From Nitrospinaceae bacterium (lineage in GTDB: Bacteria > Nitrospinota > Nitrospinia > Nitrospinales > Nitrospinaceae): 64,000 nucleotides of DNA. The stretch is taken from positions 196,854 through 260,853 of the forward strand of contig JAHELC010000001.1 of NCBI GenBank assembly GCA_024644405.1. The letters are read 5' to 3'. Below are positions 1 to 64,000 of the stretch, in pieces (within the stretch, counting starts at the first letter, position 1; each line of letters opens with the position of its first letter). The position numbers were made by a program, and so were the translations under genes. The notes beneath the pieces are model-generated. The model did no database searches. It was not told the origin of the DNA and saw nothing but the letters and a program-made list of their open reading frames with translations.

Positions 1-180
1 GTATTGGGAACCTGACCGCATGGGATTGTTACGAATCGGTTTGTATTCGACATGGCCCAGCGGCATCACCTCGGCAATGGGAGCCCACGCTTCCCCGCCC
101 TCCTTCAAGGCCTGCTTCACGCGGGACAACAGTTCCCGGGGATCCATCAACTCGTAGGTATAACTGCGGGATCGTTTCAT
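1..180 (-). CDS. N-terminal part of an unidentified protein, cut by the window edge
   Basis: An ATG at 180 opens a frame that stays open to base 1, giving 60 residues that begin MKRSRSYTYELMDPRELL. It has no stop inside the window, so this is the start of a longer gene. It lies 12 bases downstream of the methyltransferase gene on the same strand, so the two are probably co-transcribed. The visible part is charged and helical, with no signal peptide or membrane segment. I do not recognise the family. Confidence 0.55.
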   Translation of the reverse strand, partial: MKRSRSYTYELMDPRELLSRVKQALKEGGEAWAPIAEVMPLGHVEYKPIRNNPMRSGSQY

Positions 181-192
181 GGAATGATCAAT

Positions 193-1038
193 TCAGTCTG
201 CCCACGGCACCGCGCGCAATGCCAGGAATAAGGGAATTTCCTGCCGCGCCCGATTTTCCGCTTTCGCACGCCTGCCCGGCTCGCTGGTCTTATGGGATGT
301 CCACTCTTCCAATCCGTCCACACACAAACCGGCCTCGGTCAACGCCTGAAAATAACTCTGTAAAGGACGGTGGTAGGTCACGGTAAAAGACTGGGATTGC
401 GCAAAGGGCGGCGTCAGGATAGGAATGGCCGATTCGGAACCGTACAAATCCACCCGGCGGTATTGAATTTTTTTCTGCTCGTCCCAACCCCAATGCGTTT
501 GCCGGGGAATCCGAAAACAGGGGTGCGTCGTGACCATCACAAAACGTCCCCCCGGCTTCAACCACCGTTTTACATTGCGCATGACGGGAAGGAGGGATTC
601 GATATTTTGAAGCGCCAGCAGGCAGACCACCGCATCGAAGGTCTTCCCCTGGAGCGCCTGGGGAGCCTGCGCATCCGCGTGTTCGAAGCGGAGAGAGGAA
701 TCCGACCGGGATTGCGCAAATCGAATCATCTCTTCCGAGGTGTCGAGTCCGGTCACCTTCATCTTTCGCTGGGAAAGATACCGGGAATACACCCCCTGCC
801 CGCAGGCCAGGTCCAAAACCGCATCGCCCTTCTTAAGCTGCATCAACTGCAACGCACCGGGAAAAATAACCGCTTTCTGGTACTCGCTGCCCTTCAATCC
901 GACCAAAGCGTCATACCATTGCGCTGCCTGGTCCCACACGGCGGAAGGCTTTTTCGATGCCGGTTTCCCTGTGCGCGGTGAAGTCTTTTTCGATTTCCCG
1001 GACGGGCGGGTCTTTTTTGTTTTCATGTTCCGGCTCAT
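193..1038 (-). CDS. Class I SAM-dependent methyltransferase
   Basis: This 281-residue protein has the Rossmann-type methyltransferase signature. Motif I is VLDLACGQGVYSRYL, an acidic motif II (TGLDTSEEMI) follows, and the post-motif FDAVVCLLALQNIE and LKPGGRFVMVTTHP come later. The first 30 residues are rich in Lys, Arg, Ser and Pro and are probably disordered. An alternative ATG at residue 5 is possible. The chain ends in a basic segment and IPLFLALRAV. The substrate cannot be read from the sequence. The compact fold and the HP..R element after strand 5 resemble small-molecule methyltransferases of the UbiE/Methyltransf_11 type, so 'small molecule' is more likely than RNA or protein. Confidence 0.8.
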   Translation of the reverse strand: MSRNMKTKKTRPSGKSKKTSPRTGKPASKKPSAVWDQAAQWYDALVGLKGSEYQKAVIFPGALQLMQLKKGDAVLDLACGQGVYSRYLSQRKMKVTGLDTSEEMIRFAQSRSDSSLRFEHADAQAPQALQGKTFDAVVCLLALQNIESLLPVMRNVKRWLKPGGRFVMVTTHPCFRIPRQTHWGWDEQKKIQYRRVDLYGSESAIPILTPPFAQSQSFTVTYHRPLQSYFQALTEAGLCVDGLEEWTSHKTSEPGRRAKAENRARQEIPLFLALRAVPWAD

Positions 1039-1058
1039 TCTGTTTTCACAAGTAGACC

Positions 1059-1087
1059 TTGCCCTATCGGGAAGGACACCGTATAAT
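1059..1087 (+). promoter_or_regulatory. Sigma-70-type promoter for the 1148 lipoprotein gene
   Basis: TTGCCC at 1059-1064 and TATAAT at 1082-1087 are separated by 17 bases. The predicted start, near 1094, lies about 50 bases before the lipoprotein ATG. The site sits in the divergent gap with the methyltransferase gene. Confidence 0.6.
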
Positions 1088-1147
1088 TTTGTAAGTTATT
1101 TCGCCTGAATCGATTCCGCCGACAATCTTACCACACGAGGACTTTCC

Positions 1148-1618
1148 ATGAGTAGCAACAAACACTTTCTAAAAAACTGGATCGCAGCAATCTGGATCGC
1201 CGTGTCGCTGACCCTGGTCTGGGGATGCGCGACCACGACTGAAAAAAATCTTGAGCGCCTGGACAAAACTCTCCGTATCTACAATAATGCGTTTGAAAGC
1301 AAGGCCGAAAGCGGAGGTTCGTCCTACGTATTAAACGATTACCGGATGGACTACCTGCTGAAATACGGTGAAATCCAGGGCCGGGTTTCATTTCTAGAGG
1401 CCCAGACACTCAATATCGCTTACTTCAAGGGTGGCAAACCATTGGAAATCAGCGCAGAAGACCCCGAAGGTGAAATCGATGAAGCGGTGATTACCATGCG
1501 GTACAAGGTGACCGTCTCTCCCAGCAACCGGTTGAAAACCTTTATTCACGAGCAACACTGGAAACTCGATGGTGAAACCTGGCAGCTGGAACCCAACTTG
1601 AAACCGTTCCTCAATTGA
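1148..1618 (+). CDS. Small lipoprotein of unknown function
   Basis: The 156-residue product starts with a basic n-region (KHFLKNW), a hydrophobic stretch and the Cys of LTLVWGCATTT. This looks like a lipoprotein signal with Cys 27 as the lipidation site, although Trp at -2 is unusual for a lipobox. The mature part is about 130 residues, with alternating short strands near the C-terminus (AVITMRYKVTV, HEQHWKLDGETWQLEP). That pattern resembles small periplasmic NTF2-like or cystatin-like folds, but no family was recognised. A good promoter precedes it. It converges with sfsA, 10 bases away. Confidence 0.7.
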   Translation: MSSNKHFLKNWIAAIWIAVSLTLVWGCATTTEKNLERLDKTLRIYNNAFESKAESGGSSYVLNDYRMDYLLKYGEIQGRVSFLEAQTLNIAYFKGGKPLEISAEDPEGEIDEAVITMRYKVTVSPSNRLKTFIHEQHWKLDGETWQLEPNLKPFLN

Positions 1619-1628
1619 TCTTTCAGGC

Positions 1629-2318
1629 TCACAGAACCACTTCAACCGGATCGTTCAGGTTCACCGCCGATGCCGTCACCTTGCAGTTGATTCCGTAAAG
1701 CTCCACTCCCGCCCGTTTGGCTTCCCGCAACCGCTCGCCGAACTCAGGATCAATGGCATCATTGGAGGTGATCGATCGGGTATCGGATCTCTGGGAAACG
1801 AACACCACCGCCGCCCGGTTTCCTTTGCGTTTCAGTTCAGTTAACTCCTCGACATGCCTGCGGCCCCGTTCGGTCGGCGCGTCTGGAAATTTTCCCACCG
1901 TCTGCTCCACCAGGCTCACGGACTTGACCTCAACCCACATGGGGCCGTCTGAAAAGTTCAGTTGAAAATCAAACCGGCTGTGACCCACCTTGACCTCGGA
2001 AGAAAAATCAACGTAACCGGAAAACCCGGGCAAGGCACGGTTCGCCAGGGCGTCCCCCACCAGACGATTGGCGAACACCGGAAACACCGAAACCCAGATA
2101 CGCCCGTGTTTTACCAAAGCCAGGGTGTAATCGGTCTTTCGCTTCGCACCGGGGTTGTGAATGAGTCGGACGCGGCGTTGGGGAATCATCAATCCGGGCA
2201 ACCGGCCGGGATCCGGAACGTGCGCGGAAACCTGTTTCCCATCAATTTCGACATGGGCCAGATAACGGTTGGGCCGCTCGAGAAAAATTCCATCAACCAC
2301 CCGTTCGCCCAGTTTCAT
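1629..2318 (-). CDS. sfsA: SfsA family DNA/RNA nuclease-like protein
   Basis: The 229-residue product matches the SfsA family (sugar fermentation stimulation protein) over its length. It has an N-terminal OB-like part (FLERPNRYLAHVEI, HVPDPGRLPGL), then a PD-(D/E)XK-like core with SRFDFQL and MWVEVKSVSL, and the family motif HVEELTELKRKG. The C-terminal part contains VNRNDP-like residues. The ATG at 2318 is preferred over an in-frame TTG at 2330 because family members start close to this point. The gene follows nuoM by about 65 bases on the same strand and may be read from the nuo operon. The biochemical role of SfsA is poorly defined. Confidence 0.9.
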   Translation of the reverse strand: MKLGERVVDGIFLERPNRYLAHVEIDGKQVSAHVPDPGRLPGLMIPQRRVRLIHNPGAKRKTDYTLALVKHGRIWVSVFPVFANRLVGDALANRALPGFSGYVDFSSEVKVGHSRFDFQLNFSDGPMWVEVKSVSLVEQTVGKFPDAPTERGRRHVEELTELKRKGNRAAVVFVSQRSDTRSITSNDAIDPEFGERLREAKRAGVELYGINCKVTASAVNLNDPVEVVL

Positions 2319-2384
2319 GGTTGGATTCAATTCAAGATAAAAAGGAAAGGTTTAAAGATTTAACTGTTTACTGCAGCGGCGATT

Positions 2385-3923
2385 TTAATGGCCGCCCCCA
2401 TGACCGGAATCCGCATCCAGACTTTTATATTTCTTTTCCATATGCAGAACATGATCCACCGCAGGCGATACCCGGTCGACAATGCCCTTGGGATACAATC
2501 CGATCATAACCACCAGGATGCAGGCTGGAACCAGCAAGCCTATCTCCCTCCGGTCCAGGTCTTTGACGTTGTCATGCATCTCCTCCACCGGCTCCTGCAT
2601 GGCGCCCTGAAACATGAAGAGCATGTAGATCGAAGCAAAAACGATGGCCAACCCTGCAGCCAAAACAAACAGTCCGGCCATCCCTGCCAGCAGGTGCGAA
2701 CCCCACACCCCCATGAGAATCAGGAACTCACCGACAAACCCGTTCAAACCAGGCATGCCCAGCGCCGCCAAGGTGATGAGCATGAACATGGCGTAAAGCA
2801 CCGGCATCGGTTTTTTCAATCCGCGGAATTTATCCAGCTGGCGCGTTCCCAAACGGGTTTCAAGAATTCCGACAATAATAAACAGAGCGGAGGCGATAAT
2901 GCCGTGGTTGACCATTTGCAACACACTGCCTTCCACACCCTGGCCATTGAAGGCGAAAATTCCGAGAGCGATGAATCCCAGATGGCTGATGCTGGAATAA
3001 GCCACCAATGCTTTGAGATCCCTCTGCGCCACCGCAATCCACGCGCCATAAACGATACCCCCGGCAGCGGCGGTGCCGATCCACAATCCCCAGTCGGCGA
3101 TGGTTTCGGGAAACAGCGGCAGGCAAAACCGGATCAACCCATACGCCCCGGCTTTGGACATGGCCCCGGTGATCAGAATCAACGCCGGAATCGGGCAGGA
3201 AACGTAAGCGTGCGGCAACCAGCTGTGAAACGGAAAAATGGGAATCTTGATCGCGAACGCCATGAAGAAACAGACAAACATATAAAACTGAATGTCCGCC
3301 GGCATCTGTGTCTGCAACAGGGTGGGAATATCGAAGGTCAGGGTTTGCGTCAAATCATAATGAACGACCGTGACCCAGATAATGCCGACCAGCATCAGGA
3401 GACTGCCCACCAGCGTATAAATGACAAATTTGGTGGTGGCGTAGACCTTGTTGCCTTCGCCCCAGAAACCGATCAGGAAATACGCAGGCACCAGCATCAA
3501 TTCCCAGAACACGTAAAACAAAATGGAATCCATCGCCACGAATACGCCCAGGGTTCCGCTTTCAAGTATCAGAATCAGCGCGAGAAAATATTGCAGGTTT
3601 TTCTTCTGGCCACGTGAAAAGTATACCGCCAGCACACCCAACAGTGATGTCAACACCACCAGCCACAAACTGATGCCGTCGACGCCCACCTTGTAATAAA
3701 TATGCAGCATCGACACCCACTCGACGGACTGCACAAACTGCATCCCGTGATGGTGGGAATCGAACCGTACCAGAAGAACCATCGCTCCCAAAAAAGTGAG
3801 GAGGCTCGCCCCACCGGCGATCCCGATGACCATTCCATTTTTATCCCCGGCCAACTTCATCATCATAATGACGATGGCCGCGAACAACGGAAGGAAAACA
3901 ATGCCTGTTAAAATGAAATCCAT
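2385..3923 (-). CDS. nuoM: NADH:quinone oxidoreductase subunit M (antiporter-like)
   Basis: This 512-residue polytopic protein (about 14 helices) is one of the three proton-pumping, Mrp-antiporter-like subunits of the complex I membrane arm. The frame continues upstream into nuoL, but the ATG at 3923 (MDFILTGIVFLPL) gives the usual length and lies 8 bases after the nuoL stop. The conserved helix 7-8 region reads HSWLPHAYVSCPIPAL, then MSKAGAYGLIRF. The pumping Lys is kept, but the usual Asp of WLPDAH is His. The chain ends in a His/Gly-rich tail. It is the last nuo gene of the operon. Confidence 0.95.
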   Translation of the reverse strand: MDFILTGIVFLPLFAAIVIMMMKLAGDKNGMVIGIAGGASLLTFLGAMVLLVRFDSHHHGMQFVQSVEWVSMLHIYYKVGVDGISLWLVVLTSLLGVLAVYFSRGQKKNLQYFLALILILESGTLGVFVAMDSILFYVFWELMLVPAYFLIGFWGEGNKVYATTKFVIYTLVGSLLMLVGIIWVTVVHYDLTQTLTFDIPTLLQTQMPADIQFYMFVCFFMAFAIKIPIFPFHSWLPHAYVSCPIPALILITGAMSKAGAYGLIRFCLPLFPETIADWGLWIGTAAAGGIVYGAWIAVAQRDLKALVAYSSISHLGFIALGIFAFNGQGVEGSVLQMVNHGIIASALFIIVGILETRLGTRQLDKFRGLKKPMPVLYAMFMLITLAALGMPGLNGFVGEFLILMGVWGSHLLAGMAGLFVLAAGLAIVFASIYMLFMFQGAMQEPVEEMHDNVKDLDRREIGLLVPACILVVMIGLYPKGIVDRVSPAVDHVLHMEKKYKSLDADSGHGGGH

Positions 3924-3931
3924 TGACGGTG

Positions 3932-5803
3932 TCACATGAAAATTACAAATAATAATACAGTCACCATGCCTGCAACCATGTTCAGGGCATAAAGTCGAAC
4001 CTTGCCGGACTGCCAAAAACTGATACCGCGGCTCACTTCACGTACCTGTCTGCCCACCTCGTCGACGGAAAAGTCGATACCCAGTTTCTCCGCCCGCTCT
4101 TCCATGAACTTTCCAATGCCTTTCACCGGCTTCACGATCAGGAAATCGTATATTTCATCCACATAATATTTATTGAACAACGCCTCGTAAATCGGCGCCA
4201 GCATCTGCTTGGCGAACGCCAGCTGGTCCTTACCCGTCATGTAAATCGCCACAGCAGTGAGGATTCCCCCCAGAGCCGCCGCCACCGCGATGATCTCCAG
4301 CATGGCGTCATCGTGATGCACCGGCAACGCCCCGCCGAATACCGGCGACAGAAAATCGTGGGCCCAGGGTCCCAGAAAACCGCCCAGCAGGGATAAACCC
4401 GCCAGCACCATCAAGGGCGCGGTCATCACCATGGGAGATTCGTGCGGGTGCGCCTCCGGCGTCCTGGACTGTCCCATGAAGGTGTAGAAAAACAGCCGGA
4501 AGGTATAAAATCCGGTCATCCCGACCGCGACGATGGCCAGTCCCCAGAACACGAAGTTTCCGTATTGACCGTGGTAGGCGTTCATGACGATTTCTTCTTT
4601 ACTGAAGAAACCGGCGGTCAGCGGAAACCCCGCCAGAGCGAGAGCCGCAATCAAAAACGTAATAAACGTAATCGGCATCGCGTAGCGCAGTCCCCCCATT
4701 TTACGGATGTCCTGTTCGTCCTTCATGCCGTGAATCACGCTTCCGGCGCCGAGGAACAACAGTGCCTTGAAAAACGCGTGTGTCATCAGGTGAAACATGC
4801 CGACACTGAACACTCCCACGCCAACCGCCAGGAACATAAAACCGATCTGGCTCATGGTGGAGTACGCGATGACCCGCTTGATATCGTATTGCACCATGCC
4901 GATGGACCCGGCGAACAGTGCGGTAATCACCCCGACCGCCGCAATCAGGTACATCGTGAACGGCGCCATCGTGAACAGTGCGTTGCACCGCGCCACCAGG
5001 TAAACGCCGGCGGTCACCATGGTGGCCGCGTGGATGAGTGCGCTAACCGGGGTCGGGCCTTCCATCGCGTCCGGAAGCCAGGTATGGAGCGGTATCTGCG
5101 CCGATTTGGCAAACGCTCCCACCAACAGGAGAAAGGTGATCAATAGAATCGAATCGTCGTTCGGAAAAAAAGCGGTCGGCGCGGCTTTGAACACGTCCAC
5201 ATAATTGAGAGTGCCGAATTGTTCAAAAATCATAAAAGCGGCGATCACCATGCCCACGTCGCCGATGACGTTCATCACAAATGCCTTGCGTGCCGCCAGC
5301 ACGGCACTTTTCTTTTCCGTCCAGAACCCGATGAGCAGGTACGACGCCAAACCCACCAGCGCCCAGCCGACGATCAGGAAAAAGAAATCCGCCGCCAACA
5401 CCAACAGCGACATGGCAAAAATAAACAGGTTCATGTAAGCGAAGAAGCGTCGGAATTCCTTGTCATGATGCATGTAACCGATGGAGTAGACATGAATAAG
5501 GCATCCCACTCCCGTCACCACCAGCAGCATGAACACGGACAAGGGATCGACCAGGATCGAAAGATTCAGACTGAACCCTTCCGACACGACCCACGGGTAA
5601 AGGGTTTGGATGTGATTCAGCCGGTCAGCGGGGTTTTCCGTATAGAGTTGGGCCAGCATGAGCAGGGTCACGAGAAATGCACCCCCCACCGTCGCGCAGG
5701 CGAACCACCCGGCAATAAACTTGGGCATGCGGTTCCCGAACCAGGACAGGACAAGAAATCCCGCCAACGGCAGAAACAATATGAGCCAACTCAATGAGTA
5801 CAA
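3932..5803 (-). CDS. nuoL: NADH:quinone oxidoreductase subunit L (antiporter-like)
   Basis: The 623-residue distal antiporter-like subunit of complex I has the N-terminal NADH_oxid_5 segment (YSIGYMHHDKEFRRFFAYM). The central proton-channel motif is HTWLPDAMEGPTPVSALIHA, and the long C-terminal extension includes the amphipathic lateral helix region (about residues 510-570). The start appears to be a TTG at 5803. It has a good ribosome site, AAAGGG, 8 bases upstream, which overlaps the end of nuoK. No in-frame ATG lies near. It is transcribed between nuoK and nuoM. Confidence 0.95.
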   Translation of the reverse strand: MYSLSWLILFLPLAGFLVLSWFGNRMPKFIAGWFACATVGGAFLVTLLMLAQLYTENPADRLNHIQTLYPWVVSEGFSLNLSILVDPLSVFMLLVVTGVGCLIHVYSIGYMHHDKEFRRFFAYMNLFIFAMSLLVLAADFFFLIVGWALVGLASYLLIGFWTEKKSAVLAARKAFVMNVIGDVGMVIAAFMIFEQFGTLNYVDVFKAAPTAFFPNDDSILLITFLLLVGAFAKSAQIPLHTWLPDAMEGPTPVSALIHAATMVTAGVYLVARCNALFTMAPFTMYLIAAVGVITALFAGSIGMVQYDIKRVIAYSTMSQIGFMFLAVGVGVFSVGMFHLMTHAFFKALLFLGAGSVIHGMKDEQDIRKMGGLRYAMPITFITFLIAALALAGFPLTAGFFSKEEIVMNAYHGQYGNFVFWGLAIVAVGMTGFYTFRLFFYTFMGQSRTPEAHPHESPMVMTAPLMVLAGLSLLGGFLGPWAHDFLSPVFGGALPVHHDDAMLEIIAVAAALGGILTAVAIYMTGKDQLAFAKQMLAPIYEALFNKYYVDEIYDFLIVKPVKGIGKFMEERAEKLGIDFSVDEVGRQVREVSRGISFWQSGKVRLYALNMVAGMVTVLLFVIFM

Positions 5804-5808
5804 GCCGA

Positions 5809-6114
5809 TTACCCTTTCAGTGTATTGATATGGTCCACATCCAGCTCGTGCCGGGTGCGGAAAATAGTCAAAATGATGGCGAGGCCGACCACCACCTCCG
5901 CCGCGGCCACGGTCATGATGATGAGTGCAAAGATTTGCCCGTCCAGCGAATTCAAAAAACTCGAGTAGCCGACCAACAGAAAATTCACCGCATTCAGCAT
6001 CAGCTCAACGGACATGAACATGACCAGCGGGTTTTTACGGATGACAAACCCCACCGCCCCGATCGAAAAAACCGCCGCACTGACAAACAATACAAATTCG
6101 CTTCCCATGATCAT
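5809..6114 (-). CDS. nuoK: NADH:quinone oxidoreductase subunit K
   Basis: This 101-residue subunit has three membrane helices ([57 protein letters not shown]). The conserved Glu of [11 protein letters not shown] in helix 2 and Glu of AAAEVVVG in helix 3 are the buried carboxylates of the E-channel in complex I. The length is normal. The ATG at 6114 overlaps the nuoJ stop (ATGA), so translation is coupled; a second ATG two codons later is also possible. Confidence 0.96.
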
Positions 6115-6701
6115 GTCCTCGTGCGTTTTCTTAAGGGTTTATAGGTAAACTTCGCCAGGCTGATGATCCCCACGGCGGCCACCAGCAACAGCAGAGATGC
6201 CAGCTCGAACGGAATGATATGATTGGAAAACAGCTCGATGCCGATCGCCTTGGCGCTTCCCACCTGCTGCACCACTTCCGGCGTCGCCTGCCCTTGCACC
6301 GGCTGGGTTTCTCCCACGGCCATAGTCAACAGCAACTCACAAAACAAAAGCCCGACAAAACCCAACCCCATCAAGTTCTGGAAAGACAAATCCCGCGGTT
6401 CCTTCCTGGCACCCAACAGCGCAATGATAAACAGGAACAGGATCATCACCGCCCCGGCGTACACGACCACCTGCACAACCGCCAGGAACTCGGCATTGAA
6501 CAGAAGAAACAACAAGGCAAGGCACACCATGTTGCCGATCAGGTACAGCGCGCTGTAAATGGGAGTGGCGCAGAGGATGACCCCGAGGCTGGCCAGAATC
6601 GCTGTCATGCCGACAATGAACACGAGGCTCTGTTGAAACAGGCCAAAGACCGTCTCGCGATCCAGGTTGAATGATAATAATTGATCCAGAAATTCCATCA
6701 T
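6111..6701 (-). CDS. nuoJ: NADH:quinone oxidoreductase subunit J
   Basis: This 196-residue protein has five predicted membrane helices. The family signature is [23 protein letters not shown]; the flexible helix 3 and its Tyr ([11 protein letters not shown]) are typical of NuoJ/ND6. A hydrophilic loop at about residues 130-150 precedes the last helix. Two adjacent ATG codons open the frame (6701 and 6698). Unlike the other nuo junctions, 161 bases separate it from nuoI. Confidence 0.95.
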
Positions 6702-6862
6702 GTGTCCACTCTCTTCTCCACACCCGGCAAACCGCCGGCTTCAAACGCAAAAACTCCCACCCTGTCCGGTTCCGCACGGCTTTCGCGAAACTCCTGTATA
6801 TTCGTCCCGGCAGAAATCTCACTGCCGTTTCTTGTACCTTTTAAGGAAAAGAAGGTGCAGCG
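6702..6862 (-). other. 161-base spacer inside the nuo operon
   Basis: Most nuo genes here overlap or lie within 25 bases of each other, but nuoI and nuoJ are 161 bases apart. The spacer holds no convincing gene. On the transcribed strand it can form a hairpin with a perfect 6-base stem (6808-6813 with 6822-6827) and a second small CCGGC/GCCGG stem near 6729-6740. Neither is followed by a U-run. I see no clear internal promoter. It could set the ratio of peripheral-arm to membrane-arm subunits through RNA processing; this is inference. Confidence 0.4.
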
Positions 6863-7360
6863 TTATTGTTTGTTCACGATTTTCGTGTTGCCCAGAAAAT
6901 TCACGCTGAACTGGTTCGGCTCGGGATAGACCAGAAGATCTCCCTTGGTCGCAATATATGTTTTCCGATCGTAATCGGCGAGCTCGTAATGCTCCCGCAG
7001 GACCACCGCATCCACCGGACACGCCTCCTCGCAATACCCGCAGTAAATGCAACGCAGGAGGTTGATCTCGTACACCTCCGCGTAACGTTCCCCCTTGGAC
7101 ACAGGGTTGTTGGGATCGTTCTCCGCCGAAACCACGTGGATACAATTTACCGGACAGTTAATGGAACACAGACTGCACCCGATGCACTTCTCCAAACCCT
7201 CTTCATCCCGGTTCAGGAAATGGCGCCCGCGATAGCGTTCCGGCATCACCCGTTTATGTTCCGGATACTGGAAGGTCACCGGCTTCGACAGCATATTCTT
7301 GAAAGTGACGCCCATCCCCACCAGCAGGTTGTACGCCCCTTTGATCACAGCTTGTATCAT
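6863..7360 (-). CDS. nuoI: NADH:quinone oxidoreductase subunit I (2[4Fe-4S] ferredoxin-like)
   Basis: The 165-residue peripheral-arm subunit carries two canonical [4Fe-4S] motifs, CIGCSLCSINCPVNCI and CIYCGYCEEACPVDAV, which hold clusters N6a and N6b between NuoG and NuoB. The preceding PERYRGRHFLNRDEEG is the usual NuoI lead-in, and an N-terminal amphipathic helix would contact the membrane arm. The C-terminus (LLVYPEPNQFSV) is a little longer than in enterobacteria. The ATG is at 7360, and the nuoH stop lies 10 bases upstream. Confidence 0.96.
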   Translation of the reverse strand: MIQAVIKGAYNLLVGMGVTFKNMLSKPVTFQYPEHKRVMPERYRGRHFLNRDEEGLEKCIGCSLCSINCPVNCIHVVSAENDPNNPVSKGERYAEVYEINLLRCIYCGYCEEACPVDAVVLREHYELADYDRKTYIATKGDLLVYPEPNQFSVNFLGNTKIVNKQ

Positions 7361-7370
7361 AAAATTTACC

Positions 7371-8396
7371 TCAGGCGGTTATGGAGTACACCTTGACCGC
7401 ACTATAAAACAGCATAACGACCAGGGACAACGGCAGGAGAAATTTCCACCCGAACGTCATCAACCGGTCATACCGGATACGGGGAAACGTCGACCGCAAC
7501 CAGATGAACACACATAACAGTAAAAACACCTTGAACGCGAATACCAGAATGGGAATATCCAGACCGATATAGGAATTCCACCCGCCCAGAAACAGGACCG
7601 TAATCAGGGCGCTCATGGTGATCATGTTGACATACTCGCCCATGAAGAACATGGCGAACTTCATTCCCGAATACTCGGTGAAAAATCCTGCGACCAGCTC
7701 CTGCTCCGCTTCCGGCAAATCGAACGGCGCCCGGTTGGTTTCCGCCACGCCGGCAATAAAAAACAATACGAACGCCGGGAACAGGGGAATCGCGTAAGGC
7801 AACTCACTCTGGCTTTTCACGATTTCGTACAAGTTGAGCGACCCGCTCATGATCACCACGCACAAGGCTGCCAGGCCAAGCGTCAATTCGTAACTGATCA
7901 TCTGCGCCGAGGAACGCAAACCGCCCATCAGCGAATATTTGTTGTTCGACGAAAACCCCGCGATGACGATCCCGTAAATGCCCATCGACGAAATGGCGAA
8001 GATAAACAGCAGGCCGATGTTGAGGTTCGCACCCCACAACCCGATGCTCTGCCCCCCCACTTCAAACGGTTCACCGAACGGAATCGCGGAAAACGCCACG
8101 ATCGCCGTGAACACCACTATGGCCGGAGCCAGATAGAACAAAAACTTGTCCGCCGAACTCTGGACGATATTTTCCTTGAACAGCAGTTTCACGGCATCGG
8201 CTATCGCCTGGCCCAATCCCAACGGTCCCACGCGGTTGGGTCCGAGACGCACCTGGAACCGGCCCATCAGCCGCCGCTCCAGCCAGACCAGCAACGGCAC
8301 TGTCGACAACAACCCGACCGCGATGATCACCGCCTTCACCACACCGATGATCAGCCACCAGTACGGGTCCAGAAAATTGAGAATATCGTCGATCAA
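7371..8396 (-). CDS. nuoH: NADH:quinone oxidoreductase subunit H
   Basis: The 341-residue, eight-helix subunit forms the quinone site and links the peripheral and membrane arms. It shows the family blocks LVWLERRLMGRFQVRLGPNR, GFSSNNKYSLMGGLR, RAPFDLPEAEQELVAGF and EYSGMKFAMFF, with the acidic quinone-channel loop residues present. The start is a TTG at 8396. Its ribosome site is strong (AAAGGGG, 5 bases upstream) and no in-frame ATG lies nearby. The nuoG stop lies 24 bases upstream. Confidence 0.96.
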   Translation of the reverse strand: MIDDILNFLDPYWWLIIGVVKAVIIAVGLLSTVPLLVWLERRLMGRFQVRLGPNRVGPLGLGQAIADAVKLLFKENIVQSSADKFLFYLAPAIVVFTAIVAFSAIPFGEPFEVGGQSIGLWGANLNIGLLFIFAISSMGIYGIVIAGFSSNNKYSLMGGLRSSAQMISYELTLGLAALCVVIMSGSLNLYEIVKSQSELPYAIPLFPAFVLFFIAGVAETNRAPFDLPEAEQELVAGFFTEYSGMKFAMFFMGEYVNMITMSALITVLFLGGWNSYIGLDIPILVFAFKVFLLLCVFIWLRSTFPRIRYDRLMTFGWKFLLPLSLVVMLFYSAVKVYSITA

Positions 8397-8420
8397 TGCA
8401 ACCCCTTTCGAACTCCGGAA

Positions 8421-10877
8421 TTATTTTCTAATCGTCACCCAGCTCACGGCTTTCCCCGCTTCGGCGAGGGACATCACACCCTGCTCGTCGGAAACTTTCG
8501 GAAGCACCACGCCGCCCGGATTGCATCGATTAGACACGCGGACTTCGGCTTTCACTTCATGCCCGTTGCCGGTGACGCGCACTTCGTCGCCCTCCTTCAC
8601 GCCGAACGTGGCGGCATCGCTGGCATGCAGATGCACGGTCGATGGCTGGAACTGATGCGCCAGATTCGACTCCGCATCGAGAATCTTATCGTGACTGAAC
8701 AATACATTTGCCACCCGCAGGACCAATCCATTCCCCGTATTGACGCCATCAGATGCGGAGGCGCCGTTAGTCGACGCCACCGCCCCGCGGTTTTTGCCTT
8801 GCTTGCGAATGGCAGAGCGTTTGATTTCCTGATAACCGTTGACCTTTTCAGCGATCTCCGCAGTGACCGCATGCACGTCCTTGGGCGCCGTCTCCTGCCC
8901 CAGTTCCTTCGCGATCATGGAAACGATTTTCCAATCGGCGGGATTGTCAGTCGTCAATCCTTTGGTGCGTAACTGCACCCGACCGCCTACGTTGGTGGTC
9001 GTGCCTTCATCGAAACCGGGCCCGTTGGACGGCAGAACGATCTGCGCCAGTTTCGCGGTTTCAGTTTCCATCATGTCGTGGATGACCAGCAGATCAAGTT
9101 TCTTGAGCGCTTCGCCCACCTCATGGCCGCTGGGGAAGTCGACGACCGGGTTGGATCGGTACACCACCAGCGCTTTCAACTCTCCCGATTTGGCTTTCTC
9201 GATCATCTCCAAAGCCGACAATCCTTTTTCAAGCGGCGCGGTGTCGCCCCATTTGGCTTTGATAGTGTCGCCATCGGATAACGCAACGCCGCCGGGATAA
9301 CTGTCCGGAAGGATCCCCATATCCATTGCCCCCACCGAGTTGGTAACGGGAGCCGCAGGCATCGCACCAACGGTGGTTTCTGCCAGCCCATCCGCCGTGG
9401 AGAGGCATTGCTTTAATATATGAACGGAAGATCCGGTCAATGCGGCGGGATTATAAATCACGCAGACTTTACCCGCGCTTTTGATCTTCTCCGCGAGAGT
9501 TTTCAGTTGGTCGACAGAAACACCGGTTTTATTCTCGAGGTCCGATCCCGCCGATTGCCCCTGTAATGCCGCGTTCAGTCCGGCGAGCACTGCGCCGTCC
9601 GTCCCAACGTTGTAGCGCAGGGATTGTGTTGCATATTTATCCATCAAGGTCTGCTGATCGTTTAAAACTACCATTTGAACGCCCTGCCGCGTCATCGCTT
9701 TTTTGAGACGCAGGTCGAGGATCGGCAGTTCCTCCGTCGGGTCGCTGGCGATCAACACCACCAGATCGGAGGTCTCCACGTCCAGCAAGTCAAAATGCGC
9801 CACCGGCAGGCCGGGCGTGTCGGTATAGGTTTTGTGATCGATGTTGTTGGTGCCGAGGTTTTGCCGGAACAGCTTCTGATAAGAGTACAAATCTTCATTC
9901 AATCCGTAACCGGAACCGATGAACCCGACACTCTGGGGTCCGTGCGCTTCCACAATTTTCTTGAGAGACGCCGCCACTTCGCTACAGGCGTCCTGGATGC
10001 TCACCGCCTGCCCCTGTTTCCGGGGTTGCGTGATCCGGTTTTTGCTTTTGGTGAAGTCATAGCCCCAGCGCGCCTTGTCGCAAATCCAGCCGTCGTCCAC
10101 CAGATCGTTGGGCCGGGTGGTGATGCGTTTCATTTCGTTGAGGCGCGTGCCGAGCGTCATGTTGCAGTTGCAGGCACAATGACCGCACAGGGTATTGGCA
10201 TTGGTGAGGTCCCACGCCCGGGCGGTGAAACGGAAATCGGTATTGGTGAGCGCGCCGACGGGACAGATGTCAATCACGTTGCCGGAGAACCGCGTGTCGT
10301 AGGGCTTGTCATTAAACGTCGCAACCCGGTTCTGGAATCCCCGGTTGAGCATGACCAGCGCCTGGTCCTTTTCAATAATGTCGCTGTAACGCGTGCACCG
10401 CTGGCAGGCGATGCACCGTTCGCGGTCGATGGTGATCACCGGGCTGAGCGGGGTGGCCTTATCGCGATGGAAACGGTTGTACTCCATGCGCGTATCGGGC
10501 GGGCCGAACTTGAACGTGTTGTCCTGAAGCGGACACTCGCCGCCCTTGTCACACACCGGGCAGTCCAGGGGGTGATTCAGCAGCGTGAACTCCAGCACGC
10601 CTTTCTGCGCTTTTTCGACTTTATCCGTGTTGGTCTTGACCACCATGCCCTCGCCGGCCGCCAACGTGCAGGCGGTGGTCAGCTTCGGCATCTTCTCCAC
10701 CTCGACCAGACACATGCGGCAACAACCGAACGGACCCAGCTTTTCGTGATAACAGAAGACCGGGATTTCGATATCCACGGTTTTGGCGGCATCCACCACG
10801 ACCGTTCCTTTGGGGACGGTTACGGTTTTGCCGTCGATGGTCAACGTGACAGTATCGGTTTGAGTTGCGGTATTCAT
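8421..10877 (-). CDS. nuoG: NADH:quinone oxidoreductase subunit G (Fe-S, molybdopterin-fold)
   Basis: This 818-residue subunit begins with a [2Fe-2S] ferredoxin domain (FCYHEKLGPFGCCRMC, N1b). It is followed by HPLDCPVCDKGGECPLQ (N5) and CIACQRCTRYSDII with ICPVGAL (N4). The molybdopterin-oxidoreductase-like domain opens with CGHCACNC and a fourth Cys exactly 27 residues later (WICDKARWG). That CxxCxxxCx27C pattern is the extra N7 cluster found in only part of the NuoG family. The C-terminal domain (about 700-815) resembles molybdopterin dinucleotide-binding folds (HASDAATFGVKEGDEVRVTG). Its ATG follows the nuoF stop with no gap. Confidence 0.96.
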   Translation of the reverse strand: MNTATQTDTVTLTIDGKTVTVPKGTVVVDAAKTVDIEIPVFCYHEKLGPFGCCRMCLVEVEKMPKLTTACTLAAGEGMVVKTNTDKVEKAQKGVLEFTLLNHPLDCPVCDKGGECPLQDNTFKFGPPDTRMEYNRFHRDKATPLSPVITIDRERCIACQRCTRYSDIIEKDQALVMLNRGFQNRVATFNDKPYDTRFSGNVIDICPVGALTNTDFRFTARAWDLTNANTLCGHCACNCNMTLGTRLNEMKRITTRPNDLVDDGWICDKARWGYDFTKSKNRITQPRKQGQAVSIQDACSEVAASLKKIVEAHGPQSVGFIGSGYGLNEDLYSYQKLFRQNLGTNNIDHKTYTDTPGLPVAHFDLLDVETSDLVVLIASDPTEELPILDLRLKKAMTRQGVQMVVLNDQQTLMDKYATQSLRYNVGTDGAVLAGLNAALQGQSAGSDLENKTGVSVDQLKTLAEKIKSAGKVCVIYNPAALTGSSVHILKQCLSTADGLAETTVGAMPAAPVTNSVGAMDMGILPDSYPGGVALSDGDTIKAKWGDTAPLEKGLSALEMIEKAKSGELKALVVYRSNPVVDFPSGHEVGEALKKLDLLVIHDMMETETAKLAQIVLPSNGPGFDEGTTTNVGGRVQLRTKGLTTDNPADWKIVSMIAKELGQETAPKDVHAVTAEIAEKVNGYQEIKRSAIRKQGKNRGAVASTNGASASDGVNTGNGLVLRVANVLFSHDKILDAESNLAHQFQPSTVHLHASDAATFGVKEGDEVRVTGNGHEVKAEVRVSNRCNPGGVVLPKVSDEQGVMSLAEAGKAVSWVTIRK

Positions 10878-12149
10878 TTAATGAGTCCCTACCGGTTGTT
10901 CGGATTTCAGGGAAGCAATCAGGTCTTCGTAATCCTCGGGAAAATACTGGATACTGCTGACGATGGGCGCGACGGCGGCATCGCCCAGCGGACAAAAACA
11001 TTTGAATGCCATGTTGTCGCAGATGTCGTTGAGCAGTTCCACCTGCTCCGGCTTGCCCTTTCGGGTGATTATATCTGACAGAATCTGATACATCCAGCGC
11101 GTGCCTTCCCGGCACGGGGTGCATTTACCACAAGACTCATGCATGTAAAAATGAGTCAGCACCAGGGCTTCGACCACGACGTTGGTGGTGTCGTCCATAA
11201 CGATGAGCGCGCCGGAGCCGAGCATGGTGCCCGCCGCCTGCAGGGATTCGTAATCGTAGGGCACATCCGCCTGGGACGCCGGCAACATGGGCACCGAGGA
11301 GCCGCCGGGAATGAACGCTTTCAGCTTGTTGCCGTTGCGGATACCGCCGGCGTATTTTTCAATCAGGTCGATGGTCGGCGTCCCCAACGGAATTTCGTAG
11401 TTGCCCGGTTTGTTGACATGACCGGACACGCTGACCAGTTTCGTGCCTTTGCTCTTTTCAGTCCCTATGGCCGCGTAGGCTTCGGCACCGTTCCGGACGA
11501 TATAAGGCAGGGCGCACAGGGTTTCGACATTATTGACAATGGTCGGTTTGCCGTACAACCCTTCGACCGCCGGGAACGGCGGTTTCAATCGCGGCTCGCC
11601 CCGGTAGCCTTCCAGCGAGGTTAACAACGCCGATTCCTCACCGCAGATGTAGGCGCCCGCGCCCATGTGCGTGTGGATATCGAGATTGAATCCGGACCCC
11701 AGGATGTTTTTACCCAGGTAACCTTTGGCGTAAGCCTCTTCCATGGCTTTTTCCATGACCGGCTCGTATTCCCAGAACTCGCCGCGCATATAGTTATAAC
11801 CGGTTTCGATCCGGCAGGCGTAGGAACACAGGATCATTCCTTCGATCAGGAGATGCGGGTTCTTCATGATCAATTCGCGGTCCTTGCAGGTACCGGGTTC
11901 CGATTCGTCGGCATTGCAGGCGAGGTAGCGCGGAAACACATCCTTGGCCAGGAAACTCCATTTAAGCCCTGTGGGGAATCCCGCCCCACCGCGTCCGCGC
12001 AAGCCGGAAGCCTTGACCATCTCCACGACCTCATCCGGCTCCATCGCGAACGCTTTCTTGAGAGCCTTATAGCCATCGAGAGTTTTCTCATACACGTCGA
12101 TGGACGCCAGGTTCGGGGTATTGATGTCTTTAAACAGAATTTCAGTCAT
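10878..12149 (-). CDS. nuoF: NADH:quinone oxidoreductase subunit F (NADH/FMN)
   Basis: The 423-residue flavoprotein subunit oxidises NADH. It has the NADH/FMN-binding glycine loop GRGGAGFPTGLKWSF, the FMN loop GAYICGEESALLTSLEG, a SLBB segment (VSGHVNKPGNYEIPLG) and the N3 cluster ligands ESCGKCTPCREGT, with a later Cys in KCFCPLGDAA. The length is usual. It lies 6 bases after nuoE and directly abuts nuoG. Confidence 0.97.
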   Translation of the reverse strand: MTEILFKDINTPNLASIDVYEKTLDGYKALKKAFAMEPDEVVEMVKASGLRGRGGAGFPTGLKWSFLAKDVFPRYLACNADESEPGTCKDRELIMKNPHLLIEGMILCSYACRIETGYNYMRGEFWEYEPVMEKAMEEAYAKGYLGKNILGSGFNLDIHTHMGAGAYICGEESALLTSLEGYRGEPRLKPPFPAVEGLYGKPTIVNNVETLCALPYIVRNGAEAYAAIGTEKSKGTKLVSVSGHVNKPGNYEIPLGTPTIDLIEKYAGGIRNGNKLKAFIPGGSSVPMLPASQADVPYDYESLQAAGTMLGSGALIVMDDTTNVVVEALVLTHFYMHESCGKCTPCREGTRWMYQILSDIITRKGKPEQVELLNDICDNMAFKCFCPLGDAAVAPIVSSIQYFPEDYEDLIASLKSEQPVGTH

Positions 12150-12155
12150 AAGTTT

Positions 12156-12632
12156 CTACTGGTACGACTCCAGAATCTGATCCACCTTTTCCGGAGTCAT
12201 ATTGACGTGATATTTATTGTTGACCTGCATCACCGGCGCCTCGCAACAGGCGGCCAGGCATTCCTCTTTCAACAGGGTGAATTTTTTATCCGGGGTGGTC
12301 TCGCCCTCCTTGATCCCCAGTTTTTTCTCGGTGTATTCCAGCAGATTGTCGCACCCGTTGAGATGACAACTGATATTGATGCAAAACTTGACGACGTACT
12401 TGCCGACCGGCTTGGTGTAGTACATCGTATAGAAAGTGCAGACCGATTCGACGTACGCCGGAGACACATCCAGACGCTTGCCGATATCGACCATCGCTTC
12501 CGGGGTGATGTACCCTTCCTGCGCCTGCGCCAGCGTCAGCAAAGGCAACAGCGCCGAGACTTTTCGTTCCTCGGGATACTTGGCCAGAATTTTTACGATC
12601 CGGGTTTCGGAGGCTTCGGTAAAAGCAAACAT
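12156..12632 (-). CDS. nuoE: NADH:quinone oxidoreductase subunit E ([2Fe-2S])
   Basis: This 158-residue thioredoxin-fold subunit carries cluster N1a, with ligands C-x4-C (CINISCHLNG) and C-x3-C (ECLAACCEAP). The frame is open further upstream, but the ATG at 12632 (MFAFTEASETRIV) gives the family's length. It also overlaps the nuoD stop by one base (TGATG), which indicates coupled translation. In the first ligand block His replaces the usual residue after the second Cys. Confidence 0.95.
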   Translation of the reverse strand: MFAFTEASETRIVKILAKYPEERKVSALLPLLTLAQAQEGYITPEAMVDIGKRLDVSPAYVESVCTFYTMYYTKPVGKYVVKFCINISCHLNGCDNLLEYTEKKLGIKEGETTPDKKFTLLKEECLAACCEAPVMQVNNKYHVNMTPEKVDQILESYQ

Positions 12633-13834
12633 CAGCGATCCACCTCCCCCATCACGATATCGATGCTCCCGATGATGGCCACGACATCGGCGATAAACGC
12701 GCCTTCCATCATTTTGCACATGCCGGGAATGCCCATGAACGACGGCGCACGCAGTTTCATCCGGTAGGGCGTGTTGGAACCGTCGGAAACAATATAAAAC
12801 CCGACTTCCCCGCGCGCCCCTTCGGTGGGCACATAGGCCGACCCCCTGGGCACCTTGACGCCGTCGGACACCAGCTTGAAGTGGTGAATCAGCGACTCCA
12901 TACTCGTGTGGAGCGTTTCGCGCGGCGGCAATGAAACTTTGTTGTCTTCAATTTTGTAGGGCCCGTCCGGCAGGTTGTCGAGGGCCTGCTTGATGATTTC
13001 GCGGCTTTGCCGCATCTCTTCCACCCGCACCAGGTAACGGTCGTAGATGTCACCGTGATCCTGGGTGGGAACGTCAAATTTGAAATCGTCGTAACGCGAG
13101 TATGGCCGTTTTTTGCGCCAGTCCCAATCGAGACCGGCGGCGCGCAGTACCGGACCGCTCATGCTCCAGTTCATCGCTTCCTCTTTGGTCATGGTGCCGA
13201 TGCCGCGGGTGCGGTCGAGCCAGATCGGGTTGTTGGTGAGCAGGCTTTCGTATTCATCAATTTTGGCGGGAACGTGGTCGACGAACTTCCGGACCCCGTC
13301 CAGCCATTGCGGCGTTGCATCCTGCGCCACCCCGCCGATACGGATGTAACTGGTCATCATCCGCACGCCGGAAATCATTTCGTTGAGATCGAGAATCATC
13401 TCGCGTTCGCGCCAGGCGTAGAGGAAGACCGTCATCGCCCCGATGTCCAGCGCGTGCGTCCCGAGCCATACCAGGTGACTGCCGATGCGCCCCAGCTCGC
13501 ACATGATGACACGCAGGTAATCGGCACGCGCCGGCAATTCCTGAAGACCCAGCAGTCGTTCGACGGTCAGGCAGAAGGCAAGGTTGTTTTGCGGCGGACT
13601 CAGATAATCGAGCCGGTCGGTCATGGGAATGCAATGCACGTAACGCTTGTTCTCAGCGGTCTTTTCGATGCCGGTGTGAAGAAACCCGATGTCCGGTTCG
13701 GCGGTCCTCACGATTTCTCCGTCCATCTCCAGGATCACACGGAACACACCGTGCGTGCTGGGATGTTGCGGACCCATGTTGAGGGTCATCGTGTCTTTAT
13801 CGCGCTCGAGTAAGCCCTGTTCGGTTACGCCCAT
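12632..13834 (-). CDS. nuoD: NADH:quinone oxidoreductase subunit D (49 kDa)
   Basis: The 400-residue subunit lines the quinone-binding cavity and is related to the large subunit of NiFe hydrogenases. Hallmarks are MGPQHPSTHGVFRVILEMDGE, GFLHTGIEKTAENKRY, the quinone-site PMTDRLDYLSPPQNN, FYLYAWRERE-like residues (FLYAWRERE), the C-terminal PTEGARGEVGFYIVSDGSNTPYR-type block, and DVVAIIGSIDIVMGEVDR. The start overlaps the nuoC end by 10 bases. Confidence 0.97.
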   Translation of the reverse strand: MGVTEQGLLERDKDTMTLNMGPQHPSTHGVFRVILEMDGEIVRTAEPDIGFLHTGIEKTAENKRYVHCIPMTDRLDYLSPPQNNLAFCLTVERLLGLQELPARADYLRVIMCELGRIGSHLVWLGTHALDIGAMTVFLYAWREREMILDLNEMISGVRMMTSYIRIGGVAQDATPQWLDGVRKFVDHVPAKIDEYESLLTNNPIWLDRTRGIGTMTKEEAMNWSMSGPVLRAAGLDWDWRKKRPYSRYDDFKFDVPTQDHGDIYDRYLVRVEEMRQSREIIKQALDNLPDGPYKIEDNKVSLPPRETLHTSMESLIHHFKLVSDGVKVPRGSAYVPTEGARGEVGFYIVSDGSNTPYRMKLRAPSFMGIPGMCKMMEGAFIADVVAIIGSIDIVMGEVDR

Positions 13835-14367
13835 GGATCGGCTTTCACGTCTTCTTGAGTTTTAATAAGTTCGCTTTTGTGGTCCGGGTTGAAGGAAAAG
13901 GCGACTTCTTCCACGGTCAACGGATAATCCTTGAGTAAAGGATGTCCTTCCCAGCCTTCCGGCATGATCAACCGTTTCATATTGGGATGGCCGGTGACGG
14001 TGAACCCGAACATGTCGTACAACTCCCGTTCGGGAAAATCGGCGCCCCGCCACAGATGATAGACCGAAGGAATCGTCGGTTCGTCCTCCGGCAAACCCAC
14101 ATGGATGCGGATGTGACGATCCTTCGTCAGGGAGTACAATTCATACACCACGTCAAACCGGGGTTCGCGATCCTGCTCCAGGTAATCCACCCCGGTGATC
14201 TGCGACAGGTAATCGAAATCCTTGTTTTGCTTCAGATCCTCCATCACCGCCAGAAACTGTTCCAGCGCGACATGAAGGATCAATTCCCCGTGGGACGTCA
14301 TCTCTGAGTGGGTGATGGCGGAACCAAAGGTTGCTTCGAGTTGTTCTTTAATAGCTTCGTTGGTCAT
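13825..14367 (-). CDS. nuoC: NADH:quinone oxidoreductase subunit C (30 kDa)
   Basis: This 180-residue peripheral subunit is recognised by the signature [17 protein letters not shown] and by [19 protein letters not shown]. The frame extends far upstream in the nuoB region, but the ATG at 14367 ([15 protein letters not shown]) is correct. It overlaps the nuoB stop as ATGA and gives the family length. NuoC and NuoD are separate proteins here, not fused as in E. coli. Confidence 0.95.
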
Positions 14368-14948
14368 GCCACCCTTTGCCTGGCTTTTTCGCTCCCGGCT
14401 TCTTTGAGGATTTTTTCCTGCAGCTTGATGACTCCATACAGGAGCGCTTCCGGACCCGGGGGGCAACCGGGTACGTACACGTCGACCGGCACCACGCGGT
14501 CGACCCCTTGCACAATGGCGTAGTTGTTGAAAATACCACCGCACGAAGAGCAGGCGCCCATAGCGATGACCCATTTCGGTTCGGGCATCTGGTTGTAGAT
14601 GCGTTTCAACACGGGCGCCATTTTCTGCGAGACCCGGCCGGAGACGATCATCAGATCCGCCTGGCGCGGGGAAGCGCGGAAGACTTCGGCGCCGAACCGC
14701 GCCGCATCCCAACGGGAGTTGGCCATCGCCATCATCTCAATGGCGCAACAGGCCAGGCCGAACGTGGCCGGCCACAGTGCATTCTTCTGTGCCCATCCGA
14801 CCACCTTGCCCAGCTTGGTGGTCAATATGCTGTCGTACACCGCGCCGGAAAATTCCGCACCCAATTGGTCCAGCGCCTCTTTGGCGTTCAATTTCAGATT
14901 ATCGATTTCGGTCTCTATGTTATCGACCGCTTCATCCATCAATCCCAT
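14364..14948 (-). CDS. nuoB: NADH:quinone oxidoreductase subunit B (N2 cluster)
   Basis: This subunit, about 194 residues long, holds the terminal cluster N2 that reduces quinone. The ligands are in LACCAIEMM (tandem Cys), GACSSCGG and [11 protein letters not shown]. An N-terminal helical extension of about 45 residues precedes the core. The ATG at 14948 has GGAGG six bases upstream; ATG 14939 overlaps the nuoA stop as TGATG and is the alternative. It is encoded between nuoA and nuoC. Confidence 0.95.
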
Positions 14949-15292
14949 TCCAAACCTCCTCGTCCCCAAATGAAGACGTAAGCGACGGCCAAAATAGCCA
15001 CGAAAACCACCATTTCGATCAATCCGAACAGCTTGAGCTCATCCAGCGCCACCGCCCAGGGGTACATGAACACCACCTCGATATCAAAAATGATAAACAG
15101 CATGGCAATGGTGGCAAACCGTACCGGGAACCGGCCTTTGGCTTCCTCCGAGGGCAGCATGCCACACTCGTAGGGCAGATTTTTTTCAACCGTGGAGTTC
15201 TTCGGCCCGAGGATCGACGAGAGCACCAGCACACCGCCCACTACGGCAAGCGCGACAAGGGCAAAAATGATGACGAATAGATATTCACTCAC
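14939..15292 (-). CDS. nuoA: NADH:quinone oxidoreductase subunit A
   Basis: This 117-residue subunit has three membrane helices. The conserved [11 protein letters not shown] loop sits between helices 1 and 2, and [18 protein letters not shown] in helix 2 carries the Asp and Glu that face the E-channel. The start seems to be a GTG at 15292 without an obvious Shine-Dalgarno sequence. It is the first gene of the nuo operon, about 160 bases downstream of a strong promoter. Confidence 0.95.
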
Positions 15293-15697
15293 AGAACTGT
15301 GTCCGTAATGGATAGGTTTCCTAATTGGAAATCCGGGGAATTGCTTTTAGAACAAGAGTTTCAGCCCGATGCACCAGGGTGGCCGGACCGCCCGGTTTTA
15401 CTCAATCCGGTATTGTATCACTCCCACTTTTCCCACGCGGAAAAGTATTGGAGTTGGCGATTATATTCGGCCCTTAGGACCCTGTCAATTATTGATTTAT
15501 TCCGTATCCCGGGCCATCGCCGCCGGACCCTGGAAGACCAAAATACAGGTTTCTAAAGGCTTTACGGGCAATCGGGTTCCTGCATATTCGTGAGAGGAAT
15601 CGGCGAATTCCAAGAAGGCGAATTCCACCGGGATAAACCGGGTGTTCGTTTTCCGCAAAGGAAAAGACAGGCCCCACGGGAAAGCCAGGATTAAGGC
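15293..15697 (-). other. 405-base gap upstream of nuoA: leader and promoter
   Basis: No credible gene lies here. The part nearest nuoA would be the operon's 5' leader. It contains a strong hairpin, CTTTTCC/GGAAAAG, at about 15424-15442, close to the predicted transcription start. Farther upstream, between the promoter and the end of the 445-residue gene, an 11-base direct repeat (GGCGAATTCCA) occurs twice, near 15602 and 15618. I saw no clear terminator for the upstream gene. Confidence 0.5.
15460..15488 (-). promoter_or_regulatory. Consensus sigma-70 promoter of the nuo operon
   Basis: On the minus strand TTGACA (15488-15483) and TATAAT (15465-15460) are both perfect hexamers with exactly 17 bases between them. 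The predicted start near 15453 gives an untranslated leader of about 160 bases before nuoA. Confidence 0.8.
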
Positions 15698-17035
15698 TTA
15701 CTCCGGCACTTCCAGGTGGAGGCGGTAGATGAGGCCGGAGGGGTTTTCTTCCGGCGCGGTGACGGCGGGGTTGGCGTAATTGATGACTTCAAACGTCACT
15801 GTATTGTCACCCTCCTTCAGGTACTGGTTAAAATCGACAATAAAGGGATCGGGAAAATCCGCGCCGCCGTATTCCTGCTTCAGCGACACATCGTTGACGG
15901 TGATGTGGCAGGTGTCGTCACTGCGGACATACAGTTCCGCCCGCTTGACGGACCGGGCCTTGCCGTTGGGGACATCAAACTGCAGGCGGAATTGGTTCTT
16001 GCTTCCGGTCTTGGCTTCTTCGAGGGTGATCTGTTCGCGGATCCATACCCATTGACTGCCCTTGATGCCCCGCCACTGGCTGAGGGGATCGCAGATGACC
16101 GCCGGTTTCCACGTCTTGGTTGCGGTATCGTAATATTCGGTCTCTTCTCCGCTCACAAAGACCTGGGTGCGGGTTTTTTGTTCGGATGCCGGGTGCGATT
16201 CCGGCGCCAGGGGTTTGCTCTCTTCCCAGAGCGTTTGGTTCAGTTCCATATAGTAATCGTACAAACCGTTTTTCTTTTTGACCAGCATCATGCTGGGACG
16301 CGGATGATTCCGCCCCAGGTACGGACCGATGTCGGCAATCATGAACCCGTTTGAATGACCTTCATCCACGGAAATGAAGGAATGAGAAGGAATGGAGCTG
16401 TAGGTATGAACCGTCAGTTTTGCTTTGCTGGATGACGGACTCATCTCTTCAATTTCATGTTGCAGTTTCTGCAGAAGCAGCAGGGAGGTCTTGATTTCGT
16501 TCTTGAAGGTCGACTTGCCGCCAATCTGCCGGGTGATCATTTCGACGATTTCCGAATCGGGGTCGATGACCAGCAGTTTGACATTAATGCCGCTCAACAC
16601 CTTTTCCTTCAGCAGATCGCGGCTACCCGTGGAGATGGACAACAGCGACGTGCCGCCGATGAAAATCTCGTGCCGGACGTCTTTGAACAGTCCCTGAAAA
16701 GTAACCGCCTGTCCCAGTTCCGAACGGTTTTTATAAATGCCCTGGATGCCCAACCGCACGGCATGGGGATTGACAATATCCTGCAGGGCTTCCTTGTATT
16801 CATTGAAGGTGAGTTCCCGCAGAAACAATTCATAACCCAGCGACACCACACCGATCATGGAGATCAGCAGGGAAAACTCCTTGATCGGGTCCAGCCAGAT
16901 GCTTTCGTGCGGAATCAATTTGCCCGCGCCCATATACAACCCGGCGCCGGTCACAAAGATCATCACCGCCAGAAACAGAACGCGGTCGCGTATCCAGGAC
17001 CGGACTCGTATGCTTTTTTTATTGTCTTTTTCCAT
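15698..17035 (-). CDS. Two-helix membrane protein with PLD-like and beta-sandwich domains
   Basis: The 445-residue product starts with a basic segment (KDNKKSIRVRSWIRDR), then two membrane helices (about 18-38 and 50-70). By the positive-inside rule this leaves the bulk of the protein in the cytoplasm. Residues 80-260 contain IFIGGTSLLSIS, LSGINVKLLVIDPDSEIV and a later NGFMIADIGPYLG. The layout resembles phospholipase D-like/DUF5919 proteins, but I do not see a canonical HxKxxxxD motif. Residues about 290-445 look like a jelly-roll domain (AELYVRSDDTCHITVND, YLKEGDNTVTFEVINYA), as in galactose-binding folds. Function unknown. Confidence 0.7.
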   Translation of the reverse strand: MEKDNKKSIRVRSWIRDRVLFLAVMIFVTGAGLYMGAGKLIPHESIWLDPIKEFSLLISMIGVVSLGYELFLRELTFNEYKEALQDIVNPHAVRLGIQGIYKNRSELGQAVTFQGLFKDVRHEIFIGGTSLLSISTGSRDLLKEKVLSGINVKLLVIDPDSEIVEMITRQIGGKSTFKNEIKTSLLLLQKLQHEIEEMSPSSSKAKLTVHTYSSIPSHSFISVDEGHSNGFMIADIGPYLGRNHPRPSMMLVKKKNGLYDYYMELNQTLWEESKPLAPESHPASEQKTRTQVFVSGEETEYYDTATKTWKPAVICDPLSQWRGIKGSQWVWIREQITLEEAKTGSKNQFRLQFDVPNGKARSVKRAELYVRSDDTCHITVNDVSLKQEYGGADFPDPFIVDFNQYLKEGDNTVTFEVINYANPAVTAPEENPSGLIYRLHLEVPE

Positions 17036-17144
17036 CGTTTCTCAAAAAATCAGGAATTTATTCGTAAGGGAAGGCTCGGTAACCGTTCTACCAACTCGAT
17101 ATTACAGGAAATACAGAGGTTGCACAACAAATGAGATGGTTAGA

Positions 17145-17174
17145 AATATATGAGAACTATTGGTAATTTTTCAA
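17145..17174 (-). promoter_or_regulatory. Putative promoter for the 445-residue membrane protein
   Basis: On the minus strand TTGAAA (17174-17169) and TATATT (17150-17145) are 18 bases apart, about 110 bases before the ATG. A second weaker pair (TTGTGC, 17 bases, TAATAT) lies closer to the gene. Confidence 0.4.
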
Positions 17175-17232
17175 AAGCACGGTGGCGATAGAAATTTTTT
17201 GATCGCGCTCCCCCGCTCCAGCTAAATTCGCG

Positions 17233-17247
17233 CCGGGCCGCGCCCGG
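17233..17247 (-). terminator. GC-rich hairpin directly after the 767-residue gene
   Basis: The inverted repeat CCGGGC-GCG-GCCCGG begins with the first base after the TAA stop. It has a perfect 6-base GC stem but is followed by only a short AT stretch rather than a U-run, so terminator function is uncertain. Confidence 0.4.
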
Positions 17248-19551
17248 TTAACTCAAGCCGGTTTTGCGGCGTGTGAACCATTCCACCGCGAGGAATCCGA
17301 CGATCAACCCATAGGTCCACCAGCTGTCCCACAGCGAAACCATCCGCGAACTGGATTTGACTTCTACATCCGGATTGGGGAATATCAAATTTTCAATCAT
17401 TATTCCTTCTTCCAACACCCGGTAACTGCCGCCGGTCACTTTCGACACAGTTTGGAGAAGCGTTTCGTTCACCAACGGTTTTTGAAATTCGATCTGTGGG
17501 CTGAACACGATGAAACGGGTTTCCCCGGAAAGCACTTCACCGCCGGCAGTCACACCCACCCTCGCCGAATAAAACCCCTCCCGTCCCGGCGCAAATTCAA
17601 ACCGCCCTACCCCGTGCTCGTCCGTTTTCAGGGATTGCCGGACCCGTTCCTGCTCCTTGGGAAGGGAGTTCATCACCAGATCCACCTCTGCACCAGGCAG
17701 GGGATTGTAATCCTGTCCGCTGACATTAAAGTGGACCACGACTTTTTCATGCTCCCGGTATTTTTCCTTGTCGGTTTCCACTTGAATGGGATTGGTTTCC
17801 GGTTCGCCGGTCATCCAGGCGATGACATTTTCCCAGAATTTCTGGTAGTACCGTCCACTGCCGCCCTCCCCCACGTGCAGAAAATTCCAGTTCCACGTGG
17901 AATCGGTGGCGATCGCCATGGTGCGTCCTTCCAGCACCTGGCGCGTCACCAGCACCGGATAACTGGCCTTGTTTTTGTGAGTCACTCCCAGCACATGGGC
18001 GCCTTTCGCCGGCACCAGCCCGATGTTGACTCCTTGAATGGGAGGCAGTGATTTCCAGGCCTTGGCATTTAGCTTCGGATCGTTTTCCAATCGGAGCACG
18101 GGATGATAAACCAGCTTCGGCTGCATTTTCATCTGCAGCTCTCCCAGCAGAAACTTTTTGGACCCACCCCGGATACGCATCGGAAGAATTTCTTCCACCG
18201 GGGTGCGGTCGTAACCACCGCCTTCAAACGAGAGATCGCCGCCGATCATCAGAAACGACCCACCCTGTTCCACATATGCTTTGATGTTGGGCAGGTTTTT
18301 CTTGTCGATGAACGGAGAAAATTTGAAGTTATGAAAAATAACCAGATCAAACGAATTGAGATAATCGCTGAACAGGAGATTGGACGGGAACGGGATCAAG
18401 CTCAACTCGGATGTAGTGGCGCCCACGTCGTCGGTCAGCGTCCGCAAAATGAAAAACGACAGCAAATCCACCTTGGGATTGTTGGCGAGCGTCTCCCTCA
18501 AAAAACGCGAATCCCACGAAGGCCGGCCGTTCAGGTGAAGTACGCGCACCCGGTCGCGGATCACCTTGACCTCAAAACTCCAACGGTTGTTGACCTCCAC
18601 CGCCTCGCCCGCAAACACGGGAACCGAAAGCGTGTAAATGCGTTTCCCGAGAGATACCGGCGTGAACTGCAGTTCCGCGGTGTATTGCGAATCCTCTTCT
18701 TTCAGTGAAACGATTTTTGAAACCAGGATTTTGTCGCCTTCTTTGAGTACCAATGGAATATTTTTCTTGCCGATGGCCCGGGCGGAAACCGTTACCGTAA
18801 TATTCAGCGGCTGATGAATGAACCCGAAATCCGTTGCATCCACTTTTTCGATGGCCAGGTCCTTGAACCCGTCGTTGCTTCCCGCCTGAAAAGTATGCAC
18901 CGGCCCGTTCAACCGGGTCAGCGTTTCCGTAAACTCCGGAGAAATACCGGACGGGTCCTGGGACAGATCGGCACCGTCGGAAAACAGGAGGACCCCCTGC
19001 AAGGACTGGTCTTCGTAATTTTCCGTCATATCCAAAAACACCTGATGCAAATCGGTATTCACGGCTTCTTCCTGATAATCGGTGACCGCATTCGAGAGTG
19101 GAACCGGGTCGATATGATCCGAGACAAAAAAGAAATCCACCTCATAATCCTGCTTCAACGTTTCAAAATATTCCTGGTTGCTTTCCAACACCTTGCGCAC
19201 CAGATCACCCCGGGATTTTTCGGAAGGAAAAGTTTTGATCGTCATACTTTTGCTGTCGTCGACCAAAACGGCGAGGGTGTTTTTCAAAGGCTGGATTTTT
19301 TTGAACTCCAGTTGCGGTTGCAGAACCACCATCGCCACCAACAGCAGGACGACCACCCGGAGAACGTATAGAAACGTTTTCTTCCAGGGAGAACGGACCC
19401 GCGAAAGGCTGGTCCAGAAAAACCAAAGAGACAGGACGATCAACACTCCCAGAAAAGCAAAGGCGCCCCCCCAGACGTCCGACGTCCAGTGCAGCTCCCA
19501 GGCGTTATATTCGCTCCACTCTTCACCCCATAGGGTCGCCAGCCAGTTCAC
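17248..19551 (-). CDS. Membrane-anchored VWA / class I amidotransferase-like protein
   Basis: This is a 767-residue protein. Two N-terminal helices (about 28-48 and 59-78) lead into a von Willebrand A-like region with a MIDAS-type D98-x-S100-x-S102 (VDDSKSM) and LLFSDGADLS. An Ig-like region follows, then a ThuA/GATase1-like segment (VRVLHLNGRPSWDSRFLRE, VEQGGSFLMIGGDLSFEGGG). Another Ig-like region and a C-terminal helix (WTYGLIVGFLAVEWF) complete it. This architecture is known next to BatA/MoxR-type genes, though none is in the window. The start is a GTG that overlaps the DUF4159 stop (GTGA). The role is unknown, probably envelope-associated. Confidence 0.75.
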   Translation of the reverse strand: MNWLATLWGEEWSEYNAWELHWTSDVWGGAFAFLGVLIVLSLWFFWTSLSRVRSPWKKTFLYVLRVVVLLLVAMVVLQPQLEFKKIQPLKNTLAVLVDDSKSMTIKTFPSEKSRGDLVRKVLESNQEYFETLKQDYEVDFFFVSDHIDPVPLSNAVTDYQEEAVNTDLHQVFLDMTENYEDQSLQGVLLFSDGADLSQDPSGISPEFTETLTRLNGPVHTFQAGSNDGFKDLAIEKVDATDFGFIHQPLNITVTVSARAIGKKNIPLVLKEGDKILVSKIVSLKEEDSQYTAELQFTPVSLGKRIYTLSVPVFAGEAVEVNNRWSFEVKVIRDRVRVLHLNGRPSWDSRFLRETLANNPKVDLLSFFILRTLTDDVGATTSELSLIPFPSNLLFSDYLNSFDLVIFHNFKFSPFIDKKNLPNIKAYVEQGGSFLMIGGDLSFEGGGYDRTPVEEILPMRIRGGSKKFLLGELQMKMQPKLVYHPVLRLENDPKLNAKAWKSLPPIQGVNIGLVPAKGAHVLGVTHKNKASYPVLVTRQVLEGRTMAIATDSTWNWNFLHVGEGGSGRYYQKFWENVIAWMTGEPETNPIQVETDKEKYREHEKVVVHFNVSGQDYNPLPGAEVDLVMNSLPKEQERVRQSLKTDEHGVGRFEFAPGREGFYSARVGVTAGGEVLSGETRFIVFSPQIEFQKPLVNETLLQTVSKVTGGSYRVLEEGIMIENLIFPNPDVEVKSSSRMVSLWDSWWTYGLIVGFLAVEWFTRRKTGLS

Positions 19552-20312
19552 TTTGGATTGACCCTTCGCAGACGTTCGAGAATGATAGGCAAATGCACCA
19601 TGTCCTTCTTATAATCCAGTGTCAGCGCGTACATGACGATGTTGACACCCAGCCGGAGACTCAATCTCCTCTGCCGGCTGCCGCCGCCGATCATATCGAA
19701 ATCCCAGTGTCCCAGCTTGCTCTTCGACCAGGCCCCGCCGAGATCGTTGGCGGAATACACCAGAACGGTGCGTCCCTTGGTGGTGATGCCTTCCAGATAC
19801 GGTTTGTTCACCACCCGGCCCACTACCTGGTTGATCAGATAAAAAGACCGAAAAATGGAATGGTCCCGGGAAATTCGTTGCAGGGGAATGTGCGGGAACA
19901 GACGGCCGATCATTCGCCGGACCGATCGATCGAATTCGGAATTGGGCTTCGACGAATTGTCGTCGATCAGCAGAAATCCGCCGTAGGTCAGGTGATTGCG
20001 CAGGGCTTTCAGTTCCTTTTCACTGAACGGTTTGAATGCCTTGTTGCCGCCCATATAAATGAACGGATACCGGTACAACCGGGCATCCCCCGGCGCCAGA
20101 AACAACGGCGCCCGTTTGACTTCTATAGAAGTGCGTTTGGCCATCTGCGCCAGCAGGCTTTCCACCGCGTGCGGCCGGGGATTGTAGGTCCCCCCCTTGT
20201 ATTTGATTTGAGGGATAACCACCTTCGAGGCTTCGCCCAATGCAAAAGCCGGCCAGGGAATCAGGATGCCCGCCTGAAGACAGACTGTTAGAATGAGAAG
20301 GTTCAACCGCAC
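19548..20312 (-). CDS. DUF4159 domain protein, exported
   Basis: The 254-residue product has a cleavable signal peptide (LNLLILTVCLQAGILIPWPAFALG). The rest is a DUF4159 domain: PQIKYKGGTYNPRPHA, FIYMGG, YGGFLLIDDNSS, RISRDHSIFRSFYLI and LGVNIVMYALTLDYKKD. DUF4159 genes commonly pair with large VWA/amidotransferase-like membrane proteins, as here, where the stop overlaps the next gene's start. DUF4159 resembles the GATase1/ThuA fold, with no known reaction. The start codon is a GTG at 20312. Confidence 0.8.
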   Translation of the reverse strand: MRLNLLILTVCLQAGILIPWPAFALGEASKVVIPQIKYKGGTYNPRPHAVESLLAQMAKRTSIEVKRAPLFLAPGDARLYRYPFIYMGGNKAFKPFSEKELKALRNHLTYGGFLLIDDNSSKPNSEFDRSVRRMIGRLFPHIPLQRISRDHSIFRSFYLINQVVGRVVNKPYLEGITTKGRTVLVYSANDLGGAWSKSKLGHWDFDMIGGGSRQRRLSLRLGVNIVMYALTLDYKKDMVHLPIILERLRRVNPK

Positions 20313-20416
20313 TCAAGATCCCCGGTAGCAAAGATGAATTTTGAAAAGGTCGACTGCTCTGCAATCATACCAAATTCCCGCTCTGCAGGGTGCCGGACCT
20401 TCTCATAAATTATTCT

Positions 20417-20444
20417 TGCGGAGGTTTGGAGGGGTGGTATAGTC
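20417..20444 (+). promoter_or_regulatory. Putative sigma-70 promoter for the aminotransferase gene
   Basis: TTGCGG at 20417-20422 and TATAGT at 20439-20444 are 16 bases apart. The predicted start is about 30 bases before the ATG at 20481. Confidence 0.5.
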
Positions 20445-20480
20445 ATATCCAAATAATTGTGGTTTTAACCGGGAAAATTG

Positions 20481-21575
20481 ATGAAACGAACCGTCCTACT
20501 CAATCCGGGGCCTGTCAATGTGACCGAGCATGTTCGCCAGGCCCTGCTGAAGCCGGACCTGTGCCACCGGGAAAAAGAGTTTTCGGACCTGATGCAGTCG
20601 ATCCGCTCCAAACTGGTGCGCGCTTTCGGAATCCAAAACGATTACGATGCCGTGCTGACTACGGGTTCCGGAACCGCCGCGCTGGAAATGGCGGTATCCT
20701 CCTGCCTCGGCGAGGGCCAATCCCTGCTCGTGATCCGCAACGGGGTTTACGGCGACCGCATCGCCGCCATGGCGGAAGCTTACGGGTTCAACATCCGGTG
20801 CCTCGACACCCCCTGGGGCGTGCCGCCTGTCCTGGACGATGTCGAGCAGGCGCTGAAGCAGAATCCCAACATTGAAGTGGTCGCTCTGGTACATCACGAA
20901 ACGACTACGGGACTGCTCAACCCGGTGCATGAAATCGGACAGTTGGTCCGGAAATACAAAAAACGGTTTCTGGTGGACAGTATCAGCGGTCTCGCCGGCG
21001 ATGCTCTGGATTTCGAACGCGCCGGGGTCGACTTGTGCGTGGGCACCGCCAACAAATGCCTGCAGGGTTTGCCCGGGGTCGCGTTCGTGCTGGTGCGCAA
21101 AACCGAACTGACCCGGCTGGAGAAAATTCCGGAACGTTCCCATTATTTCAATTTGGTTAAAAACCACCAGGCCCAGGAAAAAGGCGACACCCTGTTCACG
21201 CCGGCGGTGCAGATTCATTACGCGCTGGATGCCGCGCTGGATGAGCTGCTTGAAGAAACGGTCAAAGGCCGGATCCAACGGTATCGCCAGGCGGCGACGA
21301 TGCTTCGCAAGGGCTTCAGGGAAATGGGATTGGAGTTCATTGTACCCGAAGAACATGGGTCCAACACGCTGACCGCGCTGAAACTGCCGGAGGGGGTCAC
21401 TTACAACGGGTTGCATGACCGCTTGAAAGCAAAAGGGTTTGTCATTTATGCCGGCCAGAAGAAACTGAGCGAAAGCATTTTCCGGATCGCCAACATGGGA
21501 GACATCACCCTGGAAGAATTCCGGCGCCTGCTCGACGCGCTCAAGAATTGTCTTTCGGCTTCCACACCCTCTTAG
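20481..21575 (+). CDS. PhnW-like class V aminotransferase (2-aminoethylphosphonate type)
   Basis: This 364-residue PLP enzyme has the fold-type I, class V pattern: LLNPGPVNVTEHVR and DLCHREKEF near the N-terminus, TGSGTAALEMA for the phosphate cup, and VDSISGLAGD with the ring-stacking Asp. The Schiff-base Lys is in GTANKCLQGLPGVAF. The NKCLQG(L/V)PG block matches 2-aminoethylphosphonate:pyruvate transaminase (PhnW/AepZ) more closely than alanine:glyoxylate transaminase, so phosphonate metabolism is the best guess, though related serine/alanine:glyoxylate activities remain possible. No other phosphonate gene is adjacent. ATG 20481 is preferred over the preceding TTG. Confidence 0.8.
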   Translation: MKRTVLLNPGPVNVTEHVRQALLKPDLCHREKEFSDLMQSIRSKLVRAFGIQNDYDAVLTTGSGTAALEMAVSSCLGEGQSLLVIRNGVYGDRIAAMAEAYGFNIRCLDTPWGVPPVLDDVEQALKQNPNIEVVALVHHETTTGLLNPVHEIGQLVRKYKKRFLVDSISGLAGDALDFERAGVDLCVGTANKCLQGLPGVAFVLVRKTELTRLEKIPERSHYFNLVKNHQAQEKGDTLFTPAVQIHYALDAALDELLEETVKGRIQRYRQAATMLRKGFREMGLEFIVPEEHGSNTLTALKLPEGVTYNGLHDRLKAKGFVIYAGQKKLSESIFRIANMGDITLEEFRRLLDALKNCLSASTPS

Positions 21576-21582
21576 GAATGTC

Positions 21583-22248
21583 ATGAATCTTTACCAGTTG
21601 ATGAACAATTATGCCCAGAGCCGCGGTCAGCGCCCCGCTCCGGAACTGCCGGCCGGGGAACTCGGCAAGAGCCTGGCCCTGTTTCACAATTGCCTGATTG
21701 AATCGGGGATGGAGCATTCCGGAGAAATGGGCAACCGTATCGTTATTGCGGAACCGGAAAGTCTCCGGCCGATACACTTGAGCCGGTTTGTGGTGGGGTT
21801 TCTGCCGTTCAACTCCGTATCCACCAAAACTGAAACGAACGAAATCCTGTTCGACCTGTTTTCTTTTCTCCGCTGGCTGGAGAAAAAAGACATCCGGCAT
21901 GGCCTGGCCGAAATCGATTTTCAGAAAACGGTGCAGGCGTTGAACGGCGCCCAGGACCGTTGCCTGCAACTCAGTCATTTTCTGGACGACGAAACCGGCC
22001 GCATCCTGGAGGAACCGCCCCGCATCATAGAAACCATTAATGATGTTTTTATGGTGATCAGAATCGACGGGGATTATATTTATCTTCAGGGCCGCCAACA
22101 GGAAGACCCCATCCGCGTGCGCCTGCCCGCTGAAATCATGAACCTGGTCCGCCTCAACGATAATCTCGATCTGGTCCTGGGCGACACTTCGGAACGGTGG
22201 GTGGTGCTGGAAGCGGGCCAGGTATTTCCCGAGTCTCAAACCGGTTAA
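21583..22248 (+). CDS. Uncharacterised 221-residue protein
   Basis: The gene starts 7 bases after the aminotransferase gene and is likely co-transcribed. The product is soluble, with no signal peptide. Its first part is helical (LGKSLALFHNCLIE, ILFDLFSFLRWLEKKDI). Its last 80 residues look like a small beta-barrel or sandwich: VFMVIRIDGDYIYLQG, PIRVRLPAEIMNLVRLNDNLDLVLGD, RWVVLEAGQVFPE. That could be an SH3- or OB-like module. LRWLEKKDI resembles core-binding modules, but no recombinase catalytic domain follows. No family recognised. Confidence 0.7.
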   Translation: MNLYQLMNNYAQSRGQRPAPELPAGELGKSLALFHNCLIESGMEHSGEMGNRIVIAEPESLRPIHLSRFVVGFLPFNSVSTKTETNEILFDLFSFLRWLEKKDIRHGLAEIDFQKTVQALNGAQDRCLQLSHFLDDETGRILEEPPRIIETINDVFMVIRIDGDYIYLQGRQQEDPIRVRLPAEIMNLVRLNDNLDLVLGDTSERWVVLEAGQVFPESQTG

Positions 22249-22281
22249 TCTTTCTATTTACTTTTTGTAAGGAATCCCACT

Positions 22282-23058
22282 ATGAAACGCGTCGCCATTG
22301 GAATTACCGCTTTGATCATCATCCTGGTTGTGGGCGTTCTTGTACTCTATTCTTCACTGGGGGCGATTATTACCCAAGCCGTCAATACCAAGGGACCGGA
22401 AATCATCCAGGCCAAAGTAAAACTAAAGGAAACGGTGATCGATGCCACTTCGGGAAAAGGCTCCATGCACGGTTTGATCATTGGCAATCCCAAAGGATTC
22501 AAAACAAAAAGCGCCTTCAAAATGGATAAAATCGAAATAACCCTGGATACGGATACGGTTACATCGAAAACCGTTGTCATCAAGGAAATCGACATCCTTG
22601 CTCCCGAAATCACTTATGAACTGGGAGGTAATGGAAGCAATATTGACGCCATCCAGCACAATGTCGATGCCTATGTCAAAAAACATGTCGGAACTTCCAA
22701 GCCGAAAGAAGAGAGCCCGGCAAAAAAAAGCGGAACCAAAATGGTGATCGATCACGTGTATATCAAAGGCGGCAAGTTAAACCTCAGCGCCACTCTTATG
22801 GGAGGCAAGGCGATGACGTTGGCGATCCCCGATATTCACCTGCAGGACATCGGCAAAAAGGAAAACGGCGCTACCCCGGGGCAGGTGACCAAAGTCATTA
22901 TCGGCGCTTTGAATAGTGCCGTCCTTAAAGCCGTCAACCCACTCCACCTGGAAAACATAGGAGGCGCGGCCGGCAAGGTGGTCACCGGCGCCAAGGATGT
23001 GGTCCAGGGAACCGCCAAAGGGGTGACCGATTCCGTGTCGAAAATCTTCGGAAAATAA
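22282..23058 (+). CDS. AsmA-like single-pass membrane/periplasmic protein
   Basis: The 258-residue product has one N-terminal helix (VAIGITALIIILVVGVLVLY) and a periplasmic body resembling the N-terminal domain of AsmA/DUF748 proteins: GKGSMHGLIIGNPKGF, SAFKMDKIEITLD, VVIKEIDILAPEITYEL, VIDHVYIKGGKLNL. Such proteins bridge the envelope in lipid transport, but this one is far shorter than typical AsmA, so its role is uncertain. The ribosome site TAAGGAA lies 8 bases upstream. The C-terminal 40 residues are rich in Gly, Ala, Val and Lys (amphipathic helix). Confidence 0.7.
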   Translation: MKRVAIGITALIIILVVGVLVLYSSLGAIITQAVNTKGPEIIQAKVKLKETVIDATSGKGSMHGLIIGNPKGFKTKSAFKMDKIEITLDTDTVTSKTVVIKEIDILAPEITYELGGNGSNIDAIQHNVDAYVKKHVGTSKPKEESPAKKSGTKMVIDHVYIKGGKLNLSATLMGGKAMTLAIPDIHLQDIGKKENGATPGQVTKVIIGALNSAVLKAVNPLHLENIGGAAGKVVTGAKDVVQGTAKGVTDSVSKIFGK

Positions 23059-23195
23059 ATTCCCGATACCCAGACTGTAACCCGGGGTGGTAAGGTGTTT
23101 TGGTTCAAGTGCATGGCGGTATTGGTTTTCTTCCCTGCTCCTCTTAATACCTGAAAGTAAACCGGATAACGGATCATGGGGTTCCTCCGCTCTCT

Positions 23196-23226
23196 AACAT
23201 TTCCTTGAAAAAGACCGGGAAATGTT
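23196..23226 (+). terminator. 9-base-stem hairpin between the AsmA-like gene and nuoN
   Basis: AACATTTCC (23196-23204) pairs perfectly with GGAAATGTT (23218-23226) around a 13-base loop, and TTAAAA follows. It may terminate the upstream unit. The same segment also reads TTGAAA-17-TAAAAA, a weak promoter candidate for nuoN, so the two interpretations compete. Confidence 0.4.
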
Positions 23227-23298
23227 TTAAAAAGCCCTCTACACAGAACCTGAAGGCCCATGGGTCTGCCAACACTCTAAAATCCAAGGATTTCCCAA

Positions 23299-24825
23299 TT
23301 GACCGCTTCCATCAATTTTGAAGACATGAACTGGCAGGCCATCGCACCGGAACTGATTCTGGTGCTCACCGCCTTCACGGTTTTGTTGATGGGACTCCTC
23401 AAAACCTTCAACAACAATTCGTATTTGTCAAAGGCGTCCTCGGTCGGTATCCTGACCGCTCTGGTCTATACCTTTTACTTGTGGGACCTGGCACCTTCGA
23501 TCAGCGACGGCACCAGCCCGGCGATGTTCAGCGGGTCGCTGTTGTTCGACCGGTTTTCGCAAAGCTTCAACATCATCTTCCTGTTAATGTCCCTGTTCGC
23601 GGTCATGGCGGCGGTGCGCTATCCCAAACCCAACAACGAGAACAAGGCCGAATATTTCTGCCTGGTACTGATGACTGTGGTCGGCATGATGTTCCTGGCC
23701 AAGTCCGGCAACATGATCACCGCGTTCATCTCCCTGGAAATCTTTTCCATTTCCCTGTATATCCTGTGCGGGTTTTCCGCCAAGCACGGCAAGGGCACTG
23801 AACAGCCGGGCGATGCTCAACACCTCGACTGGGAGACGCTGGCCTCGCAGGAGTCCACCGTTAAATACCTGCTGATGGGCGCGTTCGCTTCAGCCATCCT
23901 GGTGTACGGCATGGCGTTGATGTACGCCGGAACCGGCACCACGGAAATCCGGGAAATCGGCCGTCTGCTGGAGACCAACCCGTACACCCAGAACAAACTG
24001 CTTTATATCGGCATGGGTCTGATGTTTTGCGGCCTCGCGTTCAAGGTATCGCTGGTGCCGTTTCATGCGTGGACGCCCGACGTCTACCAGGGCGCGCCGA
24101 CACCGATTACCGGCTTCATGTCGGTGGCGACCAAGGCGGCGGCATACTCGCTAATCGCCCGCATTTTTTTCATCGCCCTGCCCAGCCTGGAGGAAATCTG
24201 GATGCCCTTCCTGTTCGGCATCTCGGTCATCACGATGCTGGTCGGCAACACGGCGGCCATCTTTCAGAATGACGTCAAACGCATGCTGGCCTATTCCGGC
24301 GTGGCGCACGCGGGATATCTCCTGATCGGCATCGTCGCCAACAGCCAGGACGGCGTGGCGAGCATTCTCTTTTACCTGGGCGTCTACCTGTTCATGAACA
24401 TCGGCGCGTTCGCAGTGGTGTACATGCTGGAAGGTGAAGGCGAGCAATCGAACTCCATCAACCGGTTCAAGGGACTGGCCAAACGCAAACCGTATCTGGC
24501 CGCCGCGATGAGCCTGTTCATGCTGTCACTCGCCGGGTTCCCGCCCACCGCCGGGTTCTTCGGAAAACTCTACGTGTTTGTCGCCGCCATCAAACAGGGC
24601 TATGTGTTGATCGCCATCCTGGCCGTAGTCGCCAGCATGATCGCCGTCTACTTCTACCTGCGCGTCATCGCCATGATGTACTTCCAGGAAGGCGAATCCG
24701 AAGAAGCCATCCAGACAAGCCGCGGTATGACCGCCATTGTCGCCGTCAGCTGTGTCGCCATCCTCACCATCGGCTTGTTCCCCTCCAAACTCATGCAACT
24801 CGCCCTGGCTTCGATTCCTTTCTAG
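23299..24825 (+). CDS. nuoN: NADH:quinone oxidoreductase subunit N (antiporter-like)
   Basis: The 508-residue third antiporter-like subunit of complex I has about 14 helices. Key blocks are the Glu-containing FISLEIFSISLYILCGF, VPFHAWTPDVYQGAPTPI, FMSVATKAAAYSLIAR with the pumping Lys, and LSLAGFPPTAGFFGK. The start is probably a TTG at 23299, with AAGGA 8 bases upstream; an ATG at 23326 is the alternative. It is separated from nuoA-nuoM by about 8 kb and lies on the other strand. No other nuoN is present in the operon, so this copy should complete the enzyme. Confidence 0.95.
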   Translation: MTASINFEDMNWQAIAPELILVLTAFTVLLMGLLKTFNNNSYLSKASSVGILTALVYTFYLWDLAPSISDGTSPAMFSGSLLFDRFSQSFNIIFLLMSLFAVMAAVRYPKPNNENKAEYFCLVLMTVVGMMFLAKSGNMITAFISLEIFSISLYILCGFSAKHGKGTEQPGDAQHLDWETLASQESTVKYLLMGAFASAILVYGMALMYAGTGTTEIREIGRLLETNPYTQNKLLYIGMGLMFCGLAFKVSLVPFHAWTPDVYQGAPTPITGFMSVATKAAAYSLIARIFFIALPSLEEIWMPFLFGISVITMLVGNTAAIFQNDVKRMLAYSGVAHAGYLLIGIVANSQDGVASILFYLGVYLFMNIGAFAVVYMLEGEGEQSNSINRFKGLAKRKPYLAAAMSLFMLSLAGFPPTAGFFGKLYVFVAAIKQGYVLIAILAVVASMIAVYFYLRVIAMMYFQEGESEEAIQTSRGMTAIVAVSCVAILTIGLFPSKLMQLALASIPF

Positions 24826-24840
24826 CGGAATTTTTCCGCT
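24824..24840 (+). terminator. Hairpin overlapping the nuoN stop codon
   Basis: AGCGGAA-TTT-TTCCGCT is a perfect 7-base stem that starts within the TAG stop. The following sequence has only scattered T residues, so termination would be partial. Confidence 0.35.
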
Positions 24841-24891
24841 GGAAATTTCGTTTCAGTTGTACCAACCTGATTTTCCTGCGACAATTTATAT

Positions 24892-26049
24892 ATGAGAACT
24901 TTTTATCTTTTTATGGCTCTGTGTGTGTTGTGCGCCTGTGCGCCGGACACCGAGCAAAACGAAAATAAAATCAAAAAATACCAGGCACGGATCGCCATCG
25001 ACCCCAACAACGCGGAGGTTCATTACCAGCTGGGGCATTCCCATCTGACACTGGGCCGGTACGAACAGGGGATGAGCCACCTGCAGGACGTGGTGCGCCT
25101 CAGCAAAAAGCACATGATGGCCCACCGCGACCTCGGCTGGGCGTTGGTTCAACTGAAAGAATACCGGGCGGCGGAACCCTGGCTGCTCAAGGCGCTGGAG
25201 ATGAAACCGAGCGACCGCGCCACTCTTTCCACCCTGAGCGCGGTGTACATCGGCCAGAAACGGTATCGCGACGCGGTCGATCTGTTGAAACCGTTTGTCG
25301 ACACGGGACGGGGGACGGTAAAAATCCACAACAACCTGGCGGCGGCTTACCGGCATCTGAAATTGTACCGTCTGGCGATGGAGCAAACTCAGAAAGCATT
25401 GAAGAAAAATCCGGACTCGGCAGCATCGCACAACAACCTGGGAGTCCTGCTGGAAAAAACAGGACAATCCGAGCAGGCGCTGGGCGAGTACCGAATCGCG
25501 TTGACCCTCGACCCCGGACACGGTTCGGCGCACTTCAATCTGGCTGTGGCTTTGACACGGCAAGGGAAAAGGTTTGAAGCTTTGAATCACTTTCGCATTG
25601 CGCAACAGGCATATCCCGGCGATCCGGAAATTCTGGCGGGGCTGGGCTGGACCTATCACAAGCTGAACCGGTACCGGCCCGCCATCGATTATTACGAAGA
25701 ATCGGTGCGGTTGGCGCCTTCCAATCTACAGGCACAGCAGGCCCTGGGTGAGTTGTGGGACATCACCCAACAGTACGATCGGGCCATCGACGCCTACGAA
25801 ACCGCCGCCGGACTGGACCCGGAAGGACCGGACCATTATTATCACCTGGGCCGGTTGAACGATCATTTGAAAGAGGGAGAAAAAGCGGTGGCGTACATGG
25901 CGCTGGCGGAAACGTTGTACCGGAAAAAACGCGACACGGAAATGGCGGCGCATTGCCGTAAAAACGTTACCATCCTGGCGAGAAAGTATAAATTCAAAAA
26001 AGGAAAGTTGCGCCGATTAACCCAGTCCCGCCAATCCCTGGCGGGTTGA
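24892..26049 (+). CDS. TPR-repeat lipoprotein
   Basis: The 385-residue product has a short lipoprotein signal (FYLFMALCVLCACAPD; lipobox LCAC, Cys 17). About nine tetratricopeptide repeats follow, from residue 30 to near residue 350. Examples are AEVHYQLGHSHLTLGRYEQG, AAYRHLKLYRLAMEQTQKAL, AASHNNLGVLLEKTGQSEQA and HYYHLGRLNDHLKEGEKAV. TPR lipoproteins act as scaffolds, for example in outer-membrane or pilus assembly; the partner is unknown. The basic C-terminus (KFKKGKLRRLTQSRQS) is unusual for the family. It is convergent with dtd, 10 bases away. Confidence 0.85.
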   Translation: MRTFYLFMALCVLCACAPDTEQNENKIKKYQARIAIDPNNAEVHYQLGHSHLTLGRYEQGMSHLQDVVRLSKKHMMAHRDLGWALVQLKEYRAAEPWLLKALEMKPSDRATLSTLSAVYIGQKRYRDAVDLLKPFVDTGRGTVKIHNNLAAAYRHLKLYRLAMEQTQKALKKNPDSAASHNNLGVLLEKTGQSEQALGEYRIALTLDPGHGSAHFNLAVALTRQGKRFEALNHFRIAQQAYPGDPEILAGLGWTYHKLNRYRPAIDYYEESVRLAPSNLQAQQALGELWDITQQYDRAIDAYETAAGLDPEGPDHYYHLGRLNDHLKEGEKAVAYMALAETLYRKKRDTEMAAHCRKNVTILARKYKFKKGKLRRLTQSRQSLAG

Positions 26050-26059
26050 GCCACAACGG

Positions 26060-26497
26060 TCATCGTTCCAGAATAAATGTGACGGGTCCGTCGTTGACGA
26101 TGTCGACCTGCATGTGGGCGCCGAACCGTCCCTCCTGAATATTCAGTTTTGACTCAACGAGTTTTGCTACAAAATTGTTGTACAACCGTTCCGCTTCTTC
26201 GGGAGCGGCGGCGTTGTCGAATCCCGGCCGTCGACCGCGGGAGCAATCGCCGGCCAGCGTGAACTGGGACACCACCAGGATTTCACCTTTCACATCGAGA
26301 CACGAGCGGTTCATCTTGCCCTGATCGTCGGCGAAGATTCTCAGGTGGAGCACCTTGTCGGCCAGAGCGCTCACGGCTGCGTCGCCATCCCCCTTTTCCG
26401 CACCGAACAGGATCATCAAACCCTTGCCGATCTTACCGACCACCTCATCATCGGCGGACACGGAAGAGCGGAGAACTCTCTGCACTACGATTTTCAT
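26060..26497 (-). CDS. dtd: D-aminoacyl-tRNA deacylase
   Basis: This 145-residue enzyme hydrolyses D-amino acids (and glycine on tRNA-Ala) from mischarged tRNA. Recognised by MKIVVQRVLRSSVS, the active-site SQFTLAGDCSRGRRPGF and the Gly-cisPro motif NDGPVTFILER. The SQFTLxG block has Ala where Tyr is common. The family length is normal. It follows the small Cys-containing gene by 22 bases on the same strand, so the two may form an operon. Confidence 0.95.
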   Translation of the reverse strand: MKIVVQRVLRSSVSADDEVVGKIGKGLMILFGAEKGDGDAAVSALADKVLHLRIFADDQGKMNRSCLDVKGEILVVSQFTLAGDCSRGRRPGFDNAAAPEEAERLYNNFVAKLVESKLNIQEGRFGAHMQVDIVNDGPVTFILER

Positions 26498-26519
26498 AAA
26501 AGAAAAGATTCAGGAAATG

Positions 26520-26702
26520 TCAGCGGGCATTAAAAAAACGCTGATCGGTGCCCTGGGGGCCGATAATAACTTTGACTTTGCCATAACAGAGAGGACACCG
26601 GCCCTCGTAGGCATTGCCGTTTTTATTGATATAAATGCGGCGGTACACCTTGCAACACTCAAACAGGATGCCGATAAATTTTTTGCCCTTCTGGGGTTTC
26701 AT
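26520..26702 (-). CDS. Small Cys-rich (zinc-ribbon-like) protein
   Basis: The 60-residue product contains ECCKVYRRIYINKNG and RCPLCYGKVKV. The two Cys pairs, about 20 residues apart, are spaced like a small zinc-binding knuckle/ribbon, and the segment ends GPQGTDQRFFNAR. Similar 50-65-residue uncharacterised proteins occur in several bacterial phyla; this is from memory of the motif, not a search. Its ATG is at 26702, and it sits directly upstream of dtd on the same strand. Confidence 0.7.
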   Translation of the reverse strand: MKPQKGKKFIGILFECCKVYRRIYINKNGNAYEGRCPLCYGKVKVIIGPQGTDQRFFNAR

Positions 26703-26757
26703 GCCTCACCCATGACTGGAACCACAATATCCCGATGGTCGTATTAGTTTTTAATCC

Positions 26758-27663
26758 TCAAGATGATTTTAAATGCTTTAAAAATTTCTTTTTGGATTCC
26801 TTGAAAATCTGATGCGGGATATGCATGGCCTTGGTGATGCGGCGGACTTCTTCGTTTTCCGCGTGAGAAATTTCGCCATCGGCCACAGCGATGGCCCAGA
26901 AGCCCTCGACCGCACTCACCCGGTCGTTGTAGGATACGCGGTTGTTGAACTCGGTAACGACTTCATGGAAATCAAATCCGTGCCGCGCCTGCTCTTCGAT
27001 GACCTCGAACAATAATTCCTGCTCATGGGTGGACAACTCAAACCGTTCCTTCAGGATTTTTCGGAGCGCCTTTCTTTCTTCCTCGTGAAAATGATCGTCC
27101 ACCTGCGCCACCGATGCCAACAGGGTTCCAAACAAACAAATAAAGTACACATGGTCGTTTTCGAGATCGATCTTCTGATCCGACCCTTTCATCTTCAATT
27201 CCAGTTTTTTGAGGATCGTGTTCTTGAAGTAGCGGTTCACGGCAGGATTTTTTTCATGAGCCGGCTTGAAAATCGTGGCCTGGAAAAAATTCCGGACTTT
27301 TCCGAACGACCGTTTGGTAAACGAAGTTTTTTTGAGCATCCGGATGAATTCCTCCACCAGTTCGTTTTCCTCGGTTTTCATATTGCGATGAGCGTTGGCA
27401 ATAGCTTCCAGCTCCGCGATAATCTCATCCTTTTCCTTTTGGGAGCTGAGTTCCGCCGCCAACTGTTTGAACAGGTGCTCCTGTTCTTTTTTCGGAATCG
27501 GTGCCAACAGGTACGGGTTGAGTTGCCGGATATCATCTTTTCCCAGGCCGAACTTCCGGTAAAACTTTTTCAGGATGTTTTTCTCCGATTCGGTCATTTC
27601 GCCGTCGGCCCAGGCGATCACCGCCAGCACTTTCAGAAAGGTCAGATGTTTAAAAGAAGCCAT
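26758..27663 (-). CDS. Protein with two TerB-like domains
   Basis: The 301-residue product has a TerB-like motif at each end: FLKVLAVIAWADGEMTESEKN at residues 8-28, and a second near 260 with GFWAIAVADGEISHAENE. A middle segment resembles them (GTLLASVAQVDDHFHEEERK). TerB domains bind divalent metal through acidic residues and occur in stress-response and envelope proteins. No signal peptide or membrane helix is visible. The gene follows the FG-GAP lipoprotein gene by 17 bases. Its role is unknown. Confidence 0.8.
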   Translation of the reverse strand: MASFKHLTFLKVLAVIAWADGEMTESEKNILKKFYRKFGLGKDDIRQLNPYLLAPIPKKEQEHLFKQLAAELSSQKEKDEIIAELEAIANAHRNMKTEENELVEEFIRMLKKTSFTKRSFGKVRNFFQATIFKPAHEKNPAVNRYFKNTILKKLELKMKGSDQKIDLENDHVYFICLFGTLLASVAQVDDHFHEEERKALRKILKERFELSTHEQELLFEVIEEQARHGFDFHEVVTEFNNRVSYNDRVSAVEGFWAIAVADGEISHAENEEVRRITKAMHIPHQIFKESKKKFLKHLKSS

Positions 27664-27680
27664 GATTTTTCACTGTCACT

Positions 27681-28931
27681 TTACTCGAAGGTGTTCATCC
27701 ACAGCACGCCGCGCCCCTCCCTTTTGGCGTACCCGAAAATATCCAGAAAGGAATCCTGATCGATGTCGGCGAACGTCAACGCGTGGAACTTGTCATTGAA
27801 AGGAAGCCGTCGGCGGGATTCTTTCCAGAACCGCCATTTACCCAATCCTCTCAAATAATGAATTCCCTTTTTGCTCAATAAAATAATATCGGGAAACTCA
27901 CTGCCGTTGGCGTCCAGCAGGTACACCGCCTGGAAAACGGTCTTGGGAGATGCCTTGAACGGACCTTTTTTGAAATACCCTCTCCCGTGATTGACCAGGA
28001 AATAACTGGACTCACCCGGAGAAAGTTCTTCCCGGTTGACCACCAGCAAATCGTTGTCGCCGTCCTGGTCGAAATCGGCCCAATCGGCAGAAGCGCTCCG
28101 GTCCCGGATGGCGGGAAGCAGTTCCGAGGTCCGGTCTTCGAACTGGCCCAGCCCATTGTTGGTCAACAGGGAGTTTTGCCCCTCGCCGTTGACCAGGAAG
28201 ATGTCCAGGGTTTTGTCGCCATCATAATCCGCGAAGGAAGTGCCGACGATTCCCGGTTTCAGCGGGGGCATCAACAACTGCGTGGCATCGCGAAACTGGC
28301 CCTTCCCGTTGTTGATCATGAACTGAGTCTGGTACTTGTGGAGTTTTCCCTGGTCATTCAGAACCCGTTGCCCGGTAAAAAATAAATCAACGTGGCCGTC
28401 TTCATCGATATCCCGCATATCCACCCGGTCCACTCCCGGGTTGACGTAGGGAAAGCGAATTTCTTTTTTCGTGTAAAAATAACCTTTGCCGTTGTTGAAT
28501 AAAAATTTTGCCGACGCACCGTCGCTGAACCGTCCCACCAGCACCAGGTCCTGCACCCGGTCGTGATCCACATCCTGTAAAGCCATGAACACAATCTGAT
28601 CGGAGGGCTGCCCTTCCCACCCCACTCGTTTGACAGGAGTGAATGTTTTTCCCGCTTTATTATTCCAGATCCGGATCACCGGTTGGCCCCGGTCGCCGGT
28701 TCGCAGCAGAACCAGGTCCGGCAACGCATCCCGGTTGATATACGCCAGTTGGGCTTTCAGTATTCCAGGCTCCAATTCCGGCAGGTACGCCCGGGTTCGG
28801 TCCTTATATTTTTGAAGTTTCGGGTCTTCACCAAACATCGGACCCTTGCCGCAAGCCGCACACAAGAAGGCCAGCAGACACATCATCGCCGGAAACCTGA
28901 TCACTGTTTTTGTTTTAGAAATGAAGTTCAT
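27681..28931 (-). CDS. FG-GAP/VCBS-repeat lipoprotein
   Basis: The 416-residue product has a lipoprotein signal (FPAMMCLLAFLCAACGKG; lipobox CAAC). Six or seven beta-propeller blades with Asp-rich calcium loops follow, for example DVDHDRVQDLVLVG, DIDEDGHVDLFFTG, DYDGDKTLDIFLVNG, DFDQDGDNDLLVVN and DIDQDSFLDIFGYA. This is an integrin-alpha-like propeller on the cell surface or in the periplasm. The ATG at 28931 overlaps the lplA stop (TGATG), so translation is coupled. No catalytic domain is present. Confidence 0.85.
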   Translation of the reverse strand: MNFISKTKTVIRFPAMMCLLAFLCAACGKGPMFGEDPKLQKYKDRTRAYLPELEPGILKAQLAYINRDALPDLVLLRTGDRGQPVIRIWNNKAGKTFTPVKRVGWEGQPSDQIVFMALQDVDHDRVQDLVLVGRFSDGASAKFLFNNGKGYFYTKKEIRFPYVNPGVDRVDMRDIDEDGHVDLFFTGQRVLNDQGKLHKYQTQFMINNGKGQFRDATQLLMPPLKPGIVGTSFADYDGDKTLDIFLVNGEGQNSLLTNNGLGQFEDRTSELLPAIRDRSASADWADFDQDGDNDLLVVNREELSPGESSYFLVNHGRGYFKKGPFKASPKTVFQAVYLLDANGSEFPDIILLSKKGIHYLRGLGKWRFWKESRRRLPFNDKFHALTFADIDQDSFLDIFGYAKREGRGVLWMNTFE

Positions 28932-29839
28932 CAACCGCCCTTATATTGACGATGGTATTGGTTCACAAGTCTTGATTTTGTTTTCGCTCTCGGATGGTAT
29001 TCCATATACCCCGTGCAACCATCATCCCAGGGGCCACCAAACGTTTTTTGAAACCCTCCCCACAAAGCATTGCAAATTTCCTCGAAGATGAGTTCGCGGC
29101 CACAAACCCGGTTCAAACCGGTGGTCGCATCCAACAAACGTTGCCGGGTATTAATTCTCTGCCTTTCATCGTCAAACTTGAGAAGAGATGCAAACAACTC
29201 GTGGTCGGATTCGATGACCAGGGACCCGTGCTGTAAAAATGCCTTCGAGGTTCGCTTCTGAGCGCTCCCCACCAGCTTTTTGCCATCAACGGTAATTTCA
29301 CAATGATTGAGCGAGGCATAACAGGCTGGAGATCGCACCGGGCCAGACCGTTGTTTGCTTGTCTTGATGTCGCCATAAATGCCCAATCCTTTGAGCGATT
29401 GGTGAAAGACCGGAGACTGTACAGGCTTAAACTTTTGATTACGGGTATTGATATCACCTTGAACACCCAATCCTTTCAGGCCAAGCAACAAAGCCTCGCT
29501 GATCGCCTGAAATGTGGCTTTCAGTCCCCGGTTGAACGGAGCCAGGGTTACCGGCGCCACCACCGCATAGGTTAATTCGTTATAATGCAACAAGGCGCGC
29601 CCGCCGGTAGGCCGCCGGACCACAGGGATGGCCAACTCCCGGCAACGCTCCAGGTCCAACTCGGCTTCTGCATTTTGAGAATACCCCAGGCTGATCGACG
29701 GTTCGGACCAACCGTACACCCGTAGAGTCGGGGGAAGGAGACCCTGTTCACAACGAGCCAACATTGCGGAGTCCTCTGCCATATTGTTCTCCGCTGTCTG
29801 AAATCCGTCAATATTCAAGCGCCAATCTAGGTCAGACAT
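28931..29839 (-). CDS. Lipoate/octanoate-protein ligase family (LplA/LipM-like)
   Basis: The 302-residue protein has the cofactor-ligase fold: RVYGWSEPSISLGYSQ, the acyl-AMP loop VRRPTGGRALLHYNELTY and the catalytic Lys block VDGKKLVGSAQKRT. Between them a 28-residue segment occurs twice in tandem (residues 120-147 and 148-175), which makes the chain longer than usual. Members of the family either ligate lipoate or transfer octanoyl groups to lipoyl domains; the sequence does not decide which. ATG 29839 is chosen over upstream codons that run into the divergent SUMF1 gene region. Confidence 0.85.
   Translation of the reverse strand: MSDLDWRLNIDGFQTAENNMAEDSAMLARCEQGLLPPTLRVYGWSEPSISLGYSQNAEAELDLERCRELAIPVVRRPTGGRALLHYNELTYAVVAPVTLAPFNRGLKATFQAISEALLLGLKGLGVQGDINTRNQKFKPVQSPVFHQSLKGLGIYGDIKTSKQRSGPVRSPACYASLNHCEITVDGKKLVGSAQKRTSKAFLQHGSLVIESDHELFASLLKFDDERQRINTRQRLLDATTGLNRVCGRELIFEEICNALWGGFQKTFGGPWDDGCTGYMEYHPRAKTKSRLVNQYHRQYKGG
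29315..29482 (-). repeat. 84-base in-frame tandem duplication inside the lipoate-ligase gene
   Basis: Codons 120-147 and 148-175 encode related 28-residue units: LKGLGVQGDINT...PVQSPVF and LKGLGIYGDIKT...PVRSPAC. The DNA copies share blocks such as AAAGGATTGGG but have diverged clearly. The duplication is therefore not recent. Confidence 0.75.
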
Positions 29840-29983
29840 TCTTTTCCCTGGTTGAGATTTACCTTTTGACTCCACTCCGTGCATTTTATAAACTTTTCGA
29901 AGAGCCGTCAGGAAGATTTTGCACAGACGCGGAAATCCCGCGGCCGCCCTATTGTCAACCAAATCAGAGGAAATATCAAAAGA

Positions 29984-31024
29984 ATGCGCAGACACTATTG
30001 TTTGGCCTGGGGTTGTTTACTTTTCGCGATGGCGTTTGCCAAGCCGGCAGCGGCGTTCGAACACCTGCGGGATTCCCTTCATCAGATGGTAACTTGTGAA
30101 ACCGCCTGCCACCTGCCGGAAAATATCCGACAGGCCCGCGCCGAAAAAAACCTAAAAGCCGAATGCACCTCCTGCCACCAGGGAGACATGCCGCTGGAAA
30201 CCTTAAGCCCTTTTCAGAGCCCGGACCCTTTTCTGTTGCCGGAAAGCCAACAGCCGAACCGGCGTTTGCTGTCGCCGCGGCCTCCGGCTCCAGCCGGGCA
30301 AATCGTGGCCTCCTCCAAAATCCGAAAGTCGAAAAAAAATTCGAAAATCCCAGACATGGTTTTCATCGACGCCGGGGAGTTCATCATGGGGTCCAACGAA
30401 CGCTGGGATGACGAGTCGCCGGAACACATCAACCAGACCGGCGCATTTTACATTGATCTCTATGAAGTCACCAACCGCGATTACCAGAAATTCGTGGACA
30501 CCACGAAACGCAAACCACCGCACCACTGGGCATATGGAAACATCCCCAAAGGCAAAGAAGACCACCCGGTCACCTATGTCAGTTGGTTCGACGCGAATGA
30601 TTATTGCCAATGGGCCGGCAAACGCCTGCCCAACGAACAAGAATGGGAAAAAGCCGCGCGCGGGGAAGCCGGCAACATTTATCCCTGGGGCCACCTCTGG
30701 TCGCTCGACAAATCCAACAACCCGTACAAACATTCCACTGGAACGATGCCGGTGGGATCCTACCCCGACGGACGAAGTGTCTACGGATTATACGACATGT
30801 CGGGGAACGTGTGGGAATGGGTGGACGCCTACTACCTGCCCCACCCCGGCAACACCATCCCAAAATCGGAGTATGGCAAAGACAAACGAGTGCTGAAAGG
30901 CGGTTCGTGGTTCGACTGTCTGTCTTACGGATGCGGACTCAGCGCACCCACTTTCAACCGCAGTTTTTTCAATCCCGAGGTGAAAAACAACAGTTTCGGC
31001 TTCCGGTGCGCCAAAACCCCCTGA
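29984..31024 (+). CDS. Exported SUMF1/formylglycine-enzyme-like protein with haem-binding motifs
   Basis: The 346-residue product (start ATG 29984, AGAGGA upstream) has a signal peptide ending near PAAAFEH. A short segment carries CETACH (C-x3-CH, residues 38-43) and CTSCH (CxxCH, 61-65), typical of covalent c-type haem sites. After a Pro-rich linker, residues 122-346 form a SUMF1 domain: VFIDAGEFIMGSNERWDDE, RLPNEQEWEKAARG, YDMSGNVWEWVD, RVLKGGSWFDC, SFGFRC. Cys 312 and Cys 317 (C-x4-C) coincide with the copper-binding pair of true formylglycine-generating enzymes. No sulfatase gene is near. Periplasmic electron-transfer or structural roles are both possible. Confidence 0.8.
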   Translation: MRRHYCLAWGCLLFAMAFAKPAAAFEHLRDSLHQMVTCETACHLPENIRQARAEKNLKAECTSCHQGDMPLETLSPFQSPDPFLLPESQQPNRRLLSPRPPAPAGQIVASSKIRKSKKNSKIPDMVFIDAGEFIMGSNERWDDESPEHINQTGAFYIDLYEVTNRDYQKFVDTTKRKPPHHWAYGNIPKGKEDHPVTYVSWFDANDYCQWAGKRLPNEQEWEKAARGEAGNIYPWGHLWSLDKSNNPYKHSTGTMPVGSYPDGRSVYGLYDMSGNVWEWVDAYYLPHPGNTIPKSEYGKDKRVLKGGSWFDCLSYGCGLSAPTFNRSFFNPEVKNNSFGFRCAKTP

Positions 31025-31045
31025 CCGGCTTGAGCAAAGGCTCCG

Positions 31046-31144
31046 ATGAACAAAAAACAACATGCCAGTCCAACCCGTCGCCTTCTTGTCTGGGTTCTTA
31101 TTATTGCGTTTTGGTTGCTTTACTTTTGGTGGCGTGAATCGTAA
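31046..31144 (+). CDS. Very small single-helix membrane protein (32 residues)
   Basis: An ATG with AAAGG 5 bases upstream opens a 32-codon frame, 21 bases after the SUMF1-like gene. The product has a basic N-terminus (MNKKQHASPTRRLL) followed by one Trp/Leu-rich helix (VWVLIIAFWLLYFWWRES), a plausible inner-membrane peptide with N-in orientation. The context suggests co-transcription with the haem/SUMF1 gene. Expression is not proven. Confidence 0.5.
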   Translation: MNKKQHASPTRRLLVWVLIIAFWLLYFWWRES

Positions 31145-31163
31145 TGAAAGACGGGCGGAGCTT

Positions 31164-31961
31164 TTAGCGGAGCTTATTAAACCGGTCCTGGTTGAGTGTT
31201 TCATTGCCATTCATCAGATCCAGACGATTTTTGGCGGGAGCCAGGGTCACACGGGCATTGGGCTTGGCAGACAGGTAGACCTGCGTCTCAGGAATCGGCG
31301 AGAGCTCCAGTCGGGTTTCATAAGCTGGTGAATGTCCGGTAGCCGCAGCATCTGCCGGAAGCTGGTGAGCAAACCCGGTGGCCCCGCTGTGAAACACAAG
31401 CGGCTTTCGGCTTTTGAAAGGCCCGGCCATCGGCTCCAGATGCTCCGACGCCTTGGAATAGGGTTTTAGAGCCACCGTCGGAAAATAATAATTCGCATCA
31501 TCAAGATGCACGCTTCCCGGTGGAGCCATCTCCCCAGCCGCAACCCCAAACCCTTTCCCTGCCCGCACCCAATATTTATCGGCAAGCGTCCACGAATCTG
31601 CGTGGGTATCACCCTCCGAACTTTTCCGGGTTTTGGGATCCTTCAGCAGGGCGGGCAGAAATTCATAGCGTTTGACAGCACGGTAAGCGCGATCCTGTGA
31701 ATAGTTTTCCAACTCTGTCAAAGCAATGCGCCGGGCAACCGGCACAGGATTCGCAGATTGCCCGGGATGATCCGGACTCTGTTCAGCCAACAAAGCAGCG
31801 GACACATCCGGCGTTTCGGGGAGAACGAGGTCACTGCGCAGTTCCACCTGGGTTGCCCCGACCTCCACCGGTTCCCGAGCTTGCTGTGAACAGGCGGAAG
31901 CGGCCAATCCGGCGAGCGCTATCAGTCCATAACGGATCCACGTCAATTTTTCCAACATCAT
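31164..31961 (-). CDS. Lipoprotein of unknown function
   Basis: The 265-residue product has a clear lipoprotein signal (LTWIRYGLIALAGLAASACSQQ; lipobox SAC after AA). The mature part lacks recognisable domains and is rich in Ala, Pro and Leu. It contains WTLADKYWVRAGKGFGVAAGE and RLELSPIPETQVYLSAK. GAGG lies a few bases before the two start ATGs. It converges with the 32-residue gene and is divergent from the sigma-54 small-gene unit. Confidence 0.7.
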   Translation of the reverse strand: MMLEKLTWIRYGLIALAGLAASACSQQAREPVEVGATQVELRSDLVLPETPDVSAALLAEQSPDHPGQSANPVPVARRIALTELENYSQDRAYRAVKRYEFLPALLKDPKTRKSSEGDTHADSWTLADKYWVRAGKGFGVAAGEMAPPGSVHLDDANYYFPTVALKPYSKASEHLEPMAGPFKSRKPLVFHSGATGFAHQLPADAAATGHSPAYETRLELSPIPETQVYLSAKPNARVTLAPAKNRLDLMNGNETLNQDRFNKLR

Positions 31962-32030
31962 GCCTCAAAAATCCTAAATATTTGACACTGGCTGAAATGA
32001 AAACTCCTGCTATTTATTAAGTTAACGCAT

Positions 32031-32046
32031 TGGCACGAAGATTGCT
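32031..32046 (+). promoter_or_regulatory. Sigma-54 (RpoN) -24/-12 promoter
   Basis: TGGCACGAAGATTGCT matches the consensus TGGCACG-N4-TTGCW at every fixed position. GG and GC are spaced exactly 10 bases apart. The predicted start (about 32057) precedes the ribosome site (AAAGGA, 32085-32090) and ATG (32100) of the small gene. It lies in the divergent gap with the lipoprotein gene. Confidence 0.75.
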
Positions 32047-32099
32047 TTTATTTTTTAAAATGGACTTAATCCCAAATTGAACACAAAGGATGGGCTTGT

Positions 32100-32378
32100 A
32101 TGGACCTGATGAGAGGAGAACTCAGAAGCCACCTGGATCCCACCGCTCTCCGGATTTTGAAAAAGCGTCTGGTTTCCGGAAAAATCACGCCGCAGGTATT
32201 CAAAGATATTCTGAAACGGCAAATGGTCAAATATTTCTTCCAGACCCACCGGCACCCTCTACTAATATCCTGGGGAAACTGGAGACAACCGACTAAAAAG
32301 CGCCAGGGAAATTACGGAAGCACTGCGCCGGGTTTCGAGAAAGATAAGTTCGAAATATACAATCACAAACAGTTTTGA
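32100..32378 (+). CDS. Small sigma-54-controlled protein of unknown function
   Basis: The 92-residue product begins with amphipathic helices (LDPTALRILKKRLVSGKITPQVFKDILKRQ, read as two pieces). The tail is basic and aromatic (FFQTHRHPLL, NWRQPTKKRQGN) and looks disordered. AAAGGA is 9 bases upstream of the ATG. A consensus sigma-54 promoter lies in front and a hairpin with a T-rich tail lies behind, so this looks like a complete one-gene transcription unit. No family was recognised; the calculated charge is strongly basic, so RNA or protein binding is conceivable. Confidence 0.6.
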   Translation: MDLMRGELRSHLDPTALRILKKRLVSGKITPQVFKDILKRQMVKYFFQTHRHPLLISWGNWRQPTKKRQGNYGSTAPGFEKDKFEIYNHKQF

Positions 32379-32420
32379 CTCCTGTCGAGGATCTGACTGT
32401 CTCGAAATTTGCCCCCTTCT

Positions 32421-32448
32421 GCCGGCCACCCCGGCCCAATATTTTTAT
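32421..32448 (+). terminator. Rho-independent terminator after the small gene
   Basis: GCCGG (32421-32425) pairs with CCGGC (32431-32435), followed by CCAATATTTTTATT. The position, 40 bases after the stop, fits termination of the sigma-54 unit. Confidence 0.5.
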
Positions 32449-32541
32449 TCTCTAAAGGCCGTTTCTGTTGCTACAATGATCTTCGCCCAGACCCACATGG
32501 GAGATTTTTAATAATAACCGCCAACACACCTTTAATTGACG

Positions 32542-33630
32542 ATGAATTGGGAAGAACTCACACAACTGCTGACGCAACAGCATAGCTATATTCTGTATGC
32601 GTTTCTGGTCGTTTTCGCTTCGCTGGTTTTAGATTTTACCCAGAGAAAAGTCTTGAATCGACTCTATGTTAAAGCGTTAACAACCAAACGGATGTGGGAC
32701 GATGCGATCATCGATGCCCTCAAAAAACCGGTCTCCCTGATCATTTGGGCGATGGGCATTTACCTCGCAATGGAAATTATCAGTGAAGCCACCGGCGCGG
32801 TGATTTTTAATGTGGGCAAACCCTTGCGGGATACGATGGTCATTGGAGCCATCGCCTGGTTCCTGGTCCGCCTGATCCAACAAGGCGAGCGTAAATTTAT
32901 CGAAGGGGAAAAGGAAGTTGACGCGACCACGGTCGACGCCATCGCCAAACTGTTGAAAGTTTCCGTGGTTATCACTTCCATTCTGGTGGTTCTGCAAACA
33001 CTGGGATTCAGTATTTCCGGAGTGCTGGCTTTCGGCGGCATCGGCGGCGTCGCGGTGGGGTTTGCCGCGAAGGACCTGCTGGCCAATTTTTTCGGCGGAC
33101 TGACGATTTATCTCGACCGACCGTTTGCGGTAGGCGACTGGGTCCGCTCGCCGGACCGCGACATCGAAGGCACGGTGGAACACATCGGTTGGCGCCTGAC
33201 GCGTATCCGCACCTTCGACAAACGCCCCCTCTATGTGCCCAACTCCACGTTCACCACTATCGCGGTGGAGAATCCGTCTCGCATGCTCAACCGGCGTATC
33301 AAGGAAACGGTCGGCATTCGTTATGATGATGCGTCAAAAATGGAAGCCATCGTCGGTAAGATTAAGGACATGATCGCCAACCACCCGGACATCGACCACG
33401 AGAAGAAGCTGATCGTCAACTTCAACACGTTCGCCCCCTCATCTCTCGACATTTTCATTTACACGTTCACCGTAACCACCAACTGGGTGGAGTTTCATGC
33501 GGTCAAACAGGATGTTCTCCTGAAAATCATAAGGATCATCGAAGGAGAGGGAGCCGAGGTCGCTTTCCCCACATCCACCCTCCATCTGGCCGACAAGGAC
33601 ATCTTCAAAAACCTGGAACCCGGAATTTAA
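32542..33630 (+). CDS. MscS-family mechanosensitive channel
   Basis: This 362-residue membrane protein has an N-terminal helix (YILYAFLVVFASLVLDF) and a second helix pair. The MscS pore helix is FSISGVLAFGGIGGVAVGFAAKDL. The beta domain follows with IYLDRPFAVGDWVRS and VEHIGWRLTRIRTFDKRPLYVPNS, and then the alpha/beta C-terminal domain. Such channels release solutes on hypo-osmotic shock. ATG 32542 is used; a TTG two codons earlier is possible and neither has a strong ribosome site. An extended -10 (TGCTACAAT, 32469-32477) lies 65 bases upstream. Confidence 0.92.
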   Translation: MNWEELTQLLTQQHSYILYAFLVVFASLVLDFTQRKVLNRLYVKALTTKRMWDDAIIDALKKPVSLIIWAMGIYLAMEIISEATGAVIFNVGKPLRDTMVIGAIAWFLVRLIQQGERKFIEGEKEVDATTVDAIAKLLKVSVVITSILVVLQTLGFSISGVLAFGGIGGVAVGFAAKDLLANFFGGLTIYLDRPFAVGDWVRSPDRDIEGTVEHIGWRLTRIRTFDKRPLYVPNSTFTTIAVENPSRMLNRRIKETVGIRYDDASKMEAIVGKIKDMIANHPDIDHEKKLIVNFNTFAPSSLDIFIYTFTVTTNWVEFHAVKQDVLLKIIRIIEGEGAEVAFPTSTLHLADKDIFKNLEPGI

Positions 33631-33753
33631 ACAACTCCTCGAAATTATTCCCCTGGACACTTCAAAGCCCCTGGATTTCGCACAGTACAGCACATGGATT
33701 CAATGTCTTGTCAGCTGAATAATGGACTTCATAAAACGAAGGGTGATTTGCGT

Positions 33754-33782
33754 TTGACAACCTCAGAGTCGATTTGTAAACT
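33754..33782 (+). promoter_or_regulatory. Sigma-70-like promoter immediately before thpR
   Basis: TTGACA at 33754-33759 and TAAACT at 33777-33782 are 17 bases apart. The predicted start falls at about 33789, after the GTG at 33783 and just before a TTG at 33792. If real, the message would be nearly leaderless. Confidence 0.4.
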
Positions 33783-34355
33783 GTGGCGGCTTTGAGAACT
33801 TTCATCGCCATTAACGTTCCACCGGCTGTACTCGATACGATCATCCGTATCCAGAATCGATTCAAATCCCTGGGATTACACGCGTCCTGGGTCAAACCCG
33901 GAAACATTCACCTGACCTTGAAATTTCTGGGAGACACCGATCCCGACCGAATCCCCGGTATTCAAAATAAATTAACCGCAACCCTGGCGCCGTTTGCGCC
34001 GCTCCAGCTGTCTCTGGACTCAGCCGGGGTGTTTCCGGACTTCAAAAGTCCCCGCGTTTTGTGGGTCGGGTTGCAGGAGGAGGAGACGCTGGAAACGCTC
34101 CAGTCCGAAATTGAGAAAACTCTGGAAAGCGTCGGATTTCCCGGGGACCAGCGGCCGTTTTCGCCGCATCTGACGCTGGCGCGGATCAAGTCGCCCAAGG
34201 GTAAAAAGGCATTGAAGGACGAATTGGATGCCGTGAACCAGGAAGGCATCGACCCCCACCCGTTTGAAGTGGGTGATATCCATTTATACGAAAGCCAATT
34301 GACGCCCAAAGGCTCCATCTATACCGTATTGGCGAACTTTAAACTGAATCCCTGA
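33783..34355 (+). CDS. thpR: RNA 2',3'-cyclic phosphodiesterase (LigT/2H family)
   Basis: The 190-residue product carries the two HxTx motifs of the 2H phosphoesterase family, IHLTLKFLG and PHLTLARIK, about 80 residues apart. These enzymes open 2',3'-cyclic phosphates on RNA and were first known as 2'-5' RNA ligase. The family usually starts MRTFIAI, which matches a TTG at 33792 better than the GTG at 33783. Neither has a clear ribosome site. It precedes recA by 47 bases and is probably in the same unit. Confidence 0.88.
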   Translation: MAALRTFIAINVPPAVLDTIIRIQNRFKSLGLHASWVKPGNIHLTLKFLGDTDPDRIPGIQNKLTATLAPFAPLQLSLDSAGVFPDFKSPRVLWVGLQEEETLETLQSEIEKTLESVGFPGDQRPFSPHLTLARIKSPKGKKALKDELDAVNQEGIDPHPFEVGDIHLYESQLTPKGSIYTVLANFKLNP

Positions 34356-34402
34356 CCCGAAGGATGGAAACCGGATCCACATTCAGCAAGGAGACGTGAA
34401 TC

Positions 34403-35476
34403 ATGGCAGTAAAAGACGAAAGAGAAAAAGCGCTGGACCTCGCCTTTTCGCAAATCGAAAAGCAATTCGGTAAGGGAGCGATCATGAAACTGGGCCAGGC
34501 GGGAGCCCAGAAAGGAGTTCCCGTCATTTCCACCGGTTCCATTTCGCTCGACAGCATCCTGGGCATCGGCGGCATTCCCCGCGGCCGCATCATTGAAATC
34601 TACGGACCGGAAGCCTCCGGCAAGACCAGCCTGACGCTCCACATCATTGCTGAAGCGCAGAAAGCCGGCGGCACCGCGGCCTTTATCGACGTCGAGCACG
34701 CGCTGGACCCCAAATACGCCGAAAACCTGGGCGTGAACCTCGACGACCTCCTGCTTTCCCAGCCGGATACCGGCGAACAAACGCTGGAGATCGCCGAAGT
34801 GCTGGTGCGCAGTGGCGCCGTGGACGTGGTCGTCATCGACTCGGTCGCAGCCATGGTGCCCAAGGCGGAACTCGACGGCGACATGGGCGACTCGCATATG
34901 GGCCTGCAGGCCCGGCTCATGTCCCAGGCCATGCGCAAGCTGACCGGGGTCATCAACAAATCCAACACCGCGCTCATTTTCATCAACCAGATCCGCATGA
35001 AGATCGGCGTCATGTTTGGCTCGCCGGAGACGACGACCGGCGGCAACGCCCTGAAGTTTTATTCGTCGGTGCGTCTGGACATCCGCCGCATCGCCGCTCT
35101 CAAGGACGGCGACAAGGTGATCGGCAACCGCACCCGCGTCAAGGTGGTCAAGAACAAGCTGGCACCGCCGTTCCGCGATTGTGAATTCGACATCGTGTAC
35201 GGCAAGGGCATTTCCAAAACCGGCGACCTCCTGGATCTGGCGGTCAATCACGAGATCGTCAACAAGAGTGGAACCTGGTTTTCCTACGGAGATACCCGTA
35301 TCGGACAGGGCCGGGAAAACTCCCGCAATTTCCTGAACGACAATCAGGATATTCGTCAGGATATCGAAAACCGCCTGCGTGACAAACTGGAACTCCCCGC
35401 ACCCCACATCGACATGGGAAACGAGGAGGAACCCGCCGCCAAAGGTAAAAAATCTTCCAAGACCGAGGCGTCCTGA
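34403..35476 (+). CDS. recA: Recombinase RecA
   Basis: The 357-residue protein is the DNA-strand exchange ATPase and SOS co-protease. It shows [14 protein letters not shown], Walker [39 protein letters not shown] (Walker B), the L2 loop [17 protein letters not shown] and the C-terminal domain. The tail is short and ends in Lys/Glu-rich residues. A strong ribosome site (AAGGAGA) precedes the ATG. No SOS-box-like palindrome is visible in the 47 bases upstream, so expression may come from the thpR promoter. Confidence 0.99.
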
Positions 35477-35484
35477 CCGGCGCC

Positions 35485-35937
35485 ATGTCCGAGGCGTTGA
35501 AACAGGCGCGGGCCCTCGCCTACCGGTATCTTTCGCACCGGGACCGCAGTACCCGCGAAACGGCGGATCATCTCAAGAAAAAGGGGTTTGAGGAAGCGGT
35601 CGTTCAGCAAACGCTTGAGGATTTAAAACAAGCGAATTACCTGGACGACCGCCGGTTCGCCGAGCATTGGGCCCGCACCCGCGCGGAGAACCGTCAGTAT
35701 GGGAAATTCCGCCTGCGTCAGGAATTGATCGGCAAGGGACTCGCCCGGGATCTCATCGACGAAATACTGGACACCCTGTTCGAAACCGTCAAAGAGATTG
35801 ATCTCGCCCGGGCCGTGGTCGCAAAAAAACAGCCTGCGATGCAGGACCTCGATCCCGACAAACGCAAACGCCGCCTCGTCGGCCTCCTGCAACGCAAAGG
35901 CTTTTCCACCGACATCATCTACAAAGTTCTGGATTGA
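35485..35937 (+). CDS. recX: RecA regulator RecX
   Basis: This 150-residue helical protein has the repeat pattern of RecX: AYRYLSHRDRSTRETADHLKKKG, LKQANYLDDRRFAEHWARTR and FRLRQELIGKGLARDLIDEIL. RecX binds the RecA filament groove and limits its activity. It begins 8 bases after recA, the common recA-recX arrangement. The length is normal. Confidence 0.93.
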   Translation: MSEALKQARALAYRYLSHRDRSTRETADHLKKKGFEEAVVQQTLEDLKQANYLDDRRFAEHWARTRAENRQYGKFRLRQELIGKGLARDLIDEILDTLFETVKEIDLARAVVAKKQPAMQDLDPDKRKRRLVGLLQRKGFSTDIIYKVLD

Positions 35938-36005
35938 CCCCCACCCTTCCCAAAAAAATCAATTCCGTGTTTTGAAAGTTCCGGTTTCCCCCTTACAATA
36001 ATAGG

Positions 36006-36806
36006 ATGATCGAAAACATCTCCCAGCTCCCTCCCTGGATATATTCTCTTGTCGGTTTGGTCTTCGGCCTGATGGTCGGCAGTTTCGCCAACGTCTGCAT
36101 TGCGCGTCTGCCCAAAAAGCAGTCGGTGGTGTTCCCGGCGTCGCACTGCCCCCATTGCAACAAGCCCATCCATGTGACCGACAACATCCCGTTGATCAGC
36201 TATATTCTGCTGAAAGGGAAATGCCGCAACTGCAAACAGAAAATAAGCCTCATCTATCCGGCCATCGAATTGATCACCGGCCTGCTCATGGCGGCCTTGT
36301 TCTACCGGTTCGGGTTCACCTGGGAGTGCCTGATTTTCGCCATCGTCGTACCGGCACTGGTCATCATCACCATGATCGACATCGAACATCAAATCATTCC
36401 CGACGTCATCACCCTGCCCGGCATCCCATTCGGTCTGGTGGCGGGCAGTTACATGAACGGCATGTGGGACTCGTTTCTGGGACTCCTGGTGGGCGGGGGG
36501 TTGTTCTGGCTCCTGGCGGAGGGTTATTTCCGGATGCGGGGGAAAGTGGGTATGGGGGGTGGCGACATCAAATACATCGCCGCAGCGGGGGCGTTGATGG
36601 GCTGGGTGCAGGTGCTGTTCATCATTTTCATCGGGGCGCTGGCAGGTGGTATTTTCGGCGCCATCGGCATGGGCGTGAAAAAACTCGACTTTTTAAGCCG
36701 GATACCGTTCGGCCCTTTTCTTGCGCTCGCGACCCTGATTTCAATTTTTTTCGGCGGTTCCATTATCGACTGGTACCTCGACACCTTTATGCCGAAACCG
36801 TTGTGA
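36006..36806 (+). CDS. pilD: Prepilin peptidase / N-methyltransferase
   Basis: This 266-residue polytopic aspartyl protease cleaves and methylates type IV prepilin or pseudopilin leaders at the inner membrane. The N-terminal cytoplasmic domain has the zinc tetra-Cys site (CPHCNKPI and CRNCKQKI). The catalytic Asp residues are in IDIEHQIIPD and GMGGGDIKYIAAAGA. About eight helices are present. The ATG at 36006 has only a weak ribosome site. The pilin genes it serves are not in the window. Confidence 0.93.
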   Translation: MIENISQLPPWIYSLVGLVFGLMVGSFANVCIARLPKKQSVVFPASHCPHCNKPIHVTDNIPLISYILLKGKCRNCKQKISLIYPAIELITGLLMAALFYRFGFTWECLIFAIVVPALVIITMIDIEHQIIPDVITLPGIPFGLVAGSYMNGMWDSFLGLLVGGGLFWLLAEGYFRMRGKVGMGGGDIKYIAAAGALMGWVQVLFIIFIGALAGGIFGAIGMGVKKLDFLSRIPFGPFLALATLISIFFGGSIIDWYLDTFMPKPL

Positions 36807-36861
36807 CCCCCGCCCGCGGGTGTTACACTATTTAAACTTCAAACCAACAGGAAACTTTTTT

Positions 36862-37296
36862 ATGGCGTTCGGTTTAACTCCCAAATCAAAAGACGACGTG
36901 ACCCCTCCCACCGAAGATATGGAGAACCTGGTCCGGAAAAGCAAAAGAGATATTATCGGACTCAAGATCATGATTTACACTGCGGTGATTCTGCTGGTGG
37001 GCGGTTTTCTGTATTACAACAATGAACTGCGATCGGCTCAAAAGAATTTTCATCTGGAAATGCAGGGCACCCAACATCAACTCGATACGTTGTTGCAGGA
37101 ACGGGCCCTGGGCGCCGGCAACCAGTTGGAAGGAATCGTGGAAGAAATGAACGATACCATCTCCCGCCTCGATAATAATTCCCCGCAGGTGCAGGAATTG
37201 ATCGAACGGGTCAAAGAGGATTCAGGCGATTTCCTGCACACCTACCGGAAATATTCCGAAAGCAAGACCGCCGATTTGCCACGGGGATTCGAATAG
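36862..37296 (+). CDS. Small single-pass membrane protein with coiled-coil region
   Basis: The 144-residue product starts at the ATG at 36862, with AGGAAA 8 bases upstream. A cytoplasmic segment precedes one helix (IIGLKIMIYTAVILLVGGFLYY), then about 90 polar residues with heptad-like spacing (LRSAQKNFHLEMQGTQHQL, VEEMNDTISRLDN, VQELIERVKEDSGDFL). It lies 55 bases after pilD and is probably co-transcribed. The family was not recognised. Confidence 0.65.
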   Translation: MAFGLTPKSKDDVTPPTEDMENLVRKSKRDIIGLKIMIYTAVILLVGGFLYYNNELRSAQKNFHLEMQGTQHQLDTLLQERALGAGNQLEGIVEEMNDTISRLDNNSPQVQELIERVKEDSGDFLHTYRKYSESKTADLPRGFE

Positions 37297-37303
37297 CCTC
37301 CAG

Positions 37304-38251
37304 TCATTTCTCTACGGCAAAGATTGCATTGATTTGATCGCGCACCGGAGCATCCGCCTGCCAGCCGACCGATTGTAAATTCTCTTCGACCTGACGATCG
37401 TTTTTCACCCCGACCAGCGCCGAAGCCACTCCCGGTTGATGAATCACCCAATTGACGGCCATCTGCCCGCAGGTTTTGTCCTGGGACTCGGCAATGGTTT
37501 TGAACCGCTCCACTTTTTCGACGTTCTTCACGAACGCCTCGCCGGTGAACTGGCCTATGATGCCCTTGCTCCGCCAGTCCTTGAATTTCGTGTTTCGGTC
37601 GTACTTGCCCGTCAACACCCCGGAAGCCAGTGGGCTGTAGGCGATGATACCGATATCGTGGATCAGGCAAAACGACACAGTTTCCTTTTCAATCGAACGT
37701 TGCAACAGGCTGTACTCCGGTTGCAGGGAAACCAGCGGACCTGCTTTCAAACACTCCTGCATCTGCGCGACCGAATAATTGCTGACGCCGATGTGACGTA
37801 TCTTCCCCTGCTTCTGAATTTCCAGCAGGGTTTCCATGGTTTCCGCGTGAGGCGTCTTGCCATCCGGCCAGTGCACCTGGTACAGATCGATATAGTCGGT
37901 GTCCAAACGCTCCAGGCTCTGGTCGATCTCTTCCAGGATCGACTCCCGCGTTGCGACTTTCGAGATGGACCCCAATTGCTCCTTCTCCCACCGCAGGCCG
38001 CACTTGGTGGCCAGAATGACCTTGTCGCGCACCGGTTTCAACGTTTTGCCGATCAAGCGTTCCGACAGGCCGAACCCGTATACGGGCGCCGTATCGAAAA
38101 AGTTGATGCCCAGATCGTAGGCTTTTTGAATGGATTTGACGGACATGTTGTCGCCCTCACTGCTCCAGAACGGCGCCCCGCCGATCCCCCAGGCCCCGAA
38201 GCCGATCACCGACACCTTTAAATCGCTGGAGCCCAATTTTCTGTATTCCAT
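37304..38251 (-). CDS. Aldo/keto reductase
   Basis: This 315-residue TIM-barrel NADP oxidoreductase has the catalytic tetrad in order: FFDTAPVYGFGLSE (Asp, Tyr), VILATKCG (Lys) and YQVHWPDGKT (His). NADP-binding elements include IAYSPLASGVLTGKYD and ASALVGVKN. The YIDLYQVHWPD pattern puts it in the Tas/YajO-like group that reduces assorted aldehydes. The substrate is unknown. It is convergent with the pilD-linked gene, 7 bases away. Confidence 0.92.
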   Translation of the reverse strand: MEYRKLGSSDLKVSVIGFGAWGIGGAPFWSSEGDNMSVKSIQKAYDLGINFFDTAPVYGFGLSERLIGKTLKPVRDKVILATKCGLRWEKEQLGSISKVATRESILEEIDQSLERLDTDYIDLYQVHWPDGKTPHAETMETLLEIQKQGKIRHIGVSNYSVAQMQECLKAGPLVSLQPEYSLLQRSIEKETVSFCLIHDIGIIAYSPLASGVLTGKYDRNTKFKDWRSKGIIGQFTGEAFVKNVEKVERFKTIAESQDKTCGQMAVNWVIHQPGVASALVGVKNDRQVEENLQSVGWQADAPVRDQINAIFAVEK

Positions 38252-38285
38252 ATGCAGCCCTTTGCCTATATATTGAGAATACCGT

Positions 38286-38315
38286 TTGCAGACCCACAGA
38301 GGTCTGTTTTATAGT
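38286..38315 (+). promoter_or_regulatory. Putative promoter overlapped by a palindrome, upstream of the ABC exporter
   Basis: TTGCAG (38286-38291) and TATAGT (38310-38315) are 18 bases apart. A perfect inverted repeat, CAGACC-N6-GGTCTG (38289-38306), overlaps the -35 hexamer and the spacer, which is where a repressor would bind. The exporter ATG is 80 bases downstream. Confidence 0.45.
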
Positions 38316-38396
38316 GAATGGAAACCAAAATATCATTTCTAATGAACCGTGTCAGGTGGAAATACCGGCTGAACGGTTTTTTCTTACGCAAAATCA

Positions 38397-40121
38397 ATGA
38401 AATCGTTAATTCGCGTTTTAGGTTACCTGAAACCGTATAAAAAGTTCGTGGCGCTGACCCTCGGGTTCGCCATCTTCACCACCCTGCTGGACCTGGTCCC
38501 GCCCTGGCTGATCAAGGTGATCGTCGACCGGCTGGTGGACCAGGTCGACGACCTCTGGGTCTATGCTTTCGTTTTGGCGCTGGTGCTGGCTTATTTCGGT
38601 AGAAATTATTCCAATTACAAGCGGATCCTGATCAACAACCAACTGGAGCAAAAAGTGGTGTTCGATATCCGTTCGCACGTGTACCGGGCCCTGCAAAAAC
38701 TATCGCTCAATTATTTCGAGAACCGCTCCACCGGCGAAATCATGTCGCGTGTCAACGATGATGTCACCTACGTTGAGCGGATTTTCATCGATGGCGTGGA
38801 GCAGATCGTCACCGCCGCGCTGACCCTGATCGGCATCATGATCATCCTGCTCAACCTGCACTGGAAGCTGGCGGTCGCCTCGCTGGTGCCCATTCCTTTT
38901 CTGGTGATCGGTGCCTGGAAGTATACGATGCGGGCGCACAGTCTGTACCATCTGGTGCGGGAACGCGCCGCCAAAATGAACGGCACGCTGCAGGACGGCA
39001 TTTCCGGAATCAAGGAAACTCTCGCCTTCAACCGCCAGCCCCATGAGGTGCAACGATTCGAGCGGCGGAGCGACGACTACTGCAAGGGCACGCTGGAAGT
39101 GATGAAATTGTGGGCCGTGTACTCCCCGGCCATGATGTTTCTGGGATCGCTGGGCACTGTCTCGATCATCCTGTACGGCATCGGTCTGGTGCAGGTCCAG
39201 GAGATCACCGTGGGCACGCTGGTCGCATTTATCGGATACCTGGCCTTGTTCTATACCCCGATCAATCAATTGCACACGCTGAACCACATGCTGCAGCACG
39301 CTCTGGCGTCCGGCGAACGGTTGTTTGAAATTATCGACGCGCAACCGAATGTGCAGGAAGACCCGGACCCCGTACATCCCTCGACTCCGATCCGAGGAGG
39401 TGTCACGTTTGACGCAGTCGATTTTTCCTATGTGCCGGCCAAGCAGATTCTGCATCAGGTGTCGTTCAGCCTGCACCCGGGAGAAAAAGTGGCGCTGGTG
39501 GGTCATACCGGAAGCGGCAAATCCACACTCGTCAAACTGCTGATGCGGTTTTATGATGCCGATGCCGGACAGATCCGCATCGACGGTCACCCGATCCAAA
39601 AATTGAGTCTGGCATATTTGCGGGAGCAGGTGGGACTGGTGTCGCAGGAACCGTTTCTGTTCAACGGCACGGTGCTGGAAAATATTCTGTACGGCAAGCT
39701 GGAGGCCAACCGGGATCAGGTGGAACGGGCGGCCCGGGCCGCACACGCACACGAGTTCATCGAGCAGCTGCCCAACGGATACGAAACATTGATCGGGGAA
39801 CGCGGTGTGAAACTCTCCGGCGGGGAAAGGCACCGGCTGGCCATTGCCCGCGTGTTTCTGAAGGACCCGCCCATCCTGGTGCTGGACGAAGCCACCGCCT
39901 CGGTCGATGCCGAAACAGAAGTTAAAATCAAGGAAGCGTTGACGCAGTTGATGGCACTCCGCACCACGCTGGTCATCGCGCACCGGTTGTCGACGCTGGA
40001 AGGAGCGGACCGGGTGCTGGTGCTGAAAGGCGGACGGCTGGTCGAATCCGGCTCGCACAAGGAATTGATTCAGAACGACAGCGAATACGCCAGTCTGTTC
40101 AAATCACAACTTCATTTGTAA
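38397..40121 (+). CDS. ABC exporter with fused membrane and ATPase domains (MsbA-like)
   Basis: The 574-residue half-transporter has six N-terminal membrane helices (residues 1-310) and an ATPase domain with Walker A GHTGSGKST, Q-loop LVSQEPFLFNG, signature KLSGGERHRLAIARVFL, Walker B ILVLDEATASVD and the switch His AHRLS. It would act as a homodimer. The type matches lipid A/lipid or multidrug exporters (MsbA/BmrA). Lipid flipping is plausible because lpxD lies nearby, but this is inference. A palindrome overlaps its likely promoter. Confidence 0.9.
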   Translation: MKSLIRVLGYLKPYKKFVALTLGFAIFTTLLDLVPPWLIKVIVDRLVDQVDDLWVYAFVLALVLAYFGRNYSNYKRILINNQLEQKVVFDIRSHVYRALQKLSLNYFENRSTGEIMSRVNDDVTYVERIFIDGVEQIVTAALTLIGIMIILLNLHWKLAVASLVPIPFLVIGAWKYTMRAHSLYHLVRERAAKMNGTLQDGISGIKETLAFNRQPHEVQRFERRSDDYCKGTLEVMKLWAVYSPAMMFLGSLGTVSIILYGIGLVQVQEITVGTLVAFIGYLALFYTPINQLHTLNHMLQHALASGERLFEIIDAQPNVQEDPDPVHPSTPIRGGVTFDAVDFSYVPAKQILHQVSFSLHPGEKVALVGHTGSGKSTLVKLLMRFYDADAGQIRIDGHPIQKLSLAYLREQVGLVSQEPFLFNGTVLENILYGKLEANRDQVERAARAAHAHEFIEQLPNGYETLIGERGVKLSGGERHRLAIARVFLKDPPILVLDEATASVDAETEVKIKEALTQLMALRTTLVIAHRLSTLEGADRVLVLKGGRLVESGSHKELIQNDSEYASLFKSQLHL

Positions 40122-40147
40122 TGAGGGGACAATCGCGGAAGGGCGAA

Positions 40148-41116
40148 TTATTCCTTTTCGGTATTGAAGACACCCATGTTGCGGAATTTATCCTGCCGCT
40201 GTTCGATCAGTTCACTCGGCTTTAACGCCATCAACTCTTTCAGATTGGACCGCAGGGCTTTTTTAAGCATAATGGCCGCCCATTTATGATTGCGGTGCGC
40301 CCCGCCCAGGGGTTCGGTCACGATTTGATCAACCACCTCCAGCTTCTGCAATTCTTTGGACGTTAAATTGAGGGCCCGCGCGGCCTGCTTGACCTTTTCC
40401 TTGTCGCCCCACAAAATGGAGGCGCATCCTTCGGGCGAGATCACGGAATAGACCGAGTGCTCGAGCATGAGAACGCGGTTGCCCAACCCGATCGCCAGCG
40501 CTCCGCCACTTCCGCCTTCCCCTATGATAACGGCGATGATGGGAACCTTGAGACTGGACATCACAAACAGATTGTAAGCAATCGCTTCCGACTGCCCCTG
40601 TTCTTCCGCATCCACGCCGGGGTAGGCGCCGGGTGTATCGATCAGGGTAATGATGGGAATGTTGAACTTTTCCGCAAGCCGCATCAACCTCAGGGCTTTC
40701 CGGTATCCGGCGGGTTGCGACATACCGAAATTGCGGCGAATCTTCTCCGGGGTATCGCGGCCTTTCTGATGGCCGATGACCATGACCGTCTGGTTATCAA
40801 ACTTGGCGAAACCGCCCGCGATCGAAACACCCGCTCCCCCATGCCGGTCACCATGCAGTTCCTCGAAATCCGTAAACATGTTGTGGATATAATCCAGCGT
40901 GTAAGGCCGTTCGGGATGGCGGGCCACCTGGGTTTTCTGCCAACCGTCAAGACCATTGAAAACATCCCGCTTCATGTGACGAAGCTTTTTCTTCAGCTTG
41001 GCGATTTCGTGGGTCAGATCGCCGACACTGTCATACATATTCGACAGGGAATACAACTCCTTGATTTGGTTTTCCACCGCGAATATATCTTTTTCAAAAT
41101 CCAGAATTTGTGCCAT
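40148..41116 (-). CDS. accA: Acetyl-CoA carboxylase carboxyltransferase alpha subunit
   Basis: The 322-residue protein forms the carboxyltransferase with AccD and makes malonyl-CoA for fatty acid synthesis. Recognised by LDFEKDIFAVENQIKEL, WQKTQVARHPERPYTLDYI, LIDTPGAYPGVDAEEQGQSE, GEGGSGGALAIGLGNRVLM and YSVISPEGCASILW. The length is typical. It lies 31 bases after the leucine-rich-repeat gene on the same strand. accB, accC and accD are not in the window. Confidence 0.97.
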   Translation of the reverse strand: MAQILDFEKDIFAVENQIKELYSLSNMYDSVGDLTHEIAKLKKKLRHMKRDVFNGLDGWQKTQVARHPERPYTLDYIHNMFTDFEELHGDRHGGAGVSIAGGFAKFDNQTVMVIGHQKGRDTPEKIRRNFGMSQPAGYRKALRLMRLAEKFNIPIITLIDTPGAYPGVDAEEQGQSEAIAYNLFVMSSLKVPIIAVIIGEGGSGGALAIGLGNRVLMLEHSVYSVISPEGCASILWGDKEKVKQAARALNLTSKELQKLEVVDQIVTEPLGGAHRNHKWAAIMLKKALRSNLKELMALKPSELIEQRQDKFRNMGVFNTEKE

Positions 41117-41147
41117 GGTTTTGCGAGTACCTTTGAGAGGTTATCGA

Positions 41148-42212
41148 TCAATAAAATCCGAAAATCGGATAAATTAAATTTTTAAGAGTTGCGGATTCGG
41201 CCAGGGCTTTGGCGCCCTCCGATCCAATCTTGTTCTGCCCCAGACGCAGGGATTCCAGTTGAGCCATCGTTTGCGACTGTGCCAACGCCCGCGCGCCTGC
41301 GTTGCCGATACGGTTGTAATTCAAATCCAGGTTTTTCAAATTACCCAACACTTTGGATTCCGCCAACGCCCGGGCTCCCCGGTCGGTAATACGGTTCGCC
41401 GCCAGGTGCAGGGAAACCACATCCTTTAACTTGGGCGATCGGGCCAGCGCGATCACGGCATCGTCGCTCAGATTGTTGTTATTCAGGTTGAGCTCCCGGA
41501 TTCCTTCAAGGTGCGGAGACTCCAGCAACACCTTCAAGCCGGAATCACCGATATAAAAATTTTCAAGGTTGCCGAGCGTTTCCCGGGTTTTCCAAAGCTT
41601 AATCTTTTGCTGAAATTTAAATATCTCCAACGCCTGGCGTCCGGCATCATCCAGGGGATTGTAAGCCAGCTCCAACTCGACCATACGATTCAAACCGGAA
41701 GAGTGAGTGAGCGCCCGGGCACCGGCGTCCCCGACCCGATTGTAGTTCAAGTTCAACTCCAACAGGTGAGGAAAATTCTTAGACCGCGCTAAGTCCTGAG
41801 CCCCGGCATCCCCAATGCGGTTGCGGTACAAGTTGAGCACCTCCAGCTGGCCCAGCGAGGTTGACTCCGCCAAATAGCGTGCCCCTAGATCGGTCACCTG
41901 GTTGTTTTCGATGTACAACTCTTTCAGGTTGCCCAGGTACTGCGAGTTGGCCAAGGCACGGACCCCGGCATCCCCCACATCCCCTTTATAAATCTTAAGC
42001 ACTTTCACGTTTTTCATCAGAGGAGATTGGGCCAACAGAACGGCGCCTTGATCTCCGATGATTTTTTCGTTCAGGCGCAGGGCGTGTTGATTCCGGCGCA
42101 GTTTCTTTTCGATATATTTTTCAAGCGCCTCGGGGGGCATCTGCTGTGCTGCCGCAAAAGAAAACAGAAACACCAACAGCAGACCCAGAGCCCGCCAACC
42201 TGGCTTACACAT
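41148..42212 (-). CDS. Exported leucine-rich-repeat (RNI-type) protein
   Basis: The 354-residue product has a signal peptide (LGLLLVFLFSFAAAQ) followed by about ten leucine-rich repeats of 24-27 residues. Examples are LKELYIENNQVTDLGARYLAES, LEVLNLYRNRIGDAGAQDLARS, LKNLDLNYNRIGNAGARALAQS and LESLRLGQNKIGSEGAKALAES. The GDAGARALA pattern is the ribonuclease-inhibitor-like type. It ends abruptly after a repeat. Such proteins mediate protein binding in the periplasm or at the surface; the partner is unknown. Confidence 0.85.
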   Translation of the reverse strand: MCKPGWRALGLLLVFLFSFAAAQQMPPEALEKYIEKKLRRNQHALRLNEKIIGDQGAVLLAQSPLMKNVKVLKIYKGDVGDAGVRALANSQYLGNLKELYIENNQVTDLGARYLAESTSLGQLEVLNLYRNRIGDAGAQDLARSKNFPHLLELNLNYNRVGDAGARALTHSSGLNRMVELELAYNPLDDAGRQALEIFKFQQKIKLWKTRETLGNLENFYIGDSGLKVLLESPHLEGIRELNLNNNNLSDDAVIALARSPKLKDVVSLHLAANRITDRGARALAESKVLGNLKNLDLNYNRIGNAGARALAQSQTMAQLESLRLGQNKIGSEGAKALAESATLKNLIYPIFGFY

Positions 42213-42287
42213 AACAATCGGTCAATTAGATAACGATATTGAATTTAAAAGGGTAATTTCTCTGTATTCTTATTGTAACAAGGGAGG

Positions 42288-43304
42288 TTATTCTTTTTCA
42301 ATCGCATTCAGCCGTTTTTCGAGTTCCTGAATTTTGCGGGACAGCTCCGGCAACTTGGGTAAAATGGTCGTATATCGTTTCCAGCTCATGGCCGGAACCG
42401 CCGGATAACCCCCGTAAAACCCCGGTTCTATTAGATCTTTGCTGACCCCCGCCTGCGCCGCCACGATCACCTGGTCCCCGATCTTCACGTGGTCGGCCAG
42501 TCCCACCTGCCCGGCCAGAACGACATGATGCCCCAGAGTGCAGGTACCTGCCAACCCCACCTGGGAAACAATAATGGAATGCGGACCGATGTCGCAGTTG
42601 TGGGCGATCTGCACCAGGTTGTCGATTTTAGTGCCTTCCCGCACCACGGTTTCCCCGAAGGCGGCGCGGTCGATACAGGTGTTGGCCCCCACTTCCACAT
42701 GATCTTCGATGACCACCCGGCCCACCTGGTTGATTTTGACGTGCCGCCCCTTTTCATCCGGCGTATAGCCGAATCCATCGGTGCCGATCACCACCCCGGC
42801 ATGCAGAATGACATGGTTTCCGATGACCGAATTACGATACAACGTGACATTGGCAAACAAAGTCACATGGTTGCCGATGCGGCATCCGTCGTGCACCACC
42901 ACTCCGGGATGCAGAACGGTGTTATCGCCGATCACCACATCCTTTCCGACGGCAACCAGCGGACCAATGCTGACATCTTTCCCCAGCTGGACGCCTTCGG
43001 CGATGGAAGCTTGGTCATCAATACCAGGTTGGGGTCGCGGCTCAGGATAAAATTCCGCCAGTAGTTTGGCAAACGCCAACGCCGGAGCGGGATGAACGAT
43101 CTGCGCCTTGTCCGTCTCCAGAGCTTGTTTTACGATCACCGCCGAAGCGTTGCAGGTTTTTAATTGGTCTTTGAATTTCTTTTCCGCTAAAAACGTGATC
43201 TGGCCCTGTTCCGCCAGTTCCATGCCGTTGGCTCCGGTAATTTCCAGGGAGCCATCTCCTTCGACGACGCCGCCCAACCGTTCAGCGATTTCCTGTAATT
43301 TCAT
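42288..43304 (-). CDS. lpxD: UDP-3-O-acyl-glucosamine N-acyltransferase
   Basis: This 338-residue trimeric left-handed beta-helix enzyme adds the second acyl chain in lipid A synthesis. An N-terminal uridine-binding domain ([20 protein letters not shown]) precedes the hexapeptide repeats ([36 protein letters not shown]). The catalytic His region is [12 protein letters not shown]. The C-terminal helix ([15 protein letters not shown]) is normal. ATG 43304 is chosen over a TTG two codons upstream; GAGAG lies 7 bases before it. It follows lolD in a run of envelope genes. Confidence 0.96.
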
Positions 43305-43331
43305 AACCAACTCTCGTGTTGTGGTTTGGAT

Positions 43332-44048
43332 TTATAAAATCAATTCCTTGCCGATCGGTTTGACCTGACCGTCGGCCAATTGCAAAACCCGGTCCAGGCT
43401 TCGGGCGATTTTCGCGCTGTGAGTCACAATGACAAAGGTTTGATTGATTTCTTCATTCAATTTGCGGGCCAGGTCCATGAAATGTTCGCTGGCACGACTG
43501 TCCAGGTTGCCGGTGGGTTCGTCGGCCAGGACCATCTCCGGCTGATTGACCAGACTGCGCGCCAGGGCCACTCGTTGGGTTTCGCCACCGGACAGTTCAC
43601 CGGGCTTGTGATGCAGTCGGTCTTTCAGTCCCAGCAGACCCAATAACTCTTCCGCTTTATCCTGCACGGATTTTTTATCGCGATTGGCAATCAATCCCGG
43701 AAACATGGCATTCTCCAGCGCGGTGAAGTCGGGCAGTAAATTAAATGTCTGAAATACAAACCCGATATGCCGGTTGCGAAACTGCTCGAGGAAACCGTTT
43801 TTCTGTTGGAAAATATTTTGTCCCTTGAAAAAAACATTGCCCGCTACCGGCCGGTCCAATCCTCCCAGAATGTGAAGCAACGTACTTTTTCCGGAACCGG
43901 AAGCACCGACAATTCCCAAAATCTCTCCGGCATGCACTTCCAGGCTGGCCCCCGCCAGCACCTCGACCGCTTTGGACTTGCTGTTGTAGGACTTTTCCAG
44001 CTCGACAGCTGAGAGCAGGGGCTCGGTGTTCATCAACGATTTACTCAT
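43332..44048 (-). CDS. lolD: Lipoprotein-releasing ABC ATPase
   Basis: The 238-residue ATPase powers LolCE to extract lipoproteins from the inner membrane. It shows Walker A GASGSGKSTLLHILGGLD, signature ELSGGETQRVALARSL and Walker B EMVLADEPTGNLD, with FVFQTFNLLPDFTALENAM typical of the LolD/MacB group. The ATG at 44048 overlaps the lolC end by 8 bases. It is encoded directly after lolC. Confidence 0.93.
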   Translation of the reverse strand: MSKSLMNTEPLLSAVELEKSYNSKSKAVEVLAGASLEVHAGEILGIVGASGSGKSTLLHILGGLDRPVAGNVFFKGQNIFQQKNGFLEQFRNRHIGFVFQTFNLLPDFTALENAMFPGLIANRDKKSVQDKAEELLGLLGLKDRLHHKPGELSGGETQRVALARSLVNQPEMVLADEPTGNLDSRASEHFMDLARKLNEEINQTFVIVTHSAKIARSLDRVLQLADGQVKPIGKELIL

Positions 44049-45321
44049 AACGCAATCCATCCACCGGGTCAAGGCGGGACGCCCGCCAGGCGGGATACAG
44101 GGAGGCCAGGAAACAAATCAGGATCGAAAACAAGACAATCAGAAACGAATCGAGCCACTGGATTTGAGAAGGCAGCGCATCCAGGTAATAGACATCTTCA
44201 GGAAAAGCCTTGAAATCGAACACCCATTCGATAAACCCGACAATTTCATTGAGATTCGGAACAATGGTGAACCCGGCGATACAACCCAACACCGTGCCGC
44301 AGATACCGATGATCAGACCCTGCATGCTGAAAATGTGCATGATGCTACCCCGGGTGGCGCCCATCGATTTCAAAATGGCGATGTCCTTAGCCTTGTCCAT
44401 GACCACCATGAACAGCGTACTGATAATATTAAACGCGGCAACCAGGATGATCAGGATCAGGATAATGAACATGGTGACTTTTTCCACCTTGAGCGCGGAA
44501 AACAGATTTTTGTTCATCTGCATCCAGTCCCGTGCAAGATAGCCCCGACCCAGTTGAGTCTCGATAGTCCTGGCAATTTCGCCGGCCGCGTCGATATCGG
44601 CCACTTTGATTTCGATTCCCGTAACCCGATCCCTCATCCCGAACAGCGACTGGGCGGAGGAAAGGGAAATAAACGCCAGGTTGGCGTCGTATTCATACAT
44701 TTTCGATTCGAAGATGCCGACCACCTCCACCATTTTGATCTTGGGGATGATGCCCAGCGGCGTCATGCGCACCGAAGGGGACATGATACCCAGAATATCG
44801 CCGGTGTAGGCGCCAAGCGAACGCGCAAGATCCTTGCCGAGTATAATCCCCTTGCGTTGAATACCGGACTCCTGGTCTGCGGCACGCGGCGGCGCGTGGT
44901 CGAGATGAGCCAGTTCTCCTTCTATCAGGTTTTTTTGGAGATCGGAGATATTGGCTTCGCGTTCCGGGTCGACACCGCGGACCACCACTCCGGAGCTGCG
45001 TTGTCCAAAAGTCAGCATGACCTGCTTGAGGATGAACGGCCCGGCGTCTTTGACCTGGGGGACGGCTTTGACCTGTGCAAGCACGCTTTCAAAGTCCTCC
45101 ATCCCATTGCTCATCAGTTGGGTGACCACGATATGGCTGTTGGTTCCCAGAATTTTATCGCGCAGGTTCTGGCCGAAGCCGGTCATCACCGCAATCACCA
45201 CGATCAGGGCCATGACGCCCAACGCCACCCCCCCCATGGATATGAAAGTGATAAGCGAAATGAATTTCTGGGATTTCCGGGAGCAGAGGTGACGCCAGCT
45301 GATTCGTAGTTCGTAGCTCAT
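44041..45321 (-). CDS. lolC: Lipoprotein-releasing permease (LolC/LolE family)
   Basis: The 426-residue permease has a MacB/FtsX-like layout. One N-terminal helix (ISLITFISMGGVALGVMALIVVIAVM) precedes a large periplasmic domain (residues 50-260), followed by three C-terminal helices (FIILILIILVAAFNIISTL, GLIIGICGTVLGCIAGF, LDSFLIVLFSILICFLASLYPAWRAS). A single LolC/E gene, as here, usually means a homodimeric LolF-type permease. It sits between lysS and lolD, an arrangement also seen in other Gram-negative groups. Confidence 0.93.
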   Translation of the reverse strand: MSYELRISWRHLCSRKSQKFISLITFISMGGVALGVMALIVVIAVMTGFGQNLRDKILGTNSHIVVTQLMSNGMEDFESVLAQVKAVPQVKDAGPFILKQVMLTFGQRSSGVVVRGVDPEREANISDLQKNLIEGELAHLDHAPPRAADQESGIQRKGIILGKDLARSLGAYTGDILGIMSPSVRMTPLGIIPKIKMVEVVGIFESKMYEYDANLAFISLSSAQSLFGMRDRVTGIEIKVADIDAAGEIARTIETQLGRGYLARDWMQMNKNLFSALKVEKVTMFIILILIILVAAFNIISTLFMVVMDKAKDIAILKSMGATRGSIMHIFSMQGLIIGICGTVLGCIAGFTIVPNLNEIVGFIEWVFDFKAFPEDVYYLDALPSQIQWLDSFLIVLFSILICFLASLYPAWRASRLDPVDGLRYE

Positions 45322-45383
45322 GGGGCTCCGTTGAAAGGAAAGGATAATCCGGACCGGGCACCGGTTTTAACAGCTTAACCCCT

Positions 45384-46889
45384 TCAGGCTTCCTTTTTCA
45401 ACTGCGGGAATAAAATAACGTCGCGGATCGATTGGGCATCGGTGAACATCATGGCGAGGCGATCGATCCCGATGCCCTCGCCGGCGGTCGGCGGCAGGCC
45501 GTATTCCAGCGCCCGGATGAAGTCGTGATCCATCCAGTGCGCCTCTTCGTCCCCTGCATCTTTTTGCTCCACCTGCTGTTCGAAGCGTTCTTTCTGGTCG
45601 ATGGGATCGTTCAGTTCGGTATAGGCATTGGCCAGCTCGCGCCGTCCGGCAAACAATTCGAACCGCTCGACCAGATCCGGATCGTCCTCTTTCTTTTTGG
45701 ACAGGGGGGACAGTTCGAGCGGGTAGTCGATAATAAAGGTCGGCTGCACCAGCAACGGCTCCACAAAATGGTCGAACAGTTTGCCCAACACCTTTCCAAA
45801 AGTGTCCCTTTTCTCCAGCAGCACTTTGTGCTCCAGGGCATAGGCGACGGCACTTTCCTGTGTGGCTACTGCCTCCGGCGGGATTCGACCGACTTCGTTC
45901 AACGAGGCCTTGAACGTGTGCACGCGGAAGGGTTGTGAGAAATCGATGGTCTCTTGTCGGGTCGCGCCGTTTTCTTCATAAGTGCAGGGAAAAATCTGCT
46001 TGTCAAAAACCGTCTTTCCGATATAGCGGAACAATTCTTCAGTGAGCGCCATCAAATCCCGGTAGTCGGCGTATGCCGTATAAAACTCCAGCATGGTGAA
46101 TTCCGGGTTGTGCTCGGTGGAAATACCTTCATTGCGGAAGTTGCGGTTGATCTCATACACCCGCTCGATACCGCCCACCACCAGCCGCTTCAGATAAAGC
46201 TCCGGAGCCACGCGCAGATACAGGTCCATATCCAGGGCGTTGTGATGCGTCTCGAACGGTTTGGCGGTGGCGCCGCCGGGGATGGATTGCATCATCGGGG
46301 TTTCCACTTCCAGATAATTCCGCTCATTGAGAAAATCCCGGATCGCCTGGATGATTTTACTGCGAGCGATAAAGACTTTTTTGACTTCGGGATTGACGAT
46401 CAGATCGACATAGCGCTGGCGGTACCGCAATTCGACATCCTTGAGGCCATGCCACTTTTCCGGAAGCGGCAGGAGCGACTTGGTCAGTAGCGTGATCTTT
46501 TGAGAGAATACCGTCAACTCGCCGGTCTTGGTCTTGGAGAGCCGGCCTTCCACGCCGATGAAATCGCCGATATCGAATTTGGTAAACAATTCGTAGGACT
46601 CAGCTCCGATATCATCCTTTTTGATGTACACCTGAATATTGCCGGTGCCGTCCTTGATATTGCAAAACGTGGTCTTGCCGTGTTTGCGCCGGGTCATGAT
46701 GCGTCCCGCAACGACGTACTCGCGTGGCGTTTCTTCCAGCTCCTCTTTCGAGAGCTCGTGGAACTCGTTGGTCAGATCTCCGATAAAGGCATTGACCTTG
46801 AACCGGTTGATGTAGGGGTTGATCCCTTTTTCGCGAAACTCGGCGACTTTGTCGCGGCGCAGTTTAAGCAGGTCTGTGGATTCTTCCAT
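45384..46889 (-). CDS. lysS: Lysyl-tRNA synthetase, class II
   Basis: The 501-residue enzyme has an N-terminal OB anticodon-binding domain ([33 protein letters not shown], in pieces) and class II motifs: motif 1 around [15 protein letters not shown], motif 2 [18 protein letters not shown] and motif 3 [20 protein letters not shown] 46889 ([15 protein letters not shown]) is chosen over an upstream in-frame TTG, since the family starts there. It lies 62 bases upstream of lolC and about 100 downstream of rny. Confidence 0.97.
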
Positions 46890-46987
46890 GAAAGGTGTGC
46901 AGGATTTTGGTTGTGGATTAGACAATCACGAAAACGGTACCCCGATAAAACCGGCCCCAGTTTGAATGGGAGCCTTCGCGTTCGGGT

Positions 46988-48574
46988 TTACCGGGCCATC
47001 TGAACGTAACGGGCTTCGCGGACCACCGTTATTTTGATCTCACCGGGATAGGTCACTTCTTTTTCTATCCGCTTGGCCACATCTTTGGAAAGCAGATTGG
47101 CTTCGTCATCGGAGATATTATCGGGAACGACAATGATGCGGACCTCTCTGCCCGCCTGAATGGCGTAGGTTTTTTCCACTCCCTTGAAGGAGTCGCCGAT
47201 TTCTTCCAACTGACCCATTCGCTTCACATAGGTTTCCAGCATCTCCCGCCGTGCCCCGGGCCGGGATGCGGAAATGGTATCCCCCGCGGCGGTCAACACC
47301 GCGTACAGGGACTCCGGCTCTACATCCTCATGATGAGATGCGATGGAGTTGACAACATATTTATGCTCATTATATTTGTTGGCGATTTCCACGCCCAGTT
47401 GCGTGTGCGTCCCGTCGGTGTAGCGGTCGATGGCCTTACCGATATCATGAAGCAGGCCGGCCCGCTTGGCGAGTTGGACATCCAACCCCAACTCTGCGGC
47501 CATGGCGCCGCACACCCACGCGACTTCCTTGACGTGTTCGAGAACGTTCTGGGTATAACTGGTCCGGTACTTGAGCCGCCCAAGCATTTTAACCATTTCG
47601 GGATGCACGTAGTCGACGCCGACATCCATGACCGCCTGTTCGCCGGCTTCCTTGATGCCCTGAGTGATTTCCTTTTTACATTTGGCAACCACTTCTTCAA
47701 TACGTCCGGGATGTATGCGTCCGTCGAGGGTTAACTTTTCCAAGGCACGCTTGGCGATCTCCCGGCGAATGGGATCGAATCCGGAAAGGACCACGGCGCC
47801 GGGGGTATCGTCGATAATCAGGTCGATACCGGTGGCCTGCTCCAGAGCCCGGATGTTTCTTCCTTCACGACCGATAATCCGGCCTTTGATTTCATCGTTG
47901 GGCAATTCCACCACGGACACGGAGGATTCGGCGACATGGTCCGAAGCCAGCCGTTGGACAGCCTGGGAAATAATTTTGCGCGCCTCGTCCTCGGCATTAT
48001 TTTTGGCGCTCTCCTCGATCTTCTTGACTTCACGGGCCACTTCCACCCTGGCGCTCTGAATCACCTGGTTTTTAATCGCTTCCTTGGCTTCTTCCGCTGA
48101 GTAGGAACCGATTTCTTCCAGTTGTTTGATCTCCTCGGCAATCAACCGATCATATTCTTCCTGCTTTTTTTCCAGCTTTTGCTGTTTTTCATTCAACTCC
48201 TGTTGTCTGCGCTCGAAACTTCTTTCGGCTTCCCGGTTTTTATCCACCAGAGTGTTCAGTTCATTTTCTTTGTGGCGATTATCTTTTTCCTTATCGCGCA
48301 GTTCGGCCTGTTTGTTTTCCAAATCGGTTTTGGCTTCACTGATCAGGGCGAGCTTTTCTTCCTTGGCCTCGATTTCGGCTTCCTTCTTGAGGGTTTCCGC
48401 CTCACGTTCCGCTTCCTTGACGATTTTCTCGCCGAGTGCCTCGGCTTCCTTGATCTGGAAATCGGTAAAAATCTTGCGGAGGAAATATCCGAGCAGATAC
48501 CCGGCCACCAAAGCCAGGATAATCCCGATAATGAGGGTTACTAAGTTAACCTGAACATTCTGAAAGGCTTCCAT
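46988..48574 (-). CDS. rny: Ribonuclease Y
   Basis: This 528-residue endoribonuclease is anchored by one N-terminal helix ([20 protein letters not shown]). A long coiled coil (residues 40-190) follows, then a KH domain with [19 protein letters not shown] and an HD domain with [17 protein letters not shown] and [10 protein letters not shown]. It starts mRNA decay at the membrane. The full domain set is intact. It is placed downstream of 5-FCL. Confidence 0.97.
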
Positions 48575-48619
48575 TTTAAAATCCTCTTTATTCTATGGTA
48601 AAAATGAACACCCCACGCC

Positions 48620-49219
48620 CTAGATGCCGGAGCAGTTCATCGTGCTTTTCTCGGTAATGATGGCGTCGACCCGGATATCGTTCTCGTCTTGAGGAACGTT
48701 ATCCAATACCTGATAATCAAACGCCAATGCGATCCGGGGCACCTGCGAACCCAAACGGCTTAACAGCCGGTCGTAATACCCCTTGCCGTATCCGATACGG
48801 CCTCCATGCCGGTCAAACGCCAGACCGGGAGTCACCACCAGGTCAATCTGATCCGGCGGCACAATATTCAAATCTGCTTCTTCCGGTTCGCGAATCCCGA
48901 AGGCCCCCAACCGGAAACTGATCTCGGGACCGGGTAACTGAGAAACATGGAGTTCATCGCTGTCCCGATCCACCACTGGAACGCAAACCCGCTTTCCCAA
49001 TTCGAACGCCTGGCCCAACAACTCATCAGTGACAACCTCCCCATCCCTGGAAAGGTAAATCAGAATCTTATCCGCTTTTCGAAATTCCTTGTGCTTCAAC
49101 AGAGTCCTGATAATACTTCGGCTTTGCGCGGCCCGACTCTGCGGATCCTGGGACTTGCGTTTCTCTAGAATTTCTTTTCGGATCGTTGCTTTCCGCTGAA
49201 AAAGCGTTTCCGTTGCCAC
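48620..49219 (-). CDS. fau: 5-formyltetrahydrofolate cyclo-ligase
   Basis: The 199-residue enzyme converts 5-formyl-THF to 5,10-methenyl-THF using ATP. It shows RKEILEKRKSQDPQSRAAQS, IYLSRDGEVVTDELL, and the ATP/folate loops PGLAFDRHGGRIGYGKGYYDR. The start is a GTG at 49219. In many proteobacteria this gene follows 6S RNA and zapA, and the same order is found here. Confidence 0.93.
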   Translation of the reverse strand: MATETLFQRKATIRKEILEKRKSQDPQSRAAQSRSIIRTLLKHKEFRKADKILIYLSRDGEVVTDELLGQAFELGKRVCVPVVDRDSDELHVSQLPGPEISFRLGAFGIREPEEADLNIVPPDQIDLVVTPGLAFDRHGGRIGYGKGYYDRLLSRLGSQVPRIALAFDYQVLDNVPQDENDIRVDAIITEKSTMNCSGI

Positions 49220-49611
49220 ATCCGGTTTCCCAATCTCACCCCGAAAACCCGGGATAATTTTTTTGCGTCACAGTAAATCCCTATTCGTTGCGGGAAAATT
49301 CCGGCCACACCGGACTTGTCCCAAAAGAACTCAACCGATCGTTGAATCAGGATCGGGTGACGCACACAGTTTGATTGGACGGCTCTAGATCTAAACGGAA
49401 GAGTTAAATATCAAGGCAAGATATGGGTATTGACCACTGGTCGACCCGGCGGGAGAAGGTCGCAATTTCAAAAATTCCAGAAGACACCAAGTATCTATAT
49501 CGATTAAAAACGTATCCTTGACTCGTGATCCGTTCATTATTGCCATCATCCAATCGGGGTAGCCAATTCCCACTCTCTACTAACGCCACGGCTCTTGAAA
49601 CAATTGATTGT
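49220..49611 (-). other. 390-base stretch between 6S RNA and 5-FCL without a recognised gene
   Basis: No known gene or RNA was recognised. On the minus strand an open frame spans 49404-49664 and includes VALVESGNWLPRLDDGNNER, but its start lies inside the 6S RNA, and no ribosome site or known domain supports it. The composition looks less GC-rich than flanking genes. It may hold a decayed gene or a second RNA. Confidence 0.4.
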
Positions 49612-49805
49612 AAAAAATGCTTCCCCGCGAATGCCGTGCAAAAATCACTTCTTGAACCTGCCAAGGACAGGTGGGATCTCGGTATACTGCTTTAGGCTTC
49701 CTCCGAAAAGGCATGCTCACCACAGCTAGTTTCGACCCCTGGTTTTAATGTTGGCTCAAGAATGGATCTTCTACTCGAGCACCACAGGGAAGCACAATTT
49801 CCCTT
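49612..49805 (-). ncRNA. ssrS: 6S RNA
   Basis: On the minus strand the core reads GGTGAGCATGC, then GGAAGCCTAAA. These match conserved blocks of E. coli 6S RNA (GGUGAGCAUGC and AGAAGCCUUAAA) in the same order and spacing. A closing stem forms between TGCTTCCC (49794-49787) and GGGAAGCA (49625-49618), extended by GTGC/GCAC pairing, and the 3' end runs into TTTTTT at 49617-49612. The gene lies between zapA and 5-FCL, as in proteobacteria. 6S RNA mimics an open promoter and sequesters sigma-70 RNA polymerase. The ends are approximate; the 5' end may be up to 49811. Confidence 0.88.
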
Positions 49806-49817
49806 CTACTACTGATT

Positions 49818-49847
49818 ATCCTATCATAATTTCCGAAGCCCCCTCAA
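49818..49847 (-). promoter_or_regulatory. Putative promoter of 6S RNA
   Basis: On the minus strand TTGAGG (49847-49842) and TAGGAT (49823-49818) are 18 bases apart. The predicted start near 49811 is about 17 bases before the closing stem of 6S RNA. The site lies just past the zapA stop. Confidence 0.5.
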
Positions 49848-49855
49848 GGGATAAC

Positions 49856-50188
49856 TCACTTGGCGGCCCCCCGGGAGGACTTGATCTGGCTCAATTCTTT
49901 TTCGACCATTTGCACCAGATGGCGGGCTTTTTGATCCTCCTCCTTCTGGCTCGATTTTTTGTGCGTCATTTCCTGTTTGATCGTCTCTTTAACCTCGAAT
50001 AGTTCTCCGGCAATGTTCAGAGCGGTCAGAATGGCGAGGTCGATCGTCGACGGTTTCGTTTTACCGCTCGACAACTCGTGCATCTTTTCATCCACGTAAT
50101 CCGCCAGATCCTGCGGGTTGACTCCGGACAAATCCGTTTTGATTTTATACGTTTTCCCGTAAACGGTGATCTGGCTATGGTCATTCAT
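49856..50188 (-). CDS. zapA: Cell division protein ZapA
   Basis: The 110-residue product has the ZapA globular head (SQITVYGKTYKIKTDL, ADYVDEKMHELSSGKTKPST) with DLAILTALNIAGELFEVKE, followed by a C-terminal coiled coil. ZapA binds and bundles FtsZ at the division ring. It lies 5 bases after the ZapB-like gene and in front of 6S RNA. Confidence 0.9.
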   Translation of the reverse strand: MNDHSQITVYGKTYKIKTDLSGVNPQDLADYVDEKMHELSSGKTKPSTIDLAILTALNIAGELFEVKETIKQEMTHKKSSQKEEDQKARHLVQMVEKELSQIKSSRGAAK

Positions 50189-50193
50189 AATTG

Positions 50194-50475
50194 TTAAGGG
50201 GTAAGACCGATTTTTTCGATTCCCGCCAAAAGGTTTTTCACAGTGGACCGGATTTTAGTCTGATCCTTCTCCAGTCGCTTTTGTACATTTTCCAACTCCC
50301 CCAGCCGTTCGATTTTGCCTTGAAGATTCGCTCCGTTTTTCTTGGAGCGTTCCAGATCAGAACGAAACGTTTTCAATTCTTTCTGCAGACGCTGATTATC
50401 CTCGCGCAATTGCCGGGTTTGCTCGACGAGTTTGGGGATCAATTCTTCCAGTTTGTCTATGGCATTCTTGGGCAT
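50194..50475 (-). CDS. Coiled-coil protein, ZapB-like
   Basis: The 93-residue product is one long coiled coil (LEELIPKLVEQTRQLREDNQ, then KELKTFRSDLERSKKNG and QGKIERLGELENVQKRL). The pattern LVEQTRQLREDNQRL resembles division-ring ZapB or the small partners found upstream of zapA. With zapA 5 bases downstream, a role in Z-ring organisation is likely, but the sequence alone cannot prove it. Confidence 0.75.
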   Translation of the reverse strand: MPKNAIDKLEELIPKLVEQTRQLREDNQRLQKELKTFRSDLERSKKNGANLQGKIERLGELENVQKRLEKDQTKIRSTVKNLLAGIEKIGLTP

Positions 50476-50541
50476 GGGCGAATCCTACCACCGCCGCCGG
50501 GAGGTGTCAATCCACGTTAATCGCCTGAAAAAGAGGTGAAA

Positions 50542-52635
50542 TTACTCGCGGAGGGCCGCTCCCAACTGTTCTGAAAGGCTTCCCACGATTTTCTCGAAAA
50601 TGGGGTTCACTTCGTCGTCGGTCAGGGTTTTTTCGGGAGACTGAAAAGACAGGGCAAAGGTCAGGCTTTTCTTGCCGGGAGGCAGTCTTTTGCCCTGATA
50701 CTGGTCGTACAGTTCCACTCTGCGGATCAACGGCCCGCTGGTCTGGCGAATCAGATCTGAAATCGTCTGGGCGGGCACGGCCTGGTCCACCAATATCGAA
50801 ATATCCCGGAAGGTTTCGGGATATTTGGGAATCGGTTGGAAACGGGTCCGGTCCGGAATCGCCGCCGCCAACCCTTCCATATTCAACTCGAAGACACAGG
50901 TTTCGATGTTTAGATTCCAACGGTCTGAAAGGATGGGCATTAGCCGGCCGAGATAGCCAATAAACTGCCCCTGGGCAAATATGTCCACCGCTTGCTGCCC
51001 AGTGTCAAGAAAGTTGTGGTTGCCGGAACGATACTCTAGCTCTACCTGAAAATGAGCGGCCAAAGATTCCAACCCGCCTTTCACATCATAAAAGTCGAAC
51101 GGCTTGCTGTTGTCCTTCCACACACTGTTGGGATACGGCCCGGTAGCCAGCGCGGCGAGGCAGGCGATTTCGTGCGAGCCTTTCCCCTTTTTGAAAAAAA
51201 TATGGCCCTGCTCGAACAGTTGCACGCTTTTCTGTCTCCGGAGGAGATTGTGCGCGGCAGATTTGATCAAGCCCGGCAGAAGACTGGGACGCATGGTGCT
51301 CATATCCTCACTGATGGGATTGTCCAGACGGATTAACTTCGACGTGCCATCGCCGAACACAGTCCGAAAGTGTTGCGCTAACCCCTCCTCGATAAAACTG
51401 TAGTTGATCGCCTCCGAATAACCGAGGTTGCGCAAGATTTCCTTACTCTGCCGGACGGCGGTTTGAAGTTTGGAAAACCGGACCGGACTCACCGATGCTA
51501 CCGGATGGGAAACTTCCACCCCGTCATACCCGTCGAGGCGGGCCACCTCTTCGATCAAATCGATCTCGCGGGTCAACGTGGGACGGGACGACGGCGCCTC
51601 GACCTGATAACACTCTCCCGATTTTTTTTCCTTCACCACCGTAATGCCCAGGCCTTTCAAATATTTTAGAATCTTTTTGGCGCCCAGTTGGGTGCCCAGA
51701 ACCTGGTTGGTGCGTGAAACCCTGAAGTCAAACCGGCTGGGTTTGCGGGAACGGAAATATATGTCGATCCGCCCTTTGCAGATGTCGCCTCCCGCCACCT
51801 CCCGGATCAACACCGCAGCCCGGCTCGATGCAGTCGCCACCGCTTCCATATCGACTCCCCGTTCGAAACGATAGGACGAGTCGGAACGCAGTCCATATTT
51901 TTTCGAGGCTTTGCGGACTGCCACCGGATCGAAAGCGGCGCTCTCCAAAACCACCGTCCGGGTCGACTCAGTCACCTGACTGTTGGTGCCGCCCATGATT
52001 CCGGCTAAAGCCACCGGCTTTTCGGCATCGGCAATCACCAGCGCATCGGTTCCCAGTTTTAATTCGGTGCCGTCCAGCGCGGTGAACGGTTCCCCCTTAC
52101 GCGCGCGGCGGATGACGATTTTTTCTCCCGCCAGCAGGGCTTTATCAAAGGCGTGCAGGGGCTGGCCGTACTCCATCATGACGAAGTTGGTGATATCGAC
52201 AATATTGTTGATGGGACGTAGACCGACCGCCTTCAACCGGTCCGCCAGCCATTTGGGTGACGGTCCGGGCGTGACATTCTCGATGACCATTGCCGTGTAG
52301 CGCGGGCAGAGCTCCGTCTCCTCGTTCACCACGGTGATTTTTTTCTTCACGGGGACCGACCCCATGGCTTTGGTCAATTGCTTGTCCGGCGAGGGGAGTT
52401 TGCATTTTTTATGAATCATCGCCCCCACTTCGCGGGCCACGCCGATATGGCTCAAACAGTAACCGCGGTTGGGAGTCACGTTCAATTCGATCACCCCGGT
52501 GGTGCGGCCGCCGCCCAGATCGACCGACTCCATTCCCTCGATTTCCAGACCGCCCATGGTGAGCAGGTTGCTCAGTTTCTGTGCGGATAATCCGTGATCG
52601 ATGTAGGTTTTCAGCCAGTCGAGTTGAATCTTCAT
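50542..52635 (-). CDS. pheT: Phenylalanyl-tRNA synthetase beta subunit, short form
   Basis: The 697-residue subunit begins with the B1 domain start MKIQLDWLKTYIDHGLSA and goes directly to TGVIELNVTPNRGYCLSHIG. The EMAP/OB-fold tRNA-binding insert present in the ~800-residue long form is therefore missing. The B3/B4 editing region (AMVIENVTPGPSP, DITNFVMMEYGQPLHAFD), the B5 domain and the C-terminal ferredoxin-like anticodon-binding domain (PKYPETFRDISILVD) are intact. pheS, normally just upstream, is not in the window. A good promoter precedes the ATG at 52635. Confidence 0.96.
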   Translation of the reverse strand: MKIQLDWLKTYIDHGLSAQKLSNLLTMGGLEIEGMESVDLGGGRTTGVIELNVTPNRGYCLSHIGVAREVGAMIHKKCKLPSPDKQLTKAMGSVPVKKKITVVNEETELCPRYTAMVIENVTPGPSPKWLADRLKAVGLRPINNIVDITNFVMMEYGQPLHAFDKALLAGEKIVIRRARKGEPFTALDGTELKLGTDALVIADAEKPVALAGIMGGTNSQVTESTRTVVLESAAFDPVAVRKASKKYGLRSDSSYRFERGVDMEAVATASSRAAVLIREVAGGDICKGRIDIYFRSRKPSRFDFRVSRTNQVLGTQLGAKKILKYLKGLGITVVKEKKSGECYQVEAPSSRPTLTREIDLIEEVARLDGYDGVEVSHPVASVSPVRFSKLQTAVRQSKEILRNLGYSEAINYSFIEEGLAQHFRTVFGDGTSKLIRLDNPISEDMSTMRPSLLPGLIKSAAHNLLRRQKSVQLFEQGHIFFKKGKGSHEIACLAALATGPYPNSVWKDNSKPFDFYDVKGGLESLAAHFQVELEYRSGNHNFLDTGQQAVDIFAQGQFIGYLGRLMPILSDRWNLNIETCVFELNMEGLAAAIPDRTRFQPIPKYPETFRDISILVDQAVPAQTISDLIRQTSGPLIRRVELYDQYQGKRLPPGKKSLTFALSFQSPEKTLTDDEVNPIFEKIVGSLSEQLGAALRE

Positions 52636-52674
52636 TTCATTCCTTTGAAAAATACCTTATATAATAGGAACCGG

Positions 52675-52703
52675 ATTATAGGTGAACTTCCGGGAAAAAT
52701 CAA
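52675..52703 (-). promoter_or_regulatory. Sigma-70 promoter of pheT
   Basis: On the minus strand TTGATT (52703-52698) and a perfect TATAAT (52680-52675) are 17 bases apart. The predicted start is about 35 bases before the pheT ATG, so pheT has its own promoter without pheS. Confidence 0.65.
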
Positions 52704-52795
52704 AACAGCATCCGGTACCCCAGATCCCTCCTGGTACGGTTCCATTCAGCACAACGTATAAATGAATTCCTTTTAATAGGCCTCTCGACAAGTTT

Positions 52796-54916
52796 ATGGA
52801 TCTGTCTGAATCAAAAATATTAAAACTCCTGCGCGCCAAAACCAATAGGCCCATGAAGTTTTCGGAGCTCATGAAGATCATGAACATTCCCGAAAACCAG
52901 CGGCGGGAGTTTCGTGCTCAGCTCAAGGAGATGGCCGCCGAGGGGTCCATTGTCAAACTGCGCGGCGGACGATACGGTCTGCCGGACGAGATGAACCTGA
53001 TTCCCGGCGTGCTGTCAGGCCACCCGGACGGCTATGGTTTCGTCATCACCGAGGACGATTCGGAGGATATTTATATCAGCCGGCATAAACTGGGCGGCGC
53101 CATGCACAACGATCACGTCCTGGTGCGTATCGAGTCGCGCGCGCACCGCTTCGGGCGGCAGGAGGGGCGGATCGTCCGCATCCTGGAACGCCGCACCCCC
53201 ACGCTGGTCGGCCTGTTCGAAGCCCTGAACCGGGACGGCTGGGTGATCCCCTCCGAGCACAAATATTTCCAGGATGTGTTCGTGCCCGGCAAGGAGAAGA
53301 AAGGCGCGAAGCCGGGCCAGTTGGTCTCTGTCGAAATCATCACTTATCCCACACGGCACCATCCGCCGGTGGGACGCGTCATCAAAGTGCTGGGCGACGC
53401 CAACGACCCTGAAGTGGAATTGCGCTCCATCATTCACAAGTTCGGCGTGCGCCAGGATTTTTCACCCAAGATCAAGAAACAGGTCCAGAAAATCAGCGGG
53501 AACATCAGCGACCGGGAAAAGAAGCAGCGGCGCGACCTCACCGGAGAAATGATTTTTACCATCGACGGCGAACGCGCCAAGGATTTCGACGACGCCGTCT
53601 CACTCGAAACCACCGGGAACGGCTACCTGCTGGGAGTCCATATCGCCGACGTCAGCCATTACGTGACGGAAAACAGCCCGCTCGACAAGGAAGCGCTGGA
53701 GCGCGGCACCAGTATCTATTATGCGGATGGGGTGGTCCCTATGCTGCCGTTCGAATTATCCAATGAATTGTGCAGTCTCAAACCGCGGCAGGAACGCCTG
53801 ACCCTGAGTGCTTCGATCACCTTCGACAAACAGGGCAACGTTCTGGATTATGAGATTTTCAATTCCGTGATCAAAAGTAAATTCCGTTTCACCTACAACC
53901 AGGTGGCGGAGATGCTGGAATCCAATTCAGCGGAAAAAAAATATGAAGCGGCCCTGCCGGTGTTACGGAACATGTTCGAACTCAGCCAGATGTTGCGCAA
54001 GCGCCGGTTCCAGGAGGGCAGCGTCGATTTCAACATCCCGGAGCCGGAAATTGTGATGGGCCAGAAGGGCCAGGTTGAGAATATTGTCAAGGCGGAACAC
54101 AACGTGGCGCATGAGTTGATCGAGGAGTTCATGCTGGCCGCCAACCGGGTGGTGGCCGAACATCTCGATAAGAAAAACCTGCCGGGCATTCACCGCATCC
54201 ATGAAGCACCGGACCAGGACAAACTGCACCGGTTCCAGGAATTCATCAAGGACATCGGCTTCCGGCTTCCTTCCCTAAGTAATGTGCAATCAAGCCACCT
54301 GCAAAACCTGCTGGTGCGGGCCCGCGGGCATGCCGAGGAGCGGACCCTCAATCTCCTGCTGTTGCGTTCTTTGAAAAAGGCGGTGTACTCGGAAAAGGAT
54401 CCAGGGCATTTTTGTCTCGGGTTTGAGCACTACACGCATTTCACTTCGCCCATCCGCCGCTACCCGGACCTGGCGACGCACCGGATGATCAAGACCTTTC
54501 TCACGAAAAAGAAGGCAACCCAGCAGGATCGGAAACAACTTCTGCCGCTGTCGCGGAGTCAGGCCGAGCAATCCAGCATGAGGGAGATCAAGGCGGTGGA
54601 GGTGGAGCGGGAAGTCGCCAATCTGCGGCGGGCGCAGTTCATGGCCGACAAGGTGGGGAAAGAATATTCCGGCCATATTGTATCGGTCACCGGTTTTGGA
54701 CTGTTTGTGGAACTGGACGAGGTGTTTGTCGAAGGCCTGATCCACATTTCCAGCCTGGGGGACGATTACTACGTGTACTACGAACACGAACACATGCTGA
54801 AAGGTCAACACAAGTACAAGACCTACCGCATCGGCGACCCCATAAAGGTGCGGGTTACCCGCGTCGATATCTCCAAAAAACAGATCGACCTGGCCCCCGT
54901 ATTTAAAAAGCGTTAG
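52796..54916 (+). CDS. rnr: Ribonuclease R
   Basis: This 706-residue 3'-5' exoribonuclease has an N-terminal winged-helix (LLRAKTNRPMKFSELMKIM) and two cold-shock domains (YGFVITEDDSEDIYIS). The RNB catalytic domain has FTIDGERAKDFDDAVSLE with the metal-binding Asp cluster, and HFTSPIRRYPDLATHR. A C-terminal S1 domain follows (SGHIVSVTGFGLFVELDEVFVEGLIHIS). The basic tail is short. It degrades structured RNA and is divergent from pheT. Confidence 0.97.
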   Translation: MDLSESKILKLLRAKTNRPMKFSELMKIMNIPENQRREFRAQLKEMAAEGSIVKLRGGRYGLPDEMNLIPGVLSGHPDGYGFVITEDDSEDIYISRHKLGGAMHNDHVLVRIESRAHRFGRQEGRIVRILERRTPTLVGLFEALNRDGWVIPSEHKYFQDVFVPGKEKKGAKPGQLVSVEIITYPTRHHPPVGRVIKVLGDANDPEVELRSIIHKFGVRQDFSPKIKKQVQKISGNISDREKKQRRDLTGEMIFTIDGERAKDFDDAVSLETTGNGYLLGVHIADVSHYVTENSPLDKEALERGTSIYYADGVVPMLPFELSNELCSLKPRQERLTLSASITFDKQGNVLDYEIFNSVIKSKFRFTYNQVAEMLESNSAEKKYEAALPVLRNMFELSQMLRKRRFQEGSVDFNIPEPEIVMGQKGQVENIVKAEHNVAHELIEEFMLAANRVVAEHLDKKNLPGIHRIHEAPDQDKLHRFQEFIKDIGFRLPSLSNVQSSHLQNLLVRARGHAEERTLNLLLLRSLKKAVYSEKDPGHFCLGFEHYTHFTSPIRRYPDLATHRMIKTFLTKKKATQQDRKQLLPLSRSQAEQSSMREIKAVEVEREVANLRRAQFMADKVGKEYSGHIVSVTGFGLFVELDEVFVEGLIHISSLGDDYYVYYEHEHMLKGQHKYKTYRIGDPIKVRVTRVDISKKQIDLAPVFKKR

Positions 54917-55027
54917 CCCTCTCCCGCCGATTTTCTTCCAGATTTTTTCAGTATTCAGGTCCGGATTGAGTTACACTCTCCTCGCTTTCCCTATACGGAT
55001 AACCCCCATTCAACGGACTGGAAAAGG

Positions 55028-57577
55028 ATGATGCCTCTGCTTCCTTACTTTCTGGTTTACCTGTCGGGCATTTTCGCGGCCCTGCCGGCGTCGCAGAATT
55101 TCCTGTTCCCCTATTTTCTGTCACTCGCGACGGCCATCGCCGGCGCGGCATTGTTTGCACAGTCACGCCATAAATTTTCCATCAAGGCCATCGTTCTAGT
55201 GTTGTTGTTTCCGCTGGGACTCTCCGCTCCCGGCTGGCAGGAACGACTGAAGCCCGATCATCATATCCTGAACCATGTGCAGGAGGGTCAACACGCGGTC
55301 GTGGAGGGATGGATCGAGGAGACACCCACCGTGTATGCCGACAAGGTGCAATACCGCCTTCACCTGCAACAAATCACCTATAAGGGATCTGCTCCCGTCG
55401 GCGTCACCGGCACCGCCCGCATCACTTTGTACCAGCATGAGAATCCGTTTCGCGCCGGCGACCGTTTGCGGTTCAACCGCATCAAGCTGAAGCGCCCGCG
55501 CAACTTTAAAAACCCGGGACGCTTCGATTACGTACACTACACGCGCTCGCAGGGCATCGATGTGCTGGGGGGGTTGTCGAAGACGAAAACCATCGAACGC
55601 CTGGGAACCGTTCCCCTGGGGACTTTCACCTCCCTGCGCGGCCACCTCCGGGAACGCATGCTGGGATTGTTCGACCGGCACCTGACGGAGAACTCGGCGG
55701 CCTTGTTAAAAGCCATGTTGCTGGGGGAGAAACAATATCTGAGCGAGGAGTTGCGGCAGGCTTATATCGATACCGGGCTGGCGCACCTCATGGCGGTGTC
55801 CGGATTACACATCGGTTTTGTGGCGGGCGCCTGTTTTCTCATCCTGTATCCGCTGGTATTTTATGCGCTCTGGAAATTTCGTTACCCATGGGCCCTGCTG
55901 GGTTACGCACGGAAAATCGTCGCCCTGCTGTGCGTCTTCCCGGTCCTGTTCTACATGTTCCTGGTGGGCGCAAAAATCTCCGCCCTGCGCGCGGGCGTCA
56001 TGATCCTGGTCTATCTCTTTGCGGTGTTGATCAACCGGGAAAAACATCTGCTGAACGCGTTGCTGGTCGCCGCGTTTCTGATTCTGATCTGGAATCCGGA
56101 AGCAGTGGTCGGACCCGGCTTCATGCTTTCCTTCGGCGCCTTGTTGACCATCGTGCTCGCCATCCGGTTCATGGAAAAACCCGCGGAAGACGCGCTGGAT
56201 CAAATGGGCGAGGTGCCCTGGTACCGCCGCCTGCCGAAACCCCGTCTGAACGAAGCCTCATGGGGCGCACGACTCTATGATGTTTTACAATCCACAATCT
56301 TCATCACCCTGGCCGCCTTGTTGGGAACCCTGCCGATCCTGATTTATTTTTTTAATCACATCAGCGTCGGCGGCATCTTCCTGAACCTGCTGTTGGTTCC
56401 GCTGACCGCTTTATTGATTCCGCTGGGATTACTGACCTCCCTGCTGGCGTTGCTCTATGAACCGCTGGGCGCTCTACTGATGCCTTTGACCGCGGGACTG
56501 CTTCACATCTATGTCAGCCTGCCCCAGTTAGCCGCCCCCCTGCCCTTCATGTCCTTTTATGTCCCGACGCCGCCTGCGATCTGGCCGATTCTTTACTATG
56601 CATTACTGATCGCGATTCCCACATGGCTTCGATCCCGAAAATCGATCAAAGAACCGGTCCCCGACAATCGCGGCCCCTGGAGCCAAGCGGTTCCCTGGGG
56701 GCTGGCGTTGGCTTCGGTGACTTTGATCGTCAGCTTTATCTGGCCGCGTTTTCTTTTTTTTAAAAATGGTGAACTTTCGGTGTATCTGCTGGACGTAGGA
56801 CAGGGTGAATCGATTTATGTGGAATTCCCCAACGGTGAAACGCTGTTGCTGGATGGCGGCGGGTATTTCCGCAACAGCCTGGATGTCGGCAAGCTGGTGG
56901 TCGCACCGTTTCTCTGGAACCGCGGCCTGTGGGGACTCAGCTATGTCGGCGCCACCCATTCCGACCACGACCATATTTCCGGTCTGGAATCGCTGGCTGG
57001 ACTGGTTTCCATCAGACATTTTCTGGACCGCCGACCCACTCTCCCCGACCGCCGTATTAACCGGTTGAAGGACCGTCTACGGGAGCGGTCTGCGATCCCC
57101 CTCCCTCTGCAAACGGGCCAGCCCTGGAAGATCGGCGGGGTGCACCTGACCCTGCTCCATCCCACGCCGGAATTTATCACTCAGGAAAAAACGGCCTCTC
57201 CTCCGAGGATCGGCAACGATTTGTCGATGGTCTGGAAAATCGAATACGGCGCGTTCAGCCTGCTATTGACAGGCGACATCACCGAAAAAGCCGAGCGTTA
57301 TCTGGTGGAACATCAGGCCCCCCTGCAAGCTGAAATCCTGAAGGCTCCCCACCATGGCAGCCGCACGTCGAGTCATCCGGACTTCCTCCGGGCGGTCGGG
57401 CCCAGGGACGTCATCGTCTCCAGCGGACGCTTCAATGTCTTCCATCATCCGCATCCCAGCATTGTGGACCGCTACCGCCGGGCAGGAGCCACCCTGTGGC
57501 GAACCGACCTGCAGGGCGCCATCCGCATCACCACCGATGGCGCCGAGACCCGGATCACCCACCATAAGGATTTATAA
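55028..57577 (+). CDS. comEC: ComEC/Rec2 DNA-uptake protein
   Basis: The 849-residue protein has an N-terminal DUF4131 OB-like domain (residues 40-200), then the Competence membrane domain with LMAVSGLHIGFVAG and about ten helices. A C-terminal metallo-beta-lactamase-like domain carries LLDVGQGESIYVEF, LLDGGG and the metal ligands ATHSDHDHISGL, with KAPHHGSRTSSHP. It forms the inner-membrane channel for single-stranded DNA in natural transformation. Two adjacent ATGs open the frame. comEA is not in the window. Confidence 0.95.
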   Translation: MMPLLPYFLVYLSGIFAALPASQNFLFPYFLSLATAIAGAALFAQSRHKFSIKAIVLVLLFPLGLSAPGWQERLKPDHHILNHVQEGQHAVVEGWIEETPTVYADKVQYRLHLQQITYKGSAPVGVTGTARITLYQHENPFRAGDRLRFNRIKLKRPRNFKNPGRFDYVHYTRSQGIDVLGGLSKTKTIERLGTVPLGTFTSLRGHLRERMLGLFDRHLTENSAALLKAMLLGEKQYLSEELRQAYIDTGLAHLMAVSGLHIGFVAGACFLILYPLVFYALWKFRYPWALLGYARKIVALLCVFPVLFYMFLVGAKISALRAGVMILVYLFAVLINREKHLLNALLVAAFLILIWNPEAVVGPGFMLSFGALLTIVLAIRFMEKPAEDALDQMGEVPWYRRLPKPRLNEASWGARLYDVLQSTIFITLAALLGTLPILIYFFNHISVGGIFLNLLLVPLTALLIPLGLLTSLLALLYEPLGALLMPLTAGLLHIYVSLPQLAAPLPFMSFYVPTPPAIWPILYYALLIAIPTWLRSRKSIKEPVPDNRGPWSQAVPWGLALASVTLIVSFIWPRFLFFKNGELSVYLLDVGQGESIYVEFPNGETLLLDGGGYFRNSLDVGKLVVAPFLWNRGLWGLSYVGATHSDHDHISGLESLAGLVSIRHFLDRRPTLPDRRINRLKDRLRERSAIPLPLQTGQPWKIGGVHLTLLHPTPEFITQEKTASPPRIGNDLSMVWKIEYGAFSLLLTGDITEKAERYLVEHQAPLQAEILKAPHHGSRTSSHPDFLRAVGPRDVIVSSGRFNVFHHPHPSIVDRYRRAGATLWRTDLQGAIRITTDGAETRITHHKDL

Positions 57578-57718
57578 AATAGATAATTGGGCATTTTGTG
57601 GCTCGATCCGGTGACAGCTCAAATTAGTGTTTTCTTATAGGACTCTGAGTTGGCCTTTGCAAAAAAACCTGTTATCCTTTGATATACGCTGTTTACCGTC
57701 ACATTCGTGGGGACTCGT

Positions 57719-59047
57719 TTGTCCAAATCCAATAAAGTCTATTTGATCTATGCCGGTCTCGGGCTGATTCCCGTTTTCCTGGATTTTCTTATGCCCACCA
57801 AGGTTAACGGAGAGACCCTCCACGTCCTGACCAGTTTTTTCCAGTACCCGCTTTATATGGGATTCGCGCTGGTGGGCTTTCTGGGTTGGAAACTGAATCA
57901 GAACCGCATCCTGTTCTCGGTCCTGCTGTTCCTGGGAGCCTGCTACTGTCTTTTCAATCCCATATTGGTTGAAACCTGGAACACCGGGAGAATGGTCCGG
58001 GGATTGAATTTTATCGTTGCCATGGCTTTCCCACTGACGCTGGCAATGGCCTTCAGCTTCCGGGAAACCCGTTTCATGGATCTTCAACATCTGCGTCAGT
58101 TGCTTATGTCACTGTTACCTATCGCCATCCTGGGTTACTTTCTTGCGCGGGACAAAGAGTTTTTCATAGAAATCGCCTACTACAAGTTTTTGCCCCTGAA
58201 TGGTTTTCTGCTTCCGCAATTGACTTTGGTTTCTCTGGCCATTTTTGCTTTGGTGGTCTTTATTAAGAGGGACCATAAAATCAAACCTTATCTTAATGTG
58301 ATCGCCATCAGCCTGATCCCGCTGATGGCCGCGATCTGGGCGGGGCTGAAACTATTTTCAGATATTTCGAGAGAACACCCGAAAGCTGACCTGCAACCGT
58401 TTGTGGAGGCCTCTTTTCCCTCTCTCCACATGGTGGTGGCCTTCACTGTGATCTGCGGTATTCTGCTGCATACGATCTTCCAGATGTACTGGCATAGGGT
58501 TTACGTCGATGAGCTGACGGATATCCCCAACCGCCGCGCCCTGGACGAACGGCTTTCTCATCTGTCCGGCGAATACGCCATCGCCATGATGGATATCGAC
58601 CATTTCAAATCCTTCAATGATAATTACGGTCACGATGAGGGAGACAATGTGTTGCGACTGGTGGGGAGTGTGTTGCGCCAGGAATTGGGCGACCGGGTCT
58701 ACCGTTACGGCGGCGAGGAATTTTGTGCGGTGTTCAAAGGGGTCTCGGCAGAAGATGCTTTCATGTACGCCAACAAGGTTCGCCGGAAACTGGAGGAACG
58801 GAATTTTTACATTCGCAAGCCCAACTCCAAACGCGTGCCGACCTCCTCTTTCGACCGGAGAAAAGCCAAAAAGAACGGCAAGAAAGTCCAGATCACCATC
58901 AGCATCGGCCTGGCCAACCCCAACTCAAAAAACAAAACTTCCCGCCAGGTCGTTGATCTCGCCGACAAGGCTCTCTACCAAGCCAAGAAAAAAGGCCGCA
59001 ACCGCGTCGTGGTCTGGGAAATCGAAGGCGTAAAATCTGCGGTCTAG
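57719..59047 (+). CDS. Membrane diguanylate cyclase (GGDEF domain)
   Basis: The 442-residue product has about eight membrane helices in its first 270 residues. The GGDEF domain starts DELTDIPNRRALDERL; the catalytic RYGGEEF lies at residues 331-335, so c-di-GMP synthesis is likely. The RxxD inhibitory site five residues before the motif is ELGD, so product inhibition is probably lost. A basic insert (RKPNSKRVPTSSFDRRKAKK) interrupts the domain before VQITISIGLA. The TTG at 57719 has GGGGA five bases upstream; a GTG four codons earlier is the alternative. Confidence 0.88.
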   Translation: MSKSNKVYLIYAGLGLIPVFLDFLMPTKVNGETLHVLTSFFQYPLYMGFALVGFLGWKLNQNRILFSVLLFLGACYCLFNPILVETWNTGRMVRGLNFIVAMAFPLTLAMAFSFRETRFMDLQHLRQLLMSLLPIAILGYFLARDKEFFIEIAYYKFLPLNGFLLPQLTLVSLAIFALVVFIKRDHKIKPYLNVIAISLIPLMAAIWAGLKLFSDISREHPKADLQPFVEASFPSLHMVVAFTVICGILLHTIFQMYWHRVYVDELTDIPNRRALDERLSHLSGEYAIAMMDIDHFKSFNDNYGHDEGDNVLRLVGSVLRQELGDRVYRYGGEEFCAVFKGVSAEDAFMYANKVRRKLEERNFYIRKPNSKRVPTSSFDRRKAKKNGKKVQITISIGLANPNSKNKTSRQVVDLADKALYQAKKKGRNRVVVWEIEGVKSAV

Positions 59048-59073
59048 TCCTCCTCCGGCGTCCTGTTTTCCCA

Positions 59074-59102
59074 TTGAGAAGCCCGCTGAAATCTGATATA
59101 AA
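59074..59102 (+). promoter_or_regulatory. Sigma-70 promoter for the Lys-rich small protein
   Basis: TTGAGA (59074-59079) and TATAAA (59097-59102) are 17 bases apart. The predicted start is about 35 bases before the ATG at 59145. Confidence 0.55.
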
Positions 59103-59144
59103 CGATGCTTTCCAATACAATATCCACCCTTTTGAGGAAGTTAC

Positions 59145-59360
59145 ATGGCAACATTGGAGCAGTTGAAAACCCATATTTCCACCACCAAAACCAAACTGAA
59201 CGAAGTCCAAAAGAAGGCGGGCGATGCCAAGTACGATCCGGATGTCCGCAAAATCCAGAAAAAATACAAGCGACTGACCCGTAAGGCGGGAAAGATCGTT
59301 TATATGGAAAAGAAAAAAGAGGAAAAAGCGAAAAAGAAAAAAGCAGGCGGCGGCGAATAA
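59145..59360 (+). CDS. Small Lys-rich helical protein
   Basis: The 71-residue product has a helical start (LEQLKTHISTTKTKLNEVQK), a central DPDVRKIQKKYKRLTRK and a Lys/Glu-rich tail (MEKKKEEKAKKKKAGGGE). GAGGAAG precedes the ATG. It has its own promoter and lies directly upstream of gatC. It may bind nucleic acid or ribosomes through its charge; no family was recognised. Confidence 0.65.
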   Translation: MATLEQLKTHISTTKTKLNEVQKKAGDAKYDPDVRKIQKKYKRLTRKAGKIVYMEKKKEEKAKKKKAGGGE

Positions 59361-59402
59361 CTCTCCCGCTTTGTTTTTTTTGTTTCCTTCCCGGTCCCCA
59401 TC

Positions 59403-59687
59403 ATGTCTTCCGTCTCATTTGATATTGAAAAAATCGCCCTCCTGGCCCGCCTGAAGCTGACCGAAGAGGAACAAATCCGCCTCGCCCGGCAATTCGAAGG
59501 CATCCTCGAACATATCGATCAGTTAAACCAACTCGATACAGAGAACGTGGAACCGACGTCACACGTTCTGCCGCTCCAGAACGTGTTCCGCGAAGATGAG
59601 GTGAAGCAAATCTTCGAAGATGGGAAATATCTTCCACTGGCCCCCAGGCAGGACAAGGACCACTACGAAGTGCCGCAGATCATCTGA
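59403..59687 (+). CDS. gatC: Asp/Glu-tRNA amidotransferase subunit C
   Basis: The 94-residue subunit stabilises the GatCAB transamidase. It shows [52 protein letters not shown] and a short C-terminal segment. It is followed by gatA with one base between stop and start. Confidence 0.93.
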
Positions 59688-59688
59688 C

Positions 59689-61140
59689 ATGCATCAGCCC
59701 ACCATCACCCAGGCCAGGCATCACCTGCTCGAAAAAAAATACTCCGCGGTCGAACTGCTGGACGCCGTCTACAAACGCATCGACACAGTCGACGGCAAAG
59801 TGCAGGCCTATATCCACCTGACACGCGACATCGCGCGCCAACAGGCGGAAGCGGCGGATAAAAAACTCGCCGCCGGGGAAGACGCGCCGCTGTTGGGCGT
59901 GCCCATTGCTCTCAAAGACCTGATCTGCATGAAAGACACGCGCACCACCTGCGCCTCGCACATCCTCGAAAATTTTGTGTCGCCTTACGACGCCACTGTC
60001 GTCCAGCGGTTGAAGGAAGCCGGGGCGGTGCTGATCGGTAAAACCAACATGGACGAATTCGCCATGGGTTCGTCCAACGAAAACTCCTGGTTCCACGTCA
60101 CCAAAAACCCGTGGGACCTGAACCGGGTACCGGGCGGCTCCAGCGGCGGCTCAGGCGCGGCGGTGGCGGCCAATGAATGCATGGCCGCACTGGGAAGCGA
60201 TACCGGCGGGTCCATTCGCCAACCGGCGGCATTCTGCGGCATCACCGGACTCAAACCGACTTATGGCCGGGTGTCGCGGTTCGGATTGGTCGCATTCGCC
60301 TCGTCGTTCGACCAGATCGGACCGATGACCAAAACGGCGGAGGACGCGGCGGTATTGATGAACGTTATTGGCGGGCACGATCCGATGGACTCCACTTCCG
60401 CCAACGTACCGTTACCGGATTTCACCGCGGCATTATCGAACGACGTCAAGGGAATCAAGATCGGCATCCCCAGGGAATACTTCGGCAAGGGATTGAACGC
60501 AGACGTCGAAAAGGAGGTGCAGGCAGCGATCCAAACGCTGGAATCGATGGGACTGCAAACGGTGGAAGTGTCCCTGCCGCATACCGAGTACGCGGTGGCG
60601 ACATATTACATTCTCGCCTGCGCCGAGGCCAGCGCCAACCTGTCGCGTTACGACGGCGTCAAGTACGGCTACCGCTCGCAGCACGCTGACAACCTGATGG
60701 ACATGTACACCAACACGCGCGAGGAAGGTTTTGGCGAAGAGGTGAAGCGACGGATTCTGCTCGGTACGTTCGTTCTCAGCTCCGGTTATTACGACGCGTA
60801 TTACCTGAAGGGGCAGAAAGCGCGGACGCTGATCAAACAGGATTTCGAAGAAGCATTCAAGCAGTGCGATTTGATGGTGAGCCCAATCGCGCCGGCGCCG
60901 GCCTTCCAACTGGGCGAGAAGCTGGACGATCCCCTGCAGATGTACCTGTCGGACATCTTCACCATCTCTGCCAACCTGGCGGGCATCCCTGCGATGTCGA
61001 TCCCCTGCGGTCAGTCGCAGGACAATTTACCCATCGGCCTGCAATTGATGGGCAATCACTTTGACGAAGCCACCCTCCTCAACGTTGCCCACCAGTACCA
61101 GCACACCACCGAGCACCACCTGCAACATCCAACGATTTAA
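59689..61140 (+). CDS. gatA: Asp/Glu-tRNA amidotransferase subunit A
   Basis: This 483-residue amidase releases ammonia from Gln for tRNA-dependent Gln/Asn synthesis. The Ser-cisSer-Lys triad is at Lys 76 (PIALKDLIC), Ser 151 ([11 protein letters not shown]) and Ser 175 ([11 protein letters not shown]). ATG 59689 is one base after the gatC stop; the longer upstream frame lies inside gatC. gatB, needed for the kinase/transferase step, does not follow here, so it must be elsewhere. Confidence 0.97.
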
Positions 61141-61142
61141 AG

Positions 61143-61315
61143 AACCTTATTCATTTTGCGCCCCACCATCATCGCCAGCTGTTAACGGTCAGCCAGTTGC
61201 CCCCTCGGTAGATTGCCGGACAGGAGGCGAATCGCCACGGATAAATTTAAAACCTTATTTACTGTGCGGCCAGAGTTCATCATTGGCAGTGAACGGTCAG
61301 CAAGTTCCTCCTCCG
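61143..61315. repeat. Imperfect direct repeat pair between gatA and the dehydrogenase gene
   Basis: A segment of about 64 bases starting AACCTTATT occurs at 61143-61206 and again at 61251-61315, offset by 108 bases. Shared blocks include AACGGTCAGCNAGTT and CATCAT. The second copy overlaps the last codons of the dehydrogenase gene. The copies differ at roughly one base in four or five. No coding function is evident. Confidence 0.6.
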
Positions 61316-62238
61316 GGAAGGAGGCGGGGAATCAATTCTTTAATGAACAGATCGAGGTAATGGGGAGACGCGGCGGAGAGATGCGGCTGGATGAGCACGT
61401 TCTCCATGCTCCACAACTCGGAGGTTTCCGTCAGGGGTTCGGTTTCGAATACGTCGAGGTAAGCGCCGGCGATTTGTTTTTCACGCAGAGCATGGACGAT
61501 ATCGCTTTCGCGGTACACGTTGCCGCGGCCGATGTTGTACACAATACAATGGCGCGGTAGTTGTTTAAAATATTCGCGGGTGAACAGGCGGTCGGTTTCC
61601 GCCCCGCTGGGTAGAATGATGATCAAGTGATCGGTCTCCGGTAAAATATCCATGAGGCGGCCAACGGTCACTATCCGGTCTTCGGCATCGAAATAATCCG
61701 GCGGATTGACCGCCTGCCGCTTCACTCCCGTCAGGTGACAGCCGAAGGGTTTGAGAATGCCCCCGAGGATCTGGCCGATGCGTCCGAATCCAAGAATCGT
61801 CACTTTCTTTTGATTTAAAGAACTGATCTTTTTGGAAATTTTTACGCGGGCCCACTTTTTCTTTTTCTGGAGATCGCGGGACAACTGAAAGGCTTTACAG
61901 AAATACAGCATAGCCCCCAGAGCACTTTCAGCCATCATCAGGCCGTGAAAACTGCCAAACAGCACCTTGAGGCGCGTACCGGGTTCCAGATCGATTCCCT
62001 CCTTGCCTGCGGCGGGGGTGGCGATCAACTTCAGGCGGGGCGAAATTTTCTGCCACTCACGCTTGAAATACCAGACCAAAACCCCCTCCGCCTCGGGCAA
62101 GCGTGCCAGAAATTCCTTTGAATTTCGGCAAACTACTACTGAAATCCCGGGCAAGTGTCTACTTAATTGCACCTTATGGCGTTCCTGGAAGTTCCAGGCC
62201 TCAACATGGGGGTGGGTCAAATAGATCACAATTTTCAT
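61297..62238 (-). CDS. D-2-hydroxyacid dehydrogenase family protein
   Basis: The 313-residue NAD-dependent oxidoreductase has the Rossmann motif VTILGFGRIGQILGG. The catalytic residues are Arg in YNIGRGNVY, Glu in DVFETEPL and His in VLIQPHLSA. The N-terminal domain is short and divergent. The substrate is not evident from the sequence. The last bases of the gene lie within one copy of a direct repeat. Confidence 0.88.
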   Translation of the reverse strand: MKIVIYLTHPHVEAWNFQERHKVQLSRHLPGISVVVCRNSKEFLARLPEAEGVLVWYFKREWQKISPRLKLIATPAAGKEGIDLEPGTRLKVLFGSFHGLMMAESALGAMLYFCKAFQLSRDLQKKKKWARVKISKKISSLNQKKVTILGFGRIGQILGGILKPFGCHLTGVKRQAVNPPDYFDAEDRIVTVGRLMDILPETDHLIIILPSGAETDRLFTREYFKQLPRHCIVYNIGRGNVYRESDIVHALREKQIAGAYLDVFETEPLTETSELWSMENVLIQPHLSAASPHYLDLFIKELIPRLLPGGGTC

Positions 62239-62380
62239 TTACCTTGATAACTCCTCATTTAGGGGTAGTACAGCTTTCCATACACCGATTTACGAAAAAC
62301 CATACAATTTTGAAACAACCCACCTAACCTCCAATTTTTAAATCATTCTAAATCAATCACTTAATATTTCAACTCCTTTT

Positions 62381-62396
62381 GGCACGACTCTTGAAG
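62381..62396 (+). promoter_or_regulatory. Sigma-54-like -24/-12 site upstream of the HU/IHF gene
   Basis: TGGCACGACTCTTGAA matches the RpoN consensus through TGGCACG-N4-TTG, with the GG to GA distance of 10 bases kept. The final C of TTGC is replaced by A. It lies in an AT-rich upstream region, 42 bases before the ATG. Confidence 0.5.
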
Positions 62397-62437
62397 TAAC
62401 ACAGATGAGATTGATAAACCTTAACCCGAGGAAGCCC

Positions 62438-62770
62438 ATGATACGCTCCGACTTAGCCAATAAACTGGCCGCCAAGATGAACATTTCCAAGCAGGAAGCC
62501 GATCGAACCCTGCTGGCCTTCATCAACGGCATCATGACCAATCTGGAAAAAGATGGCCGTGTCGTCATTCAGGGATTTGGATCCTTCCGCCTGAAAGAGT
62601 ACGAAGCCCGTGTCGGCAAAAAGCCGGTGACCGGTGAGCCTATCCAGATTCCAGCCCGCAAAAAGCCGGTATTCCACGCCAGCAAGGAACTGAACCAGCT
62701 CATCAACCGGGAGCGCACCGAACGTCCGGTTTACGTGGAAACGGTTCAGACACCCGTTTTCGCGGCCTAA
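62438..62770 (+). CDS. HU/IHF-family DNA-binding protein
   Basis: The 110-residue protein has the HU/IHF fold: MIRSDLANKLAAKMNISKQEAD, GRVVIQGFGSFRLKEYEAR and the DNA-inserting beta arm RVGKKPVTGEPIQIPARKKPVF. An extra 20-residue tail (ERTERPVYVETVQTPVFAA) exceeds the usual ~90-residue length. ATG 62438 has GAGGAAG five bases upstream and gives the normal N-terminus, rather than the ATG at 62405. It bends DNA and organises the nucleoid. A sigma-54-like promoter precedes it, which is unusual for this family. Confidence 0.92.
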   Translation: MIRSDLANKLAAKMNISKQEADRTLLAFINGIMTNLEKDGRVVIQGFGSFRLKEYEARVGKKPVTGEPIQIPARKKPVFHASKELNQLINRERTERPVYVETVQTPVFAA

Positions 62771-62790
62771 GGGAAGAAATTATAGTCAAA

Positions 62791-62818
62791 TTCCGACCAG
62801 CGGTATTTGTGCTATAAT
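62791..62818 (+). promoter_or_regulatory. Extended -10 promoter for the zinc-ribbon gene
   Basis: TGCTATAAT at 62810-62818 is a perfect -10 with the extended TGn element. The -35 is weak (TTCCGA, 16 bases upstream). It lies 91 bases before the ATG at 62909. Confidence 0.5.
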
Positions 62819-62908
62819 TTCCACACCTGACCGATTTTCGAACCGAGGGAGGTTTGGGAAATACCAGGCCTTTCCCTCAGTCCGGAATCCCTAACAAGGA
62901 GGCTGGAT

Positions 62909-63181
62909 ATGAGTGAACCCAATACCTGCAGCAAATGCGGCGCGAATAGCGTCCTCAAGGGGGAGATCGGCCTTCGCACCAGCAGGGACCTGGAATTGAT
63001 CATGGTCGTCCGCAAAGATCATGGCATCGAGAAAAAGGTTCCGCTCCAACCGCGGGTCTGCGGCCAATGCGGATTTGTCGACCTGTTCGTTGAAAACCCC
63101 GAGAATTTGAAAATCACCTCCGGCGACAAACCGGTTGATCCCGGTTTCAAGCAACGCCCCCTTCTCGAATACGATTTCTAA
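62909..63181 (+). CDS. Small zinc-ribbon protein
   Basis: The 90-residue product has two Cys pairs, CSKCGANSV (C-x2-C) near residue 7 and CGQCGFVDLFVENPENL (C-x2-C) near 51, spaced as in a zinc ribbon. An intervening strand-rich segment contains DLELIMVVRKDHG. AAGGAGG lies 7 bases upstream of the ATG. It is probably expressed from an extended -10 promoter. Its function is unknown; such ribbons bind nucleic acids or proteins. Confidence 0.7.
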   Translation: MSEPNTCSKCGANSVLKGEIGLRTSRDLELIMVVRKDHGIEKKVPLQPRVCGQCGFVDLFVENPENLKITSGDKPVDPGFKQRPLLEYDF

Positions 63182-63320
63182 TTCCCATTCTCCCTTTCTT
63201 TACTCTGCTGAGGAATTTTCTCCCGAAAACCCTTGTCTTCAATATGCGATTAAGTAAAAATACAGAGAGTGTCACCAAATCCCCAAGTGAAACGCTCACG
63301 CTCGCAAACAGGGGTTCCAG

Positions 63321-64000
63321 ATGGGCAGCATCTCCAAAGGCCAGGTTCATTTTCTCCTTCTAAAAATTCATTCCCTGACCGGCCTGGTTCCTATTGGCCT
63401 GTTCCTGACGTTCCACCTTCTCGTCAATTCCCTGAGGACCGTCGGCGTGCTTCCTTACCAGTGGAGCATCGACGTGATCAACAACCTGCCTTTCCTGATC
63501 TGGATTGAAATATTCTTCATTTACATCCCGCTCCTGTTCCATTCATTCATGGGTATTTATATCACCCAGGTCGCGAAGCTGAATGCCATCCGTTACCGCT
63601 ATCCCCGCAACTGGATGTACGTATTGCAGCGACTGACCGGTGCGGTGGTGTTCGTGTTTCTCATTTACCACATGGGAACGACGGTAGCCCCGAAAATATG
63701 GAACGGTCACCACCTGTTCGAGGCCGCGCCATTTCTGATCGACGTTATGAATCAGGAATTCGCCACCTGGACGGGACGCATTATTTATCTTGTGGGTATC
63801 CTGAGTGCTACTTTTCACTTCGCCAATGGCCTCTGGGCGTTCTGTATTTCCTGGGGCATCATCGTGGGTCCGAGGGCGCAACGCAACGCCAGCATCGTGT
63901 TCATGTTGTTTGGCGGGGCGCTGACCGTTCTCGGGTTTGCTACGGTTCTCGAATTTTCATTGCACCCGGTGGACGTCGTACCCACTTTCAAGGGAGCCTC
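63321..64000 (+). CDS. sdhC: Succinate dehydrogenase cytochrome b subunit (partial)
   Basis: A frame from the ATG at 63321 (AGGGG 7 bases upstream) is open to the window end, giving 226 residues. It matches the cytochrome b558 type of SdhC: five membrane helices, with haem-ligand His residues in KIHSLTGLVPIGLFLTFHLLV, LLFHSFMGIYI and LIYHMGTTVAP plus FHFANGLWAF. It anchors succinate dehydrogenase/fumarate reductase to the quinone pool. Its normal partners sdhA and sdhB would lie beyond the window. Confidence 0.85.
   Translation, partial: MGSISKGQVHFLLLKIHSLTGLVPIGLFLTFHLLVNSLRTVGVLPYQWSIDVINNLPFLIWIEIFFIYIPLLFHSFMGIYITQVAKLNAIRYRYPRNWMYVLQRLTGAVVFVFLIYHMGTTVAPKIWNGHHLFEAAPFLIDVMNQEFATWTGRIIYLVGILSATFHFANGLWAFCISWGIIVGPRAQRNASIVFMLFGGALTVLGFATVLEFSLHPVDVVPTFKGA

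Follow-up and report, generated by a model that had tools for sequence, protein, structure and literature searches.

Coupling of a haem pair with a cysteine pair in a haem-fused subfamily of the formylglycine-generating enzyme superfamily

Results and Discussion

The gene at 29984-31024 of the window (the whole 64,000-nucleotide stretch of Nitrospinaceae DNA that was analysed) encodes a secreted protein that joins two haem motifs to a domain with the fold of the formylglycine-generating enzyme (FGE), and within the FGE superfamily this fusion protein belongs to a haem-fused subfamily. Our main result is the coupling, within a single clade, of the haem pair with a pair of cysteines (C312 and C317). 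We built a tree of 149 FGE-domain proteins with FastTree, and all 89 that have the Cys pair fell into one clade (support 0.93). The haem pair was present in 85 of these 89 proteins and in none of the other 60, counts that reflect one fusion event and not independent observations, and for which the Nitrospirota sample was chosen by the Cys-pair signature, leaving the paralogues from the host genome and from G077 as the only unbiased control.

Gene and protein architecture

The open frame begins with ATG on the forward strand and is translated into a secreted protein of 346 residues. The gene, its parts, and its neighbors are listed here in order of position.

27681..28934, - strand: FG-GAP/VCBS repeat protein, adjoining lplA (Pfam FG-GAP_3, E = 4.8e-37; synteny)
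28931..29842, - strand: lipoate-protein ligase A-like gene (lplA), divergent neighbor (Pfam LplA-B_cat, E = 1.6e-30; synteny)
29966..29971, + strand: AGAGGA, likely ribosome-binding site, 12 nt upstream of the ATG (read from the sequence)
29984..31024, + strand: whole gene for the secreted di-haem/FGE-fold fusion protein, 346 aa (open frame, Pfam match, Nitrospinales orthologues)
29984..30055, + strand: Sec-type signal peptide, residues 1-24 (...AKPAAA), from the translation, with a putative cleavage site
30095..30112, + strand: first haem motif, C38-x3-C42-H43 (CETACH), kept in 93/93 members; CxxCH in Nitrospirota relatives
30164..30178, + strand: second haem motif, C61-x2-C64-H65 (CTSCH), kept in 93/93 members
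30347..31015, + strand: FGE-sulfatase (SUMF1-fold) domain, residues 122-344 (PF03781, E = 5e-56; AF2/Foldseek matches to FGE, SUMF2, and CalU17)
30899..30961, + strand: family signature, G306-R326, GGSWFDCLSYGCGLSAPTFNR, with GGS, C, Y, C, G, S, and NR invariant in 93/93 members
30917..30919 and 30932..30934, + strand: the Cys pair inside the signature, C312 and C317, respectively
31046..31144, + strand: small single-span membrane protein, 32 aa, MNKKQHASPTRRLLVWVLIIAFWLLYFWWRES, probable operon partner (similar ORF 3' of the gene in 44/51 Nitrospinales loci, 43 by pattern and L063 by eye)

The layout described in a first-pass annotation of this DNA, with two Cys-His motifs, a SUMF1 domain, and Cys 312 and Cys 317, was confirmed residue for residue. 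Cysteines occur at residues 6, 11, 38, 42, 61, 64, 208, 312, 317, and 342. The match to PF03781 scored 190.5 bits against a gathering cut-off of 23.3 and covered profile positions 2-255 of 255, and the linker that leads from the haem module to the FGE domain is Pro/Ser-rich and variable.

Distribution and conservation of the family

The same fusion was found in other genomes, a check that the first-pass annotation had proposed. A single orthologue was present in 60 of 64 Nitrospinales genomes (families f1-f4 of our genome table, with the order name and the count being our own). Completeness is 57-87% in the four genomes that lack a full match, one of which has a fragment with a stop codon. Decay or assembly error may account for the stop codon that breaks the orthologue in two Nitrospinales bins (L014/L120 of G027, and G046:C52:40697-41308).

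A wider search took 49 residues of the C-terminal signature as its probe, with E below 1e-10 counted as a strong match. Strong matches were found in 26 of 396 Nitrospirota genomes. Among the 398 Pseudomonadota genomes searched with this probe, members were found in one gammaproteobacterial bin, which has two family copies near each other, and in none of the 397 others. The same probe found nothing in 251 Chloroflexota genomes, an empty result that is uninformative because the search had no positive control. Matches to plasmid relatives were limited to residues 123-345, which excludes the haem module.

The residues C38/C42/H43, C61/C64/H65, C312, and C317 were kept in all 93 distinct haem-bearing members (from two phyla and the gammaproteobacterial bin), as was the pattern GGSxx[DN]CxxYxCGxSxxx[FY]NR. 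Because these motifs are invariant in proteins whose signal peptides and linkers vary without evident constraint (mean identity 0.25 and 0.24, respectively), their retention as a set is far beyond chance. The C-terminal FGE stretch is the most conserved part of the protein (mean identity 0.92), as would be expected for an active site. Homologues that lack both the Cys-His motifs and the Cys pair, which the first-pass annotation had named as grounds for refutation, were found only among general FGE-fold paralogues and not inside the family.

None of the FGE-fold paralogues fetched from the host genome had haem motifs or the Cys pair, and the viral-contig FGE-fold relatives likewise had no Cys pair. 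In all, the 3-Mb host genome encodes about 31 FGE-fold proteins and no sulfatase; some of these genes stand in tandem (e.g., C1:135930-138911 and C16:381602-383724), and their numbers are comparable across Nitrospinales.

Five members have the Cys pair without haems (G404, G238, G308, G374, and G340), the last of which was missed by the search pattern. In the tree, the haem-less members group together as one nested clade, consistent with an ancestral fusion and one later loss. The existence of these five members implies that haems are not strictly needed for the function of the pair. Three other members that had seemed haem-less proved not to be: both motifs are visible in the sequences of L015 and L142, and L143 is a truncated locus whose full-length copy in L176 has both motifs.

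The haem module

As in c-type cytochromes, haem attachment motifs are found here in an exported protein, one of them CX3CH and the other CxxCH. In 39 of the 93 members, almost all from Nitrospirota or the gammaproteobacterial bin, CxxCH is the form of both motifs. The first motif takes the canonical CxxCH form in Nitrospirota, the gammaproteobacterial bin, and G076, and the CX3CH form is confined to Nitrospinales and G001. The canonical first motif of the Nitrospirota members supports haem at the N-terminal motifs, and CX3CH itself is on record, in ImcH/CymA homologues, as a haem motif of atypical form (PMC6295460).

Every relative tested gave sub-threshold matches to PF14522, PF14537, and PF09699 (the cytochrome c7, c3, and paired-CXXCH models), and no cytochrome family profile in Pfam scored above its curated cut-off for the haem module. 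Like these families, the fusion protein has an exported module in which two haem motifs lie close together, but it differs from them in falling below their cut-offs, in having only two haems, and in having CX3CH as the first motif in Nitrospinales. Cytochrome-c assembly genes are present in the host genome. Covalent attachment of haem to the fusion protein is a strong prediction. No conserved second axial His/Met or distal ligand beyond the motifs was found for either haem in the alignment of 93 members. The first-pass annotation also suggested a haem-dependent oxidase, but the haems may be mere electron carriers.

Relation to FGE and other FGE-fold proteins

A usable AF2 model (mcbb6102cf543; pLDDT 80.6, with the FGE domain mostly above 90) was obtained with viral-contig FGE homologues added to the alignment; 21 close sequences alone gave a model with pLDDT 45, which was discarded. 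The best Foldseek matches of the model in the PDB included CalU17 (1e-22), SUMF2 (2e-22), and FGE (3e-20), with E-values of about 1e-19 to 1e-20 for copper FGE (PDB 2aii, 6muj, 6s07, and 5nxl). These matches assign the fusion protein to the FGE fold.

The fusion protein has the fold of aerobic FGE (SUMF1) and, like that enzyme, a C-x4-C pair that follows GGS. In addition, its C208 and C342 fall opposite two cysteines of human FGE, those of YCxW and GFRC, which in that enzyme are joined in a structural disulfide. It differs from aerobic FGE in the apparent displacement of its Cys pair by one residue, in the two fused haem motifs, and in having a host genome without a sulfatase. The displacement was seen when sequences and profiles were aligned with GGS and a conserved Tyr as anchors: the pair lies one residue off C336/C341 of human FGE, with D311 and G316 standing opposite these cysteines, and two single-residue insertions would restore the register. 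The claim of the first-pass annotation that the domain keeps the Cys pair of copper-dependent FGE is supported for the C-x4-C spacing and, in these alignments, not for strict register. Structure prediction around Cys 312/317, which it had also suggested, recovered the FGE fold and was least certain around the pair itself (block pLDDT 74-80).

SUMF2/pFGE, CalU17, ToxD, and PvdO rank with the top matches of the fusion protein, by sequence as well as by fold, and show that the FGE fold serves several chemistries. To our knowledge, none of them has fused haems, and SUMF2 has no Cys pair in the alignment, whereas the pair is invariant in the haem-FGE family. The sulfoxide and selenoxide synthases EgtB, OvoA, and SenA also have a C-terminal FGE-like domain and carry an extra N-terminal iron-binding domain that the fusion protein lacks. 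All NCBIfam equivalogs considered (EgtB, SenA, PvdO, and GldK) were far below their cut-offs, with the best score being 117.6 bits against the 360 required for EgtB.

Proposed function and alternatives

We give an even chance to the reading in which the fusion protein is a periplasmic redox enzyme in which electrons move between two haems and a thiolate site of the FGE type that may hold copper. A periplasmic redox role was one of the suggestions of the first-pass annotation and is well supported by the signal peptide, the two haem-c motifs, the invariant Cys pair, the cytochrome-c assembly genes, and the lack of a sulfatase. In the proposed mechanism, the protein would be exported and the cytochrome-c assembly system would attach two haems to its N-terminal module. 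C312 and C317, which border the region of the FGE active site, would form either a Cu(I) thiolate site or a redox-cycling disulfide, and the two haems, together well suited to carry two electrons, would shuttle electrons between this site and the periplasmic cytochrome pool. By analogy with FGE, the haems would supply the two extra electrons for full reduction of O2. In Nitrospinales, the one-span membrane protein encoded by the next gene may hold the fusion protein at the inner membrane. Catalysis by the fusion protein is moderately supported, and copper at the Cys pair weakly to moderately. The enzyme reading is favored by the invariant haem motifs and Cys pair, their coupling in one clade, the conserved C-terminal stretch, the weak cytochrome matches, and the cytochrome-c assembly genes. 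Against it stand the register shift relative to FGE, the low model confidence around the pair, the lack of a conserved distal haem ligand, the five haem-less members, and the lack of a substrate gene that travels with the fusion gene. It is rather unlikely that the protein is a self-sufficient FGE-type oxidase of nitrite oxidisers, in which a Cu(I)-thiolate site would take electrons from the fused haems and act on a periplasmic substrate other than a sulfatase.

We view with some doubt the alternative that the FGE-fold domain is a non-catalytic docking module with C312-C317 as a structural disulfide, so that the protein would be a di-haem carrier tethered to a partner. Many proteins use the FGE fold without catalytic cysteines, about 30 pair-less paralogues are encoded in the host genome, and the viral-contig relatives are also without the pair; the different Cys register agrees with docking as well, as does the fact that in Nitrospirota and the gammaproteobacterial bin haem-FGE genes often adjoin plain FGE-fold genes. 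However, an invariant GGSxxDCxxYxCGxSxxxFNR amid a drifting remainder is more than would be expected of a binding surface alone, and the Cys pair is restricted to the haem-fusion clade. The haems could instead be the catalytic site, as in an open-coordination oxidase, a peroxidase, or a ligand sensor, with the FGE-fold domain binding only a substrate or partner. Open coordination is possible since no second axial His/Met is conserved outside the motifs, but it is the FGE domain that is most tightly conserved, the haem module keeps little beyond its motifs, and one clade lost the haems and retained the Cys pair, which together leave this reading improbable.

The non-standard CX3CH of Nitrospinales and the Pfam cytochrome matches, all below cut-off, would also suit zinc or an iron-sulfur cluster, and not haem, at the N-terminal Cys/His motifs. 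The paired CxxCH motifs of the 39 members, the export of the protein, and the precedent for CX3CH in ImcH/CymA weigh against this and make it highly unlikely. Finally, the FGE fold and the C-x4-C pair might indicate a genuine sulfatase-activating FGE to which a cytochrome was added, which we find scarcely credible given the shifted register and the lack of sulfatases in the host genome and many carriers. The sulfatase family PF00884 had 0 matches in the host genome, which is 96% complete, and many carriers that are at least 90% complete (e.g., G010, G012, G017, G029, and G030) have no PF00884 sulfatase, though the fusion gene is near-universal in Nitrospinales. The first-pass observation that no sulfatase is nearby therefore extends to the whole genome. 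Because PF00884 is absent here and patchy among carriers, sulfatase activation is very unlikely to be the job of the fusion protein, and we rejected it as a role.

Genomic neighborhood

The upstream lplA and FG-GAP repeat genes were syntenic in nearly all loci examined, and recA was found downstream in most loci that reach far enough. The LplA protein of the window has a 28-aa internal tandem duplication at residues about 122-177 (LKGLGVQGDIN... / LKGLGIYGDIK...) that was absent in 12 of 12 relatives compared. Directly 3' of the fusion gene, the 32-codon ORF has a basic N-terminus and an RK-hydrophobic-FWxxFYW pattern. By the positive-inside rule, the C-terminus of its product would face the periplasm, which would suit an anchor or adaptor, and there is a weak indication that the product anchors the fusion protein at the membrane. 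This small protein was not found after the haem-FGE gene in Nitrospirota.

At six Nitrospirota loci (L165, L168, L170, L172, L175, and L177), one haem-FGE copy immediately follows a quinone biosynthesis gene that resembles ubiD or ubiA, names that were assigned by eye. Haem-FGE genes often adjoin pair-less FGE-fold genes, as at L281 (gammaproteobacterial bin), L083, L163, L174, and L180, and the two kinds sometimes alternate, as if they worked in pairs. No substrate gene travels with the fusion gene in the loci examined, no PADLOC match linked it to a defence system, and no RNA elements were found near it.

Significance

A published description of a haem-FGE fusion was not found in the literature searched, with most subscription journals falling outside that search. 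For each O2, FGE must draw two electrons from an external source (PMC4505483), and the reductant that provides them in the cell has yet to be identified (PMC12123546). The deeply conserved fusion of haems with an FGE-fold Cys pair is a concrete candidate for testing electron delivery to an FGE-type site. If the protein is a self-sufficient oxidase, no natural electron donor for FGE-like chemistry would have been found before its haems. For the Nitrospinales, which are major marine nitrite oxidisers, the family represents a near-universal, uncharacterised, and probably periplasmic redox protein.
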